DNA of 44,406 nucleotides from Lachnospiraceae bacterium. Its GTDB lineage: Bacteria; Bacillota; Clostridia; Lachnospirales; Lachnospiraceae. Location of the stretch: NCBI GenBank assembly GCA_017936785.1, contig JAGBEV010000050.1, positions 1 through 44,406 on the forward strand, read 5' to 3'. How positions within the stretch are numbered: position 1 is the first letter of the stretch; every line of letters begins with the position of its first letter. Position numbers and translations under genes: made by a program. The notes under the pieces are model-generated. The model had not been told where the DNA came from. It made no database searches and saw only the letters and a program-made list of their open reading frames with translations. Of the stretch, positions 1-44,406 are shown in pieces.

Positions 1-302
1 AGATCGAAGCAGCACGTATCGCATTAACACGTTATACAAAGCGTGCAGGTAAAGTTTGGATCAAAATTTTCCCTGACATACCAGTAACAGCAAAACCAGC
101 AGAAACACGTATGGGTTCCGGTAAAGGTGCTCTGGAATACTGGGTAGCAGTTGTTAAGCCAGGCCGTGTAATGTTTGAGATCGCCGGAGTACCGGAAGAT
201 GTCGCCAGAGAAGCATTACGTCTTGCAACACATAAGCTTCCATGTAAATGTAAAATCGTTTCTAAAGCAGACTTGGAAGGCGGTGTATCAAATGAAAACT
301 AA
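1..302 (+). CDS. rplP: 50S ribosomal protein L16, 3' part
   Basis: This is the C-terminal part of L16, a large-subunit protein near the peptidyl transferase centre and the A-site tRNA elbow. The 5' end lies outside the window; the frame is open from base 3. The visible part contains the family signatures RMGSGKG and WVAVVKPG and the usual Lys-rich end. The stop codon lies inside rpmC, so the two genes overlap by 11 bases, which points to translational coupling. It is the last gene visible from the S10-operon side of the cluster. Confidence 0.97.
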
Positions 303-501
303 TAAATATGTAGAAGATTTAAAGGCAAAATCAGCTGCAGAGTTAGCAGATGAGTTAGTAGCTACTAAGAAAGAACTTTTCAATTTGAGATTCCAAAATG
401 CAACCAATCAGTTAGACAATACCAGCAGAATCAAAGAGGTTCGTAAGAACATCGCCAGAATTCAGACGGTTATTACGCAGAAAACTAAAGTTGCAGAATA
501 A
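292..501 (+). CDS. rpmC: 50S ribosomal protein L29
   Basis: This 69-residue protein is L29, a small helical hairpin protein beside the peptide exit tunnel. It starts [11 protein letters not shown] and carries the typical LFNLRFQ segment followed by basic residues. The frame is open further upstream, to about base 175, but that would add 39 residues that belong to the rplP frame. The ATG at 292 gives the normal family length. The gene overlaps the end of rplP by 11 bases and precedes rpsQ by 25 bases. Confidence 0.96.
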
Positions 502-526
502 TTCTCGACAGGAAGGAGAATAGATC

Positions 527-784
527 GTGGAAGAAAGAAATTTAAGAAAAACACGTACCGGTAAGGTCGTAAGCAATAAAATGCAGAAAACAATCGTTGT
601 TGCTGTAGAAGACCATGTAAAACATCCTCTTTACAAAAAGATCGTGAAAAGAACTTACAAGTTAAAAGCTCATGATGAAAACAACGAATGTAATATCGGC
701 GATACCGTAAAAGTAATGGAGACAAGACCTTTATCCAAAGATAAGAGATGGAGACTTGTTGAAATCGTAGAAAGAGCTAAATAA
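527..784 (+). CDS. rpsQ: 30S ribosomal protein S17
   Basis: This 85-residue protein is S17, a primary 16S rRNA-binding OB-fold protein of the small subunit. The start codon is GTG, preceded by a strong GGAAGGAG site about 8 bases upstream. Recognisable motifs are [13 protein letters not shown] near the N-terminus, HPLYKK in the middle and [16 protein letters not shown] near the end, all standard for bacterial S17. The length is normal. It sits between rpmC and rplN as in most Firmicutes. Confidence 0.98.
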
Positions 785-806
785 GCATTTAGGAAGGAGA
801 ATTGGC

Positions 807-1175
807 ATGATTCAACAGGAAAGCAGACTGAAAGTTGCTGATAACACCGGCGCAAAAGAGTTACTTTGCATCCGTGTTATGGGTGGATCAACAAGAAGAT
901 ATGCCAGCATTGGTGATGTGATCGTTGCTACTGTTAAAGATGCAACACCAGGCGGCGTTGTAAAAAAAGGCGATGTAGTAAAAGCTGTCGTAGTTCGTTC
1001 CGTAAAAGGCGCTCGTCGTAAAGACGGTTCTTATATCAGATTTGACGAAAATGCTGCTGTTATTATTAAAGACGATAAAACTCCCAGAGGAACTCGTATT
1101 TTTGGACCAGTAGCAAGAGAGCTTCGTGATAAACAGTTTATGAAAATTGTTTCCTTAGCTCCCGAAGTATTATAG
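807..1175 (+). CDS. rplN: 50S ribosomal protein L14
   Basis: This 122-residue protein is L14, which helps form intersubunit bridges and is the docking site for ribosome silencing factor. It opens with the canonical [18 protein letters not shown] and contains [16 protein letters not shown] and the [13 protein letters not shown] signature. Its length matches bacterial L14 exactly. An AGGAAGGAG site precedes the ATG, and rplX follows after 10 bases. Confidence 0.98.
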
Positions 1176-1185
1176 GAGGTGCCCT

Positions 1186-1506
1186 ATGTTAAAGATTAAA
1201 AAAGGCGATGTGGTTAAAGTTATCGCCGGTAAGAACAAAGATAAAGAAGGAAAAGTTGTTTCCGTAGATCCCAAGAACGGCAAGATCGTTGTTGAGGGTG
1301 TAAATATGGTTACAAAGCATATGAAACCTTCACCTGCTAACCAAAATGGCGGCAGAATCGAAATGGAAGCACCTATCGATGTGTCTAACGTAATGCTTGT
1401 TGTAGACGGAAAAGCTACAAGAGTAGGCTTCAAGTTTGAAGACGGCAAAAAAGTACGTTATGCAAAATCCACAGGTGAGGTTATAGCCGATAAAAAAGAT
1501 AAATAG
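1186..1506 (+). CDS. rplX: 50S ribosomal protein L24
   Basis: This 106-residue protein is L24, an assembly-initiating KOW-domain protein of the large subunit. The KOW motif is visible at residues 4-30 ([20 protein letters not shown]), followed by [13 protein letters not shown] and the C-terminal [11 protein letters not shown] segment. Length is typical. The TAGGAGGT that ends rplN also supplies the ribosome binding site, so translation of rplN and rplX is closely linked. Confidence 0.98.
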
Positions 1507-1523
1507 GAGAGGAGGACGAATCT

Positions 1524-2063
1524 GTGAGCAGACTTAAAGATTTATATAAAGACGAGATCGTAGATGCTATGATCAAAAAGTTCGGATATAAAAATATCAT
1601 GGAAGTACCGAAGCTTGATAAGATCGTTATCAACATGGGCGTTGGCGAAGCAAAAGACAATGCAAAAGCTTTGGAATCCGCTGTGAAAGACTTAGAGACC
1701 ATTGCTGGTCAGAAAGTTATCACAACAAAGGCAAAGAAGTCAGTTGCTAACTTCAAATTAAGAGAAGGTCAGGCAATCGGCTGCAAAGTAACATTGCGTG
1801 GCGAGAAGATGTATGAGTTTTTAGACCGTTTGGTAAACCTTGCATTACCCCGTGTACGTGACTTTAGAGGTGTTAATCCAAACGCATTTGATGGCAGAGG
1901 TAACTATGCACTTGGTATCAAAGAGCAGATTATCTTCCCTGAGATCGAGTACGATAAGGTTGATAAGGTAAGAGGTATGGATGTTATTTTCGTAACAACA
2001 GCCAAGACCGATGAAGAAGCTCGTGAGTTATTGACATTATTCAATATGCCGTTTGCAAAATAA
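1524..2063 (+). CDS. rplE: 50S ribosomal protein L5
   Basis: This 179-residue protein is L5, which binds 5S rRNA and contacts the P-site tRNA. It starts with GTG at 1524 behind a strong GAGGAGGA site. The family motifs [47 protein letters not shown] and the C-terminal [20 protein letters not shown] are all present and the length is standard. It lies between rplX and rpsZ. Confidence 0.98.
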
Positions 2064-2079
2064 AAGGAGGTAAATTCGC

Positions 2080-2265
2080 ATGGCTAAGAAAGCAATGAAG
2101 ATTAAACAGCAGCGCCCTGCTAAATTCTCCACAAGAGAATATACTCGCTGCAGAATCTGTGGACGTCCACATGCATACTTAAGAAAATATGGTATTTGTA
2201 GAGTTTGCTTCCGCGAGTTAGCATACAAAGGACAAATTCCAGGCGTAAAGAAAGCTAGCTGGTAA
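2080..2265 (+). CDS. rpsZ: 30S ribosomal protein S14, zinc-binding type Z
   Basis: This 61-residue protein is the short, zinc-binding form of S14. Four cysteines in two CxxC pairs (CRIC and CRVC, about residues 24-43) form the zinc ribbon that separates it from the longer zinc-free S14. It ends in the conserved [11 protein letters not shown]. The ATG is preceded by AAAAGGAGGT. The type Z form is usual for the spc operon of Firmicutes; a zinc-independent paralogue, if present, would lie outside this window. Confidence 0.98.
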
Positions 2266-2290
2266 GATATAGAAAAGGAGGCAACATACA

Positions 2291-2692
2291 ATGGCAATGA
2301 GTGATCCAATTGCAGATATGCTTACAAGAATTCGTAATGCGAACACTGCAAAACATGATACAGTAGATGTACCTTCCTCCAAGATGAAACTTGCTATCGC
2401 AGACATCTTAGTTGAAGAAGGATATATTAAAAAATATGATTTGATCGAAGATGGAAACTTTAAGACAATCCGCATTACCTTAAAATACGGTGCAGATAAG
2501 AACGAAAAGATCATCTCCGGCATCAAGAGAATTTCCAAACCCGGTTTACGTGTATATGCTGGCAAGGAAGACCTTCCTAAAGTATTAGGCGGTTTAGGTA
2601 TTGCAATCATTTCCACAAACCAGGGTGTTGTAACTGACAAGAAAGCAAGAGAGCTTCAGGTAGGCGGCGAAGTTCTGGCGTTTGTATGGTAA
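2291..2692 (+). CDS. rpsH: 30S ribosomal protein S8
   Basis: This 133-residue protein is S8, a primary 16S rRNA-binding protein of the central domain and, in Escherichia coli, the translational repressor of the spc operon. It begins with the canonical [15 protein letters not shown] segment (after two extra residues) and ends with the [15 protein letters not shown] and GGEVLAFVW signatures. The length is normal. An AAAAGGAGG site precedes the ATG. The gene is followed by an unusually long 153-base gap that holds two structured repeats. Confidence 0.98.
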
Positions 2693-2780
2693 GCCTAGAG
2701 CACTTAACGAGGTTTTTCACGAGTTTAGTGCGAAGGCTGCTCGAAGGAACTTGGCGAGGTCTTCTCGAGCCTAGTGAATC
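2693..2780 (+). repeat. Tandem pair of related hairpins between rpsH and rplF
   Basis: Two imperfect tandem copies of about 37 bases lie at about 2702-2738 and 2749-2785, with a period of about 47. Each folds into a hairpin. In copy 1, AAC at 2706-2708 faces GTT at 2723-2725; in copy 2 the equivalent bases are GGC (2753-2755) facing GCC (2769-2771). Both positions changed in a compensatory way, which argues that the fold is kept. Copy 1 also has an outer stem, GCCT (2693-2696) with AGGC (2734-2737) and GCACT (2700-2704) with AGTGC (2727-2731). There is no U-tract, so it is not a simple terminator. The rest of the gap, to 2845, shows only the rplF ribosome binding site. Confidence 0.7.
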
Positions 2781-2845
2781 GAGCTACCTTATATCTGTAG
2801 TTACTAACTATTAACTCATTCAAACAATATATAGGAGGTACGGGC

Positions 2846-3388
2846 ATGTCACGTATAGGAAGAATGCCAATCGCGATTCCTGCAGGCGTAACTGTAGAAA
2901 TTGCAGAAAATAATAAAGTGACTGTAAAAGGTCCAAAAGGTACACTTGAGAGAGTGTTACCTTCTGAGATGGAAATCAAAAAAGAAGGCGAGCAGGTTGT
3001 TGTTACCAGACCTAACGATTTAAAGAAAATGAAATCCTTACATGGTCTGACAAGAACACTGATCCACAACATGGTTGTTGGTGTAACCGAAGGTTACGAA
3101 AAGAAACTGGAAGTAAACGGTGTAGGTTACAGAGCATCCAAACAGGGTAAGACATTAACATTGAACTTAGGTTACTCTCATCCGGTTGAAATGACAGATC
3201 CTGAAGGCATTGAAACAGTTCTGGACGGACAGAACATCATCATTGTTAAAGGTATTGATAAAGAAAAAGTTGGCCAAGTCGCAGCTGAAATCAGAGATAA
3301 GAGAAGACCTGAACCTTACAAAGGCAAAGGTATTAAATATGCTGATGAAGTTATCAGACGTAAAGTTGGTAAGACTGGTAAGAAATAG
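2846..3388 (+). CDS. rplF: 50S ribosomal protein L6
   Basis: This 180-residue protein is L6, with two tandem alpha/beta domains, located at the base of the L7/L12 stalk near the factor-binding site. It starts [15 protein letters not shown] and contains the diagnostic [14 protein letters not shown] and the C-terminal [16 protein letters not shown] motif. Length is standard. A TAGGAGGT site precedes the ATG. Because of the hairpin pair upstream, expression of rplF and the genes after it could be set differently from the rplN-rpsH group. Confidence 0.98.
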
Positions 3389-3405
3389 ATAAGGAGAGTG
3401 TAAAA

Positions 3406-3774
3406 ATGGTTAATAAAGAATCAAGACAGAAAATTCGTGTGAAAAAACACTACAGATTGCGTAATTCTTTAAGCGGAACACCTGAAAGACCACGCCTTGC
3501 TGTGTTTAGAAGTAATAATCATATGTATGCTCAAATTATCGACGACACTGTTGGTAACACCTTAGTTGCAGCTTCCACTCTTGAAAAAGATGTAAAGGCT
3601 GAATTAAAGAAAACCAATGACGTTGAAGCAGCAGCATATTTAGGAACTGTAATTGCGAAAAAAGCATTAGACAAAGGTATCAAAACAGTAGTCTTTGATA
3701 GAGGCGGCTTTATATACCAGGGTAAGATCGCAGCATTAGCAGAGGCAGCCAGAGAAGCTGGTCTGGAATTTTAG
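3406..3774 (+). CDS. rplR: 50S ribosomal protein L18
   Basis: This 122-residue protein is L18, which binds 5S rRNA together with L5 and helps attach it to the large subunit. The signatures [24 protein letters not shown] and [28 protein letters not shown] are complete, and the basic N-terminal tail is present. Length is normal. It is preceded by a GGAGAG site and followed by rpsE after 17 bases. Confidence 0.98.
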
Positions 3775-3791
3775 GAAGGGAGAAAAGACAC

Positions 3792-4301
3792 ATGAAACGT
3801 TCAATCATAGACACAAGTAATATGGAACTTACTGAAAAAGTCGTTTCCATTAAGCGTGTAACAAAGGTTGTTAAAGGTGGCCGTAACATGCGTTTTACAG
3901 CACTGGTTGTTGTAGGTGACGGCAACGGACACGTTGGCGCCGGTCTTGGAAAAGCTACTGAAATTCCGGAAGCTATCCGTAAAGGAAAAGAAGATGCTAC
4001 AAAGAGACTTGTAAGCGTTGCATTAGATGAGAACAACAGTATTACACATGATATCTACGGAAAGTTCGGAAGCGCAAGCGTGCTTTTAAAGAGAGCTCCC
4101 GAAGGTACCGGTGTTATCGCCGGTGGTCCTGCCCGTAACGTATGTGAACTTGCAGGTATTAAAAATATCCGTACAAAATCTTTAGGTTCCAACAATAAGC
4201 AGAACGTTGTTCTTGCAACTATTGAAGGATTAAGCCAGTTAAAGACTCCTGAAGAAGTAGCTAAGAACCGCGGTAAAGCTGTAAGCGATATCATGGCTTA
4301 A
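3792..4301 (+). CDS. rpsE: 30S ribosomal protein S5
   Basis: This 169-residue protein is S5, which contributes to decoding fidelity and lines the mRNA entry site. An N-terminal double-stranded-RNA-binding fold contains [22 protein letters not shown] and [10 protein letters not shown]; the C-terminal domain contains the [17 protein letters not shown] motif. These are fully conserved. The length is typical. AAGGGAG precedes the ATG, and rpmD follows after 13 bases. Confidence 0.98.
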
Positions 4302-4314
4302 GGAGGAAGTAAAA

Positions 4315-4500
4315 ATGGCAGATAAGAAAGTAAAAGTAACTTTAGTAAAATCTACGATCGGCGCTATTCCCAAGCATAAGAAAACAGTAGCCGCTTTAGG
4401 TTTAAGAAAGTTAAATAAAACTGTAGAATTACCTGATAATGATGCAACCAGAGGCATGATCAACCAGGTGAAACATTTAGTTAAAGTTGAAGAAGCATAA
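4315..4500 (+). CDS. rpmD: 50S ribosomal protein L30
   Basis: This 61-residue protein is L30, a small large-subunit protein found in many but not all bacteria. The core motif [26 protein letters not shown] is clear, followed by [13 protein letters not shown] at the C-terminus. Length is typical of the bacterial form. It lies in the usual place between rpsE and rplO and is preceded by AAGGAGG. Confidence 0.97.
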
Positions 4501-4522
4501 ATCAGGTTAAGGAGGTGCGATC

Positions 4523-4963
4523 ATGGAATTATCAAATTTAAGACCTGCGGAAGGTTCTAAACACAGTGATAATTTTAGAAGAGGCCGTGGACACGGATCA
4601 GGTAACGGCAAAACCGCTGGTAAAGGCCACAAAGGACAGAAAGCCCGTTCCGGAGCTCCCAGAGTTGGTTTTGAAGGTGGACAGATGCCTTTATACAGAA
4701 GAATTCCTAAGAGGGGATTCAAGAATAGAAATTCTAAAGAAATCGTTGGCATTAATTTAACTGCATTGGAAAGATTTGATGATGGTGCTACAGTTGATGT
4801 AGAAGCATTGTTAAATGCAGGCGTTATTAAAAATCCAAGAGATGGAGTTAAGATCCTCGGAAACGGAGAACTTACCAAAAAGCTTACAGTTAAAGTAGAT
4901 GCTTTCAGCGCATCCGCTAAAGAAAAAATTGAAGCAGTTGGTGGAACAGCAGAGGTGATCTAA
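4523..4963 (+). CDS. rplO: 50S ribosomal protein L15
   Basis: This 146-residue protein is L15, a late-assembly protein of the large subunit with a long glycine- and arginine-rich N-terminal extension. The N-terminus [13 protein letters not shown] and the [21 protein letters not shown] segment are diagnostic, as are [18 protein letters not shown] and [10 protein letters not shown]. Its stop codon overlaps the secY start by one base (TAATG), so secY translation is probably coupled to rplO. Confidence 0.98.
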
Positions 4964-6282
4964 TGTTAGAAACCTTAAAAAATGCCTTTAAAGTCAAAGA
5001 AGTTAGAAACAGACTTTTGTTTACCCTGGCAATGTTAGTTGTCATCCGTTTTGGATGCCAGCTGCCTGTTCCGGGGGTAAACAGGGAGTTCTTTGCCCAA
5101 TGGTTTGAACAGCAGACCGGCGGAACATTCGGCTTTTTTGATGCATTTACCGGAGGTTCATTCTTAAGAATGTCCGTGCTTGCATTGAATATTACACCGT
5201 ATATCACATCATCCATTATCATGCAGCTTCTTACCATTGCGATTCCCAAGCTGGAAGAAATGCAGAGAGATGGTGAAGACGGCAGGAAGAAAATTGCGGC
5301 AATTACCCGTTATGTGACTGTAGGACTTGCATTGATCGAGTCTTCTGCAGTGGCTATTGGTTTTGGTAACCAGGGATTGTTGGAAGGCGACATCGTCGTT
5401 TTGGATTATGTTGTTGTTATTGTGGCATTGACAGCAGGCAGTGCGTTCTTAATGTGGATTGGCGAGAGAATTACCGAGAATGGTGTTGGAAACGGTATTT
5501 CAATCGTGCTTGTTATCAATATTATATCAAGAATACCGGAGGATTTTGCGAACCTGTACGACCAGTTTGTTAAGGGAGCGGAAACCATTGCTCTCGGTGT
5601 GGTAGCAGCAGTTGTCATTGTAGCAGTTGTTGTAGGTATGATCATCATCGTAGTTATTTTAAATGACGGTGTGCGCAAAATTCCCGTACAGTATGCAAAG
5701 AAGATTCAGGGCAGACGTACTGTAGGCGGACAGAACTCAACCATTCCGCTGAAGATCAATACTGCCGGAGTTATTCCGATCATCTTTGCATCATCCCTGA
5801 TGGAATTTCCCATTGTCATCTGTCAGTTGTTAGGATACAGCGGAACCGGTGTATGGGGTGAAATCTTAAAAGGTTTAAATTCCAATAACTGGTGTAAACC
5901 AAGTATGCCTCAATATTCAATCGGACTTTTGGTTTATGTGATCTTAGTAGTATTTTTTGCATACTTCTATACATCCATTACCTTTAATCCACTTGAGGTA
6001 TCCAACAATATTAAAAAACAGGGTGGTTTCATTCCGGGAATAAGGCCCGGCAAACCTACTACGGAATATTTAAGTAAAATTCTTACCTATATTATATTTA
6101 TCGGTGCATGTGGACTGATCATCGTTGCAATTATTCCATACATTTTTAATGGTGTATTCGGAGCAAATGTTTCCTTTGGAGGAACGAGTTTGATCATTAT
6201 TGTCAGCGTAGTCCTCGAAACCGTTAAACAGATTGAATCCCTGTTGCTGGTAAGAAATTATAAAGGTTTTTTAAATGACTAA
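4963..6282 (+). CDS. secY: Protein translocase channel subunit SecY
   Basis: This 439-residue protein is the central pore of the Sec translocon, through which secretory and membrane proteins pass. About ten hydrophobic helices are visible. Family motifs include the plug-region GGSFLRMSVLALNITPYITSSI, the ISIVLVINIISRIP helix, the cytosolic RKIPVQYAKKIQGRR loop that contacts ribosome and SecA, and GFIPGIRPGKPT. The length is standard. The start overlaps the rplO stop by one base. A hairpin lies in the 78-base gap before adk. Confidence 0.98.
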   Translation: MLETLKNAFKVKEVRNRLLFTLAMLVVIRFGCQLPVPGVNREFFAQWFEQQTGGTFGFFDAFTGGSFLRMSVLALNITPYITSSIIMQLLTIAIPKLEEMQRDGEDGRKKIAAITRYVTVGLALIESSAVAIGFGNQGLLEGDIVVLDYVVVIVALTAGSAFLMWIGERITENGVGNGISIVLVINIISRIPEDFANLYDQFVKGAETIALGVVAAVVIVAVVVGMIIIVVILNDGVRKIPVQYAKKIQGRRTVGGQNSTIPLKINTAGVIPIIFASSLMEFPIVICQLLGYSGTGVWGEILKGLNSNNWCKPSMPQYSIGLLVYVILVVFFAYFYTSITFNPLEVSNNIKKQGGFIPGIRPGKPTTEYLSKILTYIIFIGACGLIIVAIIPYIFNGVFGANVSFGGTSLIIIVSVVLETVKQIESLLLVRNYKGFLND

Positions 6283-6304
6283 GATTTAGAAACATGTACA
6301 TTCT

Positions 6305-6330
6305 GGGACAGGCGGATTCCGCTTTGTCCC
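6305..6330 (+). other. Hairpin between secY and adk
   Basis: GGGACA (6305-6310) pairs with TGTCCC (6325-6330) and GCGG (6312-6315) with CCGC (6319-6322), leaving a short ATT loop. There is no following T-tract, so it is not a canonical terminator. It could stabilise or separate the secY and adk parts of the transcript. No promoter was recognised between it and adk. Confidence 0.5.
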
Positions 6331-6360
6331 ATGAATTGCATATACGCTCGGAGGTTAGAA

Positions 6361-7005
6361 ATGAAAATTATTATGTTAGGTGCTCCCGGTGCGGGGAAAG
6401 GCACACAGGCTAAAATGATCGCTGATAAATACAGCGTTCCTCATATTTCTACAGGTGATATTTTCAGAGCTAATATCAAAAACGGTACAGAGCTTGGCAT
6501 GGAAGCAAAAAAATACATGGATCAGGGTCTTTTAGTTCCGGATGAACTGACAGTAAAGATCTTACTGGACCGTGTTGCACAGGATGACTGCAAGAACGGC
6601 TATGTATTGGATGGTTTTCCCAGAACAATTCCTCAGGCAAACGTATTGGATGAGGCATTAAACAAGCTTGGCGATAAGATTGATTATGCTATCAATGTGG
6701 ATGTACCGGATGAAAACATCATCAGAAGAATGGGCGGAAGAAGAGCCTGCGTATCCTGCGGAGCAACATATCATATTGAACACGTTCCTCCTAAAACAGA
6801 AGGAATTTGTGATAGATGCGGCAAGGAGCTTATCTTAAGAGATGATGATAAGCCCGAAACCGTGAAAAACAGATTGGATGTTTATCATGAGCAGACACAG
6901 CCTTTGATCGATTTTTATGAGAAAAAAGGTGTGTTAAAGAGTGTAGACGGTACTGTGGATATGAAAGATGTATTTGCAGCTATCGTAGACATTTTAGGAG
7001 AATAA
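6361..7005 (+). CDS. adk: Adenylate kinase with zinc-binding LID
   Basis: This 214-residue enzyme interconverts ATP plus AMP with two ADP and balances cellular adenylates. The P-loop GAPGAGKGTQ is at residues 7-16, the AMP-binding STGD and DGFPRT motifs are present, and the LID domain carries two CxxC pairs (CVSC and CDRC), the zinc-binding form common in Gram-positive bacteria. An in-frame ATG exists at 6331, but the CGGAGG site sits directly before the ATG at 6361 and that start gives the normal N-terminus MKIIMLGAPG. Confidence 0.98.
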   Translation: MKIIMLGAPGAGKGTQAKMIADKYSVPHISTGDIFRANIKNGTELGMEAKKYMDQGLLVPDELTVKILLDRVAQDDCKNGYVLDGFPRTIPQANVLDEALNKLGDKIDYAINVDVPDENIIRRMGGRRACVSCGATYHIEHVPPKTEGICDRCGKELILRDDDKPETVKNRLDVYHEQTQPLIDFYEKKGVLKSVDGTVDMKDVFAAIVDILGE

Positions 7006-7009
7006 GAAA

Positions 7010-7765
7010 ATGGCTGTTTCAATTAAATCTGCAAGAGAGATTGAGTTAATGCGTGAATCCTGTAAGCTTCTGGGCGATGTGTTCCATCAGATGGAGCTGG
7101 CGATTGAGCCGGGAATTTCCACTATGGAAATCAACGATCTGGGAGATAAATTGATTCGTGCCCACGGATGCGTCCCCAACTTTTTACATTATCAGGGTTA
7201 TCCTGCTTCCATCTGCGTTTCCGTCAATGAGGAAGTCGTTCATGGAATTCCCAGAAAAGACAGAATATTGCAGGAAGGCGATATTGTCAGTCTGGATGCA
7301 GGATTGATCTATAAAGGTTTCCATTCCGATATGGCAAGAACCTTCGGTGTCGGAGAGATCAGCGAAGATGCAAAGCTGCTGATTGAGCGCACAAGGCAAA
7401 GCTTCTTTGAAGGAATAAAAATGGCAAAAGATGGCAATCATCTATTTGATATATCTAATGCCATTGATGCTTATATCAGCCAGTTCGGTTACGGAATCGT
7501 AAGAGATCTGGTAGGACACGGAATCGGAACTCATTTACATGAAGATCCCCAGATCCCCAATTTTGCACAAAAGAGAAGAGGCTTGAAGCTTTGTGCAGGA
7601 ATGACATTTGCCATAGAACCCATGATCAATATGGGAACAGGAGATGTGGAATGGCTGGATGATGACTGGACGGTTGTTTCGGCAGACAACAGCCTTTCGG
7701 CTCACTATGAAAACACTGTTCTGATCCTGCCTGAAGGCGAGCCGGAAATCCTGACATTAATATAG
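7010..7765 (+). CDS. map: Type I methionine aminopeptidase
   Basis: This 251-residue metalloenzyme removes the initiator methionine from nascent proteins in the cytosol. Metal-binding residues of the pita-bread fold are visible in SLDAGLIYKGFHSDMARTF, VGHGIGTHLHEDP, FAIEPMI and HYENTVLI. The length fits type Ia enzymes without an N-terminal extension. It starts 4 bases after adk and is followed after 10 bases by the KOW-domain gene, so adk, map and the downstream genes probably share a transcript. Confidence 0.97.
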   Translation: MAVSIKSAREIELMRESCKLLGDVFHQMELAIEPGISTMEINDLGDKLIRAHGCVPNFLHYQGYPASICVSVNEEVVHGIPRKDRILQEGDIVSLDAGLIYKGFHSDMARTFGVGEISEDAKLLIERTRQSFFEGIKMAKDGNHLFDISNAIDAYISQFGYGIVRDLVGHGIGTHLHEDPQIPNFAQKRRGLKLCAGMTFAIEPMINMGTGDVEWLDDDWTVVSADNSLSAHYENTVLILPEGEPEILTLI

Positions 7766-7775
7766 AGGAAACGAA

Positions 7776-8051
7776 ATGATTGGTAATATTGCAGTATCAA
7801 TGGCGGGACACGATAAAGGCAGTGTTTATGTCATTGTAAAGGAAGATGCTGAATATGTATATTTATGTGACGGCAATCTGAAACTTTTGGGAAAACCCAA
7901 AAAGAAATCCAGAAAGCACGTTGCGGTCAATAAAACCTTTAACACCCGGGAAGCAGGAAAGAAGCTTCAGAACGGCGAACCGGTTTATGACCACGAGATC
8001 AAGAGAATCATAAAACTTTTTAAGATGCATATAGGAAATGCGGAGGTATGA
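7776..8051 (+). CDS. KOW-domain RNA-binding protein (L14e-like)
   Basis: This 91-residue basic protein resembles the KOW-domain proteins annotated as ribosomal protein L14E/L6E/L27E-like in Clostridia. The N-terminal [19 protein letters not shown] segment corresponds to the KOW strand-turn, followed by [21 protein letters not shown]. The C-terminal half is basic and helical. Its fixed place between map and infA suggests a role in translation or ribosome biogenesis, but the function is not established. It nearly abuts infA. Confidence 0.85.
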
Positions 8052-8052
8052 T

Positions 8053-8271
8053 ATGTCAAAAGCAGATGTAATCGAAATCGAAGGAACAGTAGTTGAGAAA
8101 TTACCTAACACCATGTTTCAGGTAGAACTGGAAAACGGACATAAGGTCTTAGCTCACATCAGCGGAAAGCTGAGACAGAACTTTATCCGTATTCTTCCCG
8201 GAGATAAAGTAACATTGGAGTTATCCCCTTATGATCTTTCTAAAGGAAGAATCATCTGGAGAGATAAATAA
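8053..8271 (+). CDS. infA: Translation initiation factor IF-1
   Basis: This 72-residue OB-fold protein is IF-1, which binds the ribosomal A site during initiation. The sequence [19 protein letters not shown], the [18 protein letters not shown] strand pair, and [22 protein letters not shown] are fully conserved. An in-frame ATG at 8038 would add five residues, but the GGAGG lies between the two codons and favours the ATG at 8053, which gives the canonical length. Confidence 0.98.
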
Positions 8272-8343
8272 GAGTTAGTGAAAACCAAGTTTAGCACTGG
8301 CGGGAAGACAGAAAAAAGATAAAAATATAATGGACAAAAGGGA

Positions 8344-8372
8344 TTGCAATTAGAAAACCCTTATGCTATAAT
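8344..8372 (+). promoter_or_regulatory. Sigma-A-type promoter for rpmJ and the alpha operon
   Basis: TTGCAA at 8344-8349 and TATAAT at 8367-8372 are separated by exactly 17 bases, and a TGC precedes the -10 box, giving an extended -10. Transcription would start near 8379, just before the rpmJ ribosome binding site. It lies in the 135-base gap after infA and would allow the alpha operon (rpmJ to rplQ) to be transcribed independently of the spc operon. Confidence 0.75.
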
Positions 8373-8406
8373 GTAAAACGGTCTTTTTGTGAAAGGAGGG
8401 TTTAAC

Positions 8407-8520
8407 GTGAAAGTTAGATCATCAGTAAAACCAATTTGCGAAAAATGCAAAGTAATTAAAAGAAAAGGGAAAATCAGAATTATCTGTGAAAACCCTAAAC
8501 ACAAACAGGTACAGGGATAA
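8407..8520 (+). CDS. rpmJ: 50S ribosomal protein L36
   Basis: This 37-residue protein is L36, the smallest large-subunit protein. It starts with GTG behind AAAGGAGG and reads [15 protein letters not shown] at the N-terminus. Zinc ligands are seen as CEKC (residues 11-14), a third Cys at 27 and His at 32, so it is the zinc-binding type. The length is exact for the family. It sits between infA and rpsM as in most Firmicutes. Confidence 0.96.
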
Positions 8521-8759
8521 TCCACAATTAACAGACCAGAAGTGGAAGCTTTATCGGATCGAAAAGCGGCTGAGGCATGTCCTGCCGTCATCAGGATGTG
8601 CTGTTTAAGATAATTGAACGTAGATGAGCCTACGGGAGATTACTTATTGATACCGAGAAGACATCTTTAGTATCGGAAAGATCGGGTAGATACCCGGTTG
8701 GGGATCCTATATCCCCCAATCAATTAGTAACTATTTAAACAAATGGAGGAATTTTTAAA
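8521..8759 (+). promoter_or_regulatory. Structured leader upstream of rpsM
   Basis: The 239 bases between rpmJ and rpsM contain no gene but several hairpins: TCCTG (8580-8584) with CAGGA (8592-8596); CGTAG (8619-8623) with CTACG (8630-8634); CGGGT (8683-8687) with ACCCG (8692-8696), with a 4-base loop; and TTGGGG (8698-8703) with CCCCAA (8714-8719). No U-tract follows, and the rpsM ribosome binding site (GGAGGA) is about 25 bases beyond the last stem. Long structured leaders before alpha-operon genes often bind a ribosomal protein such as S4; that role here is inference. Confidence 0.6.
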
Positions 8760-9128
8760 ATGGCTCGTATTGCAGGTGTTGACTTACCAAGAGACAAACG
8801 TGTTGAAATCGGTCTTACTTATATTTACGGAATCGGCAGAGTAAGTTCCAACCGTATTTTAGCAGAAGCAAAAGTTAATCCCGACACACGTTGCAGGGAT
8901 TTAACTGACGAAGAAGTTAAAAGAATCAGTGAAGTGATCGATGCAACTCAGACTGTTGAAGGTGATTTAAGAAGAGAAATCGCTTTGAACATCAAGAGAT
9001 TACAGGAAATCGGATGCTATAGAGGAATCCGTCACAGAAAAGGACTTCCGGTTCGCGGTCAGAAGACCAAAACAAACGCAAGAACCAGAAAAGGTCCTAA
9101 GAGAACAGTAGCAAATAAGAAGAAATAA
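8760..9128 (+). CDS. rpsM: 30S ribosomal protein S13
   Basis: This 122-residue protein is S13, located in the small-subunit head where it contacts the P-site tRNA and L5. The start [26 protein letters not shown] is canonical. The C-terminal [25 protein letters not shown] segment, which reaches the tRNA, is intact. Length is standard. It opens the rpsM-rpsK-rpsD-rpoA-rplQ series after the structured leader. Confidence 0.98.
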
Positions 9129-9163
9129 TCAAAGCATATTGAAGAAAGTAGGTTAGTTTAAAA

Positions 9164-9562
9164 ATGGCTAAAAAAGTAGCAACTAAAAAAGTTACAAAAA
9201 AGCGTGTTAAGAAAAACGTTGAACGCGGACAGGCACATATTCAGTCTTCTTTTAATAATACAATCGTTACATTAACAGATACTGAAGGTAATGCTCTTAG
9301 CTGGGCAAGTGCCGGTGGTCTTGGTTTTAGAGGTTCAAGGAAATCTACTCCATATGCAGCACAGATGGCAGCAGAGACTGCAACAAAGGCAGCATTAGTA
9401 CATGGATTAAAGACAGTAGATGTTTTCGTTAAAGGACCCGGTTCAGGAAGAGAAGCAGCAATCCGTGCACTGCAGGCTTGCGGTCTGGAAGTTACAAGCA
9501 TCAGAGACGTAACTCCTGTACCTCACAATGGATGCCGCCCGCCTAAACGCCGCCGTGTATAG
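9164..9562 (+). CDS. rpsK: 30S ribosomal protein S11
   Basis: This 132-residue protein is S11, which lies on the small-subunit platform near the Shine-Dalgarno helix. A lysine-rich N-terminal tail precedes [18 protein letters not shown], and the motifs [29 protein letters not shown] and [17 protein letters not shown] are complete. Length is typical. A GAAAG-type weak site precedes the ATG, in contrast to the strong sites elsewhere in the cluster. Confidence 0.98.
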
Positions 9563-9652
9563 TCTGTGCAATGATTTTATTATATTAGTAAAAAGCATGT
9601 TGGAAGAAAGTGCGTAAAATGCACTGTAAACAATAGTAGGAGGAAAAGAAAA

Positions 9653-10246
9653 ATGGCAGTAAACAGAGTCCCTGTTTTAAAGAGATGCAGATCTCTCGAT
9701 TTAGACCCAACTTATTTAGGATATGACAAGAAATCCAACCGTAAATCCGCAAGAGCAGGTAAGAAAATGAGCGAGTATGGTACTCAGTTAAGAGAAAAAC
9801 AGAAAGCAAAATTCATTTACGGCGTATTGGAGAAACCTTTCAGAAACTATTACAAAAAAGCCGATAGAATGAAAGGCATGACCGGTGAAAACTTAATGAC
9901 AATGCTGGAATCCAGACTGGATAATGTTGTTTTCCGTCTTGGTTTTGCAAGAACAAGAAGAGAAGCAAGACAGATCGTTGACCATAAGCATATCCTGGTA
10001 AACGGCAAACAGGTTAATATCCCATCTTATTTAGTAAAAGCTGGTGATGTAATCGAAGTCAGAGAGAAATCTAAGAGCTTACAGAGATATAAAGATATCG
10101 TCGAAGTAACTGGCGGAAGACTGGTTCCTGAATGGTTAGACCAGGATTTAGAAGGTTTAAAAGGAACTGTAAAAGCACTTCCTACAAGAGAACAGATCGA
10201 TGTTCCGGTTAACGAGATGCTTATCGTCGAGTTGTACTCCAAATAA
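9653..10246 (+). CDS. rpsD: 30S ribosomal protein S4, zinc-free form
   Basis: This 197-residue protein is S4, a primary assembly protein of the 16S 5' domain and a translational repressor of its own operon in several bacteria. The S4 RNA-binding domain is seen as [30 protein letters not shown] at residues 90-120. The N-terminal region lacks the zinc-binding cysteine cluster of many S4 proteins; only one Cys is present. The 90-base gap before it contains a small stem, AGTGC with GCACT. It is encoded inside the alpha operon rather than as a separate gene. Confidence 0.97.
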
Positions 10247-10273
10247 TAACCAGTTTGTAAGGAGGGTATTGCA

Positions 10274-11233
10274 GTGTTTGATTTTGAGAGACCTAATATT
10301 GAAGTTACAGAAATCTCAGAAGATAAAAAATATGGAAGATTCGTTGTTGAGCCTTTAGAGAGAGGCTATGGTATTACCCTTGGTAATTCTTTAAGGAGAA
10401 TCATGCTCTCTTCTTTGCCGGGCGCAGCTGTAAGCCAGGTAAAAATCGAAGGCGTGTTACATGAATTCAGTTCCATTCCGGGTGTAAAGGAAGATGTAAC
10501 AGAAATCATCATGAATTTAAAGAGCCTTGCAATCAAGAATTCCAGCACCTCTAATGAACCTAAGACTGCATATATTGAGTTTGAAGGCGAGGGTGTTGTA
10601 AGGGCATCTGACATTCAGGTTGATTCCGATATCGAAATCATCAATAAGGATCAGGTTATCGCTACATTAAGCGGCGGTAAAGACTGCAAACTGTATATGG
10701 AGCTTACCATTACAAAAGGCAGAGGTTATGTAAGTGCTGATAAGAATAAACATGATGACTTACCCATTGGTGTTATCGCTGTGGATTCTATCTATACACC
10801 TGTTGAAAGAGTAAATCTGACTGTAGAAAATACCCGTGTAGGCCAGATTACAGATTTTGATAAACTGACTTTAGATGTATATACAAACGGAACCTTAGTA
10901 CCGGATGAGGCTGTCAGCCTTGCCGCAAAAGTGCTCAGCGAGCATTTAAAACTCTTCATCGACTTATCTGAAAATGCTAAGAGTGCAGAGGTCATGATCG
11001 AAAAAGAAGATGATGAGAAAGAAAAAGTATTGGAAATGAGTATTGACGAGCTGGAGTTGTCCGTTCGTTCTTATAACTGCTTAAAGAGAGCGGGTATCAA
11101 TACTGTTGAAGAGTTAACAAACAAGACTTCTGATGATATGATGAAGGTCCGTAACTTAGGACGTAAATCTTTGGAAGAAGTATTGGCAAAATTAAAAGAA
11201 TTAGGACTTGAATTAAATTCCAGCGAGGAATAG
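10274..11233 (+). CDS. rpoA: RNA polymerase alpha subunit
   Basis: This 319-residue protein is the alpha subunit, whose N-terminal domain (about 1-230) dimerises and nucleates polymerase assembly and whose C-terminal domain (about 245-310) binds UP-element DNA and activators. Motifs [27 protein letters not shown] and the C-terminal [14 protein letters not shown] and [12 protein letters not shown] are present, including the DNA-contacting Arg. The start is GTG behind a strong AAGGAGGG. The length is normal. Confidence 0.98.
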
Positions 11234-11270
11234 ATCAAGGAACAATGAAATGATGATTGACATGTGGAGT

Positions 11271-11366
11271 AAGACCGATGAGCGTCCATGTGTACACTCA
11301 TGAATGGCAATGAAAACCGCAGGGTATATAAGACCGATGAGCGATGCCCGGTGGAACCATGAATGG
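11271..11366 (+). repeat. 59-base-period duplication before rplQ
   Basis: The 14-base block AAGACCGATGAGCG occurs at 11271-11284 and again at 11330-11343. The block CATGAATGG occurs at 11299-11307 and at 11358-11366. Both pairs are offset by exactly 59 bases, so a segment containing the rplQ ribosome binding site appears to have been duplicated. The downstream copy supplies the GGAGGA of rplQ. The upstream copy leads into ATGGCAATGAAA at 11304, which is in frame with rplQ and resembles a second, weaker start. Confidence 0.7.
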
Positions 11367-11378
11367 AGGATTATAAAA

Positions 11379-11915
11379 ATGGCAAAGTACAGAAAACTTG
11401 GCAGAACAAGCAGCCAGAGAAAAGCATTATTAAGAAATCAGGTAACGAACTTATTATATCATGGTAAGATCGTTACAACAGAAGCAAGAGCAAAAGAAGT
11501 AAGAAAAATTGCTGAAGGCTTGATCGCTATGGCTGTAAAAGAAAAAGACAACTATGAAACTGTTAAAGTAACAGCTAAGGTTGCAAGAAAAGATGCTGAC
11601 GGTAAGAGAGTAAAAGAAGTTGTAGACGGTAAGAAAGTAACTGTTTATGATGAAGTAGAAAAAGAAATCAAAAAAGATCTTCCCAGCAGACTGCATGCAA
11701 GAAGACAGATGTTAAGAGTATTATACCCTGTAACTGAAGTCCCTGCAGAAAAAGCAGGCAGAAAGAGAAACACAAAAGAAGTTGATCTTCCTGCAAAATT
11801 ATTTGATGAGATCGCACCTAAATATGCAGACCGTAAAGGTGGTTACACACGTATCATCAAGATCGGACAGCGTAAAGGTGACGCAGCAATGGAAGTTGTT
11901 CTTGAATTAGTTTAA
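11379..11915 (+). CDS. rplQ: 50S ribosomal protein L17, extended form
   Basis: This 178-residue protein is L17, which lies near the peptide exit tunnel. The N-terminal MAKYRKLGRTSSQRKALLRNQVTNLL segment is canonical, and YTRIIKIGQRKGDAA marks the C-terminal core. It is about 60 residues longer than the usual 116-125; the extra sequence is an inserted, charged stretch at about residues 65-145, a form seen in Clostridia. The reading frame is open from 11304, adding 25 residues, but GGAGGA directly precedes the ATG at 11379. It ends the alpha operon. Confidence 0.95.
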   Translation: MAKYRKLGRTSSQRKALLRNQVTNLLYHGKIVTTEARAKEVRKIAEGLIAMAVKEKDNYETVKVTAKVARKDADGKRVKEVVDGKKVTVYDEVEKEIKKDLPSRLHARRQMLRVLYPVTEVPAEKAGRKRNTKEVDLPAKLFDEIAPKYADRKGGYTRIIKIGQRKGDAAMEVVLELV

Positions 11916-11954
11916 TTTAAGATAACCTTTCAGAATAACAAACAGCAAATGAAG

Positions 11955-11982
11955 GACCATCGCGTGAGCGGTGGTCTTTTTT
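11955..11982 (+). terminator. Intrinsic terminator of the alpha operon
   Basis: GACCATCGC (11955-11963) pairs with GCGGTGGTC (11968-11976) through nine pairs, one of them G-U, with a GTGA tetraloop and a following run of six T. It lies 40 bases after the rplQ stop and marks the end of the ribosomal protein transcript. Confidence 0.92.
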
Positions 11983-12240
11983 CTTTGCATTGGAAAGGTT
12001 TTGGTGGGGAGCCGTGGGGTAGTTGTCTCTGTTTTCCATACAGATCGTCCGCCATGGATTTTCTAATGGCTTTTTTCAAAGTGGATTTGGGGTGCTGGTA
12101 ACGGACGGGAACGCCTGCAACGGACATCCTTGTCCGAAGCAGGCTTGTGCGGACGTCCTGTCCGCCCATCCCTTACGCCACGACTCTATTTACAAACTGG
12201 TGCCGGAAGAAGTGATAAAAGAAATGTGGGAATCATAAGT
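11983..12240. other. Non-coding stretch with nested-hairpin element and gene remnant
   Basis: No convincing gene lies here. The core at 12098-12176 is strongly dyadic: an outer stem from 12098-12109 with 12165-12176 (10 of 12 pairs), inner stems GCCTGC (12113-12118) with GCAGGC (12139-12144) and CGGAC (12121-12125) with GTCCG (12132-12136) around AA/AA internal loops, and GCGGAC (12149-12154) with GTCCGC (12160-12165). A 71-codon open frame at 12023-12238 crosses it and ends in a protein-like tail (PEEVIKEMWES), so this may be a gene remnant carrying a mobile repeat. The inner hairpin resembles the one at 43954-43985. Confidence 0.5.
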
Positions 12241-12459
12241 TTATAATGCTTGATCATCTGAGCTGGGGATATATAAGAGGATATCTTCGATTTTACAATC
12301 TAATATTCTGCACAGATCGTTTAAAGTCGTTGTGTTTAAGGGCTTGTTTTTTCGGAGTTTATCTATTGTTGCGCTGGAAATATGGTGTTTTGTAATGAGA
12401 GTGTATGTTGTTTCGGTTGAGGCTTTTAAGGTTTTCCAAAATGGGGTATAGCATATCAT
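12241..12459 (-). CDS. XRE-family (Cro/C1-type) transcriptional regulator
   Basis: This 72-residue protein is a minimal helix-turn-helix repressor of the HTH_26 type. The N-terminus MICYTPFWKTL and the segments SSATIDKLRKNKPLNTTTL and CRILDCKIEDIL match the single-domain XRE regulators common in Lachnospiraceae. The frame opens at 12495, but the ATG at 12459 gives the family N-terminus and has AAGGA about 10 bases upstream. It is divergent from the lipoprotein gene at 12635, and a palindromic site overlapping that gene's promoter is its likely target. No sensor or protease domain is present. Confidence 0.85.
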   Translation of the reverse strand: MICYTPFWKTLKASTETTYTLITKHHISSATIDKLRKNKPLNTTTLNDLCRILDCKIEDILLYIPSSDDQAL

Positions 12460-12512
12460 TTTTCTACATCCTTCTCTAAATGATAAGATTAGCATAAGTT
12501 ATAGTTTTATTC

Positions 12513-12541
12513 TTGACTATAGTCATGAAAATGACTATAAT
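12513..12541 (+). promoter_or_regulatory. Sigma-A promoter with palindromic operator in the spacer
   Basis: TTGACT (12513-12518) and TATAAT (12536-12541) are separated by 17 bases. The spacer and -10 box contain the perfect inverted repeat ATAGTCAT (12519-12526), GAAA, ATGACTAT (12531-12538). A dimeric repressor bound here would block RNA polymerase, and the adjacent XRE gene is the obvious candidate. The promoter points to the lipoprotein gene at 12635. Confidence 0.75.
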
Positions 12542-12634
12542 GTGTGAAGTAGAAGATGCACTTGGTTTGCAGATATGTAAAAGAAGGGATCAGGTGTATT
12601 TTGTAAAAAATTTATTGAGGAAAGAGGAGAAAAA

Positions 12635-13243
12635 GTGAAAAAAGGATTTATTACATTACGGAGGCTGTTAATTATTTCAATCTTTTCGGTTGTTATGCTA
12701 ACTGGTTGTGGCAGCAATGATATTGAAAGTGAAATGGTCATGGAAGCGCAGCAGGCAGGAGGAGAAGAGGAAGTTGCTGCTATAGAGGAAACTATGGAAG
12801 AAGTGGAGGAAAAAAATGAAGTTACAGAAGAAACAGAAATAAAAGAAAAGGAAGAAACATCTACAGTGATGCCTGAAGCTCAGGTAACTACAACAGTGGC
12901 AGATATTACTGAATTTGCACAGTATATGGCAAATTTGGATCCGAAAACTCCACATGTTGTCATTTGGAATGAGGCAGAGGGATATTTAATTGATATAAAA
13001 GATGGGGAATATTATCAAATGAAAGAGGAAGATAGAATATTTGAAAGTGATAACAATGAAATAGATGCAGTATGGACTACGATACCGCAGATTGAAAGCG
13101 TCGGAATGTCTGAAGCATTTGAAATAATACCAGATTATACGAAGTTTGATAGCCCTCATGAATGTATTTTTGGAATATATTTAAAGGAAGATCCTGATAC
13201 ACCGATATATATTACTTATTATCTCGATGCACCGGTTGAATAA
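12635..13243 (+). CDS. Lipoprotein of unknown function
   Basis: This 202-residue protein has a basic N-terminus, a hydrophobic stretch and the lipobox LTGC at about residues 22-25, so it should be lipid-anchored on the outer face of the membrane. A Glu-rich, low-complexity linker (about 31-75) follows, then a globular domain of about 120 residues (ADITEFAQYMANLDPKTPHVVIWNEAEGY and onward) that I do not recognise. The start is GTG behind AGAGGAG. It is probably repressed through the operator at 12519-12538. A hairpin follows at 13263. Confidence 0.8.
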   Translation: MKKGFITLRRLLIISIFSVVMLTGCGSNDIESEMVMEAQQAGGEEEVAAIEETMEEVEEKNEVTEETEIKEKEETSTVMPEAQVTTTVADITEFAQYMANLDPKTPHVVIWNEAEGYLIDIKDGEYYQMKEEDRIFESDNNEIDAVWTTIPQIESVGMSEAFEIIPDYTKFDSPHECIFGIYLKEDPDTPIYITYYLDAPVE

Positions 13244-13262
13244 CAACGGAATATTGAAATTT

Positions 13263-13295
13263 AATCACACACTCTTAACTAAAGGGTGTGTGGTT
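13263..13295 (+). terminator. Hairpin terminator after the lipoprotein gene
   Basis: AATCACACACTCTT (13263-13276) pairs with AAGGGTGTGTGGTT (13282-13295) around a 5-base loop, giving a 14-base-pair stem with two G-U pairs. The following T-tract is poor (ATGAAATTTT), so it may be a weak terminator or an mRNA-stabilising hairpin. It begins about 20 bases after the stop codon. Confidence 0.6.
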
Positions 13296-13395
13296 ATGAA
13301 ATTTTAGATTAAAATAATTTATATAGAAATGAAAAAACTATAATTAACTGTAGACAAATATATCGGAAAAGCGTTTAAAAGTTTTGGGATTTATA

Positions 13396-13424
13396 TTGAC
13401 AAGTAGAAGAAGTATTTTTATAAT
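13396..13424 (+). promoter_or_regulatory. Sigma-A promoter for the Rpn-like gene
   Basis: A consensus TTGACA (13396-13401) and TATAAT (13419-13424) are separated by 17 bases. This is the strongest-looking promoter in the accessory block. It would give a 5' untranslated region of about 170 bases to the start at 13604. The region 13425-13603 holds a GTG-initiated in-frame extension without a ribosome binding site and no other recognised feature. Confidence 0.8.
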
Positions 13425-13603
13425 ATGATATAGAAATAAATGTAGTTAGAACTTATTTCCATGTGAAAATCTCAGTTCCGTTCAGGAACGATATACCGGT
13501 AAGTCCGGGTCCGGCGATTCAGCCATATTTCACAAAGAATAATTTAATAATGGCTGGATATAGAAAGGGAAGCTTCTATTTCGTACAGCCGGAAAGGAGT
13601 TAC

Positions 13604-14518
13604 ATGGGTAAAAAAGATACATATACGCGCCCATTTATGGCAAATAAAAAGCGATTTGCCGAATTGATAAATGTACATATTTATCAAGGAATGGATTTTG
13701 TTAAGCCTGAAATGTTAAGAAAACTTAGAGGAGGCTATCCTGCTTTGTCAAGCGCAACGGGAGAAAAGATGAGAGACATTCTCATGGAGCAGGAAAATCC
13801 CAGAATGCGTTATGGAATGGAATTGGAAACAGGATCGGATTATGGAATGCCGGAGAGGATAATGCTTTATGATGCCGGAGAATATGAGGAGCAGATCAGA
13901 GAACGAAATCAAAATGCCCGGTTAAAAGGAGCTTTTGGCAGTTTTACGGAAAAGAAAAGCCGGATGAAAAAGGAAGAACGGCTTATTCCTGTTATCTCTA
14001 TTGTTTTATATTTAGGCGAAGGGAAATGGGAAGCACCATGTAGAATGGCAGAAATGTTGGAGGTCTCTTCAGAAGTTGAAAAATATGCGGGGAAGTTTAT
14101 TCAGGATTATAGGATACAGGTGGTAGAAGCGGATTTTGTAAATCCTGAAGATTACCGGACAGATTTAAAGGAGTTTTTTCTGGCACTTCAATGTAGAAAT
14201 GATAGGAAAAAACTAAGAGCATTACTGCAAAGTGAGGAATTTCAACATTTAGCGCATGATACGGAACTGGCAATTGCAGTTAATCTGAATTTAAAACAAA
14301 TGATTACCAAAATGGAAGAGGAGGAAATATCTATGTGCAGAGCATTTGAGGAATTAATGGCAGAGCAGGAAAAACGCGGGCTGGAAAAAGGAGATGCAGC
14401 CCGCATGATCAAAAGTGTTGAGCATGTTATAGAAAAGCTACAAGTTGATCTGGCAGATGCATGTGGAATTATAGGTGTGACGCCGGAGGAGTTTGAAAGG
14501 GCAAAAGCGTTACAGTAG
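13604..14518 (+). CDS. Rpn/YhgA-like PD-(D/E)XK nuclease-transposase family protein
   Basis: This 304-residue protein resembles the Rpn (recombination-promoting nuclease) family, proteins with a PD-(D/E)XK nuclease core that are common and multi-copy in Lachnospiraceae. Landmarks are KKRFAELINVHIYQG, MPERIMLYDAGEYEEQI, the ERLIPVISIVLYLGEGKWEAP strand block, and a charged C-terminal helical region. In relatives the core reads E-x-Q before the DYxMP motif; here it reads E-x-E, which may change activity. The frame opens at a GTG at 13463, but AAAGGAG precedes the ATG at 13604. It may move DNA or act in phage defence; that is not shown. Confidence 0.75.
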   Translation: MGKKDTYTRPFMANKKRFAELINVHIYQGMDFVKPEMLRKLRGGYPALSSATGEKMRDILMEQENPRMRYGMELETGSDYGMPERIMLYDAGEYEEQIRERNQNARLKGAFGSFTEKKSRMKKEERLIPVISIVLYLGEGKWEAPCRMAEMLEVSSEVEKYAGKFIQDYRIQVVEADFVNPEDYRTDLKEFFLALQCRNDRKKLRALLQSEEFQHLAHDTELAIAVNLNLKQMITKMEEEEISMCRAFEELMAEQEKRGLEKGDAARMIKSVEHVIEKLQVDLADACGIIGVTPEEFERAKALQ

Positions 14519-14537
14519 GAAATATTTATAAAATAGA

Positions 14538-15044
14538 TTATGAGTTCCTTTGCCATATAGTGAACTTGTGCATCAACGTGTGGGCAAATTCTATATTTAT
14601 AGCAATGATTACGGTTCCAAATATGCTGTAGATAAAAATAGTGGGGATGGAGTATTTCAGTATTTTCAGACTATTGGAAATGATCCGGATACTGAAAGGG
14701 AGCGCTAAAATGCTGGTGGCAAGTGCGGGAATATACTTTTTGATAACAAGAGACTGAATGATGTGAATAACAAAATGCAAGGTACAGGCAATGAAGCCGC
14801 CAAGCCAGAGTCCATACCAATTAGCATTGATGGAAAAGATACAGATCAAAATACAAAGGATAAGTTCTTCAAATACAGCAAACGAAAATCCTTCAGTGCT
14901 GGCGTTTGCATAGGTCTTGCTTATAGCAGGATATTTTTTATCCAGCAAAGTCTTGTTTTTCTGATACCATGTCATAAATCCGATAATTTCTTCCATATCG
15001 TGAAATATAAACAATACCGGAAACAGCCAAACATATTCTTTCAT
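14538..15044 (-). CDS. HXXEE-domain membrane protein
   Basis: This 168-residue protein carries the HDMEE motif near residues 15-19 that defines the HXXEE family, and a later LHFVIHIIQS segment with two more histidines. About five hydrophobic segments are visible, so it is an integral membrane protein. The conserved acidic and histidine residues could bind a metal, but the family's function is unknown to me. It is divergent from a TetR-type regulator at 15173, which probably controls it. Confidence 0.8.
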   Translation of the reverse strand: MKEYVWLFPVLFIFHDMEEIIGFMTWYQKNKTLLDKKYPAISKTYANASTEGFSFAVFEELILCILICIFSINANWYGLWLGGFIACTLHFVIHIIQSLVIKKYIPALATSILALPFSIRIISNSLKILKYSIPTIFIYSIFGTVIIAINIEFAHTLMHKFTIWQRNS

Positions 15045-15133
15045 CTTTTACCTCCATAAAAAGGAAATACTTGTTTTATCTATGGAAATAGGATAAACTA
15101 CGAAATCATAAATAACAATAAATTATAAAGAAG

Positions 15134-15159
15134 TGACACAAATTTGCAAAAAAGTGTCA
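15134..15159. promoter_or_regulatory. Candidate TetR operator in the HXXEE-tetR divergent region
   Basis: TGACAC (15134-15139) and GTGTCA (15154-15159) form a perfect inverted repeat whose arms are 20 bases centre to centre, about two helical turns. It lies in the 128-base divergent region, immediately before the AGAAGGGA site of the regulator. That arrangement suits autoregulation by the TetR protein and control of the HXXEE gene. Confidence 0.5.
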
Positions 15160-15172
15160 GAAGGGAACAGAT

Positions 15173-15751
15173 ATGAATCCATCCCAGAATCCCAGCGCCA
15201 TTCGTTCTAAAACGGAGATTACAGAAACTTTACTGCGCTTAATGGGACAATATCCTTATACTGAAATATCCGTTAAGCATATCCTTTTGGAAACGCCCAT
15301 ATCCAGAAAAACCTTTTATAGAAATTTTTCATCCAAGGATGACGTATTAAGTTCTTATATTGATACGATTATGTTACAATATATGGGAGTTTTGGAGAAT
15401 ATGGGACATTACAGGATGCTTCTTTTATTTGATGTGATATTTCAGTTTTGTGAATTACATAAAGATTTCCTGAAGCAGCTGAGAGATAATCATTTGTTAT
15501 ACATGCTATTGGAAAAGTGGAATCAGTTGCTGCCAATCATGCATGAACAGATCATAAAAAATAAAATTGAGGGCGAGCCTATACAGGATAAGCTGCTGAC
15601 GGAATATGTCATCGCTTTTAATGTAGGAGCCGTATGGAACATGATGGTAAAATGGCTGGAAAATGACATGCAGGAGTCGATTGAAAATGTCAAAGCAACT
15701 ATGACCGATTATTTGATGCACATAAATGAACTGGATTTACGCTGGATATAG
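15173..15751 (+). CDS. TetR/AcrR-family transcriptional regulator
   Basis: This 192-residue protein has an N-terminal TetR helix-turn-helix (about residues 12-60) with the recognisable TEISVKHILLETPISRKTFYRNFSSKDDVL segment, followed by a helical ligand-binding domain of about 130 residues of the TetR_C type. It is probably a repressor released by a small molecule. Neighbours are the divergent HXXEE protein and the downstream acyltransferase-3 gene, both membrane proteins and plausible targets. The start has AGAAGGGA upstream. Confidence 0.9.
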   Translation: MNPSQNPSAIRSKTEITETLLRLMGQYPYTEISVKHILLETPISRKTFYRNFSSKDDVLSSYIDTIMLQYMGVLENMGHYRMLLLFDVIFQFCELHKDFLKQLRDNHLLYMLLEKWNQLLPIMHEQIIKNKIEGEPIQDKLLTEYVIAFNVGAVWNMMVKWLENDMQESIENVKATMTDYLMHINELDLRWI

Positions 15752-15846
15752 GCTTGGAAATTGAGATGTGCAAAGAGATATGGTAAAATGTATGAAATAT
15801 TTGTTAGGATTCTTATGCTTTTTTGGGAAGATAGCTGGAGGGAACT

Positions 15847-16896
15847 ATGAGAAAAAACTATTTGGATAATTTAAGGAATTTAGTCATATTGCTGTTATTT
15901 CCGGTACATACCTTTATGGTCTGGAATGATTTCGGGCTAAAGTTTTATATATGGGGTGGAGAAAATAAGGTGCTCAGCACTTTAATCGTGTTGGTAAACC
16001 CATGGTTTATGCCATTGTTGTTTGTGATCGCGGGTATTAGTGCCAGATTTTCTTTAGAAAAGAGAACTGTAAAAGAGTTTTGCAGGGAAAGAGTAAATAA
16101 GCTGCTGATACCTTTTGTAGCAGGAACAATTTTGCTGGTTCCCATACAAACATTCTATGCGAGAAAATTCTTTTATGGATATGATGGCAGCATAATTGAA
16201 AACATGCAATATTTTTTTACACATGTAACAGATTTCAGCGGCTATGATGGGGGTTTTACACCGGGGCATTTATGGTTTATTTTATTTTTGTTTCTCATAT
16301 CCCTTATTTCTCTTATTTTTCAAAAATATATTCCTTTTGAGCGGGTTTGGGATAAGGTTGGGAAAATGAAAGCCTGGATGGTTATAGGCTTGTTTATTCC
16401 TGTATGGTTGTTGTATTATGTTGGGAATATTGGGGGATATAGCATAGGGAAGAACCTGATTTTGTATTTACTGGGGTATTATGTGCTCGGTAATGATTCT
16501 ATCATGGAAAAGCTGGAAAGAAACGTAAGATGGATTACTACAATCTGGATTGTGCTGGAAATTGTATTGGGAATTGCTTATTATCAGCATTCCTACTATG
16601 GGGATTTTGGAGTAAATCTGGTCGGCTGGTTTGGAGTGTTGGTAATTTTAACGTTGGGTAAATGTTTTTTAGATCGTAAGACTGCTTTTACAAGATATTT
16701 TAGAAAAGCATCTTTTCCTATTTATATTTTGCATCAATCTATCCTGGTGGCTTTGGCATATTATGTACTGAATGGATTTGAGCAATTGGTTTTGCAGATC
16801 ATATTGATCTTGTTTGGAAGCTTTATTTTGACAGTTTTGTGTTATCAGATTATAAAATATGTACCTGTTGTAAGAAAATTATTAGGTGCGGGATGA
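15847..16896 (+). CDS. Acyltransferase-3 family membrane protein
   Basis: This 349-residue protein belongs to the acyltransferase-3 family, which transfers acyl groups to sugars, cell-wall polymers or other extracytoplasmic acceptors. About ten hydrophobic segments are seen. The N-terminus YLDNLRNLVILLLFPVHTF contains the family's Asp-x-Leu-Arg and a histidine at the end of the first membrane helix, and FTPGHLWFILFLF is another family hallmark. The C-terminal SFPIYILHQSILV segment is typical. The acceptor is unknown. It lies 95 bases after the TetR gene with an own GGAGGGAA site. Confidence 0.85.
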   Translation: MRKNYLDNLRNLVILLLFPVHTFMVWNDFGLKFYIWGGENKVLSTLIVLVNPWFMPLLFVIAGISARFSLEKRTVKEFCRERVNKLLIPFVAGTILLVPIQTFYARKFFYGYDGSIIENMQYFFTHVTDFSGYDGGFTPGHLWFILFLFLISLISLIFQKYIPFERVWDKVGKMKAWMVIGLFIPVWLLYYVGNIGGYSIGKNLILYLLGYYVLGNDSIMEKLERNVRWITTIWIVLEIVLGIAYYQHSYYGDFGVNLVGWFGVLVILTLGKCFLDRKTAFTRYFRKASFPIYILHQSILVALAYYVLNGFEQLVLQIILILFGSFILTVLCYQIIKYVPVVRKLLGAG

Positions 16897-16939
16897 GATG
16901 TTTTTTTAAGTAAATGGAATTGCCTGGGAGGAATTTATA

Positions 16940-17428
16940 ATGGAAAGCAATAGAATGTGTCCAAAATGCAGTAAGAAATATTCAGGTGATGTAAGTATCT
17001 GCGAAAAATGTGGGGAAGTGCTGATTGAAGTATCAAAAGATTTTGAATTAGCCAGGTCTATTATCCGGGAACCGGTACTTTTAGGAAGCGATGAAGAAGT
17101 GGATATGATCTATGTGAAAGAAGCTTTAGATCAAAGAAGGATTCCTTATTTTACAGAAGAGACTCATAAGGCGGTTCCTACAGGAAGCTCCAAAATGGGT
17201 TCAATGAACATCTTGACTATTACAAATATTTATGTGAATAAAAGTGATCTTGAAGAAGCGGACAGGGCATTTGCACAGGCAAAAGAAGAAATGGAGTTTG
17301 ATTTAAGCTTACCTGTTCAGTATATTGACATGCCGGAGGGCTTTGAGGAGGAAAATGAAGGAGATGAAAATACAAAGGAGAAAGGGAAGGGATGGTATGA
17401 AAAGCTTATAGATATGTTCAGGCTTTAA
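16940..17428 (+). CDS. Zinc-ribbon and DUF2007-like domain protein
   Basis: This 162-residue protein starts with a zinc ribbon made of CPKC and CEKC (about residues 7-24). The middle region (EPVLLGSDEEVDMIYVKEALDQRRIPYF, then ITNIYVNKSDLEEADRAF) resembles the DUF2007-type signal-transducing fold, which reads as a small ferredoxin-like unit. The last 40 residues are Glu- and Lys-rich and end in a possible amphipathic helix. The function is unknown. It is preceded by GGGAGGAA and follows the acyltransferase after 43 bases, so they may be co-transcribed. Confidence 0.7.
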   Translation: MESNRMCPKCSKKYSGDVSICEKCGEVLIEVSKDFELARSIIREPVLLGSDEEVDMIYVKEALDQRRIPYFTEETHKAVPTGSSKMGSMNILTITNIYVNKSDLEEADRAFAQAKEEMEFDLSLPVQYIDMPEGFEEENEGDENTKEKGKGWYEKLIDMFRL

Positions 17429-17484
17429 ATAAATCAATATCATATGGTTTTCTGCATTCATACTTGTGGTGCATTCGTGGGCAG

Positions 17485-17835
17485 TTAGCCAAAGACAATC
17501 TCTAAATCCGGATAGGCAATGCCTATTGCCATAAATATCATAACAAAAAGAATAATGGAAACTACCACCCAGTTTTTGACGCCTTTCATTTCACGAACTG
17601 CTATTTCATATTTCCATAAATTGCCGAAATTAGGAACCGATCCACATAAAAGACCGCCTGCTACACCTATGAGAAATAATTTGCAATTCCTGCAGATCAT
17701 AAATAACACAACATCTATCATGATTCCTGTCATGATTATGTATTTTCTGTTTTTTTCTTCGATCACTATACACACAATCAACCATATCATTGCGATAATA
17801 ATTCCGGCTAATATTATAATCATGTTGCTTTCCAT
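17485..17835 (-). CDS. Small membrane protein of unknown function
   Basis: This 116-residue protein has a hydrophobic N-terminal helix (MIIILAGIIIAMIWLIVCIVI), two central hydrophobic segments and a C-terminal one, so it is an integral membrane protein with about four helices. I do not recognise a family. The frame is open to 18027 with a further 64 codons, but that part looks non-coding, and CTGGAG about 11 bases upstream supports the ATG at 17835. It is the only minus-strand gene between the DUF2007-like gene and the small gene at 18107. Confidence 0.6.
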   Translation of the reverse strand: MESNMIIILAGIIIAMIWLIVCIVIEEKNRKYIIMTGIMIDVVLFMICRNCKLFLIGVAGGLLCGSVPNFGNLWKYEIAVREMKGVKNWVVVSIILFVMIFMAIGIAYPDLEIVFG

Positions 17836-18106
17836 AGTATGTTTTCTCCAGTTCATCAAAGGAAAATTTATTACTTCGGTATAATGGGTATCAAAATTTG
17901 ACTTATTGTAGCATAATCTCTTTTGATAAACAAGAATATCATAGAAGATTCCATTGGAAACAAGTATGCATACGCCTCGGATCTGTTCGTATTTGGACTT
18001 GTAAATAGGGGTTAATTCTTGTAACATAATATCGAGGCATGAGAGATAACTATTGATGATCAGATAATAGGTACAGTAAGAATAGAGAAGAAAGGAACAA
18101 AAGATT

Positions 18107-18343
18107 ATGATGAATCCCGCATCACTTATGAAAATTATGAATGCAAAAAATGTTTTTGCAGGAAATCACCCTAAATTTGTAGCATTTTTAAAGGCTGTTT
18201 TTTCCGGTGGTATCCAGGAGGGAACAGTAATAGAGATTTCCGTGACAAAGCCCGGAGAGGATGCAATGACCTCCAATATCAAAGTACGGCAGTCGGATTT
18301 GGAACTGCTCCGGGAGTTGCAGGAAATGGTAAGAAACCAATAA
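18107..18343 (+). CDS. Small hypothetical protein
   Basis: This 78-residue protein has an N-terminal MNPASLMKIMNAKNVFAGNHPKFVAFLKAVF helix region, a middle strand pair (GTVIEISVTKPGE) and a C-terminal helix (SDLELLRELQEMV). It has no signal peptide and no recognised domain. A GAAAGGA site lies about 10 bases upstream. Start could be the ATG at 18107 or the adjacent one at 18110. It converges with the M15 peptidase gene, with 14 bases between their ends. Confidence 0.65.
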   Translation: MMNPASLMKIMNAKNVFAGNHPKFVAFLKAVFSGGIQEGTVIEISVTKPGEDAMTSNIKVRQSDLELLRELQEMVRNQ

Positions 18344-18357
18344 TATTGTTAAAATGT

Positions 18358-19269
18358 TTATAATTCTTTCTGGAAGTGCTGGTAATCTTTTAAAGAATTC
18401 CAGTGTCCGCCCCAGGTAAATCCATGCTCTGTGAATAATTGATAGCATAGGTCATCCTCGGTAATGATGTGAGGCAGACCCGAATCCCTGTCTGCATATG
18501 GTTCGCTGCCGGGAGGAGAGATGCGTTCTACTCCATTGGGATAGGTAATATAAGGATTTTGAAAGGGATTGATGTCGATGGCAAGTCCCAGTGCATGTTT
18601 GCTCAGATTGTCGGAGCCGTATACTTTACGGAAATTGAAGCAGGAGGTGTTATTATCCGCACAGGATAAATCGTCATCAGCATTGTATTCATCTACCAGT
18701 CTTATTTTATCGATCTGATAATGATTGCAGTACAGCTCATAAAATATTTCTACCAAATCCTGGGCAATCGCTTTATTGCAAATAATTTCGCCTGTCTGGG
18801 TTTCTCCGTTAAAATCTTCATACAAGACAGAAACGTAGCGCAAGTCTTCATAGGGAACTGTACAGTCTTCTTTATAGGAAAGACCATTGATACGTGCCTT
18901 TACATCGTCAGTAATGGATTGGTAAAAGAAACCTTCTTTATAAGTATAACGGTCAGATGCTGTCATGATGAGTTCCTCGTTTTCTTTTGTATCATTATAT
19001 GATTGTTCTTCCTGCAAATATGTGTCGTTGTTTGAAATGGACTGCGGTGATAAAGGGATAGAAGAATCGGAAAGGGTATTTACAATATTCAAATCATTGA
19101 CGGAAACGGGAAGTGCAGACGAATCCCAGTCAGTTGTTTCCGGTTGAGTCCTGTCGGTCCTGATACTATATATTAATAGGATTGCACACACCACAATACC
19201 AAAAAGGTAGAGGCGGGATTTCATTCTCAAATAGTTGGAATATTCGTCAACTTTTTTATTTCTCTTCAT
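18358..19269 (-). CDS. D-alanyl-D-alanine carboxypeptidase, M15 family
   Basis: This 303-residue protein has a short cytosolic N-terminus, one membrane helix (about residues 20-36) and an extracytoplasmic domain of the peptidase M15/VanY-like fold. The zinc-site motif SKHALGLAIDINP gives the first His and the Asp, and GGHWNSLKDYQHFQ near the C-terminus supplies the later His ligands. It should trim peptidoglycan cross-bridge peptides outside the membrane. An ATG lies at 19284, but GTGGAG about 9 bases upstream supports 19269. A linker of about 60 residues separates the helix from the catalytic domain. Confidence 0.85.
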   Translation of the reverse strand: MKRNKKVDEYSNYLRMKSRLYLFGIVVCAILLIYSIRTDRTQPETTDWDSSALPVSVNDLNIVNTLSDSSIPLSPQSISNNDTYLQEEQSYNDTKENEELIMTASDRYTYKEGFFYQSITDDVKARINGLSYKEDCTVPYEDLRYVSVLYEDFNGETQTGEIICNKAIAQDLVEIFYELYCNHYQIDKIRLVDEYNADDDLSCADNNTSCFNFRKVYGSDNLSKHALGLAIDINPFQNPYITYPNGVERISPPGSEPYADRDSGLPHIITEDDLCYQLFTEHGFTWGGHWNSLKDYQHFQKEL

Positions 19270-19428
19270 AATTGTCAGCTCCACTTACTTTTAAAGATGG
19301 TAGTTTTATTAATAGCAAATCTGAAAATATTTTATATCATGAATTATGCCATATAAAAGACGGATTGGAAAGGAAATTCCTTGTAATTGGGCATATTATC
19401 CTGTACAATAAAGTCGATACGGCAAATT

Positions 19429-19456
19429 GTCAACCGCATATTGATATGTGGTTGAC
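19429..19456. promoter_or_regulatory. 28-base palindrome upstream of ecfA1
   Basis: GTCAACC (19429-19435) pairs with GGTTGAC (19450-19456) and CATAT with ATATG, so that 12 of 14 positions are Watson-Crick pairs and the other two are G-U. It lies about 60 bases before the ecfA1 start in a 234-base gap. There is no T-tract, so an operator or an mRNA hairpin is more likely than a terminator. The rest of the gap has no convincing promoter or gene. Confidence 0.5.
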
Positions 19457-19518
19457 GAGTCGTCATCGGAATAAGAACAGCGTTTGTAATTTACATGTTA
19501 AGAAATGGAATAATCTGC

Positions 19519-20373
19519 ATGAGTATGATCAAGACAAAAAAATTAACATTTGAATATATCCGCAGGGATGAAGAAGGAAATGTAGAAGGGATTACCCGGG
19601 CAGTGGATGAGGTCGACCTTGATATTCAAGAAGGAGATTTTATTGCGATATTAGGTCATAACGGCTCCGGTAAATCTACACTGGCAAAACATATGAATGC
19701 TATTTTATCCCCAACGCAAGGTACTATTTATGTAGCCGGTATGGATACCAAGGATGAATCTTATTTGTGGGATATACGCAAAAAGGCAGGAATGGTATTT
19801 CAAAATCCCGACAACCAGATCATCGGTCAGGTGGTGGAAGAGGATGTGGGATTCGGACCGGAAAATATGGGTGTTCCCACAAAGGAAATATGGGAACGTG
19901 TAGAAGAAAGTTTAAAAGCAGTAGGAATGTATGCTTATCGGAAGCATTCTCCCAATAAACTGTCCGGCGGACAGAAGCAGAGAGTTTCCATTGCGGGGGT
20001 ATTGGCGATGCACCCTAAATGCATTGTATTGGACGAGCCTACTGCCATGCTGGACCCTCAGGGACGGAAAGAAGTCATCAGGGCAGTACGTGCCTTAAAC
20101 CAGGTGGAGAAAATAACCATTATCCTGATTACCCATTATATGGAGGAAGTGGTTTTTGCTGATAAGGTTTTTGTTATGGATCAGGGGCATATTGAGATGC
20201 AGGGCTCGCCTAAAGAAATTTTTTCACGGGTAGATGAACTGCAGAAACTGAGGCTGACCGTGCCACAGGTAACGTTGTTGGCGGAAGAATGCAGAAAAGC
20301 AGGAATGCCTTTTCCTAAAGGGATTCTTACGATGGATGAGTTTATGGAGGAATTACAGTGCCTATTATCTTAA
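19519..20373 (+). CDS. ecfA1: Energy-coupling factor transporter ATPase EcfA1
   Basis: This 284-residue ATPase is one of the two motor subunits of the ECF vitamin and micronutrient importer, shared by several substrate-binding S components encoded elsewhere. Visible motifs are Walker [10 protein letters not shown], the Q-loop [10 protein letters not shown], the ABC signature [13 protein letters not shown], Walker [14 protein letters not shown], and the switch ITHYMEE. The frame opens at 19495; the ATG at 19519 gives the normal N-terminus, though its ribosome binding site is weak. It overlaps ecfA2 by 16 bases. Confidence 0.95.
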
Positions 20374-21224
20374 ATCATGTTAATTGCATTTATGAGGCAG
20401 GGACAACTATGGAGGTTGCCGCATTAAAGGATGTAAATCTGGTCATACCTGATGGTCAGTTTATCGGGCTGATCGGACATACGGGTTCGGGCAAATCATC
20501 ACTGGTGCAGCATCTAAATGGTCTGATGAAGCCTACAAGCGGTGAAGTCTATTTTAACGGCGAGGATATAGCCGATGATGATTATGATAAAAAGAAATTA
20601 AGAAGTCAGGTTGGGCTTGTATTCCAGTATCCGGAACATCAGCTTTTTGAGGTGGACGTGTTTTCGGATGTGTGTTTCGGTCCCAAAAACCTGGGACTTT
20701 CCAAAAAAGAGGTGGAGCTTCGGGCTTATGAGGCATTAAAAATGGTAGGATTGGAAGATACCTATTTTTATCAGTCTCCTTTTGACCTGTCCGGCGGGCA
20801 GAAGAGGAGAGTGGCAATTGCAGGAGTGATCGCCATGAAGCCTCAGGTATTGATCTTAGATGAGCCTACGGCAGGTTTGGACCCCAAAGGGCGGGATGAG
20901 ATTTTGAATCTGATCAGGGATCTCCATGAAAAAATGGGAATCACGGTCATTTTGGTTTCCCACAGCATGGATGATGTGGCGGATTATGTGGAACGCATCA
21001 TTGTTATGAATCACGGAGAAGTATTTCTGGACGATACGCCTAAAGAGGTGTTTTCCCATCAGAAGGAGCTGGAGGAAATAGGTCTTGCAGTTCCTACGGT
21101 AACAGAGATCATGGGAAGATGCGTTAAGGAAGGCATGAATGTGGATGCTACGGTTACTACTTTGGAGGAAGCAAAAAAAGAGCTGCTTCGATTGTATGAG
21201 GAAAATACACGGAAAACACTTTGA
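20358..21224 (+). CDS. ecfA2: Energy-coupling factor transporter ATPase EcfA2
   Basis: This 288-residue ATPase pairs with EcfA1 to drive the ECF importer. Walker [11 protein letters not shown]-loop [10 protein letters not shown], signature [13 protein letters not shown], Walker [13 protein letters not shown] and the switch SHSMDD are present. The start is GTG at 20358, lying inside the end of ecfA1, with TGGAGGAA upstream, so the two subunits are probably translated in fixed proportion. The C-terminal extension typical of EcfA2 is present. Confidence 0.95.
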
Positions 21225-21310
21225 AATTAGGAAAGTATAGAGCTTAAAATAGAGGGAAGGATGCCTGCGAAAAGTTACTCTGAGCGGGCAGACAGAAAGG
21301 ATAGACGCAA

Positions 21311-22135
21311 ATGCTGCGGGATATTACATTAGGACAATATTATCAGGTGGATTCGCCCATACACAGAATGGACCCCAGAGTAAAACTGATCGGAACGCTG
21401 GTGTATATTGTTACCTTGTTTTTATATCGTAATTTAACTATATATTTTATTGCACTTTTGTTTTTGGGAATTGTTGTGAAAATATCCAAAGTGCCTCTTT
21501 CCTTTATTTTAAGAGGTATTAAGGCGATTGTGATCCTGTTGTTGATCACAGCGGTTTTTAATATGTTTCTGACCCAGGGAGAGCCTATTATTTCTTTCTG
21601 GAAGTTCAAACTGACATGGGAAGGAATATTTAATGCTTTTTATCTTTGTGTCAGATTGATCTTTTTGATCGTAGGTTCTTCTTTGATGACCCTGACCACC
21701 ACGCCAAACCAGTTGACCGACGGGCTGGAAAGCCTGTTGGGAGGACTGAAGAAAATAAAAGTTCCCGTTCATGAAATTGCCATGATGATGTCCATTGCCC
21801 TTCGGTTTATTCCGATTTTATTGGAAGAGACGGATAAGATCATGAAAGCACAGATGGCAAGGGGAGCAGAGTTTGACAGCGGTAATCTGATCAAAAAAGT
21901 AAAAGCATTGATTCCGCTGCTGGTGCCTTTATTTATATCGGCATTCCGCCGTGCCAACGATCTTGCCATGGCTATGGAGGCAAGATGCTATCAGGGCGGA
22001 GAAGGAAGAACCAAGATGAAACCTTTGAAATATCATAAGGTGGACAGGACTGGTTTTATCGTACTTGCAGTTTATCTTGTTGCTGCGGCAGCGCTGGGGA
22101 AATTATTCCCTCTTCATTTGATCATTTTGGGTTAA
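21311..22135 (+). CDS. ecfT: Energy-coupling factor transporter transmembrane protein EcfT
   Basis: This 274-residue protein is the membrane scaffold that links the EcfA ATPases to exchangeable S components. Several hydrophobic helices and the two coupling motifs that contact the ATPases are visible: KAQMARGAEF and AMEARCYQGGEGRT. GQYYQVDSPIHRMDPRVKL at the N-terminus is characteristic. It lies 86 bases after ecfA2 and before truA, completing the usual ecfA1-ecfA2-ecfT order. Confidence 0.95.
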   Translation: MLRDITLGQYYQVDSPIHRMDPRVKLIGTLVYIVTLFLYRNLTIYFIALLFLGIVVKISKVPLSFILRGIKAIVILLLITAVFNMFLTQGEPIISFWKFKLTWEGIFNAFYLCVRLIFLIVGSSLMTLTTTPNQLTDGLESLLGGLKKIKVPVHEIAMMMSIALRFIPILLEETDKIMKAQMARGAEFDSGNLIKKVKALIPLLVPLFISAFRRANDLAMAMEARCYQGGEGRTKMKPLKYHKVDRTGFIVLAVYLVAAAALGKLFPLHLIILG

Positions 22136-22169
22136 AACGGAAATACTGGGAGAATGGAAAGGTCGCATC

Positions 22170-22922
22170 ATGAAGCGTATTATGCTGACGGTTGCCTATG
22201 ACGGCACCAAATATAACGGCTGGCAGGTACAGCCCAACGGAGTTACCATTGAGGGGCAGTTAAATAAAGCCCTGAGTGAGCTTTTGAAAGAAGAAATTAC
22301 AGTGATCGGAGCAAGCCGCACCGATGCAGGGGTTCATGCACTTTGCAATATAGCAGTTTTTGATACGGAAACCAGGATCGCCCCGGAAAAGATTGCTCCT
22401 GCGCTCAACGCCAGACTGCCTGAGGACATCCGCATCCAAAATTCAAAACAGGTGCCAATAGATTTTCATCCCCGGCACTGCAATACCAGAAAAACCTACG
22501 AATACCGCATTTACATGGGCAAATATGAAAACCCTATCGGCAGGCAGTATGCCCATTTTGTTTATGTACCTTTAAATGTAGAGAAAATGCAGCAGGCAGC
22601 TGAGTATCTGTTAGGCGAGCATGACTTCAAAAGCTTCTGTGTGGCAAAAGCCCAGGTCCTTACCACGGTTAGAACGATTTATGATGTGACAGTAAATAAG
22701 GAAGGAAGCTATTTGACGATCAGAGTATGCGGCAGCGGTTTCCTTTTTAATATGGTAAGAATCATTGTGGGAACTCTTTTAGAAATAGGCAGAGGTAATA
22801 TGGAACCGGAGCAGATGCAGGAAATACTGGAGGCTAAGGATCGCCAGAAAGCAGGTCCCACAGCTCCCGCCAGAGGTTTAACTTTGACAGAGTTTGAATT
22901 TGTTGAGATGACAGCTTTTTAA
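22170..22922 (+). CDS. truA: tRNA pseudouridine synthase A
   Basis: This 250-residue enzyme makes pseudouridine at positions 38-40 of tRNA anticodon stems. The catalytic Asp sits in GASRTDAGVHAL at about residue 52. RKTYEYRI and the FLFNMVRIIVGTLLEIGRG segment near the C-terminus are also family hallmarks. Length is typical. GGAAAGG precedes the ATG. Its position after ecfT and before rplM is standard for Firmicutes, except that a DUF4375 gene is inserted here. Confidence 0.96.
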   Translation: MKRIMLTVAYDGTKYNGWQVQPNGVTIEGQLNKALSELLKEEITVIGASRTDAGVHALCNIAVFDTETRIAPEKIAPALNARLPEDIRIQNSKQVPIDFHPRHCNTRKTYEYRIYMGKYENPIGRQYAHFVYVPLNVEKMQQAAEYLLGEHDFKSFCVAKAQVLTTVRTIYDVTVNKEGSYLTIRVCGSGFLFNMVRIIVGTLLEIGRGNMEPEQMQEILEAKDRQKAGPTAPARGLTLTEFEFVEMTAF

Positions 22923-22956
22923 CTTTTTTATTATGTCTATGAAAGGGTGTAATATT

Positions 22957-23493
22957 ATGGGGATAAAAATGGTAAGTAAACACTTTGAATACAGTGAGAA
23001 AGACATATCTGAAGGAAAATATGATGCGTGGGAACTTATTCAACCGCTTTGGTATAATGTGAGTATTTATGATGGATTAGAGGTTTATAATAAAGATTTG
23101 AAATCTTTTACAGAGGCTCAACGAAGATTTTTGGCGTTGTTTTGGTATGATTCCGAGGTATGCAATGGTGGACATGATCAATTCTTTTCTAACTCAACAG
23201 GCATTGTGTGGAAAGATGCTATTGAGTGTATGCAAATGATAGGTGCATCAGAATGTGCAGACAATTTTCAAAAGGCTGTTGATATGTTCGGGGGGAAAAT
23301 ACCCTTTGATAGGGCAGAAAGAAATGCGATGCTTGATATTTTGTACGAGGATGAGAATTTCGATGACTTTCATGAAATTGATAGTTTTTATTATGAGGAA
23401 GAGAATATCAATCAGTTAATGAATGAATATGCAAAGAATCACGCTTCTGAATTTGTTGTTAATGGGGACTATTTGTATGGCGAATTACATTAA
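22957..23493 (+). CDS. DUF4375 (DMP19-like) domain protein
   Basis: This 178-residue acidic protein contains the signature NGGHDQFFSNSTGI (about residues 66-80), which marks the DUF4375 family, related to DMP19-like proteins. Such proteins are often scattered singly or near immunity-type genes, and their role is not firmly known. ATG 22957 has AAAGGGTG upstream; an in-frame ATG at 22933 has none. Codon use looks more A+T-rich than the flanking truA and rplM, consistent with a later insertion. Confidence 0.75.
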   Translation: MGIKMVSKHFEYSEKDISEGKYDAWELIQPLWYNVSIYDGLEVYNKDLKSFTEAQRRFLALFWYDSEVCNGGHDQFFSNSTGIVWKDAIECMQMIGASECADNFQKAVDMFGGKIPFDRAERNAMLDILYEDENFDDFHEIDSFYYEEENINQLMNEYAKNHASEFVVNGDYLYGELH

Positions 23494-23553
23494 AAAAGCT
23501 GCTATCTGTTCTCTTCCATAACCACTCGCAGGAAGATTTTGTGAAAAAATCAG

Positions 23554-23582
23554 TTGACACACCAGGGTGCGTATAATATAAT
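23554..23582 (+). promoter_or_regulatory. Promoter of the rplM-rpsI operon
   Basis: TTGACA (23554-23559) and TATAAT (23577-23582) are separated by 17 bases. An overlapping earlier TATAAT copy at 23572 is too close to the -35 box. Transcription would start near 23589, giving a leader of about 140 bases. Confidence 0.85.
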
Positions 23583-23588
23583 AATTCA

Positions 23589-23728
23589 CAGTGGCGACAT
23601 TTGATAGAGTCTGTCCAAAGCCCCGGAAAGACCGTCAGTGCCGCAAAAGAATTCCCAGTTTCCGATTAGCCCCGGATGGGAAGAAGAACTTATAAATCCA
23701 TTGATAAATATTTTTTGGAGGTAACACG
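23589..23728 (+). promoter_or_regulatory. rplM leader, L13-leader-like
   Basis: The 5' untranslated region of rplM is about 140 bases and contains a clear stem: TTCCCA (23652-23657) with TGGGAA (23677-23682), with TCCG and CGGA pairing inside. Firmicutes carry a known autoregulatory leader upstream of rplM (Rfam L13_leader), and position and size fit. I could not confirm its consensus by eye, so the identity is inference. GGAGG lies just before the ATG. Confidence 0.5.
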
Positions 23729-24157
23729 ATGAAAACATTTATGGCTAGTCCGGCTACGATTGATAGAAAATGGTATGTAGTAGACGCTACTGATATGACA
23801 TTAGGACGTTTAGCTTCTGAAGTTGCTAAAGTTTTAAGAGGAAAAAATAAACCGATCTTCACACCTCACATTGATACAGGTGACAACGTAATCGTTATCA
23901 ACGCTGAGAAGATCAAAGTAACAGGTAAGAAATTAGACCAGAAGATTTATTATCATCACTCTGATTATGTAGGCGGAATGAAAGAAGCTACATTAAGAGA
24001 GAAATTAGATAAGAAACCTGAACAGGTTATCGAACTTGCTGTTAAAGGCATGCTTCCCAAAGGACCTTTAGGAAGACAGATGTTCACAAAACTTCACGTA
24101 TACGCAGGACCTGATCACAAACATGCAGCTCAGAAGCCTGAAGTATTAACATTTTAA
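23729..24157 (+). CDS. rplM: 50S ribosomal protein L13
   Basis: This 142-residue protein is L13, an early assembly protein of the large subunit. Recognisable motifs are [50 protein letters not shown] and [20 protein letters not shown]. Length is standard. TGGAGG precedes the ATG. It forms a two-gene operon with rpsI. Confidence 0.98.
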
Positions 24158-24185
24158 TGAAAGGAACTGAAAGGAGAAAATTAAA

Positions 24186-24584
24186 ATGGCTAAAACAGCA
24201 GAAAGATATCACGGAACCGGAAGAAGAAAAAAATCCATCGCAAGAGTTTATTTAACACCCGGAAAAGGTAATATTACAATTAATAAAAGAGACATTGATG
24301 ACTATTTCGGTCTTGAGACCTTAAAAGTTATCGTTCGTCAGCCTTTAGTAGCTACAGAAAATGTAGACAAATTTGACATCTTAGTAAATGTTAAAGGCGG
24401 CGGATATACAGGTCAGGCTGGTGCAATCAGACACGGTATCGCAAGAGCATTACTTACTGTTGATGCAGATTACAGACCTACATTAAAGAAAGCAGGCTAC
24501 TTAACAAGGGATCCTCGTATGAAAGAAAGAAAGAAATACGGTCTCAAAGCAGCTCGTCGTGCACCTCAGTTCTCAAAGAGATAA
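24186..24584 (+). CDS. rpsI: 30S ribosomal protein S9
   Basis: This 132-residue protein is S9, whose C-terminal tail contacts the P-site tRNA. The motifs [44 protein letters not shown] and the C-terminal [25 protein letters not shown] tail, ending in the functionally important SKR, are intact. AAAGGAG precedes the ATG. An intrinsic terminator follows. Confidence 0.98.
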
Positions 24585-24615
24585 TTCAAGCGAATATCGA
24601 AGAAAGAACGATATA

Positions 24616-24646
24616 CCCCGAAAACCTTATGTTTTCGGGGTTTTTT
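24616..24646 (+). terminator. Intrinsic terminator after rpsI
   Basis: CCCCGAAAAC (24616-24625) pairs perfectly with GTTTTCGGGG (24631-24640) around the 5-base loop CTTAT, followed by six T. It closes the rplM-rpsI operon about 30 bases after the stop codon. Confidence 0.96.
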
Positions 24647-24775
24647 AATTTCTGGAACATTATGAAATATTGAAAATAAATTTGATGATTGAAAAAAAGT
24701 GAATTATTGATTGAATAAAAGTGTTTGTTGTGATAAGCTTTTTTGTAAGAACAATCGTGTTGCAGGGTGTGTTGA

Positions 24776-24797
24776 CCTCATTCTAAAAGAATGGGGG
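24776..24797 (+). promoter_or_regulatory. Hairpin masking the toxin ribosome binding site
   Basis: CCTCATTCT (24776-24784) pairs with AGAATGGGG (24788-24796) around an AAA loop; eight of nine pairs are Watson-Crick and one is T-G. The right arm contains the GGGGG that serves as ribosome binding site for the ATG at 24806. Such sequestration is typical of type I toxin mRNAs and would keep translation low in the full-length transcript. Confidence 0.55.
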
Positions 24798-24805
24798 TGA
24801 TGCCT

Positions 24806-24895
24806 ATGAAAAATCGTTTTGATTTTAAGGATTTAATGACTTTTGGTCTGTTCCTTTTGGCATTGCTTACATTCGTTTTTACGTTTTGTAAGTAG
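24806..24895 (+). CDS. Putative holin-like type I toxin, 29 residues
   Basis: This tiny protein has a polar N-terminus (MKNRFDFKDLM) and one hydrophobic helix (TFGLFLLALLTFVFTF) ending in CK. Length and layout match putative holin-like toxins of type I toxin-antitoxin systems in Firmicutes, which insert into the membrane and depolarise it. The start at 24806 has GGGGGTGAT upstream; an alternative ATG at 24800 would add two residues. A long dyad follows, and an antisense RNA appears to be encoded opposite its 3' end. It is too short for most gene finders. Confidence 0.75.
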   Translation: MKNRFDFKDLMTFGLFLLALLTFVFTFCK

Positions 24896-24901
24896 TTATA
24901 C

Positions 24902-24950
24902 ATAGCAAAAACCACCCTGATACTTTGGTCGGTTCGGGTGGCATTGCTAT
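24902..24950. terminator. Bidirectional hairpin shared by toxin mRNA and antisense RNA
   Basis: ATAGCAA (24902-24908) pairs with TTGCTAT (24944-24950) and CCACCC (24912-24917) with GGGTGG (24936-24941). Read on the minus strand, the GGGTGG stem arm is followed directly by five T, so it ends transcripts from the right. On the plus strand it closes the toxin mRNA with a weaker tail. Confidence 0.7.
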
Positions 24951-24994
24951 CTCTCTAATCGGTCAATCCCTTGTGGGCGATTGTTCTTTTTTAT
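24905..24994 (-). ncRNA. Candidate antisense RNA antitoxin
   Basis: A minus-strand promoter, TTGCAA (25024-25029) and TATAGT (complement of 25001-25006) with a 17-base spacer, would start transcription near 24994. The transcript would contain a hairpin CAATCxCCC with GGGATTG and end at the shared terminator, giving about 90 bases. It is complementary to the 3' region of the toxin mRNA beyond the stop codon, the usual arrangement for this family of type I systems. Transcription is inferred from sequence only. Confidence 0.6.
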
Positions 24995-25000
24995 GTCTAT

Positions 25001-25029
25001 ACTATAACACAGGAACTTCAATCTTGCAA
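25001..25029 (-). promoter_or_regulatory. Minus-strand promoter of the antisense RNA
   Basis: On the minus strand, TTGCAA (complement of 25024-25029) is followed after 17 bases by TATAGT (complement of 25001-25006). It faces the toxin gene and lies about 200 bases before the start of the unrelated gene at 25202 on the plus strand. Confidence 0.65.
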
Positions 25030-25201
25030 TGGGAAATTGGGTAATGAGGGCTGTGTAAATCCTAATATGTTGAAAAACTTCAGATTTGATGATGTAAAAC
25101 ATGGTAAATGCCAGTTTTCTGTAAGTTTATAGGCACTTTTTAGGTAATAATATGCTATACTTTCATTAGCGAATAAAAACATTTCTTGAAAGGGATTCAT
25201 A

Positions 25202-27484
25202 ATGAAAGTTGTAAAAGCTCAGTGCGGACAAGTTATTGCAAGAAAGAATGATAAGGTAAAATACTGGTACCTGATACAGGAGGGTACGGTAATACAAAAG
25301 TTTGATTTTTCTGAAGTGCGGCTGGGAAAAAACGCCATTGTCGGTATTTTGGAAAAGGATATCTTTTTGTGTGACTATATTGTGGGAGAGGATGCCACTT
25401 TAGCAGCATTTGTCTGCGAAAGTACAGAGGATTTAATGAATATACTGACGGGGCAGGAAAAGATCCGCCACATTTTTTTGAAGACAGCAATTGAGCAGCG
25501 GCACAATCTGCTGACGCTTTATTCAGATCTGTATAGCAAGGCGCGGCAATTTCATATGTTTGTAGAAAACACATATAACAACTATATAACATTTTGCGGC
25601 AAATACAAAATTGAAGAACAGAGCTTTTCCAGGATGGAACATTTTAATCCTCTGGTCATACAGCATAGGGCAGAGACATGGGAAGTAAATAACAGCATGA
25701 GCCTGATAAAGACTTATATGCAGGAATATCTGCAGCTTATGGAAAAGGATGACGGGCTTACGGTCGGCGTCATTATGGAGACCTCAGCGCAGATGCGCAG
25801 ATTTGCACAGGGAATCAGGGAGATAGAGTCATACTTGTCTTACAATAAGGACATTTTGTTTGCAGAATCTTTGTTTGCGGAATCCAGAAATGACCTGTTC
25901 AGACTTTATTTTGATTTATCAATTAAGATGTATGAGAAGAAATATGAGTTGACAGATGTAAAAGAAAATATTGATCTGATGGTGAAGTTCGCAGAAAAAA
26001 CAAAAATTTATGATGAAAAAATGGTTCAGAGACGGTTAAAAGAATTCAATAATTATGATTATGCTAAAGATGATGCCGGGGCAGCAGACGGCGGAACTGC
26101 GGGAATGGAGATGGATATTACTTCGGTAGATGCTTTGAACCATATTTTAAAATATGCCGGCTATGAGTTTGATGAAATGGAAAATATCAGTGAGCAGATC
26201 ATAGCTTACAGGAATCTTCCGGATATGTTATCCAGCGATAAGGAGGCTTATTCCCTTAGAAAAAGTATAACAACGGTATTCTATGAAATTTACTATAAAG
26301 TATTTATGCGTGCGGTAAAAGATGAAAGCACACTGACTCCGGTTCTGGAAATGTTTTTGAATTTTGGTTTTATGGATTTATCCTATGTGGGCGAGGAACA
26401 TGCAAAAGCCCTTTATAATTTATGTTCCCATCTGGACATTTGTCAGTCAGAGCACATTTATACCATTTATAAATGGCTTAAGGATATTTATCATGGCAGG
26501 AAGGAGCCGTCTAAAAATCAGTTTGATATGAATTATTCCTCCTATCTGGCAGATTTATATAAAAACGGTAAAATTTCCAAGGAACAGATAAAGGAATATT
26601 ACGAAAACCGCCAAAAGCGGGTTCAATTTGAGCTTCAGAATATGTTTGCAACCGTGAATAAGGTAACTTACGGAAGGATTTCAACATTCTGCCCGATCTT
26701 GTGTGAAAATGATCTGATCAATTCTATTGAAAAAATGCTGGTAACGGCAGAAAAGTTGGAAGAGGCATTAAATGAGATCAGAAAGATGGATTATTCCATA
26801 TTTTACCGCGAAATTCCTTTTTCGGATCCTGCAAAGGGCATAAACAGTGACAGGATCATGAAAGAGGTTCTTCCCGATATTATTCTGATGCCGAATGCGG
26901 GAACAAAAGCAATGATGTGGCAGGAAATTTCAGGTATAAAAAGTGATACACCGGCACGTTTTATGTTCCCAATTTTTACTGCTGTTGATCTAAATGAACT
27001 GATGGTGGAAACATTGGGACGGTATCGCTGGGAAATGTGCCGCAGGCTGGAAGGCGTTCACTGGAATGATGTAAGGGAAAAATCGCTGACGGCGGAATAT
27101 TGTACTTATATCCAGTTTTACCGCAATAACCGGGATCTGTCCGCAGAGGCAAAGGAAAAGCTGAAGGCTTCGTTAGCACAGGCAAAGAATAATTACCGGG
27201 AGGTATTTGTAAAGGATTATATCAACTGGATCAAATTTGAATCAAAGGGAAGCTTCAGGCTCAATAAAATAGCCAGGGATATTCTGATCCGTTATTGTCC
27301 TTTTGTAAAATCCATAAGGGATGAATTAAAAGCAAATCCCATGTACCAGACTTCTATAACAAGGTTTGAGGCTGATATGGCAAAGAAACTGCAGCGGTAT
27401 AATGCGCTGTACAATAAATATGCACAGGCGGGCGGGGAAATCACAGAAGAATTGAATGATAATCTGCTGTTTTATCAGATGTAG
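25202..27484 (+). CDS. Large protein with cyclic-nucleotide-binding-like N-terminus, function unknown
   Basis: This 760-residue protein begins with about 85 residues that read like a cyclic nucleotide-binding or cupin beta-barrel (GQVIARKNDKVKYWYLIQEGTVIQKF, then LGKNAIVGILEKD), but I see no clear phosphate-binding cassette. The remaining residues are mainly helical and charged, without membrane segments or recognised catalytic motifs; a conserved-looking region is FYREIPFSDPAKGINSD and LMPNAGTKAMMWQEI. It is probably a cytosolic signalling or scaffold protein of Lachnospiraceae. An extended -10 (TGCTATACT, 25153-25161) precedes it. The role is unknown. Confidence 0.7.
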   Translation: MKVVKAQCGQVIARKNDKVKYWYLIQEGTVIQKFDFSEVRLGKNAIVGILEKDIFLCDYIVGEDATLAAFVCESTEDLMNILTGQEKIRHIFLKTAIEQRHNLLTLYSDLYSKARQFHMFVENTYNNYITFCGKYKIEEQSFSRMEHFNPLVIQHRAETWEVNNSMSLIKTYMQEYLQLMEKDDGLTVGVIMETSAQMRRFAQGIREIESYLSYNKDILFAESLFAESRNDLFRLYFDLSIKMYEKKYELTDVKENIDLMVKFAEKTKIYDEKMVQRRLKEFNNYDYAKDDAGAADGGTAGMEMDITSVDALNHILKYAGYEFDEMENISEQIIAYRNLPDMLSSDKEAYSLRKSITTVFYEIYYKVFMRAVKDESTLTPVLEMFLNFGFMDLSYVGEEHAKALYNLCSHLDICQSEHIYTIYKWLKDIYHGRKEPSKNQFDMNYSSYLADLYKNGKISKEQIKEYYENRQKRVQFELQNMFATVNKVTYGRISTFCPILCENDLINSIEKMLVTAEKLEEALNEIRKMDYSIFYREIPFSDPAKGINSDRIMKEVLPDIILMPNAGTKAMMWQEISGIKSDTPARFMFPIFTAVDLNELMVETLGRYRWEMCRRLEGVHWNDVREKSLTAEYCTYIQFYRNNRDLSAEAKEKLKASLAQAKNNYREVFVKDYINWIKFESKGSFRLNKIARDILIRYCPFVKSIRDELKANPMYQTSITRFEADMAKKLQRYNALYNKYAQAGGEITEELNDNLLFYQM

Positions 27485-27554
27485 CAGGGAAAGCTGTTAG
27501 AACAAATGTGATTTTTTAGCTACAGACATTTAGGATCATAGGGAGGAACAGGCT

Positions 27555-28571
27555 ATGGATGGAATCGTAAAAGAAATTACTGCAAGAAAGGAAAGCTATG
27601 GAAAAAGGACAGTAAATAAAGAGGCAAAACAGGTAAGCCGGGAAGAATTTACACTGCTTCTTAGCGGTATCTCCACCTGCAGAAAAATGCCGGGGGTTCC
27701 CATTCATATGGGGTATGAAAAATTGTATCATTGTGAAGGCAGGGAGAATGAAGAGCAGGGACGGGAGCATTTGAAAAGATTGTTCGGAGTCATTGATAGA
27801 GAGTCAGTGTTAAATGCATGTATGAAAATATATTCGGGGAGCAATGAGTATGAACAGTTCATGACATTTTGGAAAAATGCTCCGTTATTTGATATTAATG
27901 AACTGCACCCGGACGGAAGAGAAGGTTTCTTCCATTGTAAGGAGCTGGCGGAAAATTTTTATCCTATTGTACAGGAAAAAGGTTTTTACGCATGGGACAT
28001 TGATCAAAGAATAGGTCTTTGCCGCAGCGCAGTGGCTTGTGGAATCATTTCAGAGGAGGATTTCTGGAAGATTACGGACGAATGGGTCAGACTGGCACAG
28101 GTATTTTATCATTCTTATGTGGAATATGCCATCAGCAGCCTTTGCGGAGCAGTATATGATATGGGCAGATATGAAGCTGATGTCAGCGGTTTTTTTGATA
28201 TTAATATGAATATTGTGGAAAGCTTATTAGGAGAAGGGGGAGCATGGCAGCGCAATCAGTGGTATGTTCCAAAAGAAAGAGAGTGGGCAGATCTGCTGGG
28301 CAGTAATCCGGGATGCTTTGTGACAAAGAAAGCCATTGAAGAAGAACAGATCGGGTATATGTATCGTGATGAACCCAATCCGGATTTTCCGGACAGCGGC
28401 TGGAGCTTCTTTGTAGGGGATGAATCTGATGAGTATGTAAATGATCCCGATCATGTGACAATATGCAGTTTAAATACCATTTGCAATCTGGAGCCGGAAA
28501 TCATGGCATATATCCATGCCGGTGTGGGAAGAAGATTCGGAAAGCAGGAAAAAGGCTGGAAAGAAGAATAG
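27555..28571 (+). CDS. DUF1266-DUF2185 fusion protein
   Basis: This 338-residue protein joins two domains. A DUF1266-like segment (about 95-235) shows AWDIDQRIGLCRSAVACGIISEEDFW. A DUF2185 (Imm33-like) segment (about 248-330) shows CFVTKKAIEEEQIGYMYRDE, SGWSFFVGDESDEYVNDPDH and EPEIMAYIHAGVG. DUF2185 proteins are grouped with immunity proteins of polymorphic toxin systems, although no toxin gene is visible here. GGGAGGAA precedes the ATG. It lies 70 bases after the 760-residue gene and may share its transcript. Confidence 0.75.
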   Translation: MDGIVKEITARKESYGKRTVNKEAKQVSREEFTLLLSGISTCRKMPGVPIHMGYEKLYHCEGRENEEQGREHLKRLFGVIDRESVLNACMKIYSGSNEYEQFMTFWKNAPLFDINELHPDGREGFFHCKELAENFYPIVQEKGFYAWDIDQRIGLCRSAVACGIISEEDFWKITDEWVRLAQVFYHSYVEYAISSLCGAVYDMGRYEADVSGFFDINMNIVESLLGEGGAWQRNQWYVPKEREWADLLGSNPGCFVTKKAIEEEQIGYMYRDEPNPDFPDSGWSFFVGDESDEYVNDPDHVTICSLNTICNLEPEIMAYIHAGVGRRFGKQEKGWKEE

Positions 28572-28597
28572 AAAGAAGAGAAGCATGCCGGTTTGGG

Positions 28598-28627
28598 TTG
28601 CGGAACACCGATGGAAAAGTGTATAAT
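28598..28627 (+). promoter_or_regulatory. Candidate promoter of the purF-like gene
   Basis: TTGCGG (28598-28603) and TATAAT (28622-28627) are separated by 18 bases, giving a start near 28634 and a leader of about 65 bases before the gene at 28700. The rest of the 128-base gap shows nothing else. Confidence 0.55.
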
Positions 28628-28699
28628 ACATTTGGTAAAAGACAGGATATGGATCATTTTGTCTGTAAAAATATATGAGCATGAAAAGAGGATAGGATC

Positions 28700-30106
28700 A
28701 TGGGTGGATTTTTTGGAGTCGCATCAAAACAGGATTGTGTGTTTGATTTATTTTTTGGAACCGATTATCATTCCCATTTAGGAACGAGACGTGGCGGAAT
28801 GACAGTATATGGAGAGGATGGTTTTAACAGGGCAATTCATAATATTGAAAATGCGCCTTTCAGGACCAAGTTTGATAAGGATAGTCATGAAATGCATGGT
28901 ACTATGGGAATCGGATGTATTTCTGATTATGAGCCCCAGCCTTTAATTGTCCGCTCTCATCATGGAACTTATGCCATTACTACAGTGAGCAAGATCAACA
29001 ATATCAATGCATTGATCCAGGGACTTTTTGCTACGGGACATGCCCATTTTCTGGAAATGAGCGGAGGAGAGATCAATGCTACGGAACTGGTAGCGGCACT
29101 GATCAACCAGAAGGAAAATCTGATCGAAGGAATTCAGTATGCCCTGAATGCGGTAGATGGTTCCTTGTCCTTACTGCTTATGAATAAACAGGGAGTTTAT
29201 GCTGCAAGGGACAAATACGGAAGAACGCCTGTAGTTATCGGAAAAAAAGACGATGCTTTTTGTGCTTCTTTTGAAAATTTTGCATATAAAAATCTGGGAT
29301 ATTCGGATTATAAGGAATTAGGACCGGGGGAAATTGTTGTTATTACCGATAAGAATTGCGTTACTCTGGTAAATCCCAATAAAGATATGAAAATCTGTAC
29401 ATTTCTTTGGGTCTATTATGGGTATCCCGCAAGCAGCTATGAGGGCTTGAGTGTGGAACAGATGCGTTATAATTGTGGGGCGAAGATGGCGAAGAGAGAC
29501 CATGTGCATCCGGATATTGTTGCCGGCGTGCCGGATTCCGGTACTGCACATGCAGTAGGATATGCAAATGAATCCGGCATTCCTTTTTCCAGACCCTTTA
29601 TTAAATATACGCCTACATGGCCACGTTCCTTTATGCCTACCATTCAGAGCAAAAGGAATCTGATCGCCAAGATGAAGCTGTTAGCAGTGGATGATCTGAT
29701 CAAGGATAAAAGTCTGCTGCTCATAGACGATTCCATTGTCAGGGGAACCCAGCTTAGGGAAACAACGGAATTTCTTTATCAGAGCGGAGCGAAGGAGGTT
29801 CATATCCGTCCGGCATGCCCGCCGCTGTTATATGGCTGTAAATATTTAAATTTCTCACGTTCTTCATCGGAGATGGATTTAATTGCCCGCCGTGTCATTG
29901 AACGTCTGGAGAATGGAAATGTTACGGATGAGGTTTTGAAGGAATATGCAGATCCCGAATCTGAAAAATATGAAAATATGGTTGAAGAAATCCGGAAGGA
30001 GTTAAACTTCACTTCTTTGAGGTTTAACAGGCTGGATGATATGCTGGATGCAACGGGACTTGATAAGTGTAAGCTTTGTACTTACTGCTGGGATGGACAG
30101 GAATAA
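28700..30106 (+). CDS. PurF-like amidophosphoribosyltransferase paralogue lacking the nucleophilic cysteine
   Basis: This 468-residue protein aligns over its full length with glutamine PRPP amidotransferase. PurF needs a catalytic Cys as its first residue after processing (Met-Cys-Gly); here the N-terminus is MGGFFGV, so that Cys is Gly. The glutaminase fold is otherwise kept (YHSHLGTRRGGM). The PRPP-binding loop LLLIDDSIVRGTQL is intact, and cysteines at KIC, YGC and CKLC fit iron-sulfur ligands. It may use free ammonia, act on another substrate, or be regulatory. The next gene is the hybrid kinase, 35 bases on. Confidence 0.85.
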   Translation: MGGFFGVASKQDCVFDLFFGTDYHSHLGTRRGGMTVYGEDGFNRAIHNIENAPFRTKFDKDSHEMHGTMGIGCISDYEPQPLIVRSHHGTYAITTVSKINNINALIQGLFATGHAHFLEMSGGEINATELVAALINQKENLIEGIQYALNAVDGSLSLLLMNKQGVYAARDKYGRTPVVIGKKDDAFCASFENFAYKNLGYSDYKELGPGEIVVITDKNCVTLVNPNKDMKICTFLWVYYGYPASSYEGLSVEQMRYNCGAKMAKRDHVHPDIVAGVPDSGTAHAVGYANESGIPFSRPFIKYTPTWPRSFMPTIQSKRNLIAKMKLLAVDDLIKDKSLLLIDDSIVRGTQLRETTEFLYQSGAKEVHIRPACPPLLYGCKYLNFSRSSSEMDLIARRVIERLENGNVTDEVLKEYADPESEKYENMVEEIRKELNFTSLRFNRLDDMLDATGLDKCKLCTYCWDGQE

Positions 30107-30141
30107 GGCAATGCTTGCAAAAGGCATGGAAGGATAGATAT

Positions 30142-33100
30142 ATGAAGAGGGGAAAACTGACAGGAATCGATGTTGTGAAGTGCTTTTTCATTGTTGCATT
30201 TCTGGGAGTGTGTCTGTATTTTATACTGGGGGAATTGTTTTTGCAGGCAGATGCTCCGGACAATGAATACAAATGTGAGGTATTTGAGGCACAGTGGAGT
30301 TTAGTAAAAGAAGACGGGACCAAGGTTCCCATAGAACTTCCGGCAAAATGTGATGCAGAACGCAATATGGTTGTAACCATAGAAGCCGAAATACCGCCCA
30401 CGGTAGAAGCCGGTTCGTATCTTTGCTTTCGCAGCTTAAAGCAGGATATGCAGATTTATGTGGATGATACTCTGAGACAAGAATATTCAACAAAAGATAA
30501 GAGACTTTTTGGAAAAGCGAGTGCAGTGGCTTATGTGTTTTTAGAGTTGGGAACAGATGATGCAGGGAAAACGATCACTGTTACAACACAGACGGATTCT
30601 TCCTATTCCGGCATCTTTCAAACCGTTTATTATGGGGAAAAAATGGGAATCTGGCATTATTTCTTCAAACAGTGCGGCGCTGAACTGGTAATTGCCTTTT
30701 TAACATTATTTTTGGGCGCTGCCAGTGTTGTGGGCAGCATTGCACTTCGAATTTGCTTTCAAAGAAAGGTTGAGCTGGAACATCTTGGATGGGGTGTTTT
30801 TCTGGCGGCTATGTGGCTGATTGCCAATTCTGTATTTCGTCAGCTGCTGTTTCCCAATATTTCTGTCATCAATGATCTGACGTTTTGTATGATCATGTTG
30901 TTTCCCATCCCATTTATGCTGTATATGGATGCGATTCAAAAAGGAAGATATGAAAAAGCATATCTGATTGTGGGATGCCTGAGTGTGTTGGATTTTGTGT
31001 CATGCACTTCTCTGCATGTGACACGTCAGAAGGACTTTACGGATACGATCGTGTATATGGTGGCTGTATGCTTTATGGCAATCCTTGTGATTGGAGTTAC
31101 AATCATTATTGATATTTGCAAAGGTTATATCAAGGAATACTATCTGGTTGCAATTGGCATTTTAGGGGCATCTTTGGCAGCCTGTGGTCAGATCGTAATG
31201 TATTTTCGGCGGACAGCTTTGTTTAATGGAGTTTTGCTGGCGGTGGGGCTGCTCTTTCTACTGATCGTTTGTGTGATCAATACAACACATAATATTTTAT
31301 ATCTGGAAAGTGAAAAAAGACGGGCAGAATCGGCTAGCGAAGCAAAGGCAAAGTTTCTGGCAAATATGTCTCATGAAATACGTACACCCATTAATGCTGT
31401 ATTGGGCATGGATGCAATGATCTTAAGAGAGTGCACAGACATACAGATCAAAGAATATGCGCTGGATATACAGAATGCAGGGCAAAATCTGTTAGCATTG
31501 GTTAATGATATTCTGGACTTATCCAAGATTGAATCCGGAAAGATGGAAATCCTTCCGGCAGAATATGATTTCAGCAGTATGATACACGATATTGTTAACA
31601 TGGTGTCCATGAAAATACAGGAAAAAAACCTGAATCTGGATGTGTCTGTTGACAGGATGCTTCCATCCCGCCTGTATGGGGATGAGATACGTATCAGGCA
31701 GATCCTGATCAATATATTAAATAATGCAGTAAAATATACAAATGTAGGAACCGTACGGCTGAGTGTAAGCGGAAATATAAAGGAAGATAAGGTTGTATTG
31801 GATTTCACCATAGAAGATACGGGAATCGGTATTAAGAAAGAGGATCTTTCCAAGTTATTTGCTGAGTTTGAGCGTATAGAAGAGCAGAGAAACCGCAATG
31901 TGGAAGGTACCGGTCTTGGCATGAGCATTACGGCGCAGCTGCTTATGATGATGGATAGTGAATTAAAGGTGGAAAGTGTCTACGGAGAAGGCTCCAAATT
32001 CTCATTTGCTTTGGAACAGGAGATCATCAATGAGGAGCCTATTGGCAATCTGGAAGACAGGATCAGGCAGCAGACTATAGATTATACCTATCAGGTTTCT
32101 TTTACAGCACCAAAAGCGCAGGTTCTGATGGTGGATGACAATGTTGTTAACCGTAAGGTTTTTGTAAATTTATTGAAAACGACCAAGGTCAATGTGGATG
32201 TGGCAGAAAGCGGCAGGGAATGTCTGGAGAAAGTCGCTGCAAAGCATTATGATCTGATCTTTTTAGATCATATGATGCCGGAAATGGATGGAATAGAAAC
32301 ACTACACCGCATGAAAGAAATGGTGGATTATCCGTGCAAGGATACACCGGTTGTGGCACTGACGGCAAATGCCATAGCCGGAGCGAAAGATATGTATCTT
32401 TCAGAAGGGTTTGATAATTTCCTGTCTAAGCCGATCATTCCGGAAAAGCTGGAGAAAATGATACAAAAAATGCTGCCACAGGAGATGATCGTACTGCAAA
32501 CCTCCAATGAGTTTCAAAAGGATATTCAGCAGAAGCAAGAGCTGCCATCCATAGAGGGAGTGGATTGGAATTATGCATTGCTGCATTTTGCAGATGAGGC
32601 GGAACTGCTTGATACGGTACATACCTTTTATCGTATGATCGATTCGGAGGCGGATTATCTGGAAAGATGTTACCATGACCTTTGCCTTAATGATAAAGAG
32701 CCGTCTGAATCACAGGAGATACTGGGTCTGTACCGGATCAAGGTACATGCCATGAAGGGATCTGCTGCGCTGATCGGAGCAATGGATCTTTCCGGTGTGG
32801 CAAGGATATTGGAATATGCTGCCCGGGATGGGAAAATGGAGATTATAAAGGCTCTAACCCAGGATTTCTTAAAAGAGTGGCGTGGGTATCGGGAGAGACT
32901 GAAGCCCTGCATTGCAGAGGAAGAAGAGAAAAAGCCCATTGAGGATTATGGAGAAATCCTTTCGTGTCTGGAAGTGCTGGGAACAGCCATGGAAGAACTG
33001 GATATCGATATATCGGATCAGAATATGAAGCAATTGAGACAATATGAGTACCCGAAGCATTTGGAAACGCTTATGAAACAGCTGGATGATGCGGTAGTTA

Positions 33101-33177
33101 ATCTGGATAGTGATCAGGCTGCCGTGTTGATTGAAGAAATTGTAGCACAGATTGAATTGATAAAAGGGGGAATATGA
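30142..33177 (+). CDS. Hybrid sensor histidine kinase with receiver and HPt domains
   Basis: This 1011-residue protein has one N-terminal membrane helix, an extracytoplasmic domain (about 35-180), a block of about seven membrane helices (about 185-395), a HisKA domain with SHEIRTP (His411), an ATPase domain (EDTGIGIKKEDL and EGTGLGMSI), a receiver with phospho-acceptor Asp709 in FLDHMMPEMDG, and a C-terminal HPt domain with KVHAMKGSAA (His869). The layout resembles 7TMR-DISM sensors. The frame opens at 30076, but GAAGGATAG supports the ATG at 30142. Its stop overlaps the following regulator gene. The signal is unknown. Confidence 0.9.
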   Translation: MKRGKLTGIDVVKCFFIVAFLGVCLYFILGELFLQADAPDNEYKCEVFEAQWSLVKEDGTKVPIELPAKCDAERNMVVTIEAEIPPTVEAGSYLCFRSLKQDMQIYVDDTLRQEYSTKDKRLFGKASAVAYVFLELGTDDAGKTITVTTQTDSSYSGIFQTVYYGEKMGIWHYFFKQCGAELVIAFLTLFLGAASVVGSIALRICFQRKVELEHLGWGVFLAAMWLIANSVFRQLLFPNISVINDLTFCMIMLFPIPFMLYMDAIQKGRYEKAYLIVGCLSVLDFVSCTSLHVTRQKDFTDTIVYMVAVCFMAILVIGVTIIIDICKGYIKEYYLVAIGILGASLAACGQIVMYFRRTALFNGVLLAVGLLFLLIVCVINTTHNILYLESEKRRAESASEAKAKFLANMSHEIRTPINAVLGMDAMILRECTDIQIKEYALDIQNAGQNLLALVNDILDLSKIESGKMEILPAEYDFSSMIHDIVNMVSMKIQEKNLNLDVSVDRMLPSRLYGDEIRIRQILINILNNAVKYTNVGTVRLSVSGNIKEDKVVLDFTIEDTGIGIKKEDLSKLFAEFERIEEQRNRNVEGTGLGMSITAQLLMMMDSELKVESVYGEGSKFSFALEQEIINEEPIGNLEDRIRQQTIDYTYQVSFTAPKAQVLMVDDNVVNRKVFVNLLKTTKVNVDVAESGRECLEKVAAKHYDLIFLDHMMPEMDGIETLHRMKEMVDYPCKDTPVVALTANAIAGAKDMYLSEGFDNFLSKPIIPEKLEKMIQKMLPQEMIVLQTSNEFQKDIQQKQELPSIEGVDWNYALLHFADEAELLDTVHTFYRMIDSEADYLERCYHDLCLNDKEPSESQEILGLYRIKVHAMKGSAALIGAMDLSGVARILEYAARDGKMEIIKALTQDFLKEWRGYRERLKPCIAEEEEKKPIEDYGEILSCLEVLGTAMEELDIDISDQNMKQLRQYEYPKHLETLMKQLDDAVVNLDSDQAAVLIEEIVAQIELIKGGI

Positions 33178-33980
33178 TGAAAAAGATACTGTTGACCGGA
33201 AAGCTGGATAGGACGACGGAAAGCCTATATGCATGTCTTTCAGAAAGGTTTCATGTACAGTTATGTGTGGAACAGCCGGAAATTATCAGAGGAATGATAA
33301 AGATCATAAAGCCGGATCTGGTAATTATCAGTTCCATGGATTTAGATGGCGTTGAAACCGAGATCTTTGATCTGCTATGGAAAAGTTTTTCAAGGATTCC
33401 GGTCCTGGTCATCTGTACAGAAGAAGAGTGCAGCCATTATCCGGGATATTTTGAAAATCCACAGATTGAAGCGTTTATAAAACCGGTCAGTAACATAAAG
33501 CTGTTTAGTAAGTGTGATGAAAGGCTTGGAATAGCAGAATCGGAACCGGCAGTTGGTGTGAATGATCCCAAGGATGCAGAAAAGGAAGAAAACGGATTAT
33601 CTGTAAAAGTAAGCAGGAAAACCATATTGGTAGTAGATGACAGCCCATTAGCCTTGCGAAGCGTTAAAGCGATGCTGGATGATAAATACAATGTGGTCGT
33701 GGCGACTGATGGAGAGAAAGCAATTACAATGATACATAAAAAGCATCCGGATCTGATTTTATTAGATTATGAGATGCCGGAAATGGATGGCAGAATGACA
33801 TTGGGAAAAATCCGGGAAGATAGTACTATGGCAGATATTCCGGTAATTTTTCTGACTGCTGTAGCAGATAAAGAACATATTGCGGCTGTATTGGGTTTGA
33901 ATCCGGTGGGATATTTTTTAAAACCACTTGAGCGGGAAAAAGTCCTGAAAGCTATTGATGAGGTATTTGTGGATAAATAA
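33174..33980 (+). CDS. Response regulator with degenerate plus functional receiver domain
   Basis: This 268-residue protein has two receiver-like domains. The second (about 142-266) is complete: LVVDDSPLA, phospho-acceptor Asp198 in LILLDYEMPEMDG, VIFLTA and FLKPLE. The first (about 1-115) has the fold pattern (KKILLTG, PDLVIISSMDLDG, VLVICTEEE, AFIKP) but lacks the acidic pair after strand 1, and the phospho-Asp position reads Ser. There is no DNA-binding or enzymatic output domain. It probably receives phosphate from the kinase HPt. It overlaps the kinase stop codon (ATGATGA). Confidence 0.85.
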   Translation: MMKKILLTGKLDRTTESLYACLSERFHVQLCVEQPEIIRGMIKIIKPDLVIISSMDLDGVETEIFDLLWKSFSRIPVLVICTEEECSHYPGYFENPQIEAFIKPVSNIKLFSKCDERLGIAESEPAVGVNDPKDAEKEENGLSVKVSRKTILVVDDSPLALRSVKAMLDDKYNVVVATDGEKAITMIHKKHPDLILLDYEMPEMDGRMTLGKIREDSTMADIPVIFLTAVADKEHIAAVLGLNPVGYFLKPLEREKVLKAIDEVFVDK

Positions 33981-34030
33981 ATATTCTTTAATGAAAATAT
34001 CAGCATATACTAAATAAAAAAGGAAATTTT

Positions 34031-35176
34031 ATGGAAATATATGTTGTAAAATCGGGAGATACAGTAGATAGCATTGCCCAGGCAAACGGAGTACCTGTAG
34101 ATACCATTCTTTATAACAATCAAATAGAGTATCCTTATGAGCTTGCCATAGGGCAAGCTCTTTTGCTGTCCAAAGAAAGTCCGACAGGGGAAAGAAAAAC
34201 AGTGGAAACCAACGGATATGCTTATCCTTTTATCAGTGAGGGAGTTTTAGACCAGACTTTGCCTTATTTAACAGAACTGTCAGTGTTTTCTTATGGATTT
34301 ACTACAGAAGGGGATTTGCTTTTCCCACAGTTAGATGATACATTTATGATAAGAGCAGCATATGAGAATGGAACTTATCCGGTTTTAACTCTGACGCCCT
34401 TCGGACCGGATGGGATGTTCAGCAATTATCTGATCAACCGGATCGTAAATGATATGGCAGCCCAGGAGCGGCTGATCTTTCAGCTCGGTGAGACAGTCAT
34501 AGAAAAGGGCTTTCAGGGCGTGGATATTGATTTTGAATATATATTGGCAGAGGATAGAGTTGCTTTTGCAGATTTTGTGAGAAATGTAAGGATTGCCATG
34601 AATGAAATCGGATGTTTTGTTTCGGTGGCGTTGGCACCAAAGACTTCCGACGACCAGCAGGGAGTGGTCTATGTGGGAAAGGATTATGCCTTATTGGGGG
34701 AGGCTGCTGATAAAGTCCTGTTGATGACCTACGAATGGGGGTATACCTATGGTCCGCCTATGGCGGTGGCACCACTTAATAAGGTTCGTGAGGTGGTGGA
34801 ATATGCAGTGACCCGTATCCCGGCTTATAAGATCAATCTGGGCATTCCCAATTATGGCTATGACTGGACACTTCCCTATATAAGGGGAGAAACTGCAGCA
34901 ACTACTATCGGCAATATAGAAGCGGTACAGATCGCCATTGCAAATAGTGCCCAGATTCAATTTGACCCCATAGCCATGTCGCCTTATTTCCGTTATGAAA
35001 AGGATGGTCTGGAGCATGAGGTCTGGTTTGAAGATGTGCGCAGTATGGAAGCGAAATTTAATCTGGTACAGGAGTTTAACCTGCGGGGAATGGGTTATTG
35101 GCAGATCATGAAGTTATTCAGGGCTAACTGGCTTTTGCTGGCGGACCGGTTCCGGATTCGAAAATATGGTCAATAA
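34031..35176 (+). CDS. LysM and glycoside hydrolase family 18 protein
   Basis: This 381-residue protein starts with a LysM domain (about residues 1-47: YVVKSGDTVDSIAQANGVPVDTILYNNQI) and continues with a GH18 catalytic domain. The DxxDxDxE motif is seen as FQGVDIDFEY, with the proton donor at Glu169. It resembles spore cortex or peptidoglycan N-acetylglucosaminidases of the SleL/YdhD type. No signal peptide is present, as is common for spore-coat-assembled forms. It follows the response regulator after 50 bases. Confidence 0.88.
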   Translation: MEIYVVKSGDTVDSIAQANGVPVDTILYNNQIEYPYELAIGQALLLSKESPTGERKTVETNGYAYPFISEGVLDQTLPYLTELSVFSYGFTTEGDLLFPQLDDTFMIRAAYENGTYPVLTLTPFGPDGMFSNYLINRIVNDMAAQERLIFQLGETVIEKGFQGVDIDFEYILAEDRVAFADFVRNVRIAMNEIGCFVSVALAPKTSDDQQGVVYVGKDYALLGEAADKVLLMTYEWGYTYGPPMAVAPLNKVREVVEYAVTRIPAYKINLGIPNYGYDWTLPYIRGETAATTIGNIEAVQIAIANSAQIQFDPIAMSPYFRYEKDGLEHEVWFEDVRSMEAKFNLVQEFNLRGMGYWQIMKLFRANWLLLADRFRIRKYGQ

Positions 35177-35203
35177 CTGAGACATATGTGAAAGGGAAAA
35201 CAA

Positions 35204-36538
35204 ATGATAATTAAACTAATCCAGCCTCGCATGCAGATGAGGCCTATGGATACCAATTTAAAGAACAGGATGGCACCGTCCCTGGGGCTTCTGACCATAG
35301 CTAATATATTTGATAAAGAGCACAAGGTCATCATTACCAATGAAAATGTAGAACCCATTGATTTTGAGGAGAAAGCGGATATTGTAGGGATTACCGTTAC
35401 CGTAGATGTTATGCCCAGAGCGGCAGAGATTGCCGGAGAGTATCGCAAAAGGGGCGTTCCTGTAGTAGCAGGAGGTATTCATATTACGGCATGTCCCGAT
35501 ACGGATGTATTTGACGCTATCAGTGTCGGAATTGCGGAAAAGACCTGGCCTGATATCATCAGGGATTTTCAGAAAGGAAAACTTCAAAAGATCTATAGCT
35601 GTCATGGGAAAATTCAGGGCAGTGACATCGTTTCCCCGGCTTATCACCTGATTGATAAAAGCAGATATTTATATTGTAATGTGATCAGTACCAGCAGGGG
35701 ATGCCCTTTTCAATGCGATTTTTGCTATAACAGCTGCGGCGGCTACAAAAACTTTTATGTAAACCGACCCATAAAAGATGTCATAGAAGATATCAGACAG
35801 ATCAATAAAAAGCATGTCATGTTCATTGATGATAATTTTATTGGAAATCCAAAGTGGACTGAAGAATTTGTACATGCCATTAAGCCTATGAAGTTAAAAT
35901 GGAATGCGGCTGTTTCCGCTAATATCGTGGATATGCCGGAGCTTTTGGATGAAATGGCGGATTCCGGCTGTCAGAGTCTCTTTATCGGTTTCGAAAGTTT
36001 AAATGAAAAGGCATTGGCAAATGTGCATAAGGGACAAAATCAGATTGAAAAGTATGAGCGGCTTGTGGAGGCATTACATTCCAGAGGGATTATGATCAAT
36101 GCCAGTTTTGTATTCGGGCTGGATGAAGACGATGAGTCTACTTTTCAGACTACAATAGACTGGATCGTGGAGCATAAAATTGAAACAGTAACTTCCCATA
36201 TATTAACGCCCTACCCGGGAACGGAGGTTTACAAACGGTTCAGGGAAAGCGGCAGGATAGTCGATGAGGATCTGTCCCATTACAACACGGCGCATGTGGT
36301 TTTTAAGCCGGCAAACATGACCAAAGAGGAATTGTATGAAGGGTATTTAAAGGTATACCGGGATGTATATTCCTTTCGGAATATTTTGCGCCGGTGTCCT
36401 GAGAGCCGTAAGCAGCGCATTCCCTATTTCCTGTTCAATTTCTTTTATCGGAAGTATGGAAGATTTACGGAAAAGCTGTGTGAACTGATCACCTACGAAA
36501 GAATAGGACGGATTGCAGAAAAATGGTCTTATCATTGA
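35204..36538 (+). CDS. Cobalamin-binding-domain radical SAM protein
   Basis: This 444-residue protein has an N-terminal B12-binding-like domain (about 1-130: DIVGITVTVDVMPRAAEIAG, VVAGGIHITACPD) and a radical SAM core (about 160-380) with the cluster motif CPFQCDFC (CxxxCxxC). ECF motifs such as FIDDNFIGNP and FIGFESL follow. Such B12-radical SAM proteins usually methylate or rearrange unreactive carbons of lipids or natural products. It lies between GH18 (27 bases) and VanZ. The substrate is unknown. Confidence 0.88.
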   Translation: MIIKLIQPRMQMRPMDTNLKNRMAPSLGLLTIANIFDKEHKVIITNENVEPIDFEEKADIVGITVTVDVMPRAAEIAGEYRKRGVPVVAGGIHITACPDTDVFDAISVGIAEKTWPDIIRDFQKGKLQKIYSCHGKIQGSDIVSPAYHLIDKSRYLYCNVISTSRGCPFQCDFCYNSCGGYKNFYVNRPIKDVIEDIRQINKKHVMFIDDNFIGNPKWTEEFVHAIKPMKLKWNAAVSANIVDMPELLDEMADSGCQSLFIGFESLNEKALANVHKGQNQIEKYERLVEALHSRGIMINASFVFGLDEDDESTFQTTIDWIVEHKIETVTSHILTPYPGTEVYKRFRESGRIVDEDLSHYNTAHVVFKPANMTKEELYEGYLKVYRDVYSFRNILRRCPESRKQRIPYFLFNFFYRKYGRFTEKLCELITYERIGRIAEKWSYH

Positions 36539-36570
36539 TGCGCTGTCCTGATAGAGAAAGAAGCAAAAAG

Positions 36571-37050
36571 ATGAGTATAGATAAAAAGAATAAATTTAAA
36601 CACACAGGAATACATATTTTATTTGTAATTTATGCAGCAGTTTTGCTGCGGATCACGGTTTTTCGTACAGGTATTGGTTTTCATGATCTGATGAAGAACG
36701 GAAATATAAACCTGACATTATTTGAATCCTATGGTCCTTTGTTGAAAACAGGGAATTGGTGGCGGATCATTTATTTGTTTATCGGAAATATTATCTGGTT
36801 TGTGCCGTTGGGGTTTTATCTGGAATGTATGACGAAAATAGAAAAGGTATGGCTGATGGTGTTGATCGGTCTGTTGTTTTCCCTTTTGATAGAAACACTG
36901 CAATATATTTTCGGAACGGGGATATCGGAAATAGATGATCTGATCTTAAATTCTTTTGGAACATGGATAGGAGTTTTAGGCGGGAAAATGCTTTTTATGC
37001 TCAGAGGGAAATTAGAAAAGGGTTATGAAGGCTCTTATAAAAATTCATAG
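36571..37050 (+). CDS. VanZ-family membrane protein
   Basis: This 159-residue protein has about four hydrophobic helices and the VanZ signatures NIIWFVPLGFYLECM and LIETLQYIFGTGISEIDDLILNSFGTWIG. VanZ-like proteins are associated with low-level teicoplanin resistance and cell-envelope genes, though the biochemical role is unclear. The start is uncertain: ATG 36538 overlaps the radical SAM stop, and ATG 36571 follows a weak GAAAGAAG. I chose 36571; either gives a functional membrane protein. Confidence 0.8.
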   Translation: MSIDKKNKFKHTGIHILFVIYAAVLLRITVFRTGIGFHDLMKNGNINLTLFESYGPLLKTGNWWRIIYLFIGNIIWFVPLGFYLECMTKIEKVWLMVLIGLLFSLLIETLQYIFGTGISEIDDLILNSFGTWIGVLGGKMLFMLRGKLEKGYEGSYKNS

Positions 37051-37146
37051 AAAATGAAACTTTTTAATATACAACTAAGTGTTAAATGTAGAAAATGTGA
37101 GAGAACAGGAAAAGAGCGGAATTGAAAATTTAGGGGGCTGGCAGCT

Positions 37147-38817
37147 ATGAAAAAATATATCTTATTTTTAGGAACAATTTTATTCTGTATGCTTTTTACA
37201 GGATGCGGTAATTCTGTGGAAAATGCCGGAATTGAAGAAAATCAGGAAGTATTGTCTGATAATGTAGTAAAAGAGGTTGAAGCGGAATTTACAGAGGAAA
37301 GTGAAAAGGAAGCTTCAGAAAACGGGAGTCTGAGTGAAAAAGAAGAAGTAAATAGAGATTATAATCCTATAGATTATATGGATCATGAGATCAGATCCAC
37401 ATATTTCTTGAAGGATGGGTCCCGGGGATATGAACTTGTTATATCCCAGAGCGGTGAGACCGAAGAATATGTAAGAGATGTAAAAGTCTTTGTTTCCCAA
37501 TTGGCAGATGATACCTATTGTCTAAAACAGGTCTTGGAGGACCGGGAGCATGAGGGGGCAGCATGGGATAGTGAGGGACTTTATCTTGTTGATGCAAACT
37601 TTGATGGGGAGAAAGATATCCTGGTGCAGAATGGACACTACGGAAATCAGGGAGCACAGGCATATTCCTGTTATCTGTTTGAGGACGGACAGTACGTACA
37701 GTATAAAGGTTTTGAGGAAATTCCCAATGTGTCTGTAGATGAGGAAAATAAAGTCATCCTGAGTTCCTGGAGAAATTCGGCTGCATCCCATGGCTGGGGA
37801 GTTTATGTTTATGAAAACGGACAGTATTATTTGGCGAAGATCCTGACAGAGGAATATAAAACCGGAGGAGAAGAGGAAAGCCAATGTTATTGGACTGTTG
37901 AAGAATATCATGATGCAGTATTATCCCTTAAGGATTCAGAAGGTAAAGGAACTGTGACGGAGCAGTTCAATACGGTTGAATGTGATGAGGAGACAATAAA
38001 AGAAAAGCTGTATGGAAAGGAAAGCTTTTGGAGGCTGGGGGATTATTATAGATGGAACAGCCTGGAGAGGATCGAGAGCTGGGGAAGCTCCCTGTTCACA
38101 ACCATCAAAACCTCCGGCAGCGGAATAAATGATTCCGGGGATAAACCGGTATTTTTGGCAGGAAATGATCCTGAGGATAAGCTGGTATTTTTGGGAGAAT
38201 ATCCGTTGGAGGAAAGCATAGGCAATCAGGGGGTGAAAAGGGCTTTACTGTATGGAGTGCAAAAAGAAGCCCCTGATAGCGTGATCCTTTTGCTGGGGAA
38301 TGAATATGAGCAGATACATTGGTACTGGGGAAATAATTACCAGGTTTATCCGGAGCTTGTCTGTAAGGATGTGGATCAGGATGGAGAAGGGGAAATCATC
38401 CTGAAGGCTTTGAACATTACCGGAACCGGATGGTGGGTGGAATCCTTATGTATCTGTGATTATGAAAACGGAGAACTGCAGGAATATGTCCTTGGAAAAG
38501 ATGAAATATTGAGGCAGATACAGGAGCAGATAGAATATGCTTATATTGAAGGTAAAAATAGCGTTCAGTTTCTGCAAAATGGAAAAGTTATAAATGAGGT
38601 GGTTCTACCGGACTGGGCAGAGGAATATCCTTATGAAGGGGAGGTTTCCTATGACCATCAGATCAGGTTTGATCTGGAGAATATGACCATGGAAATAAAG
38701 CCTCAGATACAATTGGAAAATTCACTTCCTTATGAAAAAGCGGTCCTGGAGTTTAATGTTGGATTTCAAGAAGGGGAGATTTTCTTAGAATATTCATCTG
38801 TCAGAGAAGAATCTTAA
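37147..38817 (+). CDS. Large lipoprotein with FG-GAP-like repeats
   Basis: This 556-residue protein has a signal peptide with lipobox LFTGC (about residues 18-22), an acidic linker, then a globular region. Two Asp-rich calcium-loop-like segments, VDANFDGEKDILVQNG and DVDQDGEGEIILKAL, resemble FG-GAP/VCBS or XAC2610-type repeats. A 12-residue tandem duplication occurs at DSGDKPVFLAGN and DPEDKLVFLGEY (38131-38202). It should be anchored outside the membrane. No enzyme motif is recognised. It is not in an obvious operon; 96 bases with nothing recognisable precede it. Confidence 0.7.
   Translation: MKKYILFLGTILFCMLFTGCGNSVENAGIEENQEVLSDNVVKEVEAEFTEESEKEASENGSLSEKEEVNRDYNPIDYMDHEIRSTYFLKDGSRGYELVISQSGETEEYVRDVKVFVSQLADDTYCLKQVLEDREHEGAAWDSEGLYLVDANFDGEKDILVQNGHYGNQGAQAYSCYLFEDGQYVQYKGFEEIPNVSVDEENKVILSSWRNSAASHGWGVYVYENGQYYLAKILTEEYKTGGEEESQCYWTVEEYHDAVLSLKDSEGKGTVTEQFNTVECDEETIKEKLYGKESFWRLGDYYRWNSLERIESWGSSLFTTIKTSGSGINDSGDKPVFLAGNDPEDKLVFLGEYPLEESIGNQGVKRALLYGVQKEAPDSVILLLGNEYEQIHWYWGNNYQVYPELVCKDVDQDGEGEIILKALNITGTGWWVESLCICDYENGELQEYVLGKDEILRQIQEQIEYAYIEGKNSVQFLQNGKVINEVVLPDWAEEYPYEGEVSYDHQIRFDLENMTMEIKPQIQLENSLPYEKAVLEFNVGFQEGEIFLEYSSVREES
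38140..38196 (+). repeat. 36-base in-frame tandem duplication
   Basis: GATAAACCGGTATTTTTGG (38140-38158) recurs as GATAAGCTGGTATTTTTGG (38176-38194), offset by 36 bases, inside the lipoprotein gene. The copies encode DKPVFLAGN and DKLVFLGEY, so a 12-codon unit was duplicated in frame. Confidence 0.75.
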
Positions 38818-38857
38818 GATAAAAAAATTTGAATTTCAAAAAAATTATATGAAACGA

Positions 38858-38887
38858 TTGACAAAAGAAATGGTATAGTTGTATTAT
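38858..38887 (+). promoter_or_regulatory. Promoter upstream of the ATP-grasp operon
   Basis: TTGACA (38858-38863) is followed after 18 bases by TATTAT (38882-38887), giving a start near 38894. It lies 160-195 bases before the first gene of the amidoligase-type operon. An intrinsic-terminator-like hairpin follows within about 60 bases. Confidence 0.65.
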
Positions 38888-38921
38888 TGTATACAATAAG
38901 AAGAGGATAAAGGAAAGAGAC

Positions 38922-38954
38922 AAAGGCGTTCTGTTAGATGCAGAACGCCTTTTT
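38922..38954 (+). terminator. Leader terminator or attenuator
   Basis: AAAGGCGTTCTG (38922-38933) pairs perfectly with CAGAACGCCTTT (38941-38952) around a 7-base loop, and the T-run continues to 38954. It lies between the promoter at 38858 and the gene at 39054, so transcripts from that promoter should end after about 60 bases unless it is bypassed. That makes it an attenuator candidate or the end of a small RNA. The remaining leader (38955-39053) contains no gene. Confidence 0.8.
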
Positions 38955-39053
38955 GTGTGGTAATACCATATTTCGGCATAAAAGGCTACGATCATAAAGT
39001 CGGCAAAATGCTTGAAAAAATCGGTAAGAGCCCATAAGCAGGGAGGGATGATT

Positions 39054-40373
39054 ATGTATGATTTGGATCTGTTGGAACATACGGATACAGTAAATGAGCT
39101 GTTGGCACGCTATGGAGTAAAATTCGGTATCTATAAAAACAATACCTTTAAGGAACAATTGTTTCCTTTTGACGCCATTCCCAGGATCATTGAAAAAATG
39201 GAATTTGATTATCTGGAAAGAGGTTTAAAGCAAAGAGTTGTGGCACTGAATCTGTTCTTAAAGGATATTTACAGTGAAAAAAAGATCGTAAAGGATCATG
39301 TGGTTCCGGAGGATTTTATTTTTGCTTCCAGCGGCTATATGGCAGAATGTGAAGGCGTGGTGCCTCCAAAGGACATTTATTCCCATATATCAGGTATTGA
39401 TCTGGTGCAGGGGAAAGATAAAAGCTGGTATGTGCTGGAGGATAACCTGAGGGTTCCTTCGGGAGCGTCTTATCCCATGATAGCCAGAGAGTTATGCCGC
39501 AGGAGCAGCCCTTTGACGTTCCAGAGTAACAAGCTGGAGGATAACAGGAATTATGCCAAACTGTTACGACGCACTATGGATCATGTAAATGTGGGAGGCC
39601 ATACAGTCATTCTCACGCCGGGCAGATACAATGCAGCTTATTTTGAACATTCCTATCTTGCCGAGAAAACAGGAGCCCATCTGGTAAATGGTTCTGAGCT
39701 AAGAGTTAAAGATGATAAACTGTATTATGTAAACTACAACGGAGACCTGGAGCAAGTAGGAGCGGTTTACAGGAGAATTTCCGATGAATATCTTGATCCT
39801 ATGAATTTTAATCCCGAGTCGGTTATCGGTATTCCTCATATTTATGATGTATTCCGTAAGGGGAATGTGGCATTGATCAATGCGCCTGGCAACGGTATTG
39901 CAGATGATAAGGGAATTTACTATTTTGTTCCCAAGATGATCAAGTACTATCTGGGAGAGGAGCCGATCTTAAATAATGCTCCCACATATCTGCCTTTCTA
40001 CGAAGAGGATATGAAATATGTCCTTGAAAACTTTGATAAGCTGGTATTAAAAGATGTTGCAGAAGCAGGGGGCTATGGTGTAGTTTTCGGCAGCAGTATG
40101 AGCGCGGAGCAGAAGGAGAAATTTATTGCTCTTCTGAAAAAAGAACCCAGAAGGTTTATTGCCCAGGAGGTCATTGATTTCCTGGATATCGATATCCTGG
40201 AGGGAAGTGAAACGCTTCCGAGGAAGGCAGATCTGCGTGCCTTTGTATTGATGGCAGATGAACCGCTTGTATGGAAAAGCGGGCTGACCAGATTTTCCAG
40301 AAACCCGGATTCCTTTATTGTTAATTCATCACAGGGAGGAGGATTTAAGGACACATGGGTATTATCTCAGTAG
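39054..40373 (+). CDS. Circularly permuted ATP-grasp protein (DUF404/DUF407 type)
   Basis: This 439-residue protein belongs to the circularly permuted ATP-grasp family. Hallmarks are PFDAIPRIIEKMEFDYLERGLKQR, YVLEDNLRVPSGASYP, the VGIPHIYDVFRKGNVALINAPGNGIADDK segment and LKDVAEAGGYGVVFG, with the C-terminal RKADLRAFVLMADEP region that carries acidic metal ligands. It should join a carboxylate to an amine with ATP, forming an amide. The frame opens at 39012; GGGAGG supports the ATG at 39054. It overlaps the next gene by 19 bases. The substrate is unknown. Confidence 0.88.
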   Translation: MYDLDLLEHTDTVNELLARYGVKFGIYKNNTFKEQLFPFDAIPRIIEKMEFDYLERGLKQRVVALNLFLKDIYSEKKIVKDHVVPEDFIFASSGYMAECEGVVPPKDIYSHISGIDLVQGKDKSWYVLEDNLRVPSGASYPMIARELCRRSSPLTFQSNKLEDNRNYAKLLRRTMDHVNVGGHTVILTPGRYNAAYFEHSYLAEKTGAHLVNGSELRVKDDKLYYVNYNGDLEQVGAVYRRISDEYLDPMNFNPESVIGIPHIYDVFRKGNVALINAPGNGIADDKGIYYFVPKMIKYYLGEEPILNNAPTYLPFYEEDMKYVLENFDKLVLKDVAEAGGYGVVFGSSMSAEQKEKFIALLKKEPRRFIAQEVIDFLDIDILEGSETLPRKADLRAFVLMADEPLVWKSGLTRFSRNPDSFIVNSSQGGGFKDTWVLSQ

Positions 40374-41017
40374 AACAGACAAACAGATTATTATGGTTGG
40401 GAAGATATTCGGAAAGGGTGTATACAACCCTCCGCCTGTATTCCAACAGCTTCGATATGATGATCGATGAGATCACGGACAGTTATTCAGAATTTTGTAA
40501 AATGATCGATATTCCCGATGTTTATGGATCTAAAGAGGTATTTAAGGAAAAATACCCCTTTGATGAGGAGAATCCCGATTCCATTTTCAGCAATTTAAAC
40601 CGTGCCTATGACAATGCCATTGTGCTCAGGGAGGAGATCGGTTCCGAGGCTTTATCCTATATCCAGCTTGCCATTTATGATATGAATAAGGCGAGGATCA
40701 GCAGAGCGCCTTTGATCGAAATGCAGCGGGTCATTGATAATATCCTTGCCTTTTGGGGAATCGTAGATGACAGTATTGATTCTGAGCAGGTCCGCAACAT
40801 TATCAAGACCGGAAAACGGATCGAGAGAATCGACCTGTATGCCAGACTGGGCATTGAGCGTAAGGAACTGGTCCGTGAGATCAACCGCCTTGTGCCCAGA
40901 ATCCAGCGAAGCGGCATGGAGTACCGGGAAGATAAAATTAACGCACTGAAAGAACTTGTGGCAGAGCCTGAAATCAATTATTATAGGATTGTATATGAAG
41001 TAGAATCAATCTTATAA
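40355..41017 (+). CDS. Alpha-E domain protein (DUF403)
   Basis: This 220-residue all-helical protein begins GIISVEQTNRLLWLGRYSERVYTTLRLYS, the signature of the alpha-E domain. These proteins occur next to circularly permuted ATP-grasp and transglutaminase-like genes and are thought to act with them in a predicted peptide- or amide-forming pathway, possibly as a scaffold. The start lies inside the end of the ATP-grasp gene with GGGAGGAGG upstream, so translation is likely coupled. Confidence 0.88.
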   Translation: MGIISVEQTNRLLWLGRYSERVYTTLRLYSNSFDMMIDEITDSYSEFCKMIDIPDVYGSKEVFKEKYPFDEENPDSIFSNLNRAYDNAIVLREEIGSEALSYIQLAIYDMNKARISRAPLIEMQRVIDNILAFWGIVDDSIDSEQVRNIIKTGKRIERIDLYARLGIERKELVREINRLVPRIQRSGMEYREDKINALKELVAEPEINYYRIVYEVESIL

Positions 41018-41030
41018 AGGAGTACTAAGG

Positions 41031-41840
41031 GTGAAAAAGCTACATTTTGATTACTATATGCAGTTGGCATATAGTGAACAGGTGCAGAAGTGTCATTTTA
41101 CGATCAAGTGTATCCCGCAAAGTGGGGACAGGCAGAAGATAGAAGAAATCAATATTGAAATAGAGCCTAAGGACAGTCTGGAAAAGGGCGTGGATTCCTT
41201 TGGAAATCAGATTTTATTTGGCAATGTGATGGAAGAGCATGACAGGTTCTTTTTCCATATTACGGGGAATGTCCACACGGGACTTGCTGATAGCGAACCT
41301 ATGGGAAATGAAAATATCCTGGGAGTTTATCGGTATCCCTATGGTCTGACCGTTCCGGGGAAATGTCTCAGGGCTTATTTTGAAAGTCTGAATTTAAGTC
41401 AGGAGCAGTCTGCTTATGAAAAAGGCATTTTCCTGATGCACAAGCTGTATGAGGACTTTTCCTATGAAAAAAATGTAACGGGCGTGGATACCACGGCGGA
41501 GGAAGCGTGGCAGCTTGGTAAAGGTGTTTGTCAGGACTATGCCCATATTTTGATCGTGCTGTGTCGTCTGGCGGGGATTCCGGCAAGATATGTGGCGGGA
41601 ATGTTAATAGGAGAAGGCTACAGCCACGCATGGGTAGAGATATTATCAGAGGACAGATGGTATGGGCTGGACCCTACCAATGACTGTATTGTGACCGATT
41701 CCCATATCAAGATCGGGATCGGAAGGGATGCGGCTGATTGTATGATCAATAAAGGCGTTATGACCGGCGGCGGGCAGCAGACCCAGGATATCCATGTCAC
41801 TGTAACTGAATTGCCGGAAGCTGGGGAAAATATGAGTTAA
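41031..41840 (+). CDS. Transglutaminase-like cysteine peptidase
   Basis: This 269-residue protein has an N-terminal beta-rich domain and a transglutaminase-like papain-fold core. The catalytic triad is visible: Cys167 in KGVCQDYAH, His199 in GYSHAWVE and Asp214 in YGLDPTND. Prokaryotic members usually cleave or transfer peptide amide bonds. The start is GTG behind AAGGAG. It has no signal peptide, so it should be cytosolic. It lies 13 bases after the alpha-E gene. Confidence 0.88.
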   Translation: MKKLHFDYYMQLAYSEQVQKCHFTIKCIPQSGDRQKIEEINIEIEPKDSLEKGVDSFGNQILFGNVMEEHDRFFFHITGNVHTGLADSEPMGNENILGVYRYPYGLTVPGKCLRAYFESLNLSQEQSAYEKGIFLMHKLYEDFSYEKNVTGVDTTAEEAWQLGKGVCQDYAHILIVLCRLAGIPARYVAGMLIGEGYSHAWVEILSEDRWYGLDPTNDCIVTDSHIKIGIGRDAADCMINKGVMTGGGQQTQDIHVTVTELPEAGENMS

Positions 41841-41856
41841 AGAGGGTAATAAAAGT

Positions 41857-42807
41857 ATGGTTAAAACAGTTGCATCTGTGGGGCTTCCCGTAGATGAAGT
41901 TTTGGAAATAAAGAAAAACCACATTACGCCGGATAAACCGGCAAAGGGAAAAAAGAAAAGGATCAGCGTAGTAACGGGAATCCATGGAGACGAACTGGAA
42001 GGACAGTTTGTCTGTTTTGAACTTGTCAGGCGTATTCATGAGGAAAAAGACAAATTAACAGGCATCGTGGATATTTATCCCGCAATGAACCCTTTGGGGA
42101 TCGATTCCATTACCCGTGGAATTCCGGGATTTGATCTGGATATGAACCGTCTGTTTCCGGGGAACAGTGAAGGAGATATGACAGAATTCCTTGCTTCGGA
42201 GATCATTGATGATGTGGCAGGTTCGGATGTATGTATTGATATTCATGCAAGCAACATTTATCTGACAGAGATCCCTCAGATCAGGATCAATGAATTGCAT
42301 AAGGAAAAACTGGTGCCCCTGGCGGAAAAGATCAATGTGGATTTTATCTGGGTCCACGGAGCCAATACGGTTTTGGAGTCCACCTTCGCCCACAGCTTAA
42401 ACAGCAGGAATGTACCGACGCTGGTAGTGGAAATGGGCGTGGGAATGCGTATTACCAAGTCCTACTGCCAGCAATTGGTTGACGGCATTTTTAATCTGAT
42501 GAGGGAAATGGGAATCTGGCAGGGAGAGACCGTTGAGCCAAGAAAGCCTATTATTTCCCAGAACCCTGATGATGTCAGTTATCTGAATGCAAGCACGTCC
42601 GGCGTGTTTGTTCCGAATGTAAAGCATTGGGAACATTTGAAAAAGGGAGATCATATCGGCAGTATCATCGATCCTTTACGCGGAAAGGTGCTGGACAAAA
42701 TTCTTTCTCCTGTGGACGGCATTCTTTTTACCATCAGAGAATATCCCATTGTGGACGAAGGCTCTCTTGTGGGAAGGCTGCTGCGGGATGAGGCATTGCA
42801 GTCATAG
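41857..42807 (+). CDS. M14-family succinylglutamate desuccinylase/aspartoacylase-like hydrolase
   Basis: This 316-residue protein is a zinc hydrolase of the AstE/AspA group. The metal ligands are His43 and Glu46 in GIHGDELEG and His130 in CIDIHASN, and NRLFPG is also typical. The C-terminal part (SPVDGILFTIREYP) is the beta-barrel domain found in this group. It should release an amine-linked acyl or terminal residue from a small peptide-like substrate. It begins 16 bases after the transglutaminase gene. Confidence 0.88.
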   Translation: MVKTVASVGLPVDEVLEIKKNHITPDKPAKGKKKRISVVTGIHGDELEGQFVCFELVRRIHEEKDKLTGIVDIYPAMNPLGIDSITRGIPGFDLDMNRLFPGNSEGDMTEFLASEIIDDVAGSDVCIDIHASNIYLTEIPQIRINELHKEKLVPLAEKINVDFIWVHGANTVLESTFAHSLNSRNVPTLVVEMGVGMRITKSYCQQLVDGIFNLMREMGIWQGETVEPRKPIISQNPDDVSYLNASTSGVFVPNVKHWEHLKKGDHIGSIIDPLRGKVLDKILSPVDGILFTIREYPIVDEGSLVGRLLRDEALQS

Positions 42808-42898
42808 GCGGCAGAACAGGAATTTTAATGAAATTCCAGTAAATAAGAAAAGGTCAGGAAGAAGCGATTCTTTTTGATGATGGAAAGGCATGGACTTC

Positions 42899-43834
42899 AT
42901 GAAAAAGAAAACCATTTATGAGATAAATTCATTATATCGGGATAATTTCCGGGTAACAGGATATGAATTTGGGAAAGGAAAAAAGTCCGTCTGTATCGTG
43001 GGCAGCATCCGCGGCAATGAGATCCAGCAGCTTTATACCTGCTCCCAGTTAGTGAAGCGGTTAAAGAAAATGGAAGAAGAGGGAAAATTAAAGAAGGGGC
43101 ATAAGATTTTGGTTGTTCCTTCCATCAATCCTTATTCCATGAATATTAAAAAGCGTTTCTGGTCTACGGATAATACGGATATTAACAGAATGTTTCCCGG
43201 ATATAGTCTGGGTGAAACAACCCAGCGGATCGCGGCAGGGGTATTTGAAGTCATCAAGGACTATGAGTATGGTATGCAGTTTGCATCTTTTTATATGCCG
43301 GGTACATTTACGCCTCATATCCGTATGATGAAAGCTGGCTTTGAAAATGTGGAACTTGCTAAGGAATTTGGTATGCCTTATGTGGTTCTTAGGAATACCA
43401 GACCTTATGATACGACTACATTGAATTATAACTGGCAGGTATGGGAAACCAATGCTTTCAGTATTTATACCACTACCACGGCAGAAGTGGATAAGGAAAG
43501 TGCGGGGATGGCAATCCGCAGTATCCTGACTTTTTTATCCAAAGAAGGTATTGTAGAGTATCATGGTCATGACGGGTATCAGTCTCTTGTTGTGGAGGAT
43601 ACGGATATGATCCCGGTCAGGACAAAGGTTGCAGGAATTTTTGAAAGTGAAGTGAAGGTAGGAGCAGAAGTTTATAAAGGACAGGTTCTTGCAAAGGTCA
43701 TTGATCCATATGAAGGAGAAGTGACAGAAGTTTTAACGGCACCGGTGGATGGAATGGTATTTTTCGCACATAACGATCCGCTGACTTATGCGGATACGGC
43801 AGTGTTTAAGCTGGTGGCGGGAGAAGCGTTGTAG
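42899..43834 (+). CDS. M14-like paralogue lacking zinc-ligand histidines
   Basis: This 311-residue protein resembles its neighbour in fold landmarks (NRMFPGYSLGETTQRIAA; APVDGMVFFAHNDPL). The first metal site reads GSIRGNE instead of GxHGxE, so the His is Arg38 while Glu41 remains. The DIHAS position reads MQFASFY, so the second His is Phe. It is probably not a zinc hydrolase and could be a regulatory or binding subunit of the active paralogue. An in-frame ATG at 42890 has poor spacing to GGAAAGG; 42899 fits better. Confidence 0.82.
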   Translation: MKKKTIYEINSLYRDNFRVTGYEFGKGKKSVCIVGSIRGNEIQQLYTCSQLVKRLKKMEEEGKLKKGHKILVVPSINPYSMNIKKRFWSTDNTDINRMFPGYSLGETTQRIAAGVFEVIKDYEYGMQFASFYMPGTFTPHIRMMKAGFENVELAKEFGMPYVVLRNTRPYDTTTLNYNWQVWETNAFSIYTTTTAEVDKESAGMAIRSILTFLSKEGIVEYHGHDGYQSLVVEDTDMIPVRTKVAGIFESEVKVGAEVYKGQVLAKVIDPYEGEVTEVLTAPVDGMVFFAHNDPLTYADTAVFKLVAGEAL

Positions 43835-43861
43835 GATGTGTTTTAAATAAAGGTTGTGGTG

Positions 43862-44092
43862 GCAGAAAAAATTGTTGTTTGCTTTTTTGTGCTGAGCTGC
43901 AAAGTGGGAGTTTTCTAACAGAATGAATGAAAGCTGTGGAAAGCGGTCGGGGCGCCGTCAAGCGGCATCCGTGCCGCGAGACGGCTAAACAGCCCGTCCA
44001 TGGGCTGTTTCCCCTGGGGTATCGGATCATTCTGTAAGAAAACTTCCACTTTGCAGCATAAGCACAGAAAAGCAAACAACAATTTTTTCTGC
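43862..44092. mobile_element. MITE-like element with long terminal inverted repeats
   Basis: The left arm at 43862-43926 and the right arm at 44027-44092 are inverted copies of 65 and 66 bases that match at about nine of ten positions. The roughly 100-base centre contains nested hairpins: GCCGTC (43954-43959) with GACGGC (43980-43985), GCGGCA (43962-43967) with TGCCGC (43972-43977), and AAACAGCCC (43987-43995) with GGGCTGTTT (44002-44010). No transposase gene is present. No clear target-site duplication is seen. It follows the M14-like paralogue and could also end that transcript. Confidence 0.75.
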
Positions 44093-44219
44093 ATTTACAT
44101 GTTCTTTAAAAATCGGGATTTGTAAATTTGAAGGAAAAAATAGTAGTTTATAATCACTTATAAAACAAGCTTTAATCACTCTTCACTATAAACATTAAGC
44201 ACTCCATAATATTTTCCCA

Positions 44220-44406
44220 CTAAACTGTCATCTCTTGTATACTTTCCAACATCTTCAATTCCATATCTACTACAATATATTTATGGTTAATATCCCTTAC
44301 AGCCAGTAAGGAATTATCCATCTTATTGCTTAAGCTGTATAATGATGGAGCAATCGGTATATCGGCTTCCTTTCCTGGACTTCGCGTCCGTTTTTGAGAC
44401 TGATAA
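44220..44406 (-). CDS. C-terminal part of an unknown protein, cut by the window edge
   Basis: The minus-strand frame is open from the right edge for 61 codons and stops at 44220-44222. The sequence reads plausibly as protein (SLSNKMDNSLLAVRDINHKY and IVVDMELKMLESIQEM), with an amphipathic C-terminal helix. I do not recognise the family. The N-terminus lies outside the window, so reality and function are uncertain. The stretch 44093-44219 shows nothing recognisable. Confidence 0.4.
   Translation of the reverse strand, partial: YQSQKRTRSPGKEADIPIAPSLYSLSNKMDNSLLAVRDINHKYIVVDMELKMLESIQEMTV

Follow-up and report, generated by a model that had tools for sequence, protein, structure and literature searches.

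A conserved five-gene ATP-grasp, alpha-E, transglutaminase-like and M14 operon of a Lachnospiraceae bacterium, probably part of a nitrogen regulon

The window analysed here, the whole 44,406-nucleotide stretch of contig JAGBEV010000050.1 from a Lachnospiraceae bacterium, carries a five-gene operon whose leader is, by comparison among relatives, the same conserved promoter-proximal terminator as the one found before glutamine synthetases and PII/ammonium transporters. Since it shares this leader with glutamine synthetase and ammonium transporter genes, the operon probably belongs to a nitrogen regulon and, by the same token, its product probably belongs to nitrogen metabolism. Operons built on an ATP-grasp, an alpha-E and a transglutaminase-like protein occur in several phyla, and the portions of the literature available to us give them no established function.

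The operon and its conservation

Five intact and co-directional open reading frames follow one another on the + strand, in the order circularly permuted ATP-grasp, short alpha-E, transglutaminase-like protein, M14A and M14B:

39054..40373, + strand, ATP-grasp, circularly permuted type 2, 439 aa (PF14403, 1.9e-133)
40355..41017, + strand, alpha-E, 220 aa (PF04168, 9.5e-21, covering only model positions 7-164 of 294)
41031..41840, + strand, transglutaminase-like protein, 269 aa (PF01841, 7.9e-20, plus PF08379)
41857..42807, + strand, M14A, AstE/AspA-type zinc hydrolase, 316 aa (PF24827, 7.7e-23; catalytic residues intact)
42890..43834, + strand, M14B, twin without zinc ligands and catalytic Glu, NR kept, 314 aa (PF24827, 2.9e-11)

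The start of alpha-E overlaps the end of the ATP-grasp by 19 nt and the following gaps are of 13 nt (alpha-E/transglutaminase-like), 16 nt (transglutaminase-like/M14A) and 82 nt (M14A/M14B), in agreement with the original prediction of an intact, same-strand cluster with small gaps. The 439 residues that it gave to the ATP-grasp are reproduced from ATG 39054, the likely start, which is preceded by AGGGAGGG at 39040-39047 (the ATP-grasp queries started at 39051, one Ile codon upstream), and Pfam matches and active-site residues bear out the claimed intact ATP-grasp, transglutaminase-like enzyme and zinc hydrolase with its metal-free twin. M14B has an alternative start at ATG 42899. The ATP-grasp profile has one close solved relative, 3n6x (E 8.1e-188), a putative glutathionylspermidine synthase, the word "putative" being part of its molecule name. 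In the transglutaminase-like protein, C167, H199 and D214 are taken as the catalytic triad from motifs; they are conserved in 97% or more of the 73 sequences compared. The alpha-E protein is about 100 aa shorter than that of distant relatives, its length being 188-233 aa in nine loci of the close type and 307-336 aa in four others.

Comparison shows the five-gene operon to be a conserved unit. Indeed, all five genes are present in order in 70 of the 80 named loci of relatives, a recurrence which argues that the arrangement is not due to chance, and both ATP-grasp/alpha-E and M14A/M14B are usually encoded in overlapping frames, the former with the same 19-nt overlap in 59 of 70 loci, the latter in 60 of 79, to which the window is an exception. 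The ATP-grasp is the best conserved gene, with a mean identity of 83% to that of the window. Within a sample of 200 genomes of the family, 31 encode the ATP-grasp, 51 M14B and 28 both (Fisher 5e-17), and M14B is linked to the ATP-grasp on the same strand in 25 of the 31 ATP-grasp genomes. The original prediction made its single-pathway reading depend on linkage of the M14 pair to the other three genes, and in relatives this linkage is tight and the pair itself strongly constrained; this reading is nevertheless qualified by the finding that 23 of the 51 M14B genomes have no ATP-grasp match. As the window's own genome also has a second M14 pair, on another contig, the pair is a portable unit, at work elsewhere too. 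The suggestion of a variant specific to Clostridia has to be widened, the operon being present in other classes of the phylum (genomes G389, G444 and G466), and loosened, the pair being missing from 3 of the 9 ATP-grasp genomes of the phylum sample.

A leader terminator shared with nitrogen genes

Upstream of the ATP-grasp, the window contains the following elements:

38858..38887, + strand, promoter-like TTGACA-18-TATTAT (11 of 12 matches, best in an 8-kb scan)
38886..38897, no strand assigned, palindrome ATTGTATACAAT, possible operator (exact in the window)
38917..38932, + strand, candidate antiterminator stem GAGAC-[AAAGGC]-GTTCT, overlapping the terminator (3 of 4 inner pairs in the window)
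38922..38956, + strand, leader terminator hairpin with T-rich tail (stem-loop 38922-38952; match of covariance model R1 at 38912-38962)

The terminator hairpin, described by the covariance model R1 (52 positions), shows compensatory changes in 10 of its 13 pairs and is present in 35 of 51 regions upstream of the ATP-grasp, versus 50 of 273 controls; for the GCGTT stem, the figures are 19 of 51 and 3 of 273. At the ATP-grasp, the model matches 45 of the 70 full loci, 30 of which were used to build it, and at least 17 of the 31 family genomes. It is unmatched there in the other 25 full loci, four of which have less than 80 nt upstream; loci L024, L025, L026, L057, L060 and L061 are without a match, and none was found at five loci which have the M14 pair without the ATP-grasp. 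Among 84 leader sites, 50 precede nitrogen-assimilation or glutamine-using genes, namely glutamine synthetases, PII/ammonium transporters and glutamine-using enzymes (Pfam-checked for selected sites), 9 precede the present operon and 25 have no assigned gene. This leader, the best functional clue to the operon, had been passed over in the original prediction, whose start point, 38858, is the first base of the promoter match.

A promoter match is present in 31 of the 35 operon leaders examined, with a median of 18 nt between the end of the -10 element and the hairpin (range 6-63; 34 nt in the window). The palindrome at 38886 was rejected as a general operator, the same or a looser palindrome being present in only 6 of 70 relatives. 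In Rfam, no family matches the operon leader above its gathering score, the best weak match being RefA9 (31.6 of 49 bits), on the opposite strand. A literature search, which barely covered the leader topic and does not establish the novelty of the leader, returned nothing recognised as describing either the M14 variant or this leader.

The leader resembles the targets of the ANTAR proteins EutV, NasR and AmiR, in that its terminator is overlapped by a short hexaloop hairpin, mostly with A1 and G4, that it precedes nitrogen genes and that ANTAR genes co-occur with it. The candidate antiterminator is fully paired at 65 of 89 sites (mean 37 and maximum 48 in shuffles), the window having the hexaloop and one stem mismatch. 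In alignment A4, it exceeds all 500 shuffles in three measures, while 62 of the 500 equal or exceed it in doubly changed pairs. Of the 89 sites, 73 have A1 and 85 have G4, under a search pattern restricted to A or G in these two places; the conservation of the hexaloop may therefore have another cause, since the pattern restricted positions 1 and 4 and the loop doubles as a terminator arm. ANTAR genes are present in all 44 element-bearing genomes tested, including that of the window, versus 10 of 20 without the element (p 1.2e-6, uncorrected for relatedness and completeness), and one ANTAR protein gene sits directly behind glnA. We thus infer that an ANTAR protein may act on the leader. The canonical target is a dual hairpin, P1 plus P2, whereas here a single hairpin lies close to the transcription start: a P1-like first hairpin is found in only 2 of the 31 leaders with a matched promoter, and none in the window.

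A nitrogen leader would also suit a scavenging role, with N-acyl or isopeptide amino acids taken up as the nitrogen source: amides would be cut by M14A and the transglutaminase-like enzyme, and the ATP-grasp would remodel what they release. Recurring neighbours, counted without a random-gene control and thus weak support, comprise amino-acid-type ABC transporter, peptidase C26, FUSC, CysK and citrate synthase genes. The gene run includes amino-acid-type ABC transporter genes at 9-11 of 80 loci and C26, a peptidase of the gamma-glutamyl hydrolase type, at 7 of the 80, and the M14 relatives point the same way, CphZ being catabolic and DoeB, by its title, tied to ectoine use. Yet most loci have no transporters, and an ATP-consuming ligase, here the best conserved gene, is not needed for scavenging alone, which leads us to consider this role somewhat unlikely. 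It is improbable that the operon makes an exported small molecule whose precursor is trimmed by the M14 pair: at 8 of 80 loci the gene run includes a FUSC-type exporter carrying a HAD domain, a distribution that takes 7 changes on the tree, but most loci have no exporter, and regulation in common with glutamine synthetase speaks for a role in core metabolism.

An intact hydrolase and its metal-free twin

By comparison, the zinc hydrolase site of M14A is intact. It retains HGDE together with the second His, NR and Glu, the full set being found in 15 of 15 M14A sequences. We take HxxE and His to be the zinc ligands, NR the carboxylate site and Glu the catalytic residue. In the window's M14B, this site reads RGNE, Ala replaces the second His and Glu is absent; 14 of 16 B sequences are without both His ligands and all 16 without Glu. 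M14B nevertheless retains the AstE/AspA-type fold and the NR motif despite the loss of the site and, with 83 positions conserved at 97% or more among 81 sequences, it compares as a constrained protein without a hydrolase site. Both folds are near DoeB (6twm) and CphZ (8ein, 8eip), the predicted model of M14A having low confidence at 83-101 and 172-174.

In the better-behaved tree, from which L046 was left out, M14B arose by a single duplication, B forming one clade (support 100/98); in the first M14 tree, which included the very long outgroup row L046, B was divided in two beside it. In a distant B clade, all 6 copies keep the zinc ligands and miss the catalytic Glu, and this clade probably represents an intermediate stage that has survived to the present. 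Where the zinc site used to be, 97% or more of the 81 sequences have the new motifs RGNE, SxY and FSxY, fixed and not degenerate, which would suit an enzyme with a rebuilt, metal-free site acting independently of M14A. We regard this as unlikely, B following A in overlapping frames in most loci; moreover, the tree explains the M14 pairs without the ATP-grasp by a single change each for A and B, so that both probably moved together. An accessory subunit, in a complex with M14A, is what we infer for M14B.

Relation to known systems and proposed function

The closest parallel is the Anbu operon of proteobacteria, which has the ATP-grasp, alpha-E and transglutaminase-like genes in the same order. 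It differs in having PF00227 as fourth gene (in one Paracoccus and one Limimaricola record), where the window has the M14 pair, and in its longer alpha-E and NtrC control instead of a leader terminator. Anbu was rejected for the window's genome, in which PF00227 gives a single match, below the cut-off and on another contig. According to the parts of the reports available, the core genes depend on NtrC in Burkholderia (PMC5491218), and the ATP-grasp and proteasome-like genes of P. putida are up on nitrate versus ammonium (PMC8050072), making these core genes nitrogen-responsive in both. For the Anbu operon, gene context led to the suggestion of protein tagging (PMC6376114, in the part available), in which the ATP-grasp and the transglutaminase-like enzyme would modify proteins with an amino acid or a peptide and, here, the M14 pair, whose fold includes carboxypeptidases, would take this tag off again in a ubiquitin- or Pup-like cycle. 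Against such tagging, which we judge highly doubtful, the same part gives tests that detected neither peptidase activity of Anbu nor a complex between it and the other operon proteins; small ORFs (25-95 aa, at most 700 nt from a core gene, E 1e-3) recur in at most 5 of 70 full loci, a tag encoded elsewhere being possible, and larger neighbours in at most 16 of 80.

DoeB and CphZ are amidohydrolases whose substrates are N-acylated or isopeptide amino acids. M14A shares their catalytic residues and both M14 proteins their fold, at 14-19% identity in fold alignments, the difference being that here a twin without the site pairs with M14A. A link to cyanophycin itself, as in the CphZ system, was rejected: a TIGR02068 synthetase scores above the cut-off in none of the 200 family genomes, and the weaker matches listed span only about model positions 459-855, presumably the Mur-ligase-like part of the model.

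Taken together, the leader sites, the co-occurrence of ANTAR genes, the gene linkage, the NtrC and nitrate data and the DoeB/CphZ-like folds lead us to favor, with moderate confidence, a single operon responding to nitrogen, whose enzymes both build and cleave a nitrogen-rich metabolite with an amide or isopeptide linkage. Under nitrogen shortage, an ANTAR protein would stabilise the short hexaloop hairpin in the leader, the terminator would not form and the operon would be transcribed. The ATP-grasp and alpha-E would activate a carboxylate with ATP and join it to an amine, and the transglutaminase-like enzyme may exchange or hydrolyse the bond so made. M14A would cleave the amide adjoining a free alpha-carboxylate, as part of a heteromer in which M14B holds or gates it, the two filling the slot that Anbu has in proteobacteria.

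Conclusion

M14B is a clear example of a duplicated enzyme in which first the base and later the metal seem to have been lost under continued selection on the sequence, and the leader model provides a first regulon map for the window's family of gut Clostridia. More tentatively, and as a possibility to which we give rather little weight, gut Clostridia may use single-hairpin ANTAR antiterminators near the transcription start to control a nitrogen regulon that includes an unrecognised isopeptide nitrogen-reserve pathway, cyanophycin-like without cyanophycin, in which an ATP-grasp/alpha-E ligase builds the reserve and a twin-gated zinc hydrolase releases it. Finally, two unrelated regulators, NtrC in a proteobacterium and, as the comparisons suggest, the leader terminator in the window's family, would make these core genes answer to nitrogen, and the hunt for their product narrows to nitrogen-limited cells.

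Gene Organization and Linkage

All five genes that the original prediction had described as co-directional in the window (contig C31; genome of 3.4 Mb) are indeed of one direction, and all are intact open reading frames. Of the named loci found, the nearest to the window, with 84% identity in M14B, is from a Lachnospiraceae metagenome-assembled genome; the host itself is probably a Lachnospiraceae.

Genes of the operon, in order
From 39054 (likely start ATG; query sequences began at 39051), + strand: ATP-grasp, PF14403
+ strand: alpha-E, PF04168 match to model positions 7-164 of 294 only
+ strand: transglutaminase-like, PF08379 with PF01841
+ strand: M14A and M14B, PF24827, one match each

The alpha-E protein is short (188-233 residues in nine close-type loci vs 307-336 in four others), and its gene shares exactly 19 nt with that of the ATP-grasp in the window, an overlap of the same length as in 59 of 70 loci. 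The M14A and M14B frames overlap in 60 of 79 loci and are without overlap in the window. Fusions have been found of alpha-E with the transglutaminase domain, in one distant relative, and of M14B with a C-terminal SAM methyltransferase domain, at locus L057 (4669-6204, - strand).

Linkage of the M14 pair to the ATP-grasp, alpha-E and transglutaminase genes, on which the single-pathway reading depended, recurs elsewhere. All five genes stand in the same order in 70 of 80 named loci, which were seeded with M14B and are the best 80 of at least 581 relatives, i.e., the closest ones; the fraction does not speak for ATP-grasp-free pairs. Seven of the remaining ten are cut off by a contig edge (L066, L086, L088, L091, L094, L111, L136), L079 and L108 are incomplete, and L101 has a split pair without ATP-grasp. 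Among 200 genomes of the family, an ATP-grasp match is present in 31, M14B in 51 and both in 28 (Fisher 5e-17), on the same contig and strand in 25. In the three ATP-grasp genomes that lack M14B (G556, G561, G617), the ATP-grasp matches are no more than partial, and 23 of the 51 M14B genomes have no such match. Of 146 genomes of the order, six, our own included, have the ATP-grasp and all six have the pair alongside; in G128 of this sample, the ATP-grasp is interrupted by an in-frame stop. Across 398 genomes of the phylum, the ATP-grasp occurs in nine (own included), with the pair 3' of the transglutaminase gene in six and absent in three.

Our own genome has a second M14A-M14B pair (L022:7431-9307, contig C51), without ATP-grasp and directly 3' of a TetR-type regulator gene. 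At locus L202 (genome G628), a leader is followed by a reading frame that matches the ATP-grasp in its N-terminal part and ends much like M14B, which looks like an operon lost through one internal deletion. The operon or the pair was also seen in genomes labelled Gastranaerophilales, Bacteroidales, Treponema and Spirochaetales (L093, L100, L101, L109), reflecting either transfer or mislabelled bins.

M14B, a Twin Without a Metal Site

While all 15 M14A sequences carry the full set of catalytic motifs, M14B, the claimed metal-free twin, lacks the zinc ligands and the catalytic Glu in 14 close-type sequences: RGNE replaces HGDE and Ala, Thr or Val stands at the second His position, with DINR-FPG retained. 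A likely intermediate state, in which HGDE and the second His are present and Glu is absent, was found in the second copy of genomes G444 and G466 and in six of six B copies from nine genomes of their order. In the M14 tree, B forms one clade (100/98) and A another (95/96) when one very long outgroup row is removed, with a long-branch warning; including this row, two changes are needed for B. The simplest history would be a single duplication followed by loss of Glu and then of the zinc ligands. For the ATP-grasp-free pairs, the tree requires a single change in each of A and B, a pattern that fits a joint movement of both. Judged by positions at least 97% conserved (83 in 81 M14B sequences vs 109 in 79 M14A sequences), constraint on M14B is nearly equal to that on M14A. 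Regarding the AlphaFold models (mean pLDDT 90 for M14B, 82 for M14A), both match DoeB, CphZ and AstE/AspA structures without named function.

A Leader Shared With Nitrogen Genes

A terminator-like hairpin (38922..38956, 5' of the operon in the window) precedes the ATP-grasp in 35 of the 51 loci that offer 80 nt or more of upstream space vs 50 of 273 control upstream regions from the same loci, and GCGTT occurs in its stem in 19 of 51 vs 3 of 273. The leader alignment comprises 31 sequences (39 with hairpin among 71 examined, minus six different ones and two near-copies); compensatory changes affect 10 of its 13 pairs and 99.3% of cells are paired, values reached by no shuffle. A promoter was matched in 31 of 35 leaders; in these, the hairpin follows the -10 box at a median distance of 18 nt (range 6-63). 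At the ATP-grasp, the covariance model gives a match (E 0.01) in 45 of 70 full loci, including 30 from which the model itself was made; four of the 70 have less than 80 nt upstream, and in L073, L076, L083, L112 and L137 a match lies further upstream instead. The element stands within 300 nt 5' of at least 17 of 31 family-sample ATP-grasp genes. Outside the family, L055 and L056 have it 5' of the ATP-grasp (E 0.004 and 0.016), with no model match in L024, L025, L026, L057, L060 and L061. The second pair of our own genome has no model match either.

Model matches occur in 168 of 200 family genomes. Our own genome has three: one before the operon, one before glnA and its accompanying ANTAR gene, and one before a gene fusion of ammonium transporter and PII. 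From the matches listed, 84 distinct sites (E between 4.8e-8 and 2.2e-4; largely, though not in every case, the top-ranking ones) were classed by the first recognised downstream gene, using BLAST to references from these loci, with selected members Pfam-checked.

Leader sites by class, of 84; the model was built from operon leaders, which favours operon sites in the ranking
Glutamine synthetase III: 27
PII/ammonium transporter: 11
Five-gene operon: 9
Glutamine synthetase I: 5
PurF-like: 3 (one 829 nt distant, behind another ORF)
Ornithine-cyclodeaminase-like (our reading) with PII: 2
CarAB: 1
CTP synthase (our reading of the name): 1
No class given: 25

A leader copy also precedes a PucR-type regulator (L224); this regulator and genes at the 25 unclassed sites (L245, L176, L248 and others) are possible further regulon members. 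In L088, the peptidase C26 gene adjoining the operon has a copy of its own (4753-4802) at a distance of 23 nt upstream and may share the regulon. Tandem terminator-like hairpins were read 5' of the ATP-grasp in L134, L135 and L140, and two adjacent model matches in L115, L134 and L140. As other RNA elements, the window holds two TwoAYGGAY elements above the Rfam gathering score, at 12070-12195 (-) and, directly behind the operon on the opposite strand, at 43893-44060 (-), and an S4-Clostridia ribosomal protein leader, 8676-8724 (+), marginally above its own.

Possible Antitermination

The 5' part of the leader can form a stem that competes with the terminator, N4-[hexaloop]-N4, in which AAAGGC is the most frequent loop; it is fully paired in 65 of 89 distinct sites (123 collected; shuffled tails mean 37, maximum 48). 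Of the 89 sites, 73 have A at loop position 1 and 85 have G at position 4, under a search pattern permitting only A or G at both. In alignment A4, pairing extends to 93.5% of cells, with a covariation score above that of all 500 shuffles; the number of doubly changed pairs was reached by 62 of the 500. PMC3369931 gives A and G at loop positions 1 and 4 as the ANTAR recognition rule and a dual hairpin as the target, whereas a possible first hairpin is present in only 2 of 31 operon leaders. ANTAR genes, sought in 64 of the 200 family genomes (44 of 168 with the element, 20 of 32 without), were found in 44 of 44 vs 10 of 20 (p 1.2e-6, relatedness ignored). The leader would work like ANTAR control; membership in ANTAR targets is not asserted.

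Probable Nitrogen Control and the Anbu Operon

Among 117 plasmid records with a match, five were opened: ATP-grasp, alpha-E and transglutaminase genes are followed by a PF00227 (Anbu) protein in the Paracoccus and Limimaricola records (one each), only the first three genes occur in those of Rhizobium and Hymenobacter (one each), and the matching region of a Paenibacillus record is without annotation. The M14 pair of the window stands at the place of the fourth gene in the Paracoccus and Limimaricola records. PMC6376114 and PMC5666114 describe the Anbu operon: its ATP-grasp releases orthophosphate from ATP, the tests made there showed no peptidase activity of Anbu, and Anbu expression increases upon nitrogen limitation; PMC5666114 also reports operon expression unchanged under various other conditions.

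Concerning the chemistry, the ATP-grasp with alpha-E would form amide bonds at the expense of ATP, and M14A with M14B would hydrolyze. Neighbors in the same gene run at the 80 loci (ABC transporter ATPase 11, FUSC-HAD 8, C26 7, CysK 4, citrate synthase 4; counted without a random background) fit amino-acid metabolism. The core genes belong to the NtrC regulon of Burkholderia cenocepacia (PMC5491218), P. putida PP_2685 and PP_2688 are up on nitrate vs ammonium (PMC8050072), and the domains fall close to urea metabolism in marine correlation networks (PMC3597751). Given the NtrC regulon in Burkholderia, the expression in P. putida and the leader data, two unrelated regulators seem to put this core under nitrogen control.
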